This document shows, piece after piece, positions 1-39,465 of a DNA stretch of 39,465 nucleotides. The notes beneath the pieces are model-generated. The model was not told the DNA's origin. It saw nothing but the letters and a program-made list of their open reading frames with translations, and ran no database searches. Every line of letters starts with the position of its first letter. Positions within the stretch are counted from its first letter, which is position 1. The translations under genes and the position numbers were made by a program. The stretch spans positions 1 to 39,465 of IMG/VR virus record IMGVR_UViG_3300028392_000136; one strand, written 5' to 3'. This DNA comes from a virus.

Positions 1-236
1 GCGTCATCCGCATCTCGCTTCGTGCGGTGACATGCAAAAAAGAAATTTTCCTTGACCCCAGCGGCCCAGCAAAAAGGCTCGTTCTCGGGAACGCTGACAG
101 GTGCGACCATCTCGGCCCACTGCTTGTCGATCTGATCGGCCATCGCAGTGAGCATCCGGCACTCCATCCGGTTCACCTGCTGCATGAATTTATCCCACGC
201 TTGGCGGGCTTCTTCGGCTACTTTCGGATCAAGCAT
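1..236 (-). CDS. Partial ORF at left edge, upstream of or part of the large terminase gene
   Basis: The frame opens at ATG 236, preceded by a GAGAG Shine-Dalgarno-like stretch, and runs off the left edge with no stop (78 complete codons). It begins MLDPKVAEEARQAWDKF and is helical and charged at first. If base 39465 is joined to base 1, the frame continues with no stop into the terminase frame, giving a 779-residue ORF. The codons over the join (CTA CTT TTA) are atypical for this GC-rich DNA, and the terminase has its own plausible GTG start at 39428. This may therefore be a separate small gene, for instance a small terminase subunit position, with a start-proximal read-through. Function is unknown. 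Confidence 0.5.
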   Translation of the reverse strand, partial: MLDPKVAEEARQAWDKFMQQVNRMECRMLTAMADQIDKQWAEMVAPVSVPENEPFCWAAGVKENFFFACHRTKRDADD

Positions 237-251
237 TGTGTTTCTCTCAAT

Positions 252-279
252 TTGCTACCCAATTTTCCTCGTTGCTACC
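252..279 (-). repeat. Two direct copies of GGTAGCAA, 20 bp apart
   Basis: On the minus strand GGTAGCAA occurs at 279-272 and 259-252, between the tRNA and ATG 236. The first copy sits in GGAAATAGGTAGC, and a related string, GGAAAATAGGTAACC, lies at the 3' end of the gene ending at 859. A 20-bp spacing places both copies on the same face of the helix, as in activator or repressor half-sites. Regulatory function is inference only. Confidence 0.3.
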
Positions 280-299
280 TATTTCCGACGCCGGAAAAG

Positions 300-374
300 G
301 GCTGTGAATCGGAGTCGAACCGACAACCTCCGGATTTATCATTCCCGGCGCTCTACCAAATGAGCTTCCACAGC
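300..374 (-). tRNA. tRNA-like gene, probable anticodon GAU (Ile), with an enlarged anticodon loop
   Basis: The minus strand folds as a cloverleaf: acceptor GCTGTGG with TCACAGC, D-stem GCTC/GAGC with GG in the loop, T-arm GTCGG-TTCGACT-CCGAT, and a 5-nt variable loop. The anticodon stem CCGGG/TCCGG leaves a 9-nt loop, AATGATAAA, instead of 7. Centring on T33 and A37 reads anticodon GAT, which would decode Ile. CCA is not encoded. It lies just upstream of the left-edge ORF. The odd loop could mean a non-canonical or decaying phage tRNA, or a small misassembly. Confidence 0.7.
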
Positions 375-410
375 CATGCACGCTAACACCGTCCATGTTC
401 TGGTGCAGCG

Positions 411-453
411 GCGGCGGGGAACGTCGGTTGCCACACGTTTCGCTCCCCGCCGC
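411..453. terminator. GC-rich hairpin after the secreted-protein gene
   Basis: GCGGCGGGGA (411-420) pairs perfectly with TCCCCGCCGC (444-453), with a further ACGT/ACGT match inside the 23-nt loop. It follows the stop of the minus-strand gene ending at 469. No T-run follows, so intrinsic termination is uncertain. It could also be a processing structure ahead of the tRNA. Confidence 0.35.
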
Positions 454-468
454 AGCGCCGCAGTTCTG

Positions 469-777
469 TTACCGATACCGCACGACGGCGAACCACCGGC
501 CGTCGCGGCCGCGTGCCACGGCCTTCTCCATCACCGCATACCGTCCCCAGTAGCAGCAGTTCGACAGCGCCGCCTCTGGCGTGCTCCCGCAGCCGATACC
601 CTCACGGCAGCCTGCACGGCCGCTGTGCCGCATCCGGCCCGTGGAGGCCATCGTGTCGGCGTCAGCCTGGGCGCCGGTCACGATGGCTCCCGGCGAATTG
701 CGAACCACGATTCGCTCCGCGTGAGCCGGAGCAGCGACGAGAGCCAGGGCGATCAGAGCCAAGAAAAAACCACGCAT
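469..777 (-). CDS. Small secreted Cys-rich protein
   Basis: 102 residues from ATG 777, chosen because GGAGGTG lies just upstream and the protein then begins with a textbook signal peptide (MRGFF, a hydrophobic Leu/Ala core, then APAHA before the cleavage point). The exported part carries CREGIG, STPEAALSNCCYWG and VARGRDGRWFAVVRYR. This pattern of a short secreted domain with an adjacent CC pair and an aromatic C-terminus resembles hypothetical proteins I recall from Planctomycetota genomes. It could be a lysogenic-conversion or envelope protein. The biochemical role is unknown. Confidence 0.75.
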   Translation of the reverse strand: MRGFFLALIALALVAAPAHAERIVVRNSPGAIVTGAQADADTMASTGRMRHSGRAGCREGIGCGSTPEAALSNCCYWGRYAVMEKAVARGRDGRWFAVVRYR

Positions 778-858
778 GAAAACACCTCCGTGTTGAGTGA
801 ATCGATCCTTCCCCCGGAGCATAACGCAGTGCGCCGTGGAAAAATCCGTAAGGGTTAC

Positions 859-1776
859 CTATTTTCCGTTCACGCGCACATCCTCGGCGATCTGGCCGAG
901 CACACGGCGCCGCGCCGCCTCAAGCCGCTCCTTGTCCTCCTTGCCCCATTCCTGCACCGGAGGCCGATCGTCCGGCCGCTGCATTCGCACCGTGGACGGC
1001 CCCGGAGCGTGCCGCTCATCGAAGCCGCCGGCAAGCACCACATCGACAAATTGATCCTTCCCCGGCTTCGGCGTGTGGACGAATTGCAGGAGCGTCACCG
1101 GGGTGGTGAAGTACTTGCACCCCTTGAGGCTCTGGATGGCCTGCAAGGCCCGCGGGAGCCACGATGGATCCTCCAGCCGATCCGCCAGCCGATCAGGCGG
1201 CTGAGGCTGTTTCCACGGCTTCCCCGGCCCGGCGTTCCAGGCGGCCCGGAGGGTTTCCCACCCCCCCCCTGCGCAAGCATCTCCCGGTGATGATGAAGAG
1301 GATGAATTTCTCTCTTCTCTCTCTCTTCTCTCTGGTGCGCGTGAGCGCACGGGGGTGTGCGCTTCAGCGCACGGGGGCGTGCGCTCTTGCGCACGGGGTC
1401 GTGCGCTTGAGCGCACGGAGTCTTGCGACTCCCTTGAGCTGGCGGCCCGAACGGCGTGCATCGCCCTGTTTTTCGCGGCCTGCGAGAACCGACGCTCCCA
1501 TCCGGGGATCGCCACAGTTCCCGCATCCGAGTCCACAGAGAGCCAGCCGACCGAAACCACCTCGCCCCAGAATAGCTCATCACCCCCGCACAGCTTCCCG
1601 AGCAACCGGAGGCTCACCCTGGCGGTGCCATCCTCACAATTGAGGGCGGCCCAGCCCCAGAGCATCGTGAGCCTGCCGATCACGGTTGCCGGCTCGAGGC
1701 CGGTGCTGTCCACCAGCTGGAGTAGCTCCGGCTTGGTGGGCAGGCAGACGTCATACGGAATCCATTCCCCAGCCAC
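859..1776 (-). CDS. Replisome-organiser-like phage replication protein, carrying iterons in its gene
   Basis: 305 residues from GTG 1776, selected because GGGGAGGATT precedes it and the upstream gene's TAA at 1779 lies inside that ribosome site. The N-terminal ~110 residues (EWIPYDVCLPTKPELLQL, then a compact helical region ending IPGWERRFSQAAKNRA) look like the winged-helix initiator domain of phage replication organisers. The middle is low-complexity Arg/Ser/Glu/Pro, encoded by the iteron and polypurine DNA. The C-terminal ~120 residues contain WNAGPGKPW and a Lys/Arg-rich end. By analogy with lambda O, the N-domain would bind the iterons inside the gene. The helicase-loading partner is not identified. 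Confidence 0.6.
   Translation of the reverse strand: MAGEWIPYDVCLPTKPELLQLVDSTGLEPATVIGRLTMLWGWAALNCEDGTARVSLRLLGKLCGGDELFWGEVVSVGWLSVDSDAGTVAIPGWERRFSQAAKNRAMHAVRAASSRESQDSVRSSARPRAQERTPPCAEAHTPVRSRAPERREREERNSSSSSSPGDACAGGGWETLRAAWNAGPGKPWKQPQPPDRLADRLEDPSWLPRALQAIQSLKGCKYFTTPVTLLQFVHTPKPGKDQFVDVVLAGGFDERHAPGPSTVRMQRPDDRPPVQEWGKEDKERLEAARRRVLGQIAEDVRVNGK
1307..1416. other. Candidate replication origin: four palindromic iterons plus a polypyrimidine tract
   Basis: Four perfect dyads GTGCGC-N4-GCGCAC begin at 1335, 1357, 1379 and 1401, an exact 22-bp period (about two helical turns), separated by similar GGGGGY, GGGGTC-type spacers. Because 22 is not a multiple of 3, they are conserved as DNA and not as peptide repeats. 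Immediately beside the first copy, 1307-1333 is 27 nt of pure C/T, a local GC minimum suited to unwinding. The arrangement inside an initiator-like gene parallels lambda ori within O. Confidence 0.7.
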
Positions 1777-1778
1777 GG

Positions 1779-1967
1779 TTAATCCTCCCCTCTCTCTTTG
1801 ATCCATTCGGACAAAAACTGCTGCCACGGGATCGCCCGTCCGCCACTGCTCCACGCGATCAAGGCCTGCTCTGTCGTGCGATCGCGGTTGAGCTCCTGCT
1901 CTCGCATCCGCTCGGCCAGCTCCGCCGCCTGGCGGAGGCGGAGCCACTCAGGCAGGCGCTCAGCCAT
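1779..1967 (-). CDS. Small charged hypothetical protein
   Basis: 62 residues (MAERLPEWLRLRQAAELAER...), rich in Glu and Arg, predicted mostly helical and probably coiled-coil in its first half. The start overlaps the last 8 bases of the upstream DUF262-HNH gene and the stop lies in the ribosome site of the replication gene, so the three are one translationally coupled unit. It may be a cofactor of either neighbour. No family recognised. Confidence 0.65.
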   Translation of the reverse strand: MAERLPEWLRLRQAAELAERMREQELNRDRTTEQALIAWSSGGRAIPWQQFLSEWIKERGED

Positions 1968-3132
1968 TGCTTGCCTCGCTCATGCCTTCGATAGAACGTC
2001 GCCCACGAGCACGGTTGGTAATCGCAGGCTCCACGATCGTTTCAGTGCCACCGTCGGCGTGAGGGATGATGTGGCTGTCGTCAAAGCCAGCCTGTGCGAT
2101 GTAACGCCGCTCTCGCTTTGGGATCACGAAGGCAGGCCCTCCAGCATCTTTCACTCGCTCCAGCCAGCGAAGTGACATCTGATCCATCCGCACCACCACC
2201 GGCTGGCCGTCAATCACAACCTCAAACCGCGCCGCCCAAGTTTTCCTCAGCGTGTTTGAAGCGACAAACCATTCCACAAGCGAAATGAAAAAGTCAGAAG
2301 CAAGGCCGTTGTTCTTGCTGTAGAAGTGAGCCGAGTAGAGCGCCCTAACTGCCGTCAAATCCCACCGCTTGGCCGGATGCGATTCAGTTTTCATCCGAAG
2401 GATGGCATTCACCCTTTCGATAGTTTGGATAAATGCGTCGGCCTTGCTCCTCCAATCGGAGAGATTCTGATCAAGCCAGATGCGAACCCTCCTCTCAATC
2501 TGATCGTTCAGGCTGAGCTCAGACTTGGCGTAAAGCTGAATTTCTTTGTGCCGGCTGGCGTACTGATAAAACAGCCCAAGGCTATTCCGGTGAAGCTGGC
2601 CGGCTTTCTTTCTGCCGTGATCGCTGGAGCGGCTAATGCCTGCCATTCCAACAGACAGATCGTCCAGCTTCATGCGAATGAATTCATACATTTCCTTACC
2701 GGCCGTGTCGCGCTCAAGATCGCCGCGATATTTTTCGTACGGAACAAGTCCGATTCCGTCGTTCAGGTGCTGAAAGTCGAGCCTTGCTTCGTCGTGCGAC
2801 TCATACTCCATTGACTGATGAGATACGTTCGCATTTTGGAGGATCCCGACGTCTTCCTTCGTCAAGCCATACAAAGAAGGATTCTCAATGGCCCTCATTA
2901 GAGTTGTGATCCTCTGCCTTCCGTCCTGAAGGAATTTGGTTGAGCCGCCTTTTAGCTTGTACGTAGTGATTACTCCAAGCACATGCTCGAGGGAGATAGT
3001 TCGGCGCAGAAAATGAACAGCCTTTTTGGGGCTCCATACGTATTCACGCTGATAGTCCGGATCAATCAGATCGCGAACCCGATAATCTTGAACAATGTCT
3101 TTTGCAAGTCTGGTGCTCGCGCCGATGCTCAT
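1960..3132 (-). CDS. DUF262 (ParB/Srx-fold) protein with C-terminal HNH-like nuclease motif
   Basis: 390 residues. Near the N-terminus are YQREYVWSPKK (about 27-37) and QDGRQRITTL (about 69-78), the two hallmark boxes of DUF262, the ParB/sulfiredoxin-fold domain of GmrS-type NTP-driven restriction enzymes. The usual DGQQR is DGRQR here. The C-terminus has SHIIPHADGG (353-362) followed by NRARGRR, which matches the His and Asn of an HNH core without the zinc-binding CxxC pairs. The ATG overlaps the methyltransferase stop by 4 bp. I infer a nuclease paired with the methyltransferase, either a restriction/exclusion unit or a DNA-processing pair. Target is unknown. Confidence 0.75.
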   Translation of the reverse strand: MSIGASTRLAKDIVQDYRVRDLIDPDYQREYVWSPKKAVHFLRRTISLEHVLGVITTYKLKGGSTKFLQDGRQRITTLMRAIENPSLYGLTKEDVGILQNANVSHQSMEYESHDEARLDFQHLNDGIGLVPYEKYRGDLERDTAGKEMYEFIRMKLDDLSVGMAGISRSSDHGRKKAGQLHRNSLGLFYQYASRHKEIQLYAKSELSLNDQIERRVRIWLDQNLSDWRSKADAFIQTIERVNAILRMKTESHPAKRWDLTAVRALYSAHFYSKNNGLASDFFISLVEWFVASNTLRKTWAARFEVVIDGQPVVVRMDQMSLRWLERVKDAGGPAFVIPKRERRYIAQAGFDDSHIIPHADGGTETIVEPAITNRARGRRSIEGMSEASNG

Positions 3133-4571
3133 GTTCCTGAAAGCCTTTCTGTTGCGATATCCGCGAACCGTTCGCTCTTCTCGATGCCGACATACTTTCG
3201 GCCGTTTCGGACAGAGGCCACGCCACTCGTGCCGCTGCCGTTAAACGGATCAACCACAAGATCCCCAGGCATCGAAGCGCAGAGCACGATCGGTTCCACC
3301 AGCGCCAGCGGAAGCTGCGTCGGAAAGTCTGGAATCCGCTCTGCGCATGTGCCGGTGAGTCGTGGAATCTGCCAGACGTCATCCCAGATCTTTCCGCCGA
3401 CAGAAGCTCGAGCATCGCCGTACTTCGTCTGCCTGTCGCTTGGCCGCGTCACGGCCTCCGAGTTGAATACGAACGCCTTTGGATCCTTGACGGCATAAAA
3501 TATGTGCCTGCTGGTGCGGTTGAACTTGTTGGAGCAGTTGACTCCAAACGTCTCGTACCACTTGATCCACGAACGAACCGTCAACCCACGGCGCTTGAGG
3601 ATCAAGGCATATTCCGCCGCGTACTCATCGCCGATCATCACCCAGAGCGATCCATCATCGGTGAGGCAGTCGCAGCAGAGTCCGATCCAGTCATCTACCC
3701 ACCGGAGATACTTGTCGTTAGGCAGGCTGTCGGCGTCCGAACCTGTGCCGTAATCGATTCCAATGTTGTAGGGAGGATCGGTGAATATTAGCCGCGCCGG
3801 GCCGTGCTCGTCTCGCACCGATGCCAGCCCGTCGAGCACATCCACGTTGAGCACAGACCACGTTGGCCGATCTTTTTCGTGGCAAACCTCGGCGGCCTTC
3901 TGCGCCGCCTGGGCGGCCAGCTGCTCGCGGCGTTTGCGGCTGCGGATTTCCTTTAGGGCGGCGGCTGAACTTATGGCTCCCGATACAACCTTTGCCTCAA
4001 GATCTGGATGCTTGGCGATCTGCTCCGCCCGTCCCATCGTGGCCGGCGATACCCGCGCCTCGGCGGCGCGGGCCTCGCGGGCCGGATGCTTTCCGCCTTT
4101 TGGTCGCGGCTCATTGTGATCCGCGACCAAAGTCTCACCCAAACGAGGCTTGCTCTTGGCGTGCTGCACCTTCGCTGCCGCCGCCCGCTTGGCGTTGCCT
4201 GCGGCCTTGATTGCGCCGTGCTTCTTGGCCCACTTGGCCGAGCCTTCTTCGCACCGCTTGAAGGCCAATGCGCGAACGATCCCTTCCATGTCGCGGCGAG
4301 CACCATTCAGCGACCACGCAAAGGCCCACGGATCACCGTCGAAGTCGCGAGTCTGTGGATCAATCCCAAGCTCAAGGCACGCGCGATATCTGTTTCTGCC
4401 GTCAAGAATCATCCCGTCGCACACGGTGACAGGCTCGCGTTGTCCGCTCACCAGAATGTCGGCCTTTAGTTCCGAAAACCGCGCATCATCCATTATTGGA
4501 AAAGCATTGGCTGCCGGATGGCTCTTCAGTTCTTCCGCTACTGCTGGCATAAAAGCCTCCTTGCGTGTCAT
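3129..4571 (-). CDS. ParB-domain DNA amino-methyltransferase (beta class)
   Basis: 480 residues. An N-terminal ParB-like domain (to about 110) has MILDGRNRYRACLELG. A Lys/Ala-rich linker follows, then a methyltransferase with the catalytic DPPYN box (265-269) and, further on, the SAM-binding DPFNGSGTSG (441-450). Catalytic box before SAM box is the beta-class order, giving N6-adenine or N4-cytosine methylation. Two starts are plausible: 4571, ATGA-coupled to the upstream gene with GGAGG nearby, or 4550, five bases after AAGGAGG. Downstream is the DUF262-HNH gene with a 4-bp overlap, suggesting modification plus nuclease. Phages also use such orphan enzymes for self-protection. Confidence 0.9.
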   Translation of the reverse strand: MTRKEAFMPAVAEELKSHPAANAFPIMDDARFSELKADILVSGQREPVTVCDGMILDGRNRYRACLELGIDPQTRDFDGDPWAFAWSLNGARRDMEGIVRALAFKRCEEGSAKWAKKHGAIKAAGNAKRAAAAKVQHAKSKPRLGETLVADHNEPRPKGGKHPAREARAAEARVSPATMGRAEQIAKHPDLEAKVVSGAISSAAALKEIRSRKRREQLAAQAAQKAAEVCHEKDRPTWSVLNVDVLDGLASVRDEHGPARLIFTDPPYNIGIDYGTGSDADSLPNDKYLRWVDDWIGLCCDCLTDDGSLWVMIGDEYAAEYALILKRRGLTVRSWIKWYETFGVNCSNKFNRTSRHIFYAVKDPKAFVFNSEAVTRPSDRQTKYGDARASVGGKIWDDVWQIPRLTGTCAERIPDFPTQLPLALVEPIVLCASMPGDLVVDPFNGSGTSGVASVRNGRKYVGIEKSERFADIATERLSGT

Positions 4572-4876
4572 ACCCCCACCCTCCGATAAAGCGCCTCGCG
4601 TCCCCCACCCGCATTCCGCGTCTCCCCGTCTCGCACCACCAGCCCGGCCCTCCGGAGCTCCGGCAGTCGCTTCGACACCGCGGCCACCGTAAGCCCCGTC
4701 CGCACCGCCAGCATCGATTGCCCGGCCGGCCCGGCCGCCAGGGCGTCAAGGATGAGCTGCCGATCTCCCAGCGGTGCTCGAGCTGCCGCCGCGTGTGACG
4801 TCGGCGGATCGCTCCGCCTGGCGATCGGTGCGTCGAGGCACAGGAAGCGTTGGCCGTCGTCGATCCGTCTGGTCAT
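4568..4876 (-). CDS. Small winged-helix DNA-binding protein
   Basis: 102 residues from ATG 4876 (GGAGGGG four bases upstream). SDPPTSHAAA is followed by a helical domain with LDALAAGPAGQSMLAVRTGL, VAAVSKRLPELRRAGLV and a wing-like GGREALYRRV. This is a MarR/winged-helix pattern in which the ELRRAGLV helix is the recognition end. It overlaps the methyltransferase gene by ATGA and may control that module. Specific family uncertain. The 166 bases between this gene and the one ending at 5043 hold only a short GC hairpin (CCGCC/GGCGG near 5011-5025). Confidence 0.65.
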   Translation of the reverse strand: MTRRIDDGQRFLCLDAPIARRSDPPTSHAAAARAPLGDRQLILDALAAGPAGQSMLAVRTGLTVAAVSKRLPELRRAGLVVRDGETRNAGGGREALYRRVGV

Positions 4877-5042
4877 CTCACCCCTCCATGTGTATCGGCC
4901 GCGTCTCGTGCGGCATCCGGCTGGTTCGTGCCTGTGTCTACTCAAGCTCCCAGCTGCCGGTGTTGTGAGGAACGATGAAACCCCATGCACCTCCGGCTGG
5001 CATCCACATTCCGCCGCCTCGGCGGTGCCCAGTGGGGGGCGC

Positions 5043-5225
5043 TTACCTTGGCACAGTCAACGTGTGCCGCATGATCTGTCTGACTCCGTGGCCTAGATAT
5101 TCATCCTCAAGGGTGTATTCGTAGGTGCAGCCTCCGGCCGGATAGGAGAGCGACGTCTGCTCAATGTGCAGCAGCCTCCATTGCCCATCCAAAATCCCGC
5201 CAAGAAATAACACCCATCGCATCAT
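5043..5225 (-). CDS. Small hypothetical phage protein
   Basis: 60 residues from ATG 5225, 7 bases after GAGGTG. It starts MMRWVLFLGGILDGQW and contains Tyr-rich CTYEYTLEDEYLG before HTLTVP. The FLGGxxDG start followed by a tyrosine-rich strand is a pattern I associate with small phage proteins of unknown role. The gene begins 11 bases after the SSB-like gene stop, so it belongs to the same operon. Confidence 0.6.
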   Translation of the reverse strand: MMRWVLFLGGILDGQWRLLHIEQTSLSYPAGGCTYEYTLEDEYLGHGVRQIMRHTLTVPR

Positions 5226-5236
5226 CGGTAGGCACC

Positions 5237-5773
5237 TCAAAATGGAATGTCATCGTCGGGAGGCAGGCCCGCCGCGGCCGTGGCCGCCTTGGCCTTTTGG
5301 TGCGGAGTGCGTGCGGCCGGCTTGCGTGCCGGTGCCGGCTCCGGCTCTGGAGCGTCCGATGGCTCCGGTGCATACCACTCGGCCACCTGAGCACGATCGC
5401 CGCTCTTGCCCGGATACACCGTGGTCTCAACGTCCGCATGGCATCCCACCAGCGATGATGCCCAGGCATCGGGGCCGCTGTCAGCCTTCGTGCCGGTGGC
5501 CTCACAGACGCGATCCACCATCCATTTCCAATGCCGCGGGACGTCGCAGAAAAAGACAAACTTGCGGCCGGCCACGCGAGTCTCGAGCGTGATGGAAACG
5601 CGCCAGCCTTCGGGATTCTTTTCCTTCCAGTCCGGCTTATCGGGCACGTATTTCATCTGGTCATATTTCGCACCCGTGATCTGCACGGAGTGCCGGCCGG
5701 GCGGGAGCACGCCGTAGGCCTTCGGCTCCTCCTTGATCTGCTCCTCTGTCCATCCCCAATCGTCATATGACAT
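5237..5773 (-). CDS. DUF669-like single-stranded-DNA-binding protein with an SSB-type tail
   Basis: 178 residues. The first ~110 residues (GVLPPGRHSVQITGAKYD, then beta-strand-rich SITLETRVAGRKFVFF) resemble DUF669-type phage proteins that accompany RecA-like phage ATPases. A disordered Pro/Ala/Glu linker follows, and the protein ends DDDIPF. That acidic tip matches the end of bacterial SSB proteins, which recruits repair enzymes. I infer that it coats single-stranded DNA and partners the Sak4-like ATPase at 6933-7838 in recombination or replication. Confidence 0.75.
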   Translation of the reverse strand: MSYDDWGWTEEQIKEEPKAYGVLPPGRHSVQITGAKYDQMKYVPDKPDWKEKNPEGWRVSITLETRVAGRKFVFFCDVPRHWKWMVDRVCEATGTKADSGPDAWASSLVGCHADVETTVYPGKSGDRAQVAEWYAPEPSDAPEPEPAPARKPAARTPHQKAKAATAAAGLPPDDDIPF

Positions 5774-5990
5774 TCGTCACCTCTTTTTTGTTTTTTGGAA
5801 CCGCATCCAGCCACGCCCGGAGCGCCTCCAAGTATTCGTTGGCATCGCTCACCACCTGCTCGGCCTGTTTGATCTGCCTCGCCTGCTCTTCGATAATCGC
5901 TCGCTGCCTCTCCACCTGCTCAAGCAGCTCGGCCACGTTTACTGTTTGTTGCTCGTCTTGTTCTCCCCACCAACTGAGCCAGGGCGGCAT
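5763..5990 (-). CDS. Coiled-coil protein
   Basis: 75 residues. Positions ~15-60 form an unbroken charged helix (VNVAELLEQVERQRAIIEEQ) with heptad spacing, a likely dimeric coiled coil. The N-terminus has three Trp residues (MPPWLSWWGE). It overlaps the SSB-like gene by 11 bp and the upstream gene by 52 bp in another frame. Function unknown; possibly an accessory to the recombination module. Confidence 0.6.
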   Translation of the reverse strand: MPPWLSWWGEQDEQQTVNVAELLEQVERQRAIIEEQARQIKQAEQVVSDANEYLEALRAWLDAVPKNKKEVTNVI

Positions 5991-6193
5991 GTTTGTATCT
6001 CCGGAGTGTGTTGGTTCCCGACTGGCACGATGCGATCGGTCTCTTTGCTGGCCATCTCTTCGATCATTTGCAGAGCCCTAGCTGGTGCCACCTCGCCCCG
6101 CTCGGCCGACAGGCCGATCTGCACGATCTCTCTGAGCTTCAACAGAGCCACGGCCTTGGCCGCGGCCCACGGGGTTTGGTGGTGCCAGCTCAT
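5939..6193 (-). CDS. Hypothetical helical protein
   Basis: 84 residues, ATGA-coupled to the gene upstream. The first 55 residues are helical (HQTPWAAAKAVALLKLREIV, then ALQMIEEMASKE) and the tail is polar. Its last 52 bases overlap the next gene in another frame. Not recognised. Position places it in the early replication/recombination operon. Confidence 0.55.
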   Translation of the reverse strand: MSWHHQTPWAAAKAVALLKLREIVQIGLSAERGEVAPARALQMIEEMASKETDRIVPVGNQHTPEIQTCRPGSVGGENKTSNKQ

Positions 6194-6528
6194 ATGCTCT
6201 CCGTTTCCAGCGGCGCCGAGGCCGCGATTACCTTCATGTCCGTGATCGTGTCGAGCAGCTCCACGTGGATCGGCTGGTTGTCATCTGCCATCGATGCCAA
6301 GGTGGCGTAGAGCCTTCGCACCATGTGATTAAGGCCACCGCCGAATCGAATCATCTGATCGCTCGTGATCGTCGGAAGCTCTGGCCACGGATGCCGAACG
6401 GCCCGGATTGGCCGCTTTGGATTCCATAGTTGCGTGAGCATCCGGCACTCCTCGAGCTCATGCTGCTGGTGTGCGAACGTGCTCGGCGGCCCGTCCTTTG
6501 GCAGCAGGCTCTCAAATCGTTCACCCAT
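6190..6528 (-). CDS. Hypothetical early protein
   Basis: 112 residues from ATG 6528, five bases after GGAGGTG. Contains HQQHELEECRMLTQLWNPKR and a helical C-terminus ending LETESI. No transmembrane segment or known motif seen. Overlaps the HTH gene upstream by 8 bp and is ATGA-coupled downstream. Confidence 0.6.
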   Translation of the reverse strand: MGERFESLLPKDGPPSTFAHQQHELEECRMLTQLWNPKRPIRAVRHPWPELPTITSDQMIRFGGGLNHMVRRLYATLASMADDNQPIHVELLDTITDMKVIAASAPLETESI

Positions 6529-6751
6529 TGGCACACCTCCACACGGTGGGAGGCGTGTTGACGCCCGCGATGTGCCGGCATCCGCAATACGTGATCAGCC
6601 CGGCCCGCTGCATCTTCCTTCGGTGGTAATTGGCCACGTGGGGCGATAGCCCGGTGATGGCAGCCAGTTCGCAATCCGTGAGGCCCTCCGGGTTAGCCTG
6701 GAGGGCGGCGAGGATTGCTGGGGCGTGGGCGCTGACAAGAGCTGTGCTCAT
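6521..6751 (-). CDS. Winged-helix/HTH regulator
   Basis: 76 residues. ILAALQANPEGLTDCELAAITGLSPHVANYHRRKMQRAGLI reads as three helices of a winged helix: helix 2 LTDCELAAITG, recognition helix SPHVANYHRRKMQRAG. A short wing follows with CGCRH. Likely DNA-binding, either a regulator of early genes or a replication accessory. ATGA overlap with the upstream coiled-coil gene. Confidence 0.65.
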   Translation of the reverse strand: MSTALVSAHAPAILAALQANPEGLTDCELAAITGLSPHVANYHRRKMQRAGLITYCGCRHIAGVNTPPTVWRCANG

Positions 6752-6936
6752 GCGATCACCTCCGTCCTATCCAGCCGGCGCCGGAGCGTCTGGATCTGAT
6801 CGTCGCGATCGGCCACGGCCCGGCGGAGCATCGCTTCGGTTTTCTCGCGCCACTGGCACTCGGCCCGCAGCTGTTTCATCTCCCACGCCTGATCCGCGTG
6901 CCTGGGGAAGAGCCATTTGAGGAGTCGGGCAGTCAT
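6748..6936 (-). CDS. Small coiled-coil protein
   Basis: 62 residues, almost entirely one amphipathic charged helix (WEMKQLRAECQWREKTEAML then RDDQIQTLRRRLDR). ATGA overlaps join it to the Sak4-like ATPase upstream and the HTH gene downstream. Possibly a small partner protein; function unknown. Confidence 0.6.
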   Translation of the reverse strand: MTARLLKWLFPRHADQAWEMKQLRAECQWREKTEAMLRRAVADRDDQIQTLRRRLDRTEVIA

Positions 6937-7838
6937 GCTTCCACCTCGCTCGGCTGGAGAGCCTCATCGCGGGCAGAAATCATCTCGTCAAGCTGATGCC
7001 GCTGCTCTGGCGAGAGCTTGCCTGCCGACTCCGCTTGGTCGGCATCATCGGAGATTTTGCCGAGCTCATCCACCGTCGAGGCCGCGGCCACCCGCTCCCT
7101 CCATCCGAGTCGCTTGGCCGGTGGCGCGAAGATCGGCGCGAGAGCCGAGATCTCCATCGGCAGCTCTTCCGCCAGGCCGTAGCGATTCTTAGCGTCCCAA
7201 GCGGCGGAGCGTTCCGTCCGCATGATTCTCTTTTTGCCGCCGGTCGCTTTGATCCGGCCGTCAGATCCCTCGGTGGTTCGCGTCTGGTAGGTGCAGAACA
7301 AGAGGAGATCGCACCATTCTTTGATCAGAGGTGCCACCTGCTTCGTAAGCTTGAGCTCGTACCGATCGTAGCCGTCGGCCATATCCGGAGGGCTTGTCTT
7401 CTGCACCTTGGAATGTGCTACGAAAACGACGTTGAAACCGCTCCCCACCAGAGCATCGCATTGAGAAAGAAGGCGGCCGAATCCCTCGCACAAATGGGTG
7501 AAGCCCTTCCCGTATCCAAAATCCTCAATGCTCTTTTTCTTGTGCTCGGCCAACAGATTTTCAACGAGCAATTTCTCCGCCCAGTCGGCGGAGTCGATCA
7601 CCACCGTTTGAAACTCGCTGTTGCGTCCGCCGCCGATCTCGGCCACCGCGGCCTTGAGCTCGTCCCATGAGGCGATCTGCACCCGAGCCACATCGAGGTG
7701 ATGCGTACCCTCCTCGGTATCGAGAATCACCGGCCGGGGGAACTCCGCCGCCAGTGTCGATTTCCCCACGCCTTCCGGGCCGTAGATCACCGCTCTCACC
7801 GGCGATTGCCTCCGCCCACGCTCAATCTTCAGTCCCAT
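6933..7838 (-). CDS. RecA-fold phage ATPase (AAA_24, Sak4-like recombinase candidate)
   Basis: 301 residues from ATG 7838 with AGGAGA upstream. Walker A is GPEGVGKS (20-27). VVIDSADW is the Walker B strand, and FNVVFVAHSKVQ fits the sensor region. This is the phage nucleotide-binding AAA_24 family, RecA-like core only, which includes Sak4-type single-strand annealing proteins that work with an SSB. The SSB-like gene 1.2 kb downstream in the same operon supports that role. The C-terminal ~70 residues after EISALAPIF are helical and family-variable. Recombination rather than packaging or replication is an inference. Confidence 0.8.
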   Translation of the reverse strand: MGLKIERGRRQSPVRAVIYGPEGVGKSTLAAEFPRPVILDTEEGTHHLDVARVQIASWDELKAAVAEIGGGRNSEFQTVVIDSADWAEKLLVENLLAEHKKKSIEDFGYGKGFTHLCEGFGRLLSQCDALVGSGFNVVFVAHSKVQKTSPPDMADGYDRYELKLTKQVAPLIKEWCDLLLFCTYQTRTTEGSDGRIKATGGKKRIMRTERSAAWDAKNRYGLAEELPMEISALAPIFAPPAKRLGWRERVAAASTVDELGKISDDADQAESAGKLSPEQRHQLDEMISARDEALQPSEVEA

Positions 7839-7929
7839 GATCTGATCTCCTGTGCCTACTGGTTTGAAAAAAATCCTGCCCCCCCTCCGTGGAGAGCAGG
7901 CGTAACACCCCGTAACAGCCTCCGTGCCA

Positions 7930-7948
7930 CCCCCGGCTCCGCCGGGGG
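7930..7948. terminator. Perfect GC hairpin in the gap below the 7956 gene
   Basis: CCCCCGGC (7930-7937), loop TCC, GCCGGGGG (7941-7948). It sits in the 117-bp gap between the minus-strand genes ending at 7956 and starting at 7838. No T-run follows, so it may attenuate or stabilise rather than terminate. A nearly identical stem occurs at 11874-11896 on the other side of the repressor. Confidence 0.35.
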
Positions 7949-7955
7949 CTCCTGA

Positions 7956-8402
7956 TCACCATTCCAGAATCTGATCGCTTGTGACTTCGCGCACCTGCTG
8001 GCCACCGCCGATGCGGTGAGCCGTCACCAGATACCGTCGCTCTTCCTCATCGATCACGGCCCGGATGATGCCGACAAAGATTCGCGTGAGGCCGTCGTTT
8101 TCCTCCACGAAATACCGGATCGTTTCGCCCGGCGCGAACTCGGCCACCGGCCGGCCCTTGCGGAGCCGCACGAGCACCGATCGCATCCGCGATTCCTCGG
8201 CGACGTCAGCAAGCGGCACCACCATCTCTCCGCCGCAGATGTCGATCGTGAGCCACAGCCCATCGATGCTCCTCACCCGTCCGTTCCATTCCTTGCCAGC
8301 GGTGCGGCCGCTGACGTCCTGGCCAACGATCACCGATCGTCCGCCGTAGGTTTCCTGCATCCCGGCCACGGCGGCCGCGTACTCAGCCTGATGTGCGTCC
8401 AT
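7956..8402 (-). CDS. Hypothetical beta-rich protein
   Basis: 148 residues from ATG 8402 (AGGAAG just upstream). A longer start at 8450 would overlap csrA by 68 bp. The body is beta-rich with repeated short barrels: GRVRSIDGLWLTIDICGGEM, then FAPGETIRYFVEENDG, then RIFVGIIRAVIDEEERRYLV. SH3-like or KOW-like folding is possible. It follows csrA in the operon with a 20-bp overlap. Family not recognised. Confidence 0.6.
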   Translation of the reverse strand: MDAHQAEYAAAVAGMQETYGGRSVIVGQDVSGRTAGKEWNGRVRSIDGLWLTIDICGGEMVVPLADVAEESRMRSVLVRLRKGRPVAEFAPGETIRYFVEENDGLTRIFVGIIRAVIDEEERRYLVTAHRIGGGQQVREVTSDQILEW

Positions 8403-8598
8403 TCGCTTCCTGCTCCTGTTTTTCTGCTTGAATCCGTACCCATAACTCACGCCTGAAAATCCCTTGATCGCGGTGAGCGGTAATGCCGATCTTCACCCTC
8501 GCCTCTAGCAGCTCCATCACCGTGATCTCCACATCGTCGGCCGGGTTTTCGCCCGGCAGAACGATCGATTGCCCCAAACGTCTTTCGAGAATCAGCAC
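8383..8598 (-). CDS. csrA: CsrA-family RNA-binding translational regulator
   Basis: 71 residues from GTG 8598, five bases after GGAGG. This start gives the canonical MLILERRLGQSIVL. VEITVMELLEARVKIGITAHRD and ELWVRIQAEKQ align well with bacterial CsrA, where the same C-terminal RIQAEK string is typical. The RNA-contacting N-terminal strand and the Arg in FRREL are kept. The only oddity is a 4-residue insertion near residue 17 (PGENPADD). CsrA dimers bind GGA motifs in mRNA leaders. A phage copy could repress its own mRNAs or reset host metabolism and motility. Confidence 0.85.
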   Translation of the reverse strand: MLILERRLGQSIVLPGENPADDVEITVMELLEARVKIGITAHRDQGIFRRELWVRIQAEKQEQEANGRTSG

Positions 8599-8978
8599 CA
8601 ACGCCTCCGATCAGATTCCGTGTGCAGCGTCTGGCCGGCAGCCACGCGGCGTGCCAGCTCGTTGATTCGTTCCGGTGTTCCGGGCTGGCTCGTCAGCGGC
8701 CCCGGCGTCATTGCGGCCCACACCTCATCCCGAACCGCTTCCAGCTCCTCGCAGCAGCGAGTCAGCAGGTCATGCAGGAGCGAGGGATCGCCGGCCGCGG
8801 CTCGTGCGGCGTGCTGCTCGCCGAGCAGGCTCCGGCCTCCGGCCGTTTCGGGCCTTGCGTACACGTTGACGCCGGAATGGAGCTGGCCATGAACGGCTCT
8901 GACGCGGTGGAGCCAGCGGGCGAGATCGGCGGGGATGCTGCGGGGCAGGCGAGGGGGGCGTCGTTCAACGCTGACCAC
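8592..8978 (-). CDS. Downstream half of a frame-switched early gene
   Basis: 128 residues from GTG 8978, but no Shine-Dalgarno precedes that codon. The sequence looks genuinely coding (ADLARWLHRVRAVHGQLHSG, LLHDLLTRCCEELEAVRDEV, ERINELARRVAAGQTLH) with high third-position GC. The frame to its 5' side is the one starting at 9415. The two meet at a run of six C (8952-8957), where a -1 shift would fuse them into one protein of roughly 270 residues. Stop TGA overlaps the csrA start. Function unknown. Confidence 0.5.
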   Translation of the reverse strand: MVSVERRPPRLPRSIPADLARWLHRVRAVHGQLHSGVNVYARPETAGGRSLLGEQHAARAAAGDPSLLHDLLTRCCEELEAVRDEVWAAMTPGPLTSQPGTPERINELARRVAAGQTLHTESDRRRWC

Positions 8979-9415
8979 AGGGCAGCGACGTCGGCGGCTC
9001 GCTGCGCAATTGCGGCTGCCGTTTTCCGTGGCCGGCGTCGCTCGGCGATCACCGATCGATCCACCCGCTCCGGCCGTTTTTTCCAGCTCACACGCGGTGT
9101 GACGAGCGGTGAGGAGAGGCGAGGCTGGAGCCGGGAGGCGAGATCCTTTTGCTCTGGCGTCCAAGATTCTTGGAGCTCGAGACAGGCGGCCTCGATCTGA
9201 TCGGGAGTGGGATCGTCTGGCGACGGAGTGCCTGACGCCTCGTAGATGACGGCATCCACCACGCTCACCGAGCAACCCATTGCCCAAGCGATTGTGCCGC
9301 GGCTCACCTGCCGCTGTTCCATCAGCATGATCCGTTCGCGATCGATCCGCGGCTCCGGCTCCGGCTCTTCCGGCAGCAGTCGGATCGCCGGCGGCCGGCG
9401 AAAGATCGTTCCCAT
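8762..9415 (-). CDS. First gene of the early operon, frame broken near its 3' end
   Basis: 217 residues from ATG 9415, with GGAGG five bases upstream; it is the first gene after the early promoter. DRERIMLMEQRQVSRGTIAWAM is a helix-turn-helix-like stretch, followed by WTPEQKDLASRLQPRLSSP and a basic helical region to about residue 155. Beyond that the sequence becomes Ser/Pro/Ala/Thr-rich with no clear structure, as expected from reading out of frame. The true continuation is probably the 8592-8978 frame through the C6 run. An early regulator or replication protein by position. Confidence 0.5.
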   Translation of the reverse strand: MGTIFRRPPAIRLLPEEPEPEPRIDRERIMLMEQRQVSRGTIAWAMGCSVSVVDAVIYEASGTPSPDDPTPDQIEAACLELQESWTPEQKDLASRLQPRLSSPLVTPRVSWKKRPERVDRSVIAERRRPRKTAAAIAQRAADVAALWSALNDAPLACPAASPPISPAGSTASEPFMASSIPASTCTQGPKRPEAGACSASSTPHEPRPAIPRSCMTC

Positions 9416-9533
9416 TTTGGCCTCCCTGTGTGGCGAGGCGATCGCTTGCGTCGTGCATCGGATGGCATCCTCGCCTCGTGTGTCCGGTGGATCGTGCCAC
9501 CGGGCTGCCCCCCCGCTGGGAGGCTGGGGGGAG

Positions 9534-9562
9534 TTTTTACTGGCTTTGGGAAAACCTGTCAA
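9534..9562 (-). promoter_or_regulatory. Early leftward promoter
   Basis: On the minus strand TTGACA (9562-9557, a perfect -35) is followed after exactly 17 bases by TAAAAA (9539-9534, 4 of 6 to the -10 consensus). It points into the first early gene at 9415. It is the best sigma-70-type promoter I saw in the window. Confidence 0.7.
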
Positions 9563-9576
9563 TGGGTATTCCCAAA
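9545..9576. promoter_or_regulatory. Probable repressor operator overlapping the early promoter
   Basis: Arms TTTGGGAAAACC (9545-9556) and GGTATTCCCAAA (9565-9576) form a 12-bp inverted repeat with one mismatch and an 8-bp centre that contains the -35 hexamer. A bound dimer would block RNA polymerase. The XRE repressor gene just upstream (9636-9902) is the natural ligand. No second copy of the motif was found by eye. Confidence 0.7.
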
Positions 9577-9635
9577 ATTGGTGAAACCGTGGCAAACAGC
9601 CGCAGAAAGCGGCTTACGGGGGGCGGCTGCAAATG

Positions 9636-9902
9636 CTAGCCAACCAAAGAATTCACTGGCACGCCAAGAGCGTCAGCGATTTTGATGGCGGTGTCGAGCC
9701 GCGGCCGAGTCTTGCCGGCCAGAACAGACCAGAGAGCATTGGCCGAAACCCCGGATTGCTCCGAAAGTTCCTGTCGGGTGAGGCCCTTCACCTTTGCGAG
9801 GCTTTCGATCCGCTCGCCAAGCGGCGAGAGCTGCACGGAGCGTGGCCTGCCGCCCAGATTCTTGGGAGTTGCTTCCGGCTGTTTTTTTCGGCCCGATACC
9901 AT
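9636..9902 (-). CDS. XRE-family helix-turn-helix repressor
   Basis: 88 residues from ATG 9902, eight bases after AAGGAGGG. A basic N-terminus (SGRKKQPEATPKNLGGRPR) precedes a complete HTH_3 domain: LGERIESLAKVKGLTRQELS, then EQSGVSANALWSVLAGKTRP with the recognition helix at SANALWSVLAG, then LDTAIKIADALGVPVNSLVG. There is no C-terminal peptidase domain, so it is not a LexA/CI-type self-cleaving repressor. It sits between the attachment site and the early promoter, the usual position of a phage lysogeny repressor, in the same direction as the early genes. Confidence 0.85.
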   Translation of the reverse strand: MVSGRKKQPEATPKNLGGRPRSVQLSPLGERIESLAKVKGLTRQELSEQSGVSANALWSVLAGKTRPRLDTAIKIADALGVPVNSLVG

Positions 9903-9914
9903 CGCTCGCTCCCT

Positions 9915-9935
9915 CCTTGACCAAATGCGTCAAGG
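9915..9935. promoter_or_regulatory. Inverted repeat over the repressor ribosome site
   Basis: CCTTGAC (9915-9921) and GTCAAGG (9929-9935) are a perfect 7-bp dyad around CAAATGC. On the minus strand the second arm is the AAGG of the repressor's AAGGAGGG ribosome site. It could be an autoregulatory operator or a small hairpin limiting repressor translation. Confidence 0.4.
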
Positions 9936-9989
9936 CCTTGCCTTCCGGCGGAGATCAACCATACGGTTCTCTCCCGCCGATGAATTGAC

Positions 9990-10043
9990 TACACCCCGCT
10001 GGGCTCGAACCAGCAACCTTCGGTTCCGTAGACCGATGCTCTC
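9990..10043 (-). other. Phage attachment site candidate: 3' part of a tRNA-Arg(ACG) gene
   Basis: On the minus strand, GAGAGCA is followed by a perfect anticodon arm (TCGGT-CTACGGA-ACCGA, anticodon ACG), variable loop AGGTT, T-arm GCTGG-TTCGAGC-CCAGC, then GGGGTGT and A. The 5' half is not tRNA: there is no GCTC to pair with GAGC and the acceptor 5' strand is wrong. Integrases commonly use such tRNA 3' ends, and carrying one in attP rebuilds the host gene after integration. It lies 117 bases from the integrase start. A run of eight T at 10093-10100 may bend the adjacent DNA. Confidence 0.75.
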
Positions 10044-10159
10044 CCTCTCAGGGGGCAGAGTTTGACGATTCTTCGGCCAAACACCCCCCATTTTTTTTGT
10101 TTGCCCCCCTCAAATAGATTCCCCGGCTGGCATGGATGCCTCCCACAAACGGAGCCCCC

Positions 10160-11050
10160 ATGCCAACTGTCCAAACTCTGTCCGGCTATTTGCCTGAATA
10201 CGGCCTCACGCGGGCCATCGGTGCTGAAACGGCTCGGCAGTACCGGATGAGCGTCGAATCACTTGAGCGGTTCGCCGGCGGCCCGCTCCCGCTGGATCGC
10301 CTCGATCCGCTCCAGGTGTCCGAGTGGCTGCGCCATCTGAGCGAGTCCCGAGCACCGGCAACCGTCCGCAGTAAACGGTGCCAGATCGTCGCGCTTTGGA
10401 GAGCAGCTGCCGATGACGGCCTCTGCCAGCCTCCCCAGCGGCGGATCAGATCGGCCAAATGCCCGTGGGTGGCTCCCACCGCTCTGGCGTTTGCCGATGT
10501 GCAAGGCCTTGTGGCGGCCTGCCACTTTCTCCCACGTGTCCACCCCTGCGGAATCCGGCGATCGGAATGGTGGGAGCTGGCAGTGCGCGTCGGCTGGGAC
10601 ACAGCGCTGCGGTGGAGCGACATGATCCATTTGCGGGTGGATCAGATCGGCCCGGAGGGGGTGGTGGTGGTGACGCAGCAGAAGACCGGCCGCCTGCTGG
10701 TGGGGAGGCTCCAGCGGAGCACGCTCGCCCTGGCGGTGGCGTCGGTGAGTCGCAGCCCGCGAGGTGTCCTGCTGCCGTGGGCCGCATCGCACGAGACATT
10801 CTCTGCGCAATTCCGCCGGCTCGCCGCGAAGGCTCGTCTGCCGGCTCGGGCCACGTGGAAATGGGTGCGCCGCGGCTCGGCCACCGATGCCGAGCTGCAC
10901 GAGCGAGGCTCGGCATCGCGGCACCTCGGCCATCGCGAGGGCTCGCGGGTGGCGGCGGAGTCCTACCTCGATCCGCGAATCCTCGGCGCGAGCGGCAGCG
11001 GAGCGAGGGAATTGACGATCGGCAATTCTGCGGGTAGGGTTGGCCCATGA
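10160..11050 (+). CDS. int: Tyrosine recombinase integrase
   Basis: 296 residues from ATG 10160 (GGAGC upstream; a start at 10136 lacks a ribosome site). An N-terminal SAM-like core-binding domain (~1-95) precedes the catalytic domain: ALRWSDMIHL supplies the first Arg (151), QQKTGR the Lys (175), KWVRRGSAT the second Arg with Lys in place of the usual His, LGHREGSRVAAESYLD the His (258) and the Tyr nucleophile (269). It would recombine the adjacent tRNA-Arg site with the host copy. First gene of the plus-strand operon, ATGA-coupled to the excisionase-like gene. Confidence 0.9.
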   Translation: MPTVQTLSGYLPEYGLTRAIGAETARQYRMSVESLERFAGGPLPLDRLDPLQVSEWLRHLSESRAPATVRSKRCQIVALWRAAADDGLCQPPQRRIRSAKCPWVAPTALAFADVQGLVAACHFLPRVHPCGIRRSEWWELAVRVGWDTALRWSDMIHLRVDQIGPEGVVVVTQQKTGRLLVGRLQRSTLALAVASVSRSPRGVLLPWAASHETFSAQFRRLAAKARLPARATWKWVRRGSATDAELHERGSASRHLGHREGSRVAAESYLDPRILGASGSGARELTIGNSAGRVGP

Positions 11051-11265
11051 AATCAACACGCATCAATCCAGCCGATTACCTCACGATCTCCCACGCCGCG
11101 GAGGCCGCGGGCGTGTCTGGATACTGGATGCGTCAGCAGGTGCGGAAGGGGACAATGGCAGGGGTGCAGATCGATGGCGTGTGGTTCGTCCTCCGCTCTG
11201 CGGCGGAAGGATTCCAGCGGCACCCAACGGCCGGCCGGCCGCGGGGGAGCGGGGAAAAAGCCTAG
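11047..11265 (+). CDS. Excisionase-like MerR/HTH_17 protein
   Basis: 72 residues, overlapping the integrase stop by ATGA. YLTISHAAEAAGVSGYWMRQ followed by GVQIDGVWFVLRSAAE is the HTH_17/excisionase pattern of a short winged helix: recognition helix SGYWMRQQVRKG, wing at QIDGVWF. The C-terminus is basic (RHPTAGRPRGSGEKA). Coupling to integrase suggests it directs excision. It could instead be a small regulator. Confidence 0.7.
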   Translation: MKSTRINPADYLTISHAAEAAGVSGYWMRQQVRKGTMAGVQIDGVWFVLRSAAEGFQRHPTAGRPRGSGEKA

Positions 11266-11310
11266 ATTCTGGGGGATTCGGCGAATCCAAAATAATTTTG
11301 GCTCACCCCC

Positions 11311-11339
11311 TTGCAATAGTATTGCCGATGTGCAATAAT
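11311..11339 (+). promoter_or_regulatory. Promoter with overlapping palindrome ahead of the small plus-strand genes
   Basis: TTGCAA (11311-11316), a 17-bp spacer, then AATAAT (11334-11339, 5 of 6 to consensus). The 13-bp palindrome GCAATA-G-TATTGC (11313-11325) covers the -35, and CCTTGC/GCAAGG flank the whole element. It would give the genes from 11392 on separate, regulated expression from int. The AT-rich composition stands out locally. Confidence 0.55.
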
Positions 11340-11391
11340 AGGCAAGGCGAGCACATGAGACTCGCAGCCTGCAACGCGAAGGAAACAAACG

Positions 11392-11607
11392 ATGACAACC
11401 ACCAAACTGACCGAATTTCTCTACACGGTTTCGCTGACGCGGGAGGGCAACACGTGGTACGCCCACGCGGACTCCGGAGAGCTACTCGCCAGCGGGCCGG
11501 GGAGGAAGTCCACCGTGGAGGCCCTCTATGCCGCCGCTCGGCAGCGGGGGATTCCCGTGGTGTGCATAGACGGGTCGTTTGTAGACGTTCCGTCCACTAC
11601 CCACTGA
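11392..11607 (+). CDS. Small hypothetical protein
   Basis: 71 residues. FLYTVSLTREGNTWYAHADS and RKSTVEALYAAARQRGIPVV suggest a beta hairpin plus one helix and a final strand (VCIDGSFVDV). The leader GAAGGAAACAAACG before ATG is shared, with small changes, by the two next genes, implying they are co-regulated. Not recognised. Confidence 0.6.
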   Translation: MTTTKLTEFLYTVSLTREGNTWYAHADSGELLASGPGRKSTVEALYAAARQRGIPVVCIDGSFVDVPSTTH

Positions 11608-11677
11608 CGAGCCTCGGGAGAGGCGAAACCGGCTCCGGCCGGTCTGGGTTCGACGACACCTACAACGGAAACGAACA

Positions 11678-11860
11678 ATGAAGGATGAAAAAAATATCGA
11701 ATACCGCCGGCGAGTCATTGCAAAGCGGCGCGGGCGGTTTGTTGTGCTCGCCAAGGACGGCACAGAGATTGAGGCGCATGCCACGTTGGCTGCTGCAAAG
11801 GCTCAGATCGACCGACTGATTGACCCTGTGGACGCCAGTTTCTACGGCTGCCCTATTTGA
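11678..11860 (+). CDS. Small basic hypothetical protein
   Basis: 60 residues, N-terminal half strongly basic (EYRRRVIAKRRGRF), then VVLAKDGTEIEAHATLAAAK and a helical end. Leader ACGGAAACGAACA resembles those of its neighbours. It might bind nucleic acid. No family recognised. Confidence 0.55.
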   Translation: MKDEKNIEYRRRVIAKRRGRFVVLAKDGTEIEAHATLAAAKAQIDRLIDPVDASFYGCPI

Positions 11861-11873
11861 CGATTGTCACCCG

Positions 11874-11896
11874 CCCCCCGGCACTTTGCCGGGGGG
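11874..11896. terminator. Perfect 10-bp GC hairpin between small plus-strand genes
   Basis: CCCCCCGGCA (11874-11883), loop CTT, TGCCGGGGGG (11887-11896). It begins 14 bases after the stop of the preceding gene and lacks a T-run. The stem resembles that at 7930-7948. It may attenuate transcription or protect mRNA ends. Confidence 0.4.
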
Positions 11897-11926
11897 CTCC
11901 ACCCGAGAACGAGAAGGAAACGCGCG

Positions 11927-12277
11927 ATGGATAACACGACAACCGAACTTTGCAACGCGACGCCTGAGCAATGGGATCGGTTTGAGGCTGCGGCCAATGC
12001 GTCAGGCCACGCAAGCGGCAAGTCTGCCGCCAACGATGGAAACCTGTGGAGCCTGACGGTTGCTGACGCGATTGCGTCGGTGACGGCCAAGGAATTTGAT
12101 TACTGCATCGCGTTTGCTGATGAATCAGTGGCGGGTGGCTTTCACGTTGTCGAATCTTTTACGGCCGCTGGTGACGATGCCGCCAACGCCTACGCCGAAA
12201 CCGAGTACGCCGGCCGCGAGTGGTACGTGCTCAATGCCAAGGGCGAAAACATCAACGGCGACAACAATAACGGCTGA
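11927..12277 (+). CDS. Acidic hypothetical protein
   Basis: 116 residues from ATG 11927, seven bases after GAAGGAAA; a longer start at 11864 would translate the hairpin. NATPEQWDRFEAAANASG, then DAIASVTAKEFDYCIAFADE, then AYAETEYAGREWYVLNAKGE, ending GDNNNG. Net acidic, mixed alpha/beta. The acidic character could suit a DNA-mimic or inhibitor, but that is speculation. Not recognised. Confidence 0.6.
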   Translation: MDNTTTELCNATPEQWDRFEAAANASGHASGKSAANDGNLWSLTVADAIASVTAKEFDYCIAFADESVAGGFHVVESFTAAGDDAANAYAETEYAGREWYVLNAKGENINGDNNNG

Positions 12278-12304
12278 CATTCACCGGCCACGGAGGGCCT
12301 TTCC

Positions 12305-12421
12305 ATGCGATCAGATCACCTCATCCGCTGCCTGCTGCTAGTGCGGCTGGGCCAAGAGCTGGGCACCGATACCGAGATCGCCCGAGCCGTTGCCAGCCTG
12401 ATCAGGATGCTGGCCGGCTGA
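12305..12421 (+). CDS. Very small helical protein, last gene of the plus-strand operon
   Basis: 38 residues, MRSDHLIRCLLLVRLGQELG ... LIRMLAG, from ATG 12305 with GGAGG eight bases upstream. Two short amphipathic helices are likely. The stop lies six bases before the inverted repeat at 12427. Supported by ribosome site and position only. Confidence 0.5.
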   Translation: MRSDHLIRCLLLVRLGQELGTDTEIARAVASLIRMLAG

Positions 12422-12426
12422 GCCCC

Positions 12427-12492
12427 CCGGAGCGTAGGCCACCGCCATCGCCTCAATAGTAGGGCTGGTGGGCAGAGCAGCCTACGCTCCGG
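12427..12492. terminator. Large inverted repeat between convergent operons
   Basis: CCGGAGCGTAGGC (12427-12439) and GCCTACGCTCCGG (12480-12492) are perfect 13-bp arms around a 40-nt loop. The plus-strand operon ends at 12421 and the minus-strand gene ends at 12482, so the repeat is placed to stop both. There is no clear T-run. A site for a protein that bridges the arms is the alternative. Confidence 0.55.
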
Positions 12493-12784
12493 ACGGCCGA
12501 GGGCAGGTGCCATTTGGGCACGCGCCGCAGGGGCACCGCTCAATGCGCTCGCCAGACGGCCCGGCCCGGAGCACCTTCCCCAGGCCGCCGCATTGCGGGC
12601 AGGGAGGCTTTGGTGCCGGTGGCGGTGGTGCGGGAGGTGTCGGTGCGGGCGGGGCTTCCTCCACCGCCTGCGCGGCGTAGGCGATCGCCACCGCGGCGGC
12701 CGCGGGCGGGTGGGCCTGCTCTACCGCGGCCGGCTCGGCCGCGAGGGACGCGAAGAAGGCTACCATCGTGTGCCAGAGCGTCAT
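12482..12784 (-). CDS. Membrane-proximal protein with C-terminal zinc-ribbon-like Cys cluster
   Basis: 100 residues from ATG 12784, ATGA-coupled to the gene upstream. A hydrophobic start (MTLWHTMVAFFASLAAEPAA) is followed by an Ala-rich helix, a proline linker (APTPPAPPPPAPKPP), then CPQCGGLGKV...CPCGACPNGTCP, a DnaJ-like CxxCG cluster that could bind zinc. The proline linker resembles a periplasm-spanning spacer. Possible role in lysis or the envelope. Not recognised. Confidence 0.6.
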   Translation of the reverse strand: MTLWHTMVAFFASLAAEPAAVEQAHPPAAAAVAIAYAAQAVEEAPPAPTPPAPPPPAPKPPCPQCGGLGKVLRAGPSGERIERCPCGACPNGTCPRPSGA

Positions 12785-12960
12785 GGGAAATAAATCTCCG
12801 TGGCCTTCCCAAGGGCTCCAGATGCCGCAGCCACCACGCCGAACGTGCCGAGCATCTTCCACACCACCTCTTCCGTCACTGCTCCCCACAGCCCGAGCAC
12901 GGCCAGAACAGCCGAGAGCAGGATCAATCCGCAGAGCGTGGCGCCAACGTATTTCTTCAT
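12781..12960 (-). CDS. Small membrane protein, holin-like
   Basis: 59 residues from ATG 12960, with GGAGG eight bases upstream. A first transmembrane segment spans about 6-28 (ATLCGLILLSAVLAVLGLWG) and a second, weaker one about 36-50 (MLGTFGVVAAASGALG), with few charges. Two short membrane helices fit a class II holin. ATGA overlap downstream. A holin role is an inference from size and location. Confidence 0.55.
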   Translation of the reverse strand: MKKYVGATLCGLILLSAVLAVLGLWGAVTEEVVWKMLGTFGVVAAASGALGKATEIYFP

Positions 12961-13232
12961 TAGAAACTCCTCCCGTGATCGATCACCGGGTGCCCATCAG
13001 CCCCGATTGCGTGAAGCACCACCCGTCGCTCCGGCTCCGGTGCCGGCGCCGGCTCGGCGAACGCGAGGCCCCACAGAGCCAGCCTCGCGAGTCGAGAGAG
13101 AGCCGAGAGCACCGGCCTTGATGGCCGCGGCGGCTCCGGCCGGATCGGCGAGGCAGGCGAGGAAGCCAGCCACCACCCGAGGGCGAGAGCGACGAGCACG
13201 GCGGCAATTGTGGTTCGCATGGAGGGCCTCAT
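12960..13232 (-). CDS. Small exported or membrane-anchored protein
   Basis: 90 residues from ATG 13232 (ATGA overlap with the protease stop) or 86 from 13220, which has GAGG six bases before it. A hydrophobic N-terminal segment (TIAAVLVALALGWWLASSPA) is followed by a Pro/Arg-rich stretch, then APAPEPERRVVLHAIGADGH. This TM plus proline-rich layout recalls spanin-type proteins, but there is no lipobox Cys. Function unknown. Confidence 0.55.
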   Translation of the reverse strand: MRPSMRTTIAAVLVALALGWWLASSPASPIRPEPPRPSRPVLSALSRLARLALWGLAFAEPAPAPEPERRVVLHAIGADGHPVIDHGRSF

Positions 13233-14365
13233 GGGGAAAGGGAGAAGACACCGGCGATGATGCCGGCCGTTTGCTTGCGTGCAGCAGCTGCTGGCGGCGC
13301 CGGCTCGAACCAAGCGCCGTGATCGAGATCGCGGGCGGCGAAGCCGTTCACGCCACCGACAACGAAGGAATCGCCCTGGCGGAGGATGGCCTCAATGTCT
13401 TGGCGGGTGGCCCAGAATGAGCCCTCCGGCATGTCGGCCGGCCACCGCGGGCCGCTCACCCACGTGGTTCCCCAGCTGTTGAGGATAAGCACGCCGTCGC
13501 GGGGAGATCCGTTTTTCGCGTATCGCACCGCAACACAGCACATACAATGTCCCCACGTTCCACCCCTTGGAAGGAACGCGTCGCGATCCCTCACGCTGGT
13601 GGCGGCGAAGCCAACGTTAGAGCAGATGGGAACGCACAGGCCGTTCTCAATGGCGGCGCACAGCGAATCCCACGAATCGCAGAGAGCCACTTCTTTCGCA
13701 GTGTGCTCGTTGGCCAGCTTCGCGAGTGCGTCCGGCACGCCGCTGTTGCCCCACTCGCGAGAGCGAGTGATTGAGTATTCCGTGAGATCCACGCTCCCGT
13801 ATTTTTCACGGAATAAGATGCCGCCGCGGCCATTTTTCAGCCCCTTTACGTAGCGGGCCGCCGCGGCTCCGTAGCTCCCATCGGAATAGCCTGCAAGCGT
13901 CACCGGCGGCAGGCGGCCGAGGGTGCGACTCCCGCCGTAGATGTTTTCTGTGGCCACAAGCAGCGGCGGCTTTTGCAGCTCTCCCTGCGTCCAATCCACG
14001 GCGGCGCCGATGTAGCAACCCACGCCCCATCCGAAGCTCACGCACGTACCCGCCGAGCCTTGATTCCAAGCGGTGAACGGCTTTCCATAAACTTCCCGGT
14101 GTGCCCGATCCGCGGCCCGATAGAGGAACGTGTCTCGCCCCTTTGCATTCGCCATCACCTCCGGTGCGGCACCAGAAAAAAGCGGATGCTCAAGGGCGCC
14201 GAGGAATTCCTTCACGCCGGCGGGATCCGGCTGGTAGCCGAAATTCGTTTCAACTTTCGCGGCGAGATGATTCGTGTACCGCTGCACCAACGCGCCCAGC
14301 GCCGCCATCACGATCACGAACGTGATCGCACTCCAGCTCCACGCGGTGGCCTGTTGTCTGGTCAT
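13229..14365 (-). CDS. Membrane-anchored papain-like (C1A) cysteine protease
   Basis: 378 residues from ATG 14365 (ATGA overlap; GGAGG ten bases upstream). A hydrophobic N-terminal anchor (about 11-28) is followed by a papain-type catalytic set: Gln102 and Cys108 in NQGSAGTCVSFGWG (Gln-x5-Cys as in papain), His273 in GTWGHCMCC and Asn296 in LILNSWGTTW. Extra Cys pairs suggest disulfides outside the cytoplasm. Eukaryotic-type C1A proteases are rare in phages. It sits amid small membrane proteins where lysis genes are expected, so it may digest envelope or S-layer protein at release. Host-entry or anti-predator roles are possible. Confidence 0.8.
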   Translation of the reverse strand: MTRQQATAWSWSAITFVIVMAALGALVQRYTNHLAAKVETNFGYQPDPAGVKEFLGALEHPLFSGAAPEVMANAKGRDTFLYRAADRAHREVYGKPFTAWNQGSAGTCVSFGWGVGCYIGAAVDWTQGELQKPPLLVATENIYGGSRTLGRLPPVTLAGYSDGSYGAAAARYVKGLKNGRGGILFREKYGSVDLTEYSITRSREWGNSGVPDALAKLANEHTAKEVALCDSWDSLCAAIENGLCVPICSNVGFAATSVRDRDAFLPRGGTWGHCMCCVAVRYAKNGSPRDGVLILNSWGTTWVSGPRWPADMPEGSFWATRQDIEAILRQGDSFVVGGVNGFAARDLDHGAWFEPAPPAAAARKQTAGIIAGVFSLSP

Positions 14366-14514
14366 GCGTCCCATGCCTCCAGAGCATCGCCGAGATCCTC
14401 AAGCCAATCGGCTGCGAACGCGAGGAGGCACGCGGCCAGCGATACCGGCACAGCGACGCAGAGCACCGCGAACCATGCGAGATCAGCGAGGAATCGAAGC
14501 AGATTGCGGCTCAT
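14362..14514 (-). CDS. Single-span small membrane protein
   Basis: 50 residues from ATG 14514, ATGA-coupled both upstream and downstream. One long hydrophobic helix (ADLAWFAVLCVAVPVSLAAC) with an acidic C-terminus (DWLEDLGDALEAWDA). Size and neighbours fit a holin, antiholin or pinholin. Too short to assign with confidence. Confidence 0.55.
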   Translation of the reverse strand: MSRNLLRFLADLAWFAVLCVAVPVSLAACLLAFAADWLEDLGDALEAWDA

Positions 14515-14972
14515 CGTGCAGCAACCTCCGCGGCCCGCGATACGTCGCGGAGAGCGTCCACCCACGCCACGCGGCCAGCGGCATCCACCGGCCCGCCGCT
14601 GGTGCCCACCTTGGAATCGAGGTAGGCCTTGATCGCATCGCGGACGCGAGGCTGCTTGGCTCCGAGTGATTCCCCGCGGCAGCGGATCTCGCGAGCGGCT
14701 CTCCTGAGATCGTCAAAGGCGGCGCCGGTGCGGAGCCGCGGTTCAGGCTTGGCGGCGGTTGCGATGCCATCCTGCTCGATCGCGTCGGCCAGCTCGCCCG
14801 TGAGGCCGGCCGTTGTGGCCGCATCTTTGGCCGCATCCAAGCCGATGAAGAGCCCGCGGAGATCCAGCGGGGATTCCGGCAGCGGGGCAGGGGATGGCTG
14901 TACGGATGGCCACGCCGCACAGAGCACGGCAACGCCGATCAGAATGCCAGCGATCAGAACACGCCGATTCAT
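14511..14972 (-). CDS. Exported helical protein
   Basis: 153 residues. An N-terminal signal-anchor (RRVLIAGILIGVAVLCAAWP) is followed by a soluble helical domain (LFIGLDAAKDAATTAGLTGE ... AAREIRCRGESLGAK). It could be an envelope-facing lysis accessory such as an inner-membrane spanin. ATGA overlaps on both sides place it in the lysis-like chain. Not recognised. Confidence 0.6.
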   Translation of the reverse strand: MNRRVLIAGILIGVAVLCAAWPSVQPSPAPLPESPLDLRGLFIGLDAAKDAATTAGLTGELADAIEQDGIATAAKPEPRLRTGAAFDDLRRAAREIRCRGESLGAKQPRVRDAIKAYLDSKVGTSGGPVDAAGRVAWVDALRDVSRAAEVAAR

Positions 14973-15280
14973 TTGGCCTCCACCGGCAGAGCTTCAGAGA
15001 TCAGATCAAAGGCCTTCCGCAGATCGTCGCCGAGGAGCTCGTCGGCGGCGAGCCGCCGGCGGATGGCTGCGAGTTGCTCACGCTCGCTAGTGGGAGAGGG
15101 CGGAGCTTTGGCCGAGCCGGGCGGCGCCGGGGGAGGTGGGAGCGTGGCGGCAGGGAATTCGATGCGGCCGGGCGCGTAGGCGGCCGGCTGGCCGGCCGGC
15201 GATGCCGTCCACCACAGATAGGCCACCGCCGCAGCCACAAACAGCAAAGGAATCCAACCGATCTGTGCGAAGAGGATCAT
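14969..15280 (-). CDS. Bitopic membrane protein
   Basis: 103 residues from ATG 15280 (ATGA overlap). TM helix near the N-terminus (IGWIPLLFVAAAVAYLWWTA), then a Pro-rich linker (ATLPPPPAPPGSAKAPPSP) and a charged C-terminal helix (EREQLAAIRRRLAADELLGD). The layout suits a spanin-like or holin-accessory protein. Function unknown. Confidence 0.55.
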   Translation of the reverse strand: MILFAQIGWIPLLFVAAAVAYLWWTASPAGQPAAYAPGRIEFPAATLPPPPAPPGSAKAPPSPTSEREQLAAIRRRLAADELLGDDLRKAFDLISEALPVEAK

Positions 15281-15624
15281 GCCACGGCCGCCTTTCGGAC
15301 AAGGGGAAGCAGGGAATCGATCATCCCGCCGGCAGCGGCGAGAACGATTGAGCGGATCGCCGGCCGGAGCACCAGCCAGGCGGGAGTGGCAATCCACGGC
15401 ACGCAAGCAAAAGCGACGGCGTCGAAGAGCACGCCGATCATCTGCATGGCCCAGAGCTTTTTGTCTTGGCCGTCACCGCTCATCGTGTCGAGGCCGGCCG
15501 TGGCCAGGTGCAGCAGCTCCACCACCAGCGAGCCGAACTCAGCCACGGTGAGGCCGCCCTGAGCCTTTGCTTTCGCGTCGGCGATAAAGGCTTCAACGGC
15601 TGCGGTGAGTTGCTCTGGCGTCAT
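15277..15624 (-). CDS. Phage membrane protein, possible holin
   Basis: 115 residues from ATG 15624 (ATGA overlap). A helical soluble N-terminus (PEQLTAAVEAFIADAKAKAQ) leads to two or three hydrophobic stretches: MIGVLFDAVAFACVPWIATP, AWLVLRPAIRSIVLAAAGGM and a short basic tail. Composition and place in the cluster suggest a holin or membrane scaffold. The family is unconfirmed. Confidence 0.55.
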   Translation of the reverse strand: MTPEQLTAAVEAFIADAKAKAQGGLTVAEFGSLVVELLHLATAGLDTMSGDGQDKKLWAMQMIGVLFDAVAFACVPWIATPAWLVLRPAIRSIVLAAAGGMIDSLLPLVRKAAVA

Positions 15625-15845
15625 CTGAGGAGCCCCTGTGCTATCGCTTGTTTCACCGCCGCCACCGTTGCGCCCAACTTGAACGCCAGCCATTCCAGCT
15701 CTCGCGGCGAGTAGGCCGGCCGGCTGGTGATCTTGCCCCACGATTCGTGCTTCTTCACCGAGTCAAATAACGTGAGCACCTCACCGGCGGCAGGCACGAT
15801 CTCCTGCCCGTCCGATCCGCGCCGCCAGTGGGAGCGAGCGATCAC
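15621..15845 (-). CDS. Small DNA-binding-like protein
   Basis: 74 residues from GTG 15845 (GGTGG upstream). SPRELEWLAFKLGATVAAVKQAIAQG reads as a helix-turn-helix-like pair of helices, after KKHESWGKI. It begins 10 bases after the stop of the Nmad1-like gene. Possibly a small regulator. Weak evidence. Confidence 0.5.
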   Translation of the reverse strand: MIARSHWRRGSDGQEIVPAAGEVLTLFDSVKKHESWGKITSRPAYSPRELEWLAFKLGATVAAVKQAIAQGLLR

Positions 15846-15854
15846 CTATCCACC

Positions 15855-16274
15855 CTATTCCGTTCTCGGCTCAGGCCGGGAGGGGGTGTGGCCGTGCTCT
15901 TCGCGATAGACAACGAGAGCGATCGCGGAGTAGGCGCAAATATCCTTGAGCGTGTCCTCAATTCCGTCGAATTCGCAGTGGCCTGTGCGGCAGACGCTCC
16001 GGAGCCGCTGCATCTTGTCCGCAATGCGCAGGAGGCAGCCTTTCCACGCGGCGATGCCAACCATATCGGCGCCGTTGCGAATGTTCGCGAGAGCGTCAAC
16101 GTCATCGCCGTAGTCCTGGCTCTTCCGATCGTGCAGCTCCGCGATCTCCGCGAGCACCGCATGGAACTCCGGCGAGCCGGCCTTCCGCCGGAGGCTCTGC
16201 CCCTGCTCAAGCTCCGCAGCGGCTTGAAGAATGTAATCCGCTTCCAGCATCGCAACGTCTACCGTCTGATCCAT
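15855..16274 (-). CDS. Nmad1-like (nucleotide modification associated) protein
   Basis: 139 residues. VLAEIAELHDRKSQDYGDDV, then GIAAWKGCLLRIADKMQRL and GIEDTLKDICAYSAIALVVY match the conserved pattern of the Nmad1/DUF1599 family: Lys-x-x-Asp-Tyr-Gly, then Arg-x-x-Asp-Lys-x-x-Arg-Leu, then Asp-Thr-x-x-Asp. This all-helical MazG-like fold binds metal and nucleotides through its acidic residues. The family is linked to phage base modification or nucleotide-pool control. It overlaps the deoxyribosyltransferase-like gene by 16 bp. Confidence 0.75.
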   Translation of the reverse strand: MDQTVDVAMLEADYILQAAAELEQGQSLRRKAGSPEFHAVLAEIAELHDRKSQDYGDDVDALANIRNGADMVGIAAWKGCLLRIADKMQRLRSVCRTGHCEFDGIEDTLKDICAYSAIALVVYREEHGHTPSRPEPRTE

Positions 16275-16624
16275 GCTTCCAACTCCGTGAGTGAATAAAC
16301 CACCGGCTTGCCAAGCCGCAGAAAAAAGGCAACCTCGTCATCTGCTCCGAGAGATTCCGATTGGTAGTAGCATCCGCCACCGTGGACGCCGACAGCCGCG
16401 GCCATTCTCAGGCAGACGTCGCAGCGGGTGATGATCTCGTTGTCGTAATCAATCCAATCCTGATACCGCCGCGGGTGTGCAAGGTGCTGGAAATGGCTCC
16501 AGAGCGGAGCAATCGGCACCACGCCGAGAGAGAGCAGATTGTCCCACATCCGCAGCTGCGCTTTGACGTTCAACGCCTGATCGCCTTTGGTATACGGCGA
16601 TGCGATATACACCCACGGCTTCAC
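16259..16624 (-). CDS. Nucleoside deoxyribosyltransferase-like protein (DUF4406 type)
   Basis: 121 residues from GTG 16624, overlapping the phosphoesterase stop by GTGA. VYIASPYTKGDQALNVKAQL, then GVVPIAPLWSHFQHLAHP, YQDWIDYDNEIITRCDVCLR, DDEVAFFLRLGKPVVYS: this is the Rossmann-like fold of nucleoside 2-deoxyribosyltransferases, with the YIASPY nucleotide loop and the DxxD-like segment. It could act on a modified base or nucleotide with the neighbouring Nmad1-like protein. Catalytic Glu assignment is uncertain because the usual SxGA motif is degenerate here. Confidence 0.65.
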   Translation of the reverse strand: MKPWVYIASPYTKGDQALNVKAQLRMWDNLLSLGVVPIAPLWSHFQHLAHPRRYQDWIDYDNEIITRCDVCLRMAAAVGVHGGGCYYQSESLGADDEVAFFLRLGKPVVYSLTELEAWIRR

Positions 16625-17619
16625 GATTGCCTCACCTTTCCTTCGGCGGTGATCCTCAGATTTGTCACATCGAATTCGCCATCCGCTTGGACGTCCACCA
16701 GCGCGAAGCCGTGATTCATTTTGTTGATCGGCGCGTAGGCCGGGTGCAGCTCGCATAGGCATCCAGTGCTCCAGCAGAATACCTCCCTGCCGAACATATC
16801 CGGCTCGCAGTGTCCGCTGGTGCGATGCCCGTGGCCTTCGAGTACGGTGTGGTTGAGGCGGAGGAAGGCACCGCGTGCCTGATTGACCGGCGAGGATATT
16901 CCCTTGCCTTTCTCGTGGCCGTGGAGCACCGGCAGCTGGCCCAGCATGACGATCCGCTTGTCTTCCACCAGCGTGATATTGTGCTTGTCGAGATGGAGCC
17001 AGCGATCAAGGCCCATCTCCGGCATATCGGAGATCTCTGGAGCGTGTTGCCACAGCCACGCGTTCCAACGATCTTCATGGTTGCCGGCCTTGAGAACGAT
17101 CGGAATCTCGGGAAACGCGGCCCGGAGCGAGCCGAGCACCTCGCGGATGGCCGAGAGCTCGCCCTTGAAATCTCGCTTGGCAGGATCCTTGTCAAAGCGG
17201 CTGATGGCATAGAAATCGCAGAAGTCTCCATTGATCAGGAGGCCCGCGATCTCGCGATCCTGCATCAGCTCTACGGCGGCCTTCACCGCGATCTCAGAGT
17301 GATAAGGCACGTGCAGATCGGAGATCACACCCACGACACCGACAACGCCAAAGTCATGCACCACCCACGGCTCCGCCAGCGTTGGCGGAAGATCGATGCC
17401 TTGGCCTGGTGCTCGAGCTGCTCGCTTGCACGCGACGCCCGGACGGAATCTTTTTGCGGCGCCAATCTGTCCAAACTGGAATCGCACGCGGGAGCGTGCC
17501 GCCTCCAACGTGATCGCGCCGTTGGTTTTTTCGACAAGCTTGCGAGCGATCGATCGCGCCGGATGGTGCGGGAATTTCCGGCACAATTCCCGGCAAGCCT
17601 TTGTCACGACGTCAACCAT
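16621..17619 (-). CDS. Calcineurin-like metallophosphoesterase
   Basis: 332 residues. The N-terminal ~85 residues are helical, including an HTH-like stretch (HHPARSIARKLVEKTNGAIT). The phosphoesterase core follows: ISDLHVPYHS (Asp and His), LLINGDFCDFY (GD), LKAGNHEDRW (GNHE), VLHGHEKG and GHGHRTSGH (metal-binding His). It would hydrolyse a phosphoester, either a nucleotide or a nucleic-acid end. Its 3' end is coupled to the deoxyribosyltransferase-like gene and its start overlaps the SprT-like gene by 8 bp. Confidence 0.85.
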   Translation of the reverse strand: MVDVVTKACRELCRKFPHHPARSIARKLVEKTNGAITLEAARSRVRFQFGQIGAAKRFRPGVACKRAARAPGQGIDLPPTLAEPWVVHDFGVVGVVGVISDLHVPYHSEIAVKAAVELMQDREIAGLLINGDFCDFYAISRFDKDPAKRDFKGELSAIREVLGSLRAAFPEIPIVLKAGNHEDRWNAWLWQHAPEISDMPEMGLDRWLHLDKHNITLVEDKRIVMLGQLPVLHGHEKGKGISSPVNQARGAFLRLNHTVLEGHGHRTSGHCEPDMFGREVFCWSTGCLCELHPAYAPINKMNHGFALVDVQADGEFDVTNLRITAEGKVRQS

Positions 17620-17890
17620 TTTCTTCTTCCTCCTCAGAGCGGAATCCGGCGTGATGGACGATGGCAGCGAGCGTGTCTGAGAATTCGCCGACGCAGTCTT
17701 CTGCGAGATCTGGGAACCGGGCGTGAACGCATTCGTGGATCAGCGTGTTGAGCCGATCCTCGCCGGCGAGCTTGTCACTGATGCGGATGGTGCGCCGCTC
17801 ATAATTGCAGTCTCCGTGAATCGTCGGCGGCACTTTGCAGTGCCGGATTTTCCATTTTGCACCGGCGATCCATACCACCATGTTTGCCAC
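17612..17890 (-). CDS. SprT-like zinc metallopeptidase
   Basis: 92 residues from GTG 17890, seven bases after GGAGG. RTIRISDKLAGEDRLNTLIH leads to the HECVH metal site, then PDLAEDCVGEFSDTLAAIV supplies a likely third ligand Glu. It is a short SprT/WLM-type phage metalloprotease lacking the C-terminal zinc ribbon and ends EEEEENG. Substrate unknown. Located between the distal tail genes and the phosphoesterase. Confidence 0.75.
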   Translation of the reverse strand: MANMVVWIAGAKWKIRHCKVPPTIHGDCNYERRTIRISDKLAGEDRLNTLIHECVHARFPDLAEDCVGEFSDTLAAIVHHAGFRSEEEEENG

Positions 17891-17936
17891 GCGTTGGCCT
17901 CCAAGGGCAGTGAATGTAGCGGCACAAGTGAGCCAG

Positions 17937-18233
17937 TCAAACCGGCGGGGGCTCTGGGGAATCTGGGGGGACGCCGATTCCGATGGCTCGGCCAGCAGCG
18001 TTGAAAAATTCTTGCCGCTGCTCGCAGCCGCCGCAGCTGCCGAGAACGGCGGCCACACGCTCTTGAGTAATTCCGACTGCGTTCAAGCCCGCTTTGACCA
18101 TGTCGCCAAGCCCGACGGGCACAGGTTCACCTGGGCATTCCCGGTCGGCATCGCCGGAGGCGTAGCGCGCCAGCCGCAGGCACACGGTGCAGCGGCCGTA
18201 CATGCGATTGACGGGTGCAAGCTGGCATTTCAT
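17937..18233 (-). CDS. Cys-rich small phage protein
   Basis: 98 residues from ATG 18233, ATGA-coupled to the tail gene upstream. N-terminal MKCQLAPVNRMYGRCTVCLR carries three Cys. GLGDMVKAGLNAVGI and GSCGGCEQRQEFFNAAG carry a CGGC box next to Arg. The GLGD...CGGCxxR pattern occurs in small uncharacterised phage tail-region proteins. Possible zinc binding. Confidence 0.6.
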   Translation of the reverse strand: MKCQLAPVNRMYGRCTVCLRLARYASGDADRECPGEPVPVGLGDMVKAGLNAVGITQERVAAVLGSCGGCEQRQEFFNAAGRAIGIGVPPDSPEPPPV

Positions 18234-19243
18234 GTTGCTGTCCACCAAATGGCAATGTTGGTTATGTTGTGAAAGTCGGTGGGGTCGCCCAGCGTGATCA
18301 CATCGCCGGCCGATACGCTGAACGTCGTGGACAATGCAGCCGGCGCGTTGTCTCCAGCGTTGTTGCAATTAGCGGTGCCATATGAATAGACCGACGTAGC
18401 GTTGCGGAAAATCTGAAAAATACAGTCTTGGCTGACGCTGTCGGCGGTAACGTGGACGACGCCGGCACGGTTGGCCGTGATTGACGGGCGGTAGCCGGTG
18501 TAGCCGGCGATGGTCACCGATGCTTTGGAGAAGTTTGGGTTTGGCAAATTGCCTGGGGCGGCGTAGAAGTCTCCGCTAAAACCTATGCTCGTCCATGTTG
18601 CGTTAGGCGAACGAAATGGCTGTGAGCTAGCAATTCCACCACAGGAGCCTGTTGACAAAGTAATTGTCGCAGAAATGCCGTCTGTAGTTGTACCAACAAT
18701 GTCGCCACTGCCGTACAGAACTGCCCCCCCGTAAACGCTTGAAACAGTCTTCCCACCCTCAAGAACGCAGTAGGCATCCTCATTGCCAGAAAAAAAACCT
18801 CCGTCGATCACTCCGTTGTCCCAACTCATCAAGTATTCACCGCCGTAGGTCGTATTGCTTGCCTGCCAGTAATTCCATTCGATATAAGGACTTGGCGGCC
18901 CACCAAGCCTCCATCCGCAATTACGAGACGACCAAAATGATGCAGAACCGAAAGCACCAACGCGACACGAAACGCCATTAATTGTAAATGTTCCTGGAAC
19001 CATAGCCCATCCGGTTCCGTCATCTAATGCGTCGGCTTCGTATTTTATTGAGCCGTCCGTCCTTGGAAAACAGATTGGGTAAGCCAGCACGGAATTTAGC
19101 ACTGCCGCCTGCGCTGGCGTTACGTTTGGGCCAACGGTAAACGTGCCGGAAAAAAGAAAGTTTAGCGAATACGGCGCAATGCACGGCGAAAATTCCGGCA
19201 CGCACTCTACTTTCCCGCAGCACTGGCACCCCGGTATAAACAT
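18230..19243 (-). CDS. Distal tail or receptor-binding protein, beta-rich
   Basis: 337 residues from ATG 19243 (TGATG overlap, GGAG nearby). A Cys cluster opens it (GCQCCGKVEC). The rest is Gly/Ser/Thr-rich beta structure with many aromatic residues (YIEWNYWQASNTTYGGEY), ending in a beta-sandwich-like domain (VSQDCIFQIFRNATSVYSYG). Composition and place after the baseplate-type genes suggest a host-contact protein. Local GC is lower than in neighbouring genes, which is common for exchanged receptor-binding modules. Confidence 0.6.
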   Translation of the reverse strand: MFIPGCQCCGKVECVPEFSPCIAPYSLNFLFSGTFTVGPNVTPAQAAVLNSVLAYPICFPRTDGSIKYEADALDDGTGWAMVPGTFTINGVSCRVGAFGSASFWSSRNCGWRLGGPPSPYIEWNYWQASNTTYGGEYLMSWDNGVIDGGFFSGNEDAYCVLEGGKTVSSVYGGAVLYGSGDIVGTTTDGISATITLSTGSCGGIASSQPFRSPNATWTSIGFSGDFYAAPGNLPNPNFSKASVTIAGYTGYRPSITANRAGVVHVTADSVSQDCIFQIFRNATSVYSYGTANCNNAGDNAPAALSTTFSVSAGDVITLGDPTDFHNITNIAIWWTAT

Positions 19244-20016
19244 CACGTACACTCCGCGGCGATCAGGTGCCACGTAGAGTCCACCAGCGAGCACGCCACA
19301 AATTTCGGCGTGCCTGATGTCGGCCCGGTGACGAGGCCAAACCGATTGATCGCGGAGAACGTTGTGCCGCGTGATGTGCCGCTGCCAGAGAACTCCTCCA
19401 CCGCCGCCGTCGTCCCCTTGGCCCAGCCGGTAGATATCTTCCCGAGCTTTGTCCCACCAGCACCCGCCGCAATCCTCAACAGCGCCCACTTGCCATTCCC
19501 GGTGCCGCTCTCCTTCCACAGAATCAGAGCCGGCCCGGAGGAGCCAGAATCAAATGCCGTGGTGCTGCCTGGCTTCGGTGTCGCGAACGTGTGGCCGGCG
19601 TCCGTCACATCCACCTTTGCCTGCACCACGCCAGATACCGCGGCACGGCCGATCTTCCCATTGGCGATCGGCTCCACGGCCACCACGAATCCGCCCACGG
19701 TGCCGGTAGGCGGAGCGACTCCGATCACCGCCGGCGATGTCTGCCACGAAAGCGTAGCGGCCCCGGTGGCGCCCGTCGGCGTGATCACCATCCCCGTAAT
19801 TGCGAGCACGCCCCACCGGCCCACCGCGGCCCCGGAATCGTTGCGGCAGAGGATCGTGTGGTTTGGTGCGGCCGGCCCTTGGACGCCGTCGGCGCCAAAA
19901 TCTTGCGGAGCACCGAGCACGATCTCGGTGGCGTCCACCATCCGATTCCACGAGCGGGCCGTGATCGCCCCGTTGAGCTTCTGCCCCGGCTCAAGCTTGC
20001 CGTCATTCCGTGGCAT
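19243..20016 (-). CDS. Tail structural protein
   Basis: 257 residues from ATG 20016 (TGATG overlap). Starts PRNDGKLEPGQKLNGAITAR. Then beta-rich Gly/Thr segments (GVLAITGMVITPTGATGAAT, GRAAVSGVVQAKVDVTDAGH) typical of phage tip or fibre-base proteins. Followed immediately by the receptor-binding-like gene. Specific family unknown. Confidence 0.6.
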   Translation of the reverse strand: MPRNDGKLEPGQKLNGAITARSWNRMVDATEIVLGAPQDFGADGVQGPAAPNHTILCRNDSGAAVGRWGVLAITGMVITPTGATGAATLSWQTSPAVIGVAPPTGTVGGFVVAVEPIANGKIGRAAVSGVVQAKVDVTDAGHTFATPKPGSTTAFDSGSSGPALILWKESGTGNGKWALLRIAAGAGGTKLGKISTGWAKGTTAAVEEFSGSGTSRGTTFSAINRFGLVTGPTSGTPKFVACSLVDSTWHLIAAECT

Positions 20017-20942
20017 CAAGTAACTCCCGTGGTGCCGATGCCGAGCGACGAGAAGTTGCTGTCGCGGTAGACCTTGTTGACATAAACCTCAATGGGCTTG
20101 GCGTAGAGCTGGCTTGTGGTGCTGTTGGCTTCCTGCTGGTAGTTGACCCACATGTAATCGTGGCCCATCTTTTCGATGCCGGTGATATCGCCAACGGTGA
20201 TCGCCGGGATCGTGCCGGAGGCTCCGGCATTCGGCGAGGCCACGAATTTGTAGCTCAAGCTCCACGGCCCATTTCCCTTTTGAGCGTCGGCTTCTTGACT
20301 GCCTGATAGGCCGAGGAAGAGCACCTCGCCAGCGTCAAAAGTTCGGAAGGCCGCATTGTTAACGGTGCCGGTGAGCGAGGCAGCCGTTTTGATATAGGCG
20401 CTTGTGACGTAGGCCGACGGCACATCGTATGTCTCCGTCCATGAGAGAGCCGGCTCCACGATATCCACGCCGTCCACGCGATCGCCGTTTACGTTAATCG
20501 CCGACTTGCGAGCGGTGGCGGTGGCTCCCGTGAGAGCGTAGGCCGTCTCGCTCTTGGCCTGCGTGATGTGAGCCGTTCTGCCCGAGGTGTCGAATTGCCG
20601 CGTCCGCCGCAGCGGCTGCGGATTGTTGTCCGATGGATCGTCCGCCCCGGCCTTTTCGTATTGGATCGTGACTTTGTAGCACTTGTCGCCGATGTAATCG
20701 GTGGAATAGCTTTCGGCTCGCAGCTTAAAAGCCGGAGCAATTCCGATTACTGGGTACGACCAATACTGCAAATTTGTCGTGATATGTTGGTTGCAGTCAG
20801 CGTGCAAAATCTGATCGTCGCTGGTGCCAAAGACCTTGAAGCTCAGCAAAAAGCTTGATGGAGCCTTGCGGCCAAGGCGCACAATCGTGGCCTTCCGGCT
20901 CTCCTTGTCTTCGATCCACGTGAGGGTAGGCGTGTAGCTCAT
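20016..20942 (-). CDS. Distal tail/baseplate structural protein
   Basis: 308 residues, ATGA-coupled to the tape measure gene. Beta-rich throughout: TLTWIEDKESRKATIVRLGR, YCYKVTI-type strands at DKCYKVTIQYEKAG, DIVEPALSWTETYDVPSAYV, GPWSLSYKFVAS. The position directly after the tape measure is where siphovirus distal tail (Dit) proteins lie. Sequence alone does not prove that identity. Confidence 0.65.
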   Translation of the reverse strand: MSYTPTLTWIEDKESRKATIVRLGRKAPSSFLLSFKVFGTSDDQILHADCNQHITTNLQYWSYPVIGIAPAFKLRAESYSTDYIGDKCYKVTIQYEKAGADDPSDNNPQPLRRTRQFDTSGRTAHITQAKSETAYALTGATATARKSAINVNGDRVDGVDIVEPALSWTETYDVPSAYVTSAYIKTAASLTGTVNNAAFRTFDAGEVLFLGLSGSQEADAQKGNGPWSLSYKFVASPNAGASGTIPAITVGDITGIEKMGHDYMWVNYQQEANSTTSQLYAKPIEVYVNKVYRDSNFSSLGIGTTGVT

Positions 20943-23900
20943 GCGACGAATGGCCCCATAGCTTCAAGAGCGGTGAGCATCTTCTGCTGCACCTCGTATT
21001 GCTTATTCAGAATGGCCGTGGAGCCGATCCCTTGGCCGCCTGCACTCAGAGCGGAGAAGGATCCCATGCTCTCATTCTTGAGATCCACCGCGGCGGCGAT
21101 GCCGCCGGAGGCGGCGGCGAGCTCTGGCGGCAGAGATGGTGGCGGCGTGATTGGCGTGGCCAGCGTACTCGGCAATTCTTTCGGCTTTGCCGTTTCCGCA
21201 GCTGCGGCCTCACGTTCCTTGCGGCGATCCTCCACGCCTTGGAGTCGATCCGCCATCGTTTTATCGGCCGCATCCTGCATCGCACCGGTGCGGGCGTTCA
21301 TCTCGTTCCGGGCGATTTCCTTTTCCTTGCCAGCCTCTTCTAGGCGAGCGTTGATACCAGAGCTCTTCACCCGCTTGTCCATGCCGCCGCGCACCTCAGC
21401 GACGTAGGCCTCACGCTCAAGCTTCTGCTTCGCGTGCGTCCCTTCGCTCAAGGTGGTGGCCTGATCGATCTCGTAGGCCACCGCAGATACGGCCAGCTTG
21501 ATCTCGTCAAAGAGATTGAGAATTGGCGTCACAAAGTTGTCGATCGTGCCCATCATCACGGCGCCGATTGTCCGCACCGTTTGTGACATTCCGAACCACA
21601 TGTGCTCCCAGCCGATCGCGATATTCGTACCGGCCGCGGTGATCACGTTTTGCACGAACGCGATCCACGGCTCCACCGCATCGAGCACCATCTTCTGGCC
21701 GCCGATCCATTCAAGGAACGGAGCCGCGAATGAGGCCGACGTCGCGAGCACCGCGTTGCCGGTGGCCTGCGCCATTTCAACCGTGCCAGAGAACGCAGAG
21801 AAGAGGCTGTCCCGAAACGTGTAGACGATCGCAACACCCGCGGCGATCGCGGCACCAACCAGCAGGAACGGAGCCAGCAGGGAGGCCGTTGTCACGGCAC
21901 CAGCGGCGATCGCTGCGGCGGCCGTCTTGGCGAAAGCCGCCATGCTCACGGCACCGCTGGCCACGGCCGAGGCCGCCACGCGGCCCATATTCGCCACCCA
22001 CGCAGCCGATGATGCGGCGGCGGAAGAGATGGCGGAGGTGGAGAGCCAAGAGAATGAGGCGGCCGACTGGAGAGCGGCGTACACCGCCGCGGCCCGCACC
22101 TGCACAAATGAAACCACCGCTGTGGCGTTGGCAGCCACCCACGCGGCCGAGGACGTCGCTGCACTCGATACCATCGCAGCGGCCGCGGTGGCTGCACTGC
22201 TGACGGCGGAGGCGGCCATTCCTACGAGAGAGGAGGCCGCCGCAGAGGCCGCTTGAGCCATACTGGCCGCGATGATCTGTGCCGACCGTGCAACGCTGGC
22301 AACAGCCGTTGACGCCATTCCTACGAGAGAGGAGGCCGCCGCAGAGGCCGCTTGAGCCATACTGGCCGCGATGATCTGTGCCGACCGTGCAACGCTGGCA
22401 ACAGCCGTTGACGCCATTCCAGCGAGAGCAGTTATGCCAGTGGCAGCGGCTCTGGCTGTTGCCGCTGCACCCTGTGAGACGCTGGCCGCGATGACCGATG
22501 CCGTTGAGGCCACGTATGAGGCGGCCATCTCCAGCGGAGCGACGGCCGACAACGCGAGCAGAGCCGCGGAGCGAGCCGCATAGGAGGCCAGTGCGGTGAT
22601 GCCGCTGCGAGCAAACGTCACCACGCCAGACAGAGCCGTGCCGGCCATCGACGCCGCGAACGTGGCGGCCGATGCGACGCCGGTGGCGGCCATCATCACG
22701 ACGGAGCGGGTGAGGGAGAGCACGGCGCCGGTGGCGCCCAAGCCGACGCCGGAGATCAACCCAAGCGGCTTGAGGAACAAGGCGACAGCGGAGGAGCCGA
22801 GCATCATCGCGGTGCCGAGGGCGATCATCGCTCCGCCGATGGCGGCGGCACCGGCGGCCAGCTTGGCGGCAACGAGCACGGCTCCTTGATTGGCCTTCAC
22901 GAATTCGGTGGCACGCTCAATCACATCGGAGATGCTGGTGGCCGCTTCCGTGAGCGACGGTGCGAGAGCGTTGCTCACGGCGATTGCCAGCCGCTCGATT
23001 GCGGCCATCAGCTTTGATCCGGAGCCTGAGAGGCCCGACATGATATCGCCGAATTTATTGCCGACGGAAGAGGCGCTCCCCATCGTCTGCTCCATCCGCT
23101 GGAATCCGGCTGCGCCTTCCTTCATCAGGATGGTGGCGGCCTTCATTCCATAAGAGCCAAAAATGTCGAGCAGAGCCGCGTCCTGAGCTTCCTTGCCGAG
23201 GCCGCCGATCGCGTTCTTCACGACGTCCATCGCCTGCCCGAGCGGCAGCATTGTGCCGCTGGCGTCGCGGAAATCAGAGAGCGTGAGGCCGACCTTCGCG
23301 AGTGCAGCTGCTGCTCCGTCCGATCCGCTCACGATCGGAAGCATCATGGATTTCAGCGCCGTGCCGGCCTCGCCACCCTTCACGGCATTGTTGCCGAGGA
23401 TCGCCAGGGCGGCTGATACCGTCGTGATCGATTGATTGGCCGAGGCGGCGATCGCTCCGACGTTTGAGAAGGCCTCCACCACCTCCGCGATATTGGTGGA
23501 GCTTGAGTCGGCCGCAGCGGAGAGCGTATCGACGGCAGTCTTGGCCGTGACGCCAAAGATATTCATCGCATCCGACATTACCACCGCCGCCTGCGCCATC
23601 TCCAGCCCGCCCACCTTCGCGAATTCGGTGGCCGATTGGCCGGCTCCGTCCAGAACTTGTTGCAGCGGCATACCAGCCTTCAGCAGCTCTTGAAATGATG
23701 CGGCGATCGCGGCCGGCCCGATCCCCATATCGGCCGAGAGCTTCATCGCGGCTTCATCCACCGCCTGCAGCTGCTCCGCCGTGGCACCTGTGCTCGCCTT
23801 GATGCCGAGCAACTGATCCTGATAGGCGGCCCCGGAGCGGATGCTCGCGGCGAACGGTGCCGCCGCCGAGAGTCCTGCGGCGCCGAGCTTCGCGCCGGCG

Positions 23901-24025
23901 GAGGCGATCGAGGCCCCCATCGCCTTCACGGCGCCGTTGACCTTCGACAACGCGCCAAAGAATTTGCGCGAGTCGGCCCCGATTTCAACATAGGCCCGGC
24001 CCATTCTGATTGCGGATGCGCTCAT
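20939..24025 (-). CDS. Tail tape measure protein (TP901-type core)
   Basis: 1028 residues. The N-terminal ~330 residues hold the TP901 tape-measure core (MKLSADMGIGPAAIAASFQE, TALKSMMLPIVSG, MEQTMGSASSVGNKF). Hydrophobic segments follow (~375-450), then a very long Ala/Ser-rich helical region with 11-residue periodicity that includes an exact 33-residue duplication, more hydrophobic helices (~690-730) and a charged C-terminus. It sets tail length and helps DNA pass the membrane. At about 0.15 nm per residue the tail would be near 150 nm. Its ATG overlaps the frameshifted chaperone stop by ATGA. Confidence 0.9.
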   Translation of the reverse strand: MSASAIRMGRAYVEIGADSRKFFGALSKVNGAVKAMGASIASAGAKLGAAGLSAAAPFAASIRSGAAYQDQLLGIKASTGATAEQLQAVDEAAMKLSADMGIGPAAIAASFQELLKAGMPLQQVLDGAGQSATEFAKVGGLEMAQAAVVMSDAMNIFGVTAKTAVDTLSAAADSSSTNIAEVVEAFSNVGAIAASANQSITTVSAALAILGNNAVKGGEAGTALKSMMLPIVSGSDGAAAALAKVGLTLSDFRDASGTMLPLGQAMDVVKNAIGGLGKEAQDAALLDIFGSYGMKAATILMKEGAAGFQRMEQTMGSASSVGNKFGDIMSGLSGSGSKLMAAIERLAIAVSNALAPSLTEAATSISDVIERATEFVKANQGAVLVAAKLAAGAAAIGGAMIALGTAMMLGSSAVALFLKPLGLISGVGLGATGAVLSLTRSVVMMAATGVASAATFAASMAGTALSGVVTFARSGITALASYAARSAALLALSAVAPLEMAASYVASTASVIAASVSQGAAATARAAATGITALAGMASTAVASVARSAQIIAASMAQAASAAASSLVGMASTAVASVARSAQIIAASMAQAASAAASSLVGMAASAVSSAATAAAAMVSSAATSSAAWVAANATAVVSFVQVRAAAVYAALQSAASFSWLSTSAISSAAASSAAWVANMGRVAASAVASGAVSMAAFAKTAAAAIAAGAVTTASLLAPFLLVGAAIAAGVAIVYTFRDSLFSAFSGTVEMAQATGNAVLATSASFAAPFLEWIGGQKMVLDAVEPWIAFVQNVITAAGTNIAIGWEHMWFGMSQTVRTIGAVMMGTIDNFVTPILNLFDEIKLAVSAVAYEIDQATTLSEGTHAKQKLEREAYVAEVRGGMDKRVKSSGINARLEEAGKEKEIARNEMNARTGAMQDAADKTMADRLQGVEDRRKEREAAAAETAKPKELPSTLATPITPPPSLPPELAAASGGIAAAVDLKNESMGSFSALSAGGQGIGSTAILNKQYEVQQKMLTALEAMGPFVA
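22215..22412. repeat. Exact 99-bp tandem duplication inside the tape measure gene
   Basis: 22215-22313 and 22314-22412 read as identical by eye, base for base, and the identity runs on a few bases before diverging. 99 bp encodes 33 residues, three 11-residue helical units, so frame and periodicity are kept. Perfect identity at silent positions points to a recent event that would lengthen the tail by about 5 nm. Confidence 0.9.
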
Positions 24026-24324
24026 GCTTTTCGGCCTAAGAGCCTCTCCAGATCAGCGGGTGTTGCTTTGCGTGGCTTCGGACGATACTTCGCGCCGTTG
24101 GGGTGCCTCTCATGCACCTTCACCGGCCTATCGCCTTTGTTTAGCGTCTTGTTTTCGATCAGTGCGATCAGGTGAGCGGTGTGCCACCACTCGGCGTCTG
24201 TGCGTCCGTCGCGGGCGAGGAAGAGCTGTCGGAAAGTCCATTCACCGGGATGGACGCCGACGATTCCGGCGGCTTCCCAGACGGCAGGCCAGATGCTTTT
24301 GCGAGCGTTTCCATCGCGTTCCCC
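24022..24324 (-). CDS. Tail assembly chaperone C-terminal extension (-1 frameshift product)
   Basis: A second frame, open from at least 24324 to TGA 24022 and with no ATG or GTG to start it, encodes SIWPAVWEAAGIVGVHPGEW, then TFRQLFLARDGRTDAEWWHT, then a basic tail ending LLGRKA. It is one base behind the upstream chaperone frame, so a -1 slip fuses them, as in lambda gpG-gpGT. Candidate slip sites are GGGGAAC (24324-24318) and GCAAAAG (24302-24296). The stop overlaps the tape measure ATG, as expected. Confidence 0.8.
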   Translation of the reverse strand, partial: GERDGNARKSIWPAVWEAAGIVGVHPGEWTFRQLFLARDGRTDAEWWHTAHLIALIENKTLNKGDRPVKVHERHPNGAKYRPKPRKATPADLERLLGRKA

Positions 24325-24728
24325 ATCGCCGCCATCTCCGCCTTGTCCATCTCTTTCGTGACGAGCTCGAGCAGCTCGCGGCGGCGCCTCGGGAAAAAAG
24401 AGATGAGCTCCCCCTCAAAGGCCTCGCGTGCTGATTCAAAGGCATCGCCGGAAAGGCCGTCGGCGAATTCGTCGCCGGTGAGATGCCGCTCTTCGATCTG
24501 CTTCACCAGCGCGACGCGGAGCACCTCCACAAGCTTCGTGTAGTGGTTCCTGAAGAGCGTGAGAGCCTGGTTGGCCGTCTGCACATCTCCGAGATCCAGC
24601 GGCCGCTCCGTGGCCTTGCCGTCCTCGCCAATCTCGGAATATGTGACGGAATCTCTGATCCGCATCACCGCGGTGGTGGTGAGAGCCAGATTCCATTCAC
24701 GGCCGAGCGTATCTTTGAAAGATTTCAA
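24168..24728 (-). CDS. Tail assembly chaperone (gpG-like)
   Basis: 186 residues, ATGA-coupled to the tube-like gene upstream. Starts MKSFKDTLGREWNLALTTTA, helical through LTLFRNHYTKLVEVLRVAL and FEGELISFFPRRRRELLELV. After about residue 145 it turns into a Ser/Pro/Thr-rich tail, a sign that most function lies in the shared N-terminal part. It coats the tape measure during tail assembly. The ribosome is expected to shift -1 in a fraction of passes to give the longer form. Confidence 0.75.
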   Translation of the reverse strand: MKSFKDTLGREWNLALTTTAVMRIRDSVTYSEIGEDGKATERPLDLGDVQTANQALTLFRNHYTKLVEVLRVALVKQIEERHLTGDEFADGLSGDAFESAREAFEGELISFFPRRRRELLELVTKEMDKAEMAAMGNAMETLAKASGLPSGKPPESSASIPVNGLSDSSSSPATDAQTPSGGTPLT

Positions 24729-25099
24729 AATGTCTCCTGACGTAGTCCGTAGAGTGTTTGCTTGAGCTCGATTGAGAACACACGCACACCGTCGAGGGGC
24801 TGCGCGTCGCTCACACCGGCCACGACGAAATACAGGCCGCCATACGGCAGGCCCGTAGCGGTGACAAGCGAGATCGCACCGGAATACTGTGCCGTGTGCG
24901 CCGCGTCCGCCACCGTGTCATCGATTGTCTCGACCGTGATCGTGAACGAGTACCCGGTTTGGTACACGTAATTCACCCGATCGCCGTATTTCTCCACCTC
25001 GATTGTGGAGGCCTGCGTGTCGATCGTGACGTCGCGGACACCAGGCACAGCCGTGCCGCCGAACGCGAGAGAGCAGTCTTTTCCGAGTGAGATCGCCAT
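24725..25099 (-). CDS. Tail tube-like protein 3
   Basis: 124 residues. AISLGKDCSLAFGGTAVPGV, DVTIDTQASTIEVEKYGDRV and a C-terminal AQPLDGVRVFSIELKQ share a plan with the next two genes. Beta-rich, as expected of tube-fold proteins. ATGA overlap with the chaperone gene. Position directly before the chaperone is that of a major tail (tube) protein. Confidence 0.65.
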   Translation of the reverse strand: MAISLGKDCSLAFGGTAVPGVRDVTIDTQASTIEVEKYGDRVNYVYQTGYSFTITVETIDDTVADAAHTAQYSGAISLVTATGLPYGGLYFVVAGVSDAQPLDGVRVFSIELKQTLYGLRQETF

Positions 25100-25108
25100 C
25101 CGGCAACC

Positions 25109-25423
25109 TCACATCTGCTTGACTGTGACAGTAAACGTAACGGCACCATCAAGCGGCGAATTCTCGCTCACCTTCGTGGCGGTGAAGGTGGATCCGGCGG
25201 ATCGCAGATCGGCGATCACTGCCGAGGCGTCGTAGCACTCGATCTCCGCCGTGTTCGTTTCCCAGCCGCCGGTGGAAACCTTGTAGCTGGCGCCGCTGGC
25301 GGCGCGATCGCCGCGGTGCGTAACGTCCACCGGAGAGACTTCCTCAGTCCACGTGACGGAGATAATTCCCGTTGCGCCCACGGCTCCCGTAGGCCCGGTC
25401 TGCTGATAGCCGAGTGAAGGCAT
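25109..25423 (-). CDS. Tail tube-like protein 2
   Basis: 104 residues. The N-terminus has collagen-like GPTGAVGATG, the middle VDVTHRGDRAASGASYKVST, the end NSPLDGAVTFTVTVKQ. The final PLDGxVxFxVxVKQ box and the mid GD segment match its flanking paralogues, indicating gene duplication. Lengths differ by only a few residues. Confidence 0.65.
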   Translation of the reverse strand: MPSLGYQQTGPTGAVGATGIISVTWTEEVSPVDVTHRGDRAASGASYKVSTGGWETNTAEIECYDASAVIADLRSAGSTFTATKVSENSPLDGAVTFTVTVKQM

Positions 25424-25438
25424 GATTGCTCCAGAAAA

Positions 25439-25774
25439 TTAGGATTGGCGGGCGCGGGTGAGCGAAACGCTGAATGTGACAATGCCGTCAAGCGGCTCAG
25501 TTTTGGCCACCTTCGTTACGAGATACTTCACGCCCGTGAGCGGGAATCCGCCGCTGGAGGCGTGGGTGAGCGTGACGGTTCCGCCCTTGACGCAGCCGGG
25601 AGTATCGTTGCAAGACACCTCAACCGTCTGATCAATCCAACCCTTTACGATCTTCGTGTAGGTGTCACCGCGCTTATGCACGGCGTACTCCGCGGCCGAC
25701 TCATCAATCGTCACATCGGTGACGTTTGAGATGCCTGTAACTGTGACGTCTTTTCCAAGGCTAATGCCGGCCAT
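25439..25774 (-). CDS. Tail tube-like protein 1
   Basis: 111 residues. GISLGKDVTVTGISNVTDVT aligns with the start of the 24725 protein. YAVHKRGDTYTKIVKGWIDQ and TEPLDGIVTFSVSLT align with both paralogues. It is the first of three tandem genes after the connector genes and has GGAGG before ATG. Which of the three builds the tube cannot be told from sequence. Confidence 0.65.
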   Translation of the reverse strand: MAGISLGKDVTVTGISNVTDVTIDESAAEYAVHKRGDTYTKIVKGWIDQTVEVSCNDTPGCVKGGTVTLTHASSGGFPLTGVKYLVTKVAKTEPLDGIVTFSVSLTRARQS

Positions 25775-25825
25775 GAAAGCCTCCGTGTGGGTGTGCTTCC
25801 AACGTATTGAGCCAGCCGGAAATTA

Positions 25826-25839
25826 GAGAGGGGGTGTGG
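25826..25839. repeat. Intergenic 14-mer shared with 37345-37358
   Basis: GAGAGGGGGTGTGG lies just after the stop of the connector gene ending at 25841, in the 66-bp gap before the tube genes. The same string occurs just after the terminase stop. Possible regulatory or processing element. Confidence 0.4.
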
Positions 25840-25840
25840 C

Positions 25841-26536
25841 TCAGGGGCCGTGCATTTGATCGGCAAAATGCTTGGCCGTAGCCTTCTTTGCCACCGCCTT
25901 ATCGCGGCCCTTTTCTACGAACCGGAGATCGTCCAACTTGCGGCGGAACGTCCATAGAGAGGTGTCTCGGCGGCCAGTGACGATGCGGCCGTAGACCGTC
26001 TTGTGTTTGCCGATGCTCTTCCGCTGTTGCGATTTGACGGCAGGCACAAACGAGAAGGTGGAGCTGCCGCCCATGTTCTGGAGATCGGCAACGCGATGGC
26101 CTTTCGATGGCCCGGCCACAACGCTCTTCGACGCGAAGTCCCAATCACTCAGGATTGACTTTTTGAGGAAGCCTTCGGGGAAGCTCTTTGTTTTCCACGA
26201 CGTCACAATACCGTTTCCCTTTGGCACTCTCCGCACCAGAGCGATCAGGTTTTGTCCGTTGTGATTTCCGAGATTCCAGAGCCGCTCCTTTTCCAGCGGC
26301 CTCCGGCTGCTCATCACGCCGCGGATCCCGCCGCGGACGTCCTTCCCGGCGAGCATTAGGCTCCGCCTGGTGGCCGCGTCGAATTGCTTGGTGAGGCGGC
26401 GCGTATCCCATTTGAACCGCGTCTTTACCGTGACGTTAAAGACGTCCTGGGCGACATGCGGCGGCATCGCGATGCGACGCCACACGTTCATCGGATCTTG
26501 AACCGTGAACGTCGGCATCGGGAGCGAGCTGATCAT
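25841..26536 (-). CDS. Head-tail connector / minor tail protein, HK97 gp10-like
   Basis: 231 residues from ATG 26536, after GAGGTG. VFNVTVKTRFKWDTRRLTKQ, then FDAATRRSLMLAGKDVRGGI resembles the start of HK97-gp10-type neck proteins. A basic C-terminal half is rich in Lys and Arg. It sits between the tail terminator-like gene and the tube genes, the usual order in siphoviruses. Confidence 0.6.
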   Translation of the reverse strand: MISSLPMPTFTVQDPMNVWRRIAMPPHVAQDVFNVTVKTRFKWDTRRLTKQFDAATRRSLMLAGKDVRGGIRGVMSSRRPLEKERLWNLGNHNGQNLIALVRRVPKGNGIVTSWKTKSFPEGFLKKSILSDWDFASKSVVAGPSKGHRVADLQNMGGSSTFSFVPAVKSQQRKSIGKHKTVYGRIVTGRRDTSLWTFRRKLDDLRFVEKGRDKAVAKKATAKHFADQMHGP

Positions 26537-26544
26537 CGATCACC

Positions 26545-26985
26545 TCACGCAAAGAATCGATACGTGGCCACGATGCTGGCCCGCCACACGTTCCGCTCAT
26601 TGAGAGCATCGTCGGGATTCGTTTCGATCGTCACCGTCAGCGGCGATACCGTGCCTGTGGGAAACGTCACACCCGGATAAGAATGATCCATCAGAGCGTC
26701 TAGCACCGCCTCCGCCTGATTGCTGATGGCCGTTACTTCGGCATCGGTATCAACTTTTTGCGCCACATAGACTTGCACGGTGTAATCGTTCTGCCGCTGG
26801 CTCGGCCGAGCGATCCGCACCGTCTCCCGGTTGCCAGCCGTCACGACGATGGCCGGCACCACCAGCTGCTCCGGGCCTTTGCTGATCCAGTTGGCACGCT
26901 CCACGGTGGTGCCAGCGATGGCCCAGCTCTTGGCCGCGAGGCCGGTTGCCACCGCATCGGCAAGCGATTGGAGAAATGCACTCAT
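26545..26985 (-). CDS. Tail terminator/completion-like protein
   Basis: 146 residues from ATG 26985 (ATGA overlap). SAFLQSLADAVATGLAAKSW, then beta strands VVPAIVVTAGNRETVRIARP and QNDYTVQVYVAQKV, a helix EVTAISNQAEAVLDALMDH, then TVTIETNPDD and RASIVATYRFFA. This alpha/beta order is that of tail terminators (gpU-like). Its position next to the connector gene supports this. Confidence 0.65.
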   Translation of the reverse strand: MSAFLQSLADAVATGLAAKSWAIAGTTVERANWISKGPEQLVVPAIVVTAGNRETVRIARPSQRQNDYTVQVYVAQKVDTDAEVTAISNQAEAVLDALMDHSYPGVTFPTGTVSPLTVTIETNPDDALNERNVWRASIVATYRFFA

Positions 26986-28040
26986 ACCGGAACCGCCTCC
27001 CCGGCCACAACACGCTCCATCGCAGCCACGTTGGCCGCAATCCGTGTGTCTTCCGGTAATCGTGCCATAGCTTCCCTCGCGTGCGAGAGAGCCTCTGGCT
27101 GCCGCTGTAGATTCCACAGCGCCACGCTGGCCAGATCGTGGCACTTAGCGAGGCTGTCTGGATTGGTGGCGTGTGTCTGCTGGCCGGTGGCCGCGATGCC
27201 GTGGAGAGCGTGCTCCAGGCACTCGGCCCACGCCTGGAGGTGGTAGGCCCGGAGAGCCAGCAGCTCGTGGCCGTCCGGCTCGTCTGGAGCCTCGCGGGTG
27301 ATCGCCTCAAGGTGGATGGGATCGCCGGTAAGATGCCAGAGCTGCCGGCGAGCGTAGGCCCGCTCGGAGTACCAGCCGCCTCGCATTGAGAGGTAGCGTG
27401 TGAATTGCGAGATCGCCTCCGGATTGCCTTCGTAGTCAAGCTGCCGAGCCAGATACCAGCGAGCTCGAGCGTCCAGCGGCGCCTCCGCCACCGCCACGCG
27501 AAGCAGGTGCAGATCGGAGGAATGAGATTTTCCAGCGTCGCGATGGTGATGGATTTCCAAGCCCGGCGCGAAGCCGGCGATCTTCTCGCCCGTCCAACAC
27601 AGCAAGCCCTCATGCGTGGCCTGAGCCCAGCGAAAGCCTGCCCGGCAATGCACCCTGTCACCATTGAACGTCTGCCCTGGCGTGCCGTCGGCCCGGAAGC
27701 CCCACACGTAGCGATAGTGCAGGCAGTTGATTCCCTCCTGCCACGCGGCCTCCACTGCCTGCCGCCAGCCCGGCTGGAGCCGCTCATCAAGATCAAGCCG
27801 GATCGCGATATCCAGATCCGGCGGCAGATGCGAGAGGCTCAGATTGTGTGCATCGTCCCACCGCCACGGGATGACGGCGCCGGTGGCAACCGTCACGCCA
27901 GCGGCCGCGAGGATCGCCTGCGTGCCGTCCTCAGAGCCGGTGTCGGTGACAACGCGGACGTCGGCTTCCTCGCACGATGCCGCCCAGGCGGCCGCGTGCT
28001 TGGCCTCGTTTTTCGCGAGAGCGTAGATGCCGATTCTCAA
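26982..28040 (-). CDS. Family-2-like glycosyltransferase with TPR-like helices
   Basis: 352 residues. MRIGIYALAKNEAKHAAAWA and VVTDTGSEDGTQAILA are the nucleotide-sugar end of a GT-A fold; IRLDLDERL carries the DxD metal site. The C-terminal ~170 residues are TPR-like helical repeats (DARARWYLARQLDYEG, WAECLEHALHGIAAT, PEALSHAREAMARLPEDT). It sits inside the structural operon, ATGA-coupled on both sides, next to two other glycan genes, so its target may be the virion or host surface glycan. Confidence 0.8.
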   Translation of the reverse strand: MRIGIYALAKNEAKHAAAWAASCEEADVRVVTDTGSEDGTQAILAAAGVTVATGAVIPWRWDDAHNLSLSHLPPDLDIAIRLDLDERLQPGWRQAVEAAWQEGINCLHYRYVWGFRADGTPGQTFNGDRVHCRAGFRWAQATHEGLLCWTGEKIAGFAPGLEIHHHRDAGKSHSSDLHLLRVAVAEAPLDARARWYLARQLDYEGNPEAISQFTRYLSMRGGWYSERAYARRQLWHLTGDPIHLEAITREAPDEPDGHELLALRAYHLQAWAECLEHALHGIAATGQQTHATNPDSLAKCHDLASVALWNLQRQPEALSHAREAMARLPEDTRIAANVAAMERVVAGEAVPV

Positions 28041-28804
28041 GGCTGGAATCCTTCAAAGAGTCCGGCGGAGTGATCGCAGTGATAACTCGTGAATAGCTCC
28101 GGGTTCTGCTGCCAGACGATCGCCCACGTGTTGACTTCCCACGCGATCCGGCCGTTCTCGATCAGGCGAGCCGCGGCCTGCTCGACAAGCAACGCGAAGC
28201 GATCGGCGAGAGCCCGCGGCACGATGAGCACGCCGCCGGCACAGTGCCACGCAGGGAGATTCACCGGAATCGGCACATCCGGAGCCGGTGGCCCCCAGAT
28301 GCTGGCCACGGTGATCACATCGCGGCGAGCGAGCGGCAGCCGATCGTAGAACTCCTTGATCTCCCGCGGCCCCACGCCGCGAACGTGCATCACGCCAAAA
28401 TCCACCCACGCGGCCAGATCGGCCTCCGTGTTTTGAAAGCTGTCGGCAATCCACCGGCTTTTTTCGTGCTGGCAGACGAGATAGGCGAGCGAATCCTTTT
28501 CGGGATTCGCTCCCGACGGAAGCTGCACATCCTCCGAGACTTTGCCAGCGAGCCAGCAGTCTTCAAACGTGGCAGGAAGTAGCGTAGTGGAGGCCGGAGC
28601 CTTCACGTGAACGGCCTCGTCCATCCAACAGATTGTGGGCAGGCCGAGCCCGAGCAGCTGCTCGCCGAGAGCCACGTAGGTATCGACCGGCCGATGGCCG
28701 TTGCCGCAGTCAACGAAGCCGGTGACGATCACCGGCGGCGGAGCCGCCGGGGGCGCCGGTGCGATTACTGCTGGTTCCGCGAGATCGGGTGCAAGAGATT
28801 CCAC
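28037..28804 (-). CDS. HtrL/YibB-like putative glycosyltransferase
   Basis: 255 residues from GTG 28804 (GGAGG seven bases upstream). After a Pro/Ala-rich start, VIVTGFVDCGNGHRPVDTYV, LPTICWMDEAVHVKAP, AAWVDFGVMHVRGV and FTSYHCDHSAGLF follow the pattern I know from the YibB/HtrL family. WVDFG would be the DxD-like site. Overlaps the GH130-like gene by 40 bp. Family match is from memory and moderate. Confidence 0.55.
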   Translation of the reverse strand: MESLAPDLAEPAVIAPAPPAAPPPVIVTGFVDCGNGHRPVDTYVALGEQLLGLGLPTICWMDEAVHVKAPASTTLLPATFEDCWLAGKVSEDVQLPSGANPEKDSLAYLVCQHEKSRWIADSFQNTEADLAAWVDFGVMHVRGVGPREIKEFYDRLPLARRDVITVASIWGPPAPDVPIPVNLPAWHCAGGVLIVPRALADRFALLVEQAAARLIENGRIAWEVNTWAIVWQQNPELFTSYHCDHSAGLFEGFQP

Positions 28805-29697
28805 GCGTCATCCTCCGTGAGAGTTGCCAGCCAGGCCTCCGCGTCGCGGACGCCGAATGAGATCACCACCGTGCCGGCGTGCTTTGCCAAGCCGGCCGCA
28901 AATTCGATCGCCTCCGATTCGCGAAACGCGAACCGCTCCGAGACTCGCTCCAGCCGCAGAGCGTTTGTAAACCAGCAGAGCCGGTGCTCGTATACCCTCT
29001 GGCCGTTGGCACCGGCCCGCACCTCGTGGATCACGCAGAGCCAGCCGCCGCGGAATGGCACCAGCTGCGAGCCGCCGCGGAACTCCGCAGCGATGGCTGG
29101 GGAAGGCTCCCGGCGGAGCATCCGGTATTCGCCAGGCACTCCGGCAGCCTCCACGGTGAGCGTGTAGCCGCCGACGTTGGCGCAGTAGAGCCACGCGGCC
29201 TTCCCCACCAGCGGCATCCAATTCTTTTCGTGCTCTTGGCTGCTGTTGGATTCGATCACGCGGAGCGAGTGCAAGCGGCCCGCGTCAACGTCGAGCTCGG
29301 CCGTCGCGATGCGGCAGCGGCCGTCGAAGCCGGCCACGTTGCGGACGGTGGCGGAAACGCCAATGCCGTTGGCGGTATGCCGGAGGCGGCAGTCCTCAAG
29401 TCCGTGGACGGGGAATCCGGAGCCTTGATACGGATCGACCTTCAGCGTTTTCGCTTCCAGCACCGTGAGATCATTGTCGAAGAAGACCAGGATATTTGCG
29501 GTGCGGATATCCTCGCCGTCCTCCGGGGGGATCACGTAGCGGCCGTCGATGATCCGATAGTTGCTGCTACGGACGATGCCGACGAGGCCGGCCCGCGTGG
29601 CCAGGAGCGTGGGATTAAAGCATGTCCAGCCGGGGGCGGCCGGCTCAACGTCGAGTCGGTGGAACGTCGGAGCGGCGATGTCGGAGAGGAGCGTCAC
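28765..29697 (-). CDS. GH130-like beta-propeller (glycoside phosphorylase-type) protein
   Basis: 310 residues. Repeated beta-blade segments include TCFNPTLLATRAGLVGIVR, VHGLEDCRLRHT, SSQEHEKNWMPLVGKAAWLY and SQLVPFRGGWLCVIHEVR. The GLEDCRL and EKNWMP boxes resemble those of GH130-type five-bladed propellers, whose acid residue lies in the ED motif. It may cleave or transfer mannose-type glycans. In phages a related fold can be a tail-borne glycan binder. ATGA-coupled to the gene upstream. Confidence 0.6.
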   Translation of the reverse strand: MTLLSDIAAPTFHRLDVEPAAPGWTCFNPTLLATRAGLVGIVRSSNYRIIDGRYVIPPEDGEDIRTANILVFFDNDLTVLEAKTLKVDPYQGSGFPVHGLEDCRLRHTANGIGVSATVRNVAGFDGRCRIATAELDVDAGRLHSLRVIESNSSQEHEKNWMPLVGKAAWLYCANVGGYTLTVEAAGVPGEYRMLRREPSPAIAAEFRGGSQLVPFRGGWLCVIHEVRAGANGQRVYEHRLCWFTNALRLERVSERFAFRESEAIEFAAGLAKHAGTVVISFGVRDAEAWLATLTEDDAWNLLHPISRNQQ

Positions 29698-30044
29698 AGG
29701 CCCGCCGCCTCCGTGAACGCCGCATCAATCGCAGCGGAGTCCATGCCAAACGCGGCCGCCATCTGGGCCAACATGCTACTGGATCGTTGGATCATTGGTT
29801 CGTACTCCCATTCAATCTTTGTGTTGACCCTCACATCATCCGGCAGGGCTTCAATGGCTGAGGTCACATCCTCAAGCGCGATCCCATGAGCCACCAACCA
29901 CTTCCGAATCTGTACAGCAGTAATGCACTCTGGCACAGCCGGAGGTTCAGGAGGCGATCCGTTTGTCCCTACAAGATTTCCTGCGTCGTCAAAAACGTTC
30001 CAGGTTTTGCACCCGTCAATAAGCCCAGCGTATTCGGTTCGCAT
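29694..30044 (-). CDS. Tail fibre-associated small protein
   Basis: 116 residues. Starts MRTEYAGLIDGCKTWNVFDD; its second half is ITAVQIRKWLVAHGIALEDV, then KIEWEYEPMIQRSSSMLAQM with an acidic helical end. The KIEWEY and following helix pattern recalls small XkdW/tail-accessory proteins. The start overlaps the fibre stop as TAATG, so it is probably a fibre chaperone or attachment protein. Confidence 0.55.
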   Translation of the reverse strand: MRTEYAGLIDGCKTWNVFDDAGNLVGTNGSPPEPPAVPECITAVQIRKWLVAHGIALEDVTSAIEALPDDVRVNTKIEWEYEPMIQRSSSMLAQMAAAFGMDSAAIDAAFTEAAGL

Positions 30045-32548
30045 TATGCCAACCTCGCAAAATTCATTTGTGTCGTGCCGCTGTCACCGCTTGTGTTGCG
30101 TGACGATGGCAAATCGGTCAGTCCCCCGGAAACGTATGTTGCAAATCGCGGCCCCAGCCCGTTGAAATTTGCGCAGGTAATAGACAGCAAATTGGCTGGC
30201 GTTGTCCCAACTTGCAGGCAGGCAACAAGGTAACGCGCACCGGCCTGTAGCGTGTAGCTAGCCGATGCGGAAAACAGACGACGGTAAGGCGTGTTCGCTG
30301 CTGCAAAAATAGTAGTGTCGCTCGTTGTCGATGCGACAAGCGTTGCCGTGGTGCCATCAAAGGTGTAGAGGCCAAACCGACACAGCGTCAGTCCCGATGC
30401 GGCTGTGCTTCCTGAAACGAAAGTAATTCCCGTCACCGTGACTGTTCGACCGGGAGAAAAGTAAACAAAGTTTATGCCGCCCGCTCCCTGAGTGTTGTTG
30501 CCGTTTGCGAGAAATCTTGGCCCCGTATCAACGTAGTAATTCGTGCCGTCATAGGAACCAACCATCGCCGCCAACCCATTTGCGGTAATGATGTTGCCAG
30601 TCAGTCGCGCATCCGCCAGCGTTCCCGTAAGGTCAGATGCCAGCCCGCTGCTGGCGACCGTTGCCAGCCCGCTCACGTCGCTAGATGCGATCGTGACAGC
30701 TCCAGTGCGGCCGGCTACGCTCGTCACGTTGGCCGACAGCGTGCCGCTGCTCACGCCCAGGCCAGTGCCGACTATCACGCCACCTTTGACCAGCGTGGTG
30801 GCATCTGGCAGCGTGTAGCTGCCGGATGAACTGACCACGCCAGACGCGTCAATGGACAGTCCCGAGCCAATCTTGATGCCGCCGAGCACCGACGCTGTCG
30901 CCGTTGGCAGGCTGTACCCAGACGGGTTTGTGCCGGACGTCACGCGGCCCTTAGTGTCGACAGTCACCGAGGTGTAGGTGCCCGCCGTCGCCCCGCTGTC
31001 TGAGAGCGTTGCGGAGAACGAGCCCGTGCCGCTGCCGGTGACGTCGCCCGTGAGCGTGATCGTTTGATCGCCGGTATTCGTCCCGCTGGAGGTGCCCGAG
31101 AATGTGCCCGACTGCGTCGCCAGCGTGCCTAACCCCGTGATCGTCGTGGAGGCTTGCGTGCCGGTGTGGTTGGCACGCTGGATAGCGTATGCCTGCACCG
31201 CAGTATTAGCCGCAGCTTGGGCGGTGCTGACCGGCTTTGAGTCGTCCGCCACGTTGTCCACCGAGCCGAGGCCCACCATGCTCTTGGTGATGCCTGTGAC
31301 GGTCCCCGTGAATGCCGGGCTTGCCAGCGGGGCCTTGGCGTCGAGGGCGGTCTGTAGGCCCGTCGTCTGGGCAATCGTGAGCGTTACGGGGTCGCTACCA
31401 GCAGCTGCGTGCGTGCTGGCGTGCGACAGCGTGCTGCTAGGCGTCCTTGAGTCGGAGAGACGGGAGTCGCTGCCTTTGACGACCTGGGTGCTGCTGGCGT
31501 TGCCGGCGGCCGGCACATCGAGCTGGGCCGCCGTGCCGAGGGTTGGCCGGCTGCCGAGGTCGAGATAGCTGCCAGAGGTCGCTACGGCAGCCAGCCCTGT
31601 AACCGTGCTGGCAGCCTGCGTCCCTGTGTGCATTGCCCGCTGGATCGCGTAGGCCTGCACGGCAGCATCTGCCGCAGCCTGGGCGGTCGAGACGGGCTTG
31701 CTGGCGTCTGCTGTGTTTTCGACGTTTCCGAGGCCCACCATGCCCTTCGTCACGCCCGAGACCGTCCCTGTGAATGTTGGCGAGGCCAGCGGGGCCTTGA
31801 GATCAATCGCCGCCTGGAGCCCCGTGGTCTGGGCGATCGTCAGCGTGACCGCATCCGTCCCGCCGGCAGCGTGGCTGGCAGCGTGGCTTGTTGGGCTGCG
31901 CGAGTTGGTGAGCCTGTTGTCGGTCGTCACCACAACAGAGGCCGGGATCGCCGCTGCGACCGCCGAAGAGAAGTCTGTGATCGCAGAGGCTGTGTGGGTG
32001 TGGGTGAGCGGGGCATAGCTGCCGACCGCCTGCTTGCCGTCCAGAGCCGCTTGGAGCCCGGTGACCTGCGACACAGCCAGCGTGATCGGATCGCCTCCCA
32101 GAGCCCCGTGGCTGGTCGCGTGAGCCGAGGGAGCAAACGTAGTGGGTTTACCGGTGATGTCGTTCCACGCGCCGCTGCTGGCAGTGCTGGAGAGCGTGCC
32201 GTCGATAGTCACAGAAAGGTTGCTGCCGACCTTGACCCCTCCAAGGATCGTGCTGGTCGCCGCCGGGAGCGTGTAGGCGGCCCCGGCCGGGCCTGTCGGC
32301 CCTTGCACACCGATTGCCGTCCACGTGGCCAGATCTGTGCCGAGCTGCTGGTAGACGGAGAGCGAGGCCACCCACACGAGCATCCCGGCCTCGCGCCTTA
32401 GCGGCGGGATCGCGTCACGCTCCGTAACATTCGCCACCGAGCGGAGGCCGCCCTGACCGTAGATCGCCAGATGCGACGGGTAGACGTCGGCCGTTGAAAA
32501 CGGCACCACCGGAGCGATCACGTTTTGGCCGACGATCCCCGTAGGCAT
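30044..32548 (-). CDS. Tail fibre protein with internal repeats
   Basis: 834 residues. A short collagen-like GPTGPAG near residue 85 is followed by modules with LTIAQTTGLQAAIDLKAPLA, FTGTVSGVTKGMVGLGNVEN and AYAIQRAMHTGTQAST, the classic fibre shaft repeat. The main repeat occurs twice about 150 residues apart (near 31850-31610 and 31390-31130). After residue ~620 a different C-terminal domain (NFVYF, YTLQAGARYLVACLQVGTTP) is probably the receptor-binding tip. Trimeric, at the tail end. Confidence 0.85.
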   Translation of the reverse strand: MPTGIVGQNVIAPVVPFSTADVYPSHLAIYGQGGLRSVANVTERDAIPPLRREAGMLVWVASLSVYQQLGTDLATWTAIGVQGPTGPAGAAYTLPAATSTILGGVKVGSNLSVTIDGTLSSTASSGAWNDITGKPTTFAPSAHATSHGALGGDPITLAVSQVTGLQAALDGKQAVGSYAPLTHTHTASAITDFSSAVAAAIPASVVVTTDNRLTNSRSPTSHAASHAAGGTDAVTLTIAQTTGLQAAIDLKAPLASPTFTGTVSGVTKGMVGLGNVENTADASKPVSTAQAAADAAVQAYAIQRAMHTGTQAASTVTGLAAVATSGSYLDLGSRPTLGTAAQLDVPAAGNASSTQVVKGSDSRLSDSRTPSSTLSHASTHAAAGSDPVTLTIAQTTGLQTALDAKAPLASPAFTGTVTGITKSMVGLGSVDNVADDSKPVSTAQAAANTAVQAYAIQRANHTGTQASTTITGLGTLATQSGTFSGTSSGTNTGDQTITLTGDVTGSGTGSFSATLSDSGATAGTYTSVTVDTKGRVTSGTNPSGYSLPTATASVLGGIKIGSGLSIDASGVVSSSGSYTLPDATTLVKGGVIVGTGLGVSSGTLSANVTSVAGRTGAVTIASSDVSGLATVASSGLASDLTGTLADARLTGNIITANGLAAMVGSYDGTNYYVDTGPRFLANGNNTQGAGGINFVYFSPGRTVTVTGITFVSGSTAASGLTLCRFGLYTFDGTTATLVASTTSDTTIFAAANTPYRRLFSASASYTLQAGARYLVACLQVGTTPANLLSITCANFNGLGPRFATYVSGGLTDLPSSRNTSGDSGTTQMNFARLA

Positions 32549-33237
32549 CAGGATGCCTCCACAAGAGCGGTGCCGGTGATCGCGTAGGTGCTCCGCCAGA
32601 TCGTGTAGGGCGTTGATGCCTGCCCGGTGAACGTGATGCTACGCGTGGAGGTGCTCCAGGCGGAGGATACGATGCCGTTCACTTTGAGCGTCGGCGTTCC
32701 GAACGAATTTGGGAGCACCACGTAGAGGTAGGCCGAGCTGGCCGTCACCGTCCGCAAGAGAGCAGACGAGGCGGCGAGATCGACATGCAGAGCGAGGATC
32801 TCGGCGTCGGTGGCGGCGGCCGAGCTGCTGGCGCCGACTGCCCGAGCAAGGAGCGTGGCCGGGATCGTGCCGGAGTTTGCATTCATCGTGGTATGCACCC
32901 GTACCATCGTGCGGAACGCGTCCGCATATCTGAAAAGCGGCACGCCTCGCGGCGTGGAAACCTCGTATGTGGTGACGATCCCGCCGGTGGATTCGAGGAT
33001 CAGATCGCCGCGTTGCGGCACGCCAAACGGCAGATCCTCAGTCCGGAGCAGGTAATCGCGGCTCTCAAACGATTCGATCACGCCTGATTGCGAGCCGGCC
33101 TCAAACAGACTCTTGCCGATGGTAGCGATCACGCTCGCGGAATTGTTCCCCCGGCGGTACGTCACGGCGTAGCCGGCCGACGCGTTGAGCGTGTCGGCGA
33201 GCCAGCTGGTTCCGCTGCGGAGAAGATCCACGGCCAC
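32548..33237 (-). CDS. Head-tail connector-like structural protein
   Basis: 229 residues. AVDLLRSGTSWLADTLNASA, VTYRRGNNSASVIATIG, FESRDYLLRTEDLPFGVPQR and GDLILESTGGIVTTYEVSTP form an N-terminal beta domain typical of phage neck (stopper-like) proteins. The C-terminal ~90 residues are a Ser/Thr-rich beta domain (TVTASSAYLYVVLP) like a carbohydrate-facing decoration. Located just after the head operon terminator. Confidence 0.55.
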   Translation of the reverse strand: MAVDLLRSGTSWLADTLNASAGYAVTYRRGNNSASVIATIGKSLFEAGSQSGVIESFESRDYLLRTEDLPFGVPQRGDLILESTGGIVTTYEVSTPRGVPLFRYADAFRTMVRVHTTMNANSGTIPATLLARAVGASSSAAATDAEILALHVDLAASSALLRTVTASSAYLYVVLPNSFGTPTLKVNGIVSSAWSTSTRSITFTGQASTPYTIWRSTYAITGTALVEAS

Positions 33238-33251
33238 CTCCGGAAAAGAAG

Positions 33252-33286
33252 TCCGCCGGCGGCGGCAGATGCACGCCGCCGGCGGA
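33252..33286 (-). terminator. Intrinsic terminator after the head genes
   Basis: CCGCCGGCGGCG (33253-33264) pairs perfectly with CGCCGCCGGCGG (33274-33285), with one more T/A pair outside and a 9-nt loop. Read on the minus strand the stem is followed by ACTTCTTTTCC, a T-rich tail. It lies between the decoration gene stop (33302) and the next start (33237). Likely partial termination to keep capsid genes above downstream tail genes. Confidence 0.75.
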
Positions 33287-33301
33287 TGATGCGAACCAGA
33301 A

Positions 33302-33637
33302 TCAGCGGCCGACGTTGAGGAGCACCTTCACGGTGCTATCCGCAGCGGCCCGATCGTAGGCCAACTTGCCGGCGTAGGTGCCGGTGGTGTCATTGGCGAC
33401 GCCCGAGGCCGTCGAGTAGTACACCACCGAGCCCTGGGCGCCGGTGGCACCCGTGGCACACGGCAGAGCGAATACGCCCTCCACCGCCACGCCACCGATC
33501 TTGCCGGAGGAGATCGGCCTCACGGCCACGCTCACCATCGAGCCGAGAACCACCACTTGACCTGCGCCGACGTCGGCCGGAGCCACGTAGTCGAGCAGAT
33601 CACCATTCTGAAAATAACCTGGGCCAGTCGAAGCCAT
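33302..33637 (-). CDS. DUF2190-like capsid decoration protein
   Basis: 111 residues. NGDLLDYVAPADVGAGQVVV, VSVAVRPISSGKIGGVAVEG and VFALP match the conserved beta-barrel pattern of DUF2190 capsid-stabilising proteins, followed by YYSTASGVANDTTGTYAGKL and VKVLLN. It sits directly after the capsid gene, as usual. It would bind the outer capsid surface as trimers. Confidence 0.85.
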   Translation of the reverse strand: MASTGPGYFQNGDLLDYVAPADVGAGQVVVLGSMVSVAVRPISSGKIGGVAVEGVFALPCATGATGAQGSVVYYSTASGVANDTTGTYAGKLAYDRAAADSTVKVLLNVGR

Positions 33638-33729
33638 TTAGGCACCTCATTGTGAAATGTGAATTGAAAGCTCGTCATGCCGGGAGGGCGGCTGGTTGCT
33701 CGCCCTCCCGGCTGCGATTACGGAGCCGA

Positions 33730-35667
33730 TCAGGACGTCGCGACGCGGAGCACGGCCAAGGGCTCGCCCTTGGTAACGCCGAAATCGAAGTAGCCGCGGA
33801 GCACGATTCCGAGCTTGTCGGAATCGGGGAGCACCTGTTCGATGATCGGCTGCTGCTGTCCGTTGAGGAAAGCAATGTCGATCGCCGGCAGATCCGCACC
33901 GTCCGCAGCCAGCCACCACGTGGACGCAGAACCGAGCGAGTTGCCGCTCGAATCCTTTACCGTCTCGAGGTAGTTGCTCTTCACAACTTCGTATTCGCCC
34001 ATGAGCACGTTGCTCGCGGGATCGAAGCTCTTGCTGCTGGTGCTGCCCAGGCTGGAGGCGAGCAACAGATTGCTCGTCATCAGCTGCTTGCTCGTCAGGT
34101 ACAGCGTCGGAGGCACGAGGAGCAGGCGAGCCGGGATCGACAAGGGGTTGCCGTCCGGATCGTTCAACTTGTTGTACGCCACGGTAGCGGACGACAGGCT
34201 CGTGTAAGACAGAGCATTGCCAGCAGCCGGCGTGATCGTCTGGTAATAGCTGCTGTTGTTGGTCAGGAACTCAGCCCAGATCGCTTCGTTCATGGCCAAC
34301 GCCGCACCGCGGCCCATTCGCTGAGGAATCAGCGAGAGAGCCGACAGATCATCGTTGTACATGTCTTGTCGCGTGATCTGCGTCGAGATGCCGTAGGTAT
34401 CAGCCGCAAGCGTACGCTTGTAGTCCGAAACCTTGGCCACCTTCAGTTCACCGGCGTTGCCGAGCTTCTGGAACTTCAGATCGCCGTTGAGCCGCAGCAG
34501 GTTCATAACCTTGAAGTCGTTCACGCTGCGGATCGCCGACATCCTTTCCCAAGTCCGCTCAACGGCATTGAAGCCGTTCAAGAGGAACTTGTTCGCCAGA
34601 TTCGACAGCATGTCAGCGAGCTGATGCGAAGCGAACGATGCCTGGATCACGGCTGGCAGATTGCCAGAGTTGAGCCGCTGGCTGCCGGTGTAGCCGTTGG
34701 CGTTGGCGGCCGCGAGGATGATGGTTTGCAGGCCCACCTCCCGCCGGATCTTGTCGGAGGCCTCCAACGTCTTTGCGTCGAAAGCGGCCTCCATTCGGGG
34801 CAGGCCGGCTTGCGAGCAGAGCGCGGCAAGAACGACTTCTGGATTGTCCACAGAGGCCTCCACGGTGTGAATGGCAGGGCCGGCCGGGCGAGCACTGCGT
34901 GCCGCCTCAACCTTCGCGATGGCCTCGAGCTTTTCGAGTGCTGCGTTCAGCTTCGTTTCGAGGCCGCTGATCTTCTCGGCAGTGCCATCGGTGGCAGCCG
35001 CCACGACAGCGGGAGTGGGTTCCGTGGCGACGCTCGCCGCGGCTTCGACCTTGTCGGCCGGCAAAGTGGCGTTGTCCGCCATAGAGGAATCCTCACTCGC
35101 TTCCGCAGCGATCGCGGCCGACGTTGCGGGGTCGGCACCCATCAGAACAATTGAAACTTCGCGCAGCTTGGAGCCGCGCACGACGGAGATCGGCCCGGCG
35201 AATTCGCGTCCGTTGACGCTCACCTTTTCGCCGGCCGAGATGTTTTCAATGCGGTTGATATCGGCGCCGATGGAGGCCTGGAACTTCATCCCGCGCTTCG
35301 CGAGCATGAGCACCTGATCGCTCGTCTGGCTTGCTCCAAACAGATCGCCAGAAAGCACCAGTTGCCGGCCGTCGTTGATCGTCGTAGACGACTGCCCAAG
35401 CACGCTGTCGAGGCTGGCGTCATGGCCGTAGAGGATCGGGAGCACGCCCGATCCGGTATCCATTCCGGCGAGATCCACCACCAGCGGATTGCGGCTCCAG
35501 AACTGCTTGATTGCGGCGCCGGTGTAGCCCACAAGTGAGAACGTCGGCGTTACCGGCTGGCCGGCCGCGTCCATTGCAGCTGCCACGCTAAATTCCGCCT
35601 GGATGGCCAGATGGTTTTTCTTCGCGGCGGCCACGGTGGCCATCTGTTGTGCGGTGCTTACCTTCAT
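33730..35667 (-). CDS. Fused prohead protease, scaffold and major capsid protein
   Basis: 645 residues. Residues 1-190 are a prohead protease: ILYGHDASLDSVLG (catalytic His region), KRGMKFQASIGADI (catalytic Ser region) and LREVSIVLMGADP. Residues ~196-270 are a helical scaffold or delta domain (AEKISGLETKLNAALEKLEA). From ~290 an HK97-fold capsid follows (LLRLNGDLKFQKLGNAGE, LAMNEAIWAEFLTNNSS, FDFGVTKGEPLAVL). Fusion of all three in one ORF is uncommon; phages usually use two or three genes. ATGA overlap with the portal gene. Confidence 0.85.
   Translation of the reverse strand: MKVSTAQQMATVAAAKKNHLAIQAEFSVAAAMDAAGQPVTPTFSLVGYTGAAIKQFWSRNPLVVDLAGMDTGSGVLPILYGHDASLDSVLGQSSTTINDGRQLVLSGDLFGASQTSDQVLMLAKRGMKFQASIGADINRIENISAGEKVSVNGREFAGPISVVRGSKLREVSIVLMGADPATSAAIAAEASEDSSMADNATLPADKVEAAASVATEPTPAVVAAATDGTAEKISGLETKLNAALEKLEAIAKVEAARSARPAGPAIHTVEASVDNPEVVLAALCSQAGLPRMEAAFDAKTLEASDKIRREVGLQTIILAAANANGYTGSQRLNSGNLPAVIQASFASHQLADMLSNLANKFLLNGFNAVERTWERMSAIRSVNDFKVMNLLRLNGDLKFQKLGNAGELKVAKVSDYKRTLAADTYGISTQITRQDMYNDDLSALSLIPQRMGRGAALAMNEAIWAEFLTNNSSYYQTITPAAGNALSYTSLSSATVAYNKLNDPDGNPLSIPARLLLVPPTLYLTSKQLMTSNLLLASSLGSTSSKSFDPASNVLMGEYEVVKSNYLETVKDSSGNSLGSASTWWLAADGADLPAIDIAFLNGQQQPIIEQVLPDSDKLGIVLRGYFDFGVTKGEPLAVLRVATS
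35082..35096 (-). promoter_or_regulatory. Internal ribosome site in the protease-capsid gene
   Basis: GAGG followed after 8 bases by ATG 35082 (Met196, MADNATLPAD) lies exactly at the border of protease and scaffold. Internal initiation would make a ~450-residue scaffold-capsid protein without protease, giving the needed excess of capsid. The analogue is lambda Nu3 started inside gene C. Confidence 0.6.
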
Positions 35668-37109
35668 TGCTCGCCTCCTTCTTCTTCGCCGGCGCTCGGC
35701 CCGGTGTAGTTGGTGCTCGGCTCCAGATCAACAAGCAGACCGAGCGCTCGCATCTGTGCCACCTCTTTGGCCCGCTGCTGGAGCTCTACCTGCCAATCCT
35801 TGCCTTGCTTGGAATATTCGTGAGCGAGGGTGGTGGTGTGCGTTCTCAAACGCGTCTCGGCCGCGTTGGCCTCCTTGCCCGGATCCACGTGTTCGCGTCC
35901 GTCCCACGTCCACGCCCAGTTCCACTCCGCGATTGGAGGCAGGCCGCGTGGGATAAGCCCGAGAGGCACCGCCTCATCAAGCCAGGCGACAAGGATGCGA
36001 TCAAGCGCCACGTGTTGCAGCTCGTCACGCTCGGTGCGGATCGTCTGCTGATACAATTGGTGATCCATCCGCCCGGAGGCGTAGTTGTATCCGCTGGAAT
36101 CGAGCGCCGTCATGTTGTACGGCAGGCCGATTGAGCGGCCGAGCTCGTTCAACATTTCCTTTTTGAACATCGCGTATGTGTTCGTCGGCTGCTCGGCCTT
36201 GAGCTGCTCAATGTTCCAGCCGTCGGGGAGGGTGGTAATCATCCGCTTCTGGATCTCCATCGAAGCGAAGGCCTCAACTTCATCCACCTCAGCGGCCGGA
36301 GAATTTGTTTTGAGGAACGCCGCAAAGTCAGCGGCCGTCTCGGCCGCGGCCACCACAGCTGAGGTGTAACGCCGCATGTCCCCAAAGAGGCGCAGAGCCG
36401 GTGCAATCTCGCTCATGCCGCGGTGCATTGCCGGGCGGATTTGCTTGAACCAATGAATGATGTACTTGGCGTCGATCCGATCAAATTCAAAGTTGCTGAT
36501 GCGGAAATTTGAGCCGGGATGGTATTTCAGCCGCTTGTAATTCGTAACATTCCCGTACTCGTCGAATTCGAGCCCGTCCACGATTGAGCCTTCCGGCGTC
36601 GTGTTTGGAATCAACAGGCCGATCGGCGTGGCGATCATCTCCGCCTCGATCAGGCGAATATCAAGCTGCACACCGTCGAGCCGCGGATTCGTTACAAATT
36701 GAGCGAAGGCCTCGCCGTCGATGAGCTTCGACTGCCGCATTGTGCGCAGCTTGCAAGGCAGATAGATCGCGTTGCACCAGCGGCCGAAAGCCTTTTCGAT
36801 TGCGTTGTCGGCGGCAGAGTCGCCGGTGTCGATCTGCACCCGCGGCCCGGTGCCAATAAGATCGTTCGCGAGCGTGTCGGCGATGCCGGCGAGGTAGCTG
36901 TTATTGAGCCGCTCGTAGCGGGCTCGGTTGCGGACGGTGCGGCGCCGGACGGCGGTGAGCTCGCCGTCCATTGAGAACCAATCGGCGTTGGCCCAATGCT
37001 TATAGTCATCGCCCTGCTCGGCAATGTCGATCCGCGCCCGCACCGACTTCCCCGGAGGGGAAATTGGCTGAGGCTTCGGCGCCGCCTTGAAGAAGTCGAG
37101 CAGGCCCAT
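35664..37109 (-). CDS. Portal protein (lambda gpB family)
   Basis: 481 residues. MGLLDFFKAAPKPQP start, then RRRTVRNRARYERLNNSYLA, LIGTGPRVQIDTG, IRLIEAEMIATPIGLLIPNT, GNVTNYKRLKYHPG and IIHWFKQIRPAMHRGMSEIA, all characteristic of lambda-type portals. It forms the dodecameric vertex ring for packaging. The stop overlaps the protease-capsid start and a gpW-like gene ends one base upstream, so expression is coupled. Confidence 0.9.
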   Translation of the reverse strand: MGLLDFFKAAPKPQPISPPGKSVRARIDIAEQGDDYKHWANADWFSMDGELTAVRRRTVRNRARYERLNNSYLAGIADTLANDLIGTGPRVQIDTGDSAADNAIEKAFGRWCNAIYLPCKLRTMRQSKLIDGEAFAQFVTNPRLDGVQLDIRLIEAEMIATPIGLLIPNTTPEGSIVDGLEFDEYGNVTNYKRLKYHPGSNFRISNFEFDRIDAKYIIHWFKQIRPAMHRGMSEIAPALRLFGDMRRYTSAVVAAAETAADFAAFLKTNSPAAEVDEVEAFASMEIQKRMITTLPDGWNIEQLKAEQPTNTYAMFKKEMLNELGRSIGLPYNMTALDSSGYNYASGRMDHQLYQQTIRTERDELQHVALDRILVAWLDEAVPLGLIPRGLPPIAEWNWAWTWDGREHVDPGKEANAAETRLRTHTTTLAHEYSKQGKDWQVELQQRAKEVAQMRALGLLVDLEPSTNYTGPSAGEEEGGEQ

Positions 37110-37313
37110 TCAGATCGTTCCCGGAGGGATCAACTGGTTGAACCGGAGGCCGCGATTCCCGCCACGCTTGGCCGCGGCTTTCGCGGCGAGGTACTTGTCC
37201 GCTGCGATCTGCTGCTCAAGATCGTGAGCCTCAGCCTCGCCCGCGTCGGTGCGGACGCGCTTCGGCCCCTGAGCCGAGGAATCGATAGCGTTGGTGCGAT
37301 CGTCTGATGCCAT
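37110..37313 (-). CDS. gpW-like head-tail joining protein
   Basis: 67 residues, the size of lambda gpW (68). Acidic start, then HDLEQQIAADKYLAAKAAAK and a basic RGGNRGLRFNQLIPPGTI end. Position between terminase and portal is the same as gpW in lambda. Sequence similarity alone is weak. Confidence 0.6.
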   Translation of the reverse strand: MASDDRTNAIDSSAQGPKRVRTDAGEAEAHDLEQQIAADKYLAAKAAAKRGGNRGLRFNQLIPPGTI

Positions 37314-37344
37314 GCACCGACGTTACCGCTCACCAACCTGAGAG

Positions 37345-37358
37345 AGAGAGGGGGTGTG
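37345..37358. repeat. Second copy of the intergenic 14-mer
   Basis: GAGAGGGGGTGTGG within GAGAGAGAGGGGGTGTGG lies just after the terminase stop, in the 48-bp gap before the gpW-like gene. Identical to 25826-25839. Confidence 0.4.
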
Positions 37359-37361
37359 GTG

Positions 37362-39446
37362 TTATCGTGCCATCGGCTTGATGACAATTTTCCCGCGGGC
37401 ACCCTTGGGAAGCTCTACCTTGCGCCGCTTGCGGCCACCGGCCTCCGTCGATGACGGCTGCACACCTTGGATCGATGCGGCCACAGCGGAGCCGACAAGA
37501 CAATCAAGCCAGTGATTATCACGGCCGGCCATTTTCCACTCGTCCACCACGCGGCCGCGTGCCTCTGTTCGCACCGGGTATTCGCTGGTGAGGTGCTCGA
37601 AGAGGAGATCGTGATCGCCGGCGTGAATCGACATGGCCTCCGGATCGCCGAGAGCCAGGCGGAGCCGGGCGGCCACGAACGTCTTCCAGAAATTTGTATC
37701 GTAGAGCACCGATCGCTGGCCTTCGCTCACCTGCCCGAGCTTCCAATTGAGCCCGATCTTGTCGCCGCGGCCTTTTGTTTTTTCCGTAAGAGCCTGCGAA
37801 GAGGCACCGATGCCGCGGCCGTGGCTCGGCAGAATGTTCGCTGCGAAGTGCGATCGCCTCGCGAACGTCCGCACCACCTGCGTACTCTGGCCCCAGTTGG
37901 CATCAATGAGCAGCTGCGAGACGCGGAGCGCGACGCCGTCCTCCCGTTTCCACTCGCGGCCCATGATATCGGCGGCCACCTTCTCAAGGCCCGCGGCCAA
38001 AGCTCCCTCAAAGCCGGCGCCTTTGGCCTTCATCGCGAGCGTTGTCTTGGCATGTTTTGCTTCAAAGAAACTGCTCACCTGATCCGGGTAGCAGCCGTAG
38101 GCCACGATGTGGCCGCCGAAGGCATCGTTCCATGATGAGACGCTCCAAAACAGGAGCTTCTCCTGCACGTCCACGAAGCAGGTGAGCGTGTTGTGCCCGA
38201 GGGGAACGATCCCGCGTTTCGTCGGCACCACCCGCGAGGCGAGCCCTCGCTTGTCGAGCCGATCGGACGCGATATCGTCCACCATCGGCTCGTTCTGGTA
38301 TTCAGCGTTGAATGAGCTCTCGCCGCGATCGATGCGGAGATTCCACGCGTGCTGAAGCGCCGAGATCTCATCCTCGTTGTGCCGCTGCGGCCACGCCACG
38401 CGGGAGCCCTTATCCATCTCGCCCTGGCGAACGCGATAGAACTCGTCCGCCGCGGCGGTGCCTTGGCCCGTCCGCTGGCCTTCGCGGCGCAGCTCGGCGT
38501 ACTGGCTCCAGAGAGCATCCTCCGTCGGCCACTCGTAGATCAGCTTCGTCCGCTCGCCTTGCCACGCGGGATGCCGAGCACGATCGAGGAGCCGATCGGC
38601 GAGATCGTCGGTGCGGATCACGGTGATGGTGCAGAGGCCCGCAATTTTTTTCCCCGGCCCCGCGAGGCCGAGGATGGCTCCGGAGAGGATCTTCTCGCGG
38701 GTGGCCACCTGCGATGGGCTGGCGGCCGATTCGTCAGTCTGCGGATCGTCAATGAGCACCAGCGATGGGCGGATGCTCGTGCCGTCCGGCCGCGTGTGCT
38801 TGAGGCCGCGAATGCGGCCGGTGATGCCGGCTACGCGGACGGCGGCGCCGGCGGATTGAGCACCGGGGATCCACGGGAGGGTAACGGTGTCGGCAGTCCA
38901 TTCGATGTGAGTCGGATTGCCCTGATATGTCTGGCCTTTGGCTCGCTGGGAAATCCGCTCCAAAGCCCGCACCGGGGCGCAGACTTCGGGGAAGTCCTCG
39001 AGGAGCAGATCGTTATTTTCGATGGTGCCTTTCACGGAGTCGAGCATCTGGCCGGCGATGCCTTGATCGGCTCCCACCAGCAACAGGAATTGCTGGTGGC
39101 CATAGGACAGGCACCAGACACACGCGGCCTCAGCCATTGTAGTTTTGCCTGAGCCTCTTGGCATCGCGAATGCGATGAGCTCGCCGTGGAGCACGGCGCC
39201 CTCGATCTTCGCGATTGCTCGGAGGTGATCTTCGCTCCACGCTAGGGGGAACGATTCCGGCAAATACGTTTCGCAGTAGAGGCGGAAGTTCTCGCGGCAC
39301 TCATCGCGGCGAGCCGGATTCACGACGGCGGGTAGATCGCCGATCTCGCGTGCGGATTTGGACGCCGAACGCCCGCGGGCGTTCTCCGCTTCCTTGTGCC
39401 GCTGATACCCCGGATCGCCCTTCTTCACAAGCCGCCCCTCAACCAA
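37362..39446 (-). CDS. terL: Terminase large subunit (gpA family)
   Basis: 694 residues from TTG 39446. GTG 39428 has GAGGGG eight bases upstream and may be the true start. The ATPase has Walker A in MPRGSGKTT (95-103) and Walker B in SLVLIDDPQTDES. The nuclease half has TCFVDVQEKLLFWSVSSW (Asp) and QLLIDANWGQS (Asp). It drives DNA into the prohead and cuts the concatemer. The frame stays open to the right edge and, if the genome is circular, continues into the left-edge ORF. Confidence 0.9.
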   Translation of the reverse strand: MVEGRLVKKGDPGYQRHKEAENARGRSASKSAREIGDLPAVVNPARRDECRENFRLYCETYLPESFPLAWSEDHLRAIAKIEGAVLHGELIAFAMPRGSGKTTMAEAACVWCLSYGHQQFLLLVGADQGIAGQMLDSVKGTIENNDLLLEDFPEVCAPVRALERISQRAKGQTYQGNPTHIEWTADTVTLPWIPGAQSAGAAVRVAGITGRIRGLKHTRPDGTSIRPSLVLIDDPQTDESAASPSQVATREKILSGAILGLAGPGKKIAGLCTITVIRTDDLADRLLDRARHPAWQGERTKLIYEWPTEDALWSQYAELRREGQRTGQGTAAADEFYRVRQGEMDKGSRVAWPQRHNEDEISALQHAWNLRIDRGESSFNAEYQNEPMVDDIASDRLDKRGLASRVVPTKRGIVPLGHNTLTCFVDVQEKLLFWSVSSWNDAFGGHIVAYGCYPDQVSSFFEAKHAKTTLAMKAKGAGFEGALAAGLEKVAADIMGREWKREDGVALRVSQLLIDANWGQSTQVVRTFARRSHFAANILPSHGRGIGASSQALTEKTKGRGDKIGLNWKLGQVSEGQRSVLYDTNFWKTFVAARLRLALGDPEAMSIHAGDHDLLFEHLTSEYPVRTEARGRVVDEWKMAGRDNHWLDCLVGSAVAASIQGVQPSSTEAGGRKRRKVELPKGARGKIVIKPMAR

Positions 39447-39465
39447 TTCAGTGTGTAAAAGTAGT

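Follow-up and report, generated by a model that had tools for sequence, protein, structure and literature searches.

A chain of nine overlapping genes in a tailed phage may constitute a release cassette whose endolysin is replaced by a membrane-anchored cysteine protease acting on envelope protein. We put the probability of this reading at about 0.5, lysis and the substrate being the parts that we infer. It is favoured because the protease has the fold and the residues of C1A enzymes, because the membrane genes around it form an overlapping chain, and because the protease and one neighbour, sp153, are shared by unrelated phages; it is further favoured by a genomic position independent of the virion genes and by the lack of a peptidoglycan hydrolase in related records. 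Nearly all explanations of phage release invoke the cutting of peptidoglycan, and if the reading is true, a C1A protease replacing the endolysin would be a different and widespread way out of the cell.

The phage is known from sequencing alone, as IMG/VR virus record IMGVR_UViG_3300028392_000136. The window is the whole stretch of DNA that was analysed, that is, positions 1–39,465 of this record. Matches to PHROGs identify a tailed phage (terminase, portal, fused protease/capsid protein and tape measure protein) and also include a metallophosphoesterase, a Sak4-like protein, a methyltransferase and an integrase. The host would be a planctomycete, and a limited literature search found no relevant paper on planctomycete phages. 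Some other features of the window can be noted. A tRNA-Arg gene (9989–10059) adjoins the phage integrase gene (10160–11050) and is a possible attachment site, a single 645-aa protein (33730–35667) matches 'major head and protease protein', with the protease fused to the capsid protein, a glycosyltransferase gene (26982–28040, beta-1,4-glycosyltransferase PHROG) lies within the structural region, and one protein (3129–4571) joins a ParB-like N-terminal part to a C-terminal DNA methyltransferase.

The chain occupies positions 12482–15845 on the minus strand, where it follows the tail genes as the last part of the late minus-strand genes, and consists of the following genes:

15621..15845, minus strand: 74-aa gene heading the chain, with a 4-base overlap with hol1; not widely conserved.
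15277..15624, minus strand: hol1, a 115-aa small membrane protein, holin candidate by size and hydropathy.
14969..15280, minus strand: tm103, 103 aa with an N-terminal transmembrane segment; found by tblastn in the four nearest contigs only.
14511..14972, minus strand: sp153, a 153-aa putative exported protein with an N-terminal anchor, from hydropathy and conserved position.
14362..14514, minus strand: tm50, 50 aa, one transmembrane segment; present in near relatives only.
13229..14365, minus strand: PAP, a predicted 378-aa membrane-anchored C1A papain-fold cysteine protease, from the fold model and residues.
12960..13232, minus strand: tm90, 90 aa, one transmembrane segment, from hydropathy; conserved position.
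12781..12960, minus strand: tm59, a 59-aa small hydrophobic protein, holin candidate, with a homologue in the related locus L006.
12482..12784, minus strand: cys, 100 aa with two CxxC motifs, the N-terminal one like that of the thioredoxin-like gene in the Blastopirellula marina module.

Neighbouring genes overlap by 1–4 bases throughout, in the tight adjacent packing of holin-endolysin-spanin cassettes. The 4-base start/stop overlaps are at 15624/15621, 15280/15277, 14972/14969, 14514/14511, 14365/14362, 13232/13229 and 12784/12781, and the sole 1-base overlap is at 12960. By hydropathy, hol1, tm103, sp153, tm50, PAP, tm90 and tm59 have one strong transmembrane segment each. The original prediction had described the protease as embedded in overlapping holin- or spanin-like genes. 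The overlaps and the transmembrane segments bear this out, but the label itself goes back only to the size and hydropathy of the products: PHROGs assigns no holin to the chain proteins, hol1 and the other holin candidates included, and none of the libraries searched gives a holin, spanin or lysis annotation for the chain.

We now turn to the protease. The 378-residue protein encoded at 14365–13229 does have the membrane anchor ascribed to it, located by hydropathy at residues 9–27, and the Gln-Cys-His-Asn set is complete, with Gln102, Cys108, His273 and Asn296 together with an NSW motif (a longer start would give 381 aa, and the numbering Q105, C111, H276 and N299). These four residues and NSW are invariant in an alignment of 32 PAP sequences; in a wider set of relatives, 88/88 have Q, C and H, and 85/88 have N, the other three having Gln in place of N. 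Profile searches with PAP return weak cathepsin-type matches only, so that a fold comparison was needed. The window protein has no Pfam match (PF00112 included) or PHROGs match below E 0.1, and phmmer with the single sequence finds no match in the PDB. PF00112 is matched by one of the 32 family members (E 2.5e-5), while Pfam C39_2 matches two of them weakly (best E 0.0049), the window protein not being among these.

An earlier AlphaFold2 model made from 6 sequences was poor (pLDDT 57). With the 32-sequence alignment, the model reaches a pLDDT of 87 and a pTM of 0.83, and Foldseek and VIA-align comparisons both place it with the C1A peptidases, xylellain (3ois) first and then cathepsins. The match to xylellain has E 1e-8, and Z 22.5 over 245 residues, with an rmsd of 3.0 and 20% identity. 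By modelled fold and residues, PAP is thus a C1A-type enzyme, and its proteolytic activity is predicted.

The family is absent from PHROGs, and tblastn with the window PAP, the B. marina PAP and sp153 gave no match in 50,697 GenBank phage records, which means that annotation of planctomycete viruses misses PAP. In IMG/VR, a single sequence retrieves 6 relatives and a profile 217, of which 80 were kept; further relatives were found in genomes. Stand-alone homologues (L088 and L089) occur in Mucilaginibacter, a member of the Bacteroidota, in ordinary chromosomal surroundings with no module and no phage.

A genuine endolysin elsewhere was looked for and none was found in the window or in related records. 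The Amidase_2 profile has no match above cut-off in 22 related records, and SLT, Peptidase_M15_3 and Phage_lysozyme have none above cut-off in 32 related records, control genomes being positive in both cases; the window is likewise without a match to any of the four families. An SLT match in G017 was rejected, as it is below cut-off and contains an internal stop. PHROGs identifies no peptidoglycan hydrolase among 40 window ORFs, in line with the initial statement that none is recognisable there. Pfam gives none among the matches listed for approximately 220 clusters of proteins from 11 phages, and none in full listings of 29 B. marina cluster proteins and of 60 prophage proteins from five other genomes. 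Within the module, no hydrolase other than PAP was recognised, and a peptidoglycan hydrolase of an unrecognised family is possible in these phages.

The survey of related phages for the same cassette returned a core module of hol1, sp153, PAP and tm90 in about 80 viral contigs and in Planctomycetota prophages. Gene counts were drawn from 89 loci. Where there is enough sequence, PAP is immediately preceded by sp153 in 80/83 loci, has tm90 downstream in 70/78, and has hol1 at most 2 kb upstream in 54/70, as well as in the B. marina cluster. A protein of 307–370 aa with a hydrophobic N-terminal part takes the sp153 position in L156, L159 and L161 (G360 and G322), and this longer protein of distant modules is perhaps a fusion of a holin-like protein and sp153. 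A protein of 75–83 aa with two or three hydrophobic segments (L006:11573-11824 and its homologues in G001–G010), resembling GlsB/YeaQ/YmgE by eye, adjoins the module in each of the ten long relatives; the window does not have it at this place.

The contigs that bear the core module have unrelated head and tail genes. By these genes, the 11 long viral records make up three or more unrelated groups; apart from PAP and sp153, no gene is shared by all 11 and the B. marina cluster. PAP was the criterion by which the loci were picked, so that only the sharing of sp153 is independent. The module stands before the terminase in B. marina, G233 and G360 contig 2. In G360 and G322 it separates the head genes from the tail genes, a location that would suit a virion or assembly protease for maturation or DNA entry. 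However, PAP has an N-terminal membrane anchor, its neighbourhood shifts freely relative to the virion genes, and the window encodes a separate head maturation protease, so this role is quite improbable. By these gene arrangements, the position of the module is independent of the virion genes, and the module moves between phages with unrelated ones. Such independence is seen in lysis or other host-directed modules.

One host-directed alternative is a membrane-anchored superinfection-exclusion or host-takeover module, that is, a moron remodelling surface proteins. Small membrane proteins and exported domains would suit such a role, as would the occurrence of PAP alone in Mucilaginibacter. Morons are usually patchy in distribution, however, whereas this module spans unrelated phage types that have no alternative endolysin among the matches listed. 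We consider this alternative unlikely, also in view of the genomes of Blastopirellula type, where purifying selection in an integrase-free head-tail cluster fits particle release better.

Three genomes, B. marina, G378 and G160, carry the module at one shared chromosomal site together with a set of head and tail genes, about 26 kb in all (for B. marina, L091–L093, about 23711–50578 of the joined 60 kb; further loci are L145–L150), and no integrase or replication genes were recognised in the cluster. In G372 the cluster is split, the module with TerL being apart from the portal and protease genes. Between B. marina and G378, dN/dS is at most 0.31 for every cluster gene and 0.08 for PAP, and the PAP value for B. 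marina against G160 is 0.10; the dS of the cluster resembles the values for the host genes on either side. Judged by these sequence comparisons, the B. marina cluster is vertically inherited and under purifying selection, and it resembles a domesticated phage or a gene transfer agent in which the module has been retained.

As to the substrate, cysteine-rich YTV proteins have been found in planctomycete wall preparations, and most Planctomycetales are without genes for peptidoglycan synthesis (PMC8567305), while peptidoglycan sacculi have been demonstrated in several planctomycetes (PMC4432640). Among 392 evenly sampled Planctomycetota genomes, PAP occurs in 12 and YTV wall-protein domains in 40, and all 12 PAP genomes are among those 40. 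The overlap has a hypergeometric probability of 2.4e-13, but YTV is near-universal in the class to which these genomes belong (190/199 genomes), so that descent is confounded. The association was therefore downgraded from a strong link to one with the YTV-bearing class overall, inseparable from descent.

The mraY gene is above cut-off in 333 of the 392 genomes. In B. marina, G160, G372 and G378, the hosts of the closest PAPs, MraY is below cut-off; compared within YTV-positive genomes, this gives p 0.005, but three of these four hosts share the inherited cluster, so that the comparison lacks independence. In seven of the 12 PAP genomes, whose PAP forms are more distant, mraY is present, and from these gene counts peptidoglycan is probably present in some PAP hosts. 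PAP is thus found both with and without mraY in this sample but always with YTV, a pattern that favours wall protein over peptidoglycan as the substrate.

These data also bear on the possibility that PAP belongs to a new family of anchored endolysins and acts as a papain-fold endopeptidase on the stem peptides of peptidoglycan. There are precedents in the papain-family (N5) and RipA-like (N4) domains of mycobacteriophage endolysins (PMC3314691) and in PeiW/PeiP, phage Cys-His-Asp pseudomurein peptidases that need a reductant (PMC4592898), and some hosts of distant PAPs do have mraY. The mraY-negative hosts of the closest relatives speak against it, as do the residues and fold, which are those of C1A proteases, C39_2 being matched weakly by two of 32 members only. 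We regard it as about as doubtful as the moron alternative, if not slightly more so.

For the release cassette, the following course of events can be suggested. The inner membrane would be permeabilised, or the event timed, by hol1 and/or tm59. PAP would be held in the inner membrane by its predicted anchor, with the predicted C1A domain outside the cytoplasm, and would cut proteins of the envelope, the cysteine-rich YTV proteins of the host wall being the likeliest target. Its neighbour sp153 may be a partner, an adaptor or a trans-acting inhibitor, and tm90 and the remaining small membrane proteins may bridge the gap between the inner membrane and outer layers. A redox partner is conceivable as well. 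The B. marina module encodes an exported thioredoxin-like protein, and the window and many relatives have a small CxxC protein in the matching position. CxxC proteins lie downstream in 37/59 loci against a background of 8% per gene, but several genes are counted per locus, so that the enrichment is only suggestive. Such a protein could serve an extracytoplasmic cysteine protease by maintaining its active-site cysteine in the reduced state, or could act on the wall by opening disulfides.

The protein-envelope target is suggested because the PAP genomes are all YTV-positive, because the closest hosts are without mraY, and because of the published data on YTV walls. The idea put forward at the outset, that release relies on proteolysis of a protein-rich envelope, has thus gained a mobile module and YTV-bearing hosts, several of them without mraY, while lysis and substrate are still its conjectural parts. 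Against the release cassette count the confounding of YTV with descent, the mraY genes of seven PAP hosts, the reports of peptidoglycan sacculi, the lone PAPs of Mucilaginibacter and the lack of any holin, spanin or lysis annotation. The wider proposal, that a whole class of planctomycete phages and the gene transfer agent-like Blastopirellula cluster get their particles out without any peptidoglycan hydrolase, by proteolysis (plus reduction) of a cysteine-rich protein wall, is tentative and the less probable of the two. If the module does replace the endolysin by a C1A protease, it would match hosts of disputed wall composition and be an independent biological probe of the wall question.

Finally, the system can be compared with known ones. 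PAP shares the fold and the Gln-Cys-His-Asn set of xylellain and other C1A peptidases; unlike them, it is phage-encoded, has an N-terminal transmembrane anchor, and is distant in sequence, as seen from the identity and PF00112 results above. Like holin-endolysin-spanin cassettes, the chain combines small membrane proteins with one hydrolase, tightly packed in the late region, but a protease stands in the endolysin's place, no peptidoglycan hydrolase was detected, and no holin or spanin is named. PeiW and PeiP, the pseudomurein endoisopeptidases of Methanothermobacter phages, are likewise viral cysteine peptidases that are directed at a non-murein wall, as is presumed for PAP, and depend on a reductant (PMC4592898); they differ in their Cys-His-Asp triad, which is shared with transglutaminases, and are not C1A by residues. 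The papain/C39-like N5 domains of mycobacteriophage LysA likewise make a papain-superfamily enzyme part of the lysis cassette of a phage (PMC3314691), the role proposed here for PAP, but they are thought to cut peptidoglycan and are part of a modular endolysin.
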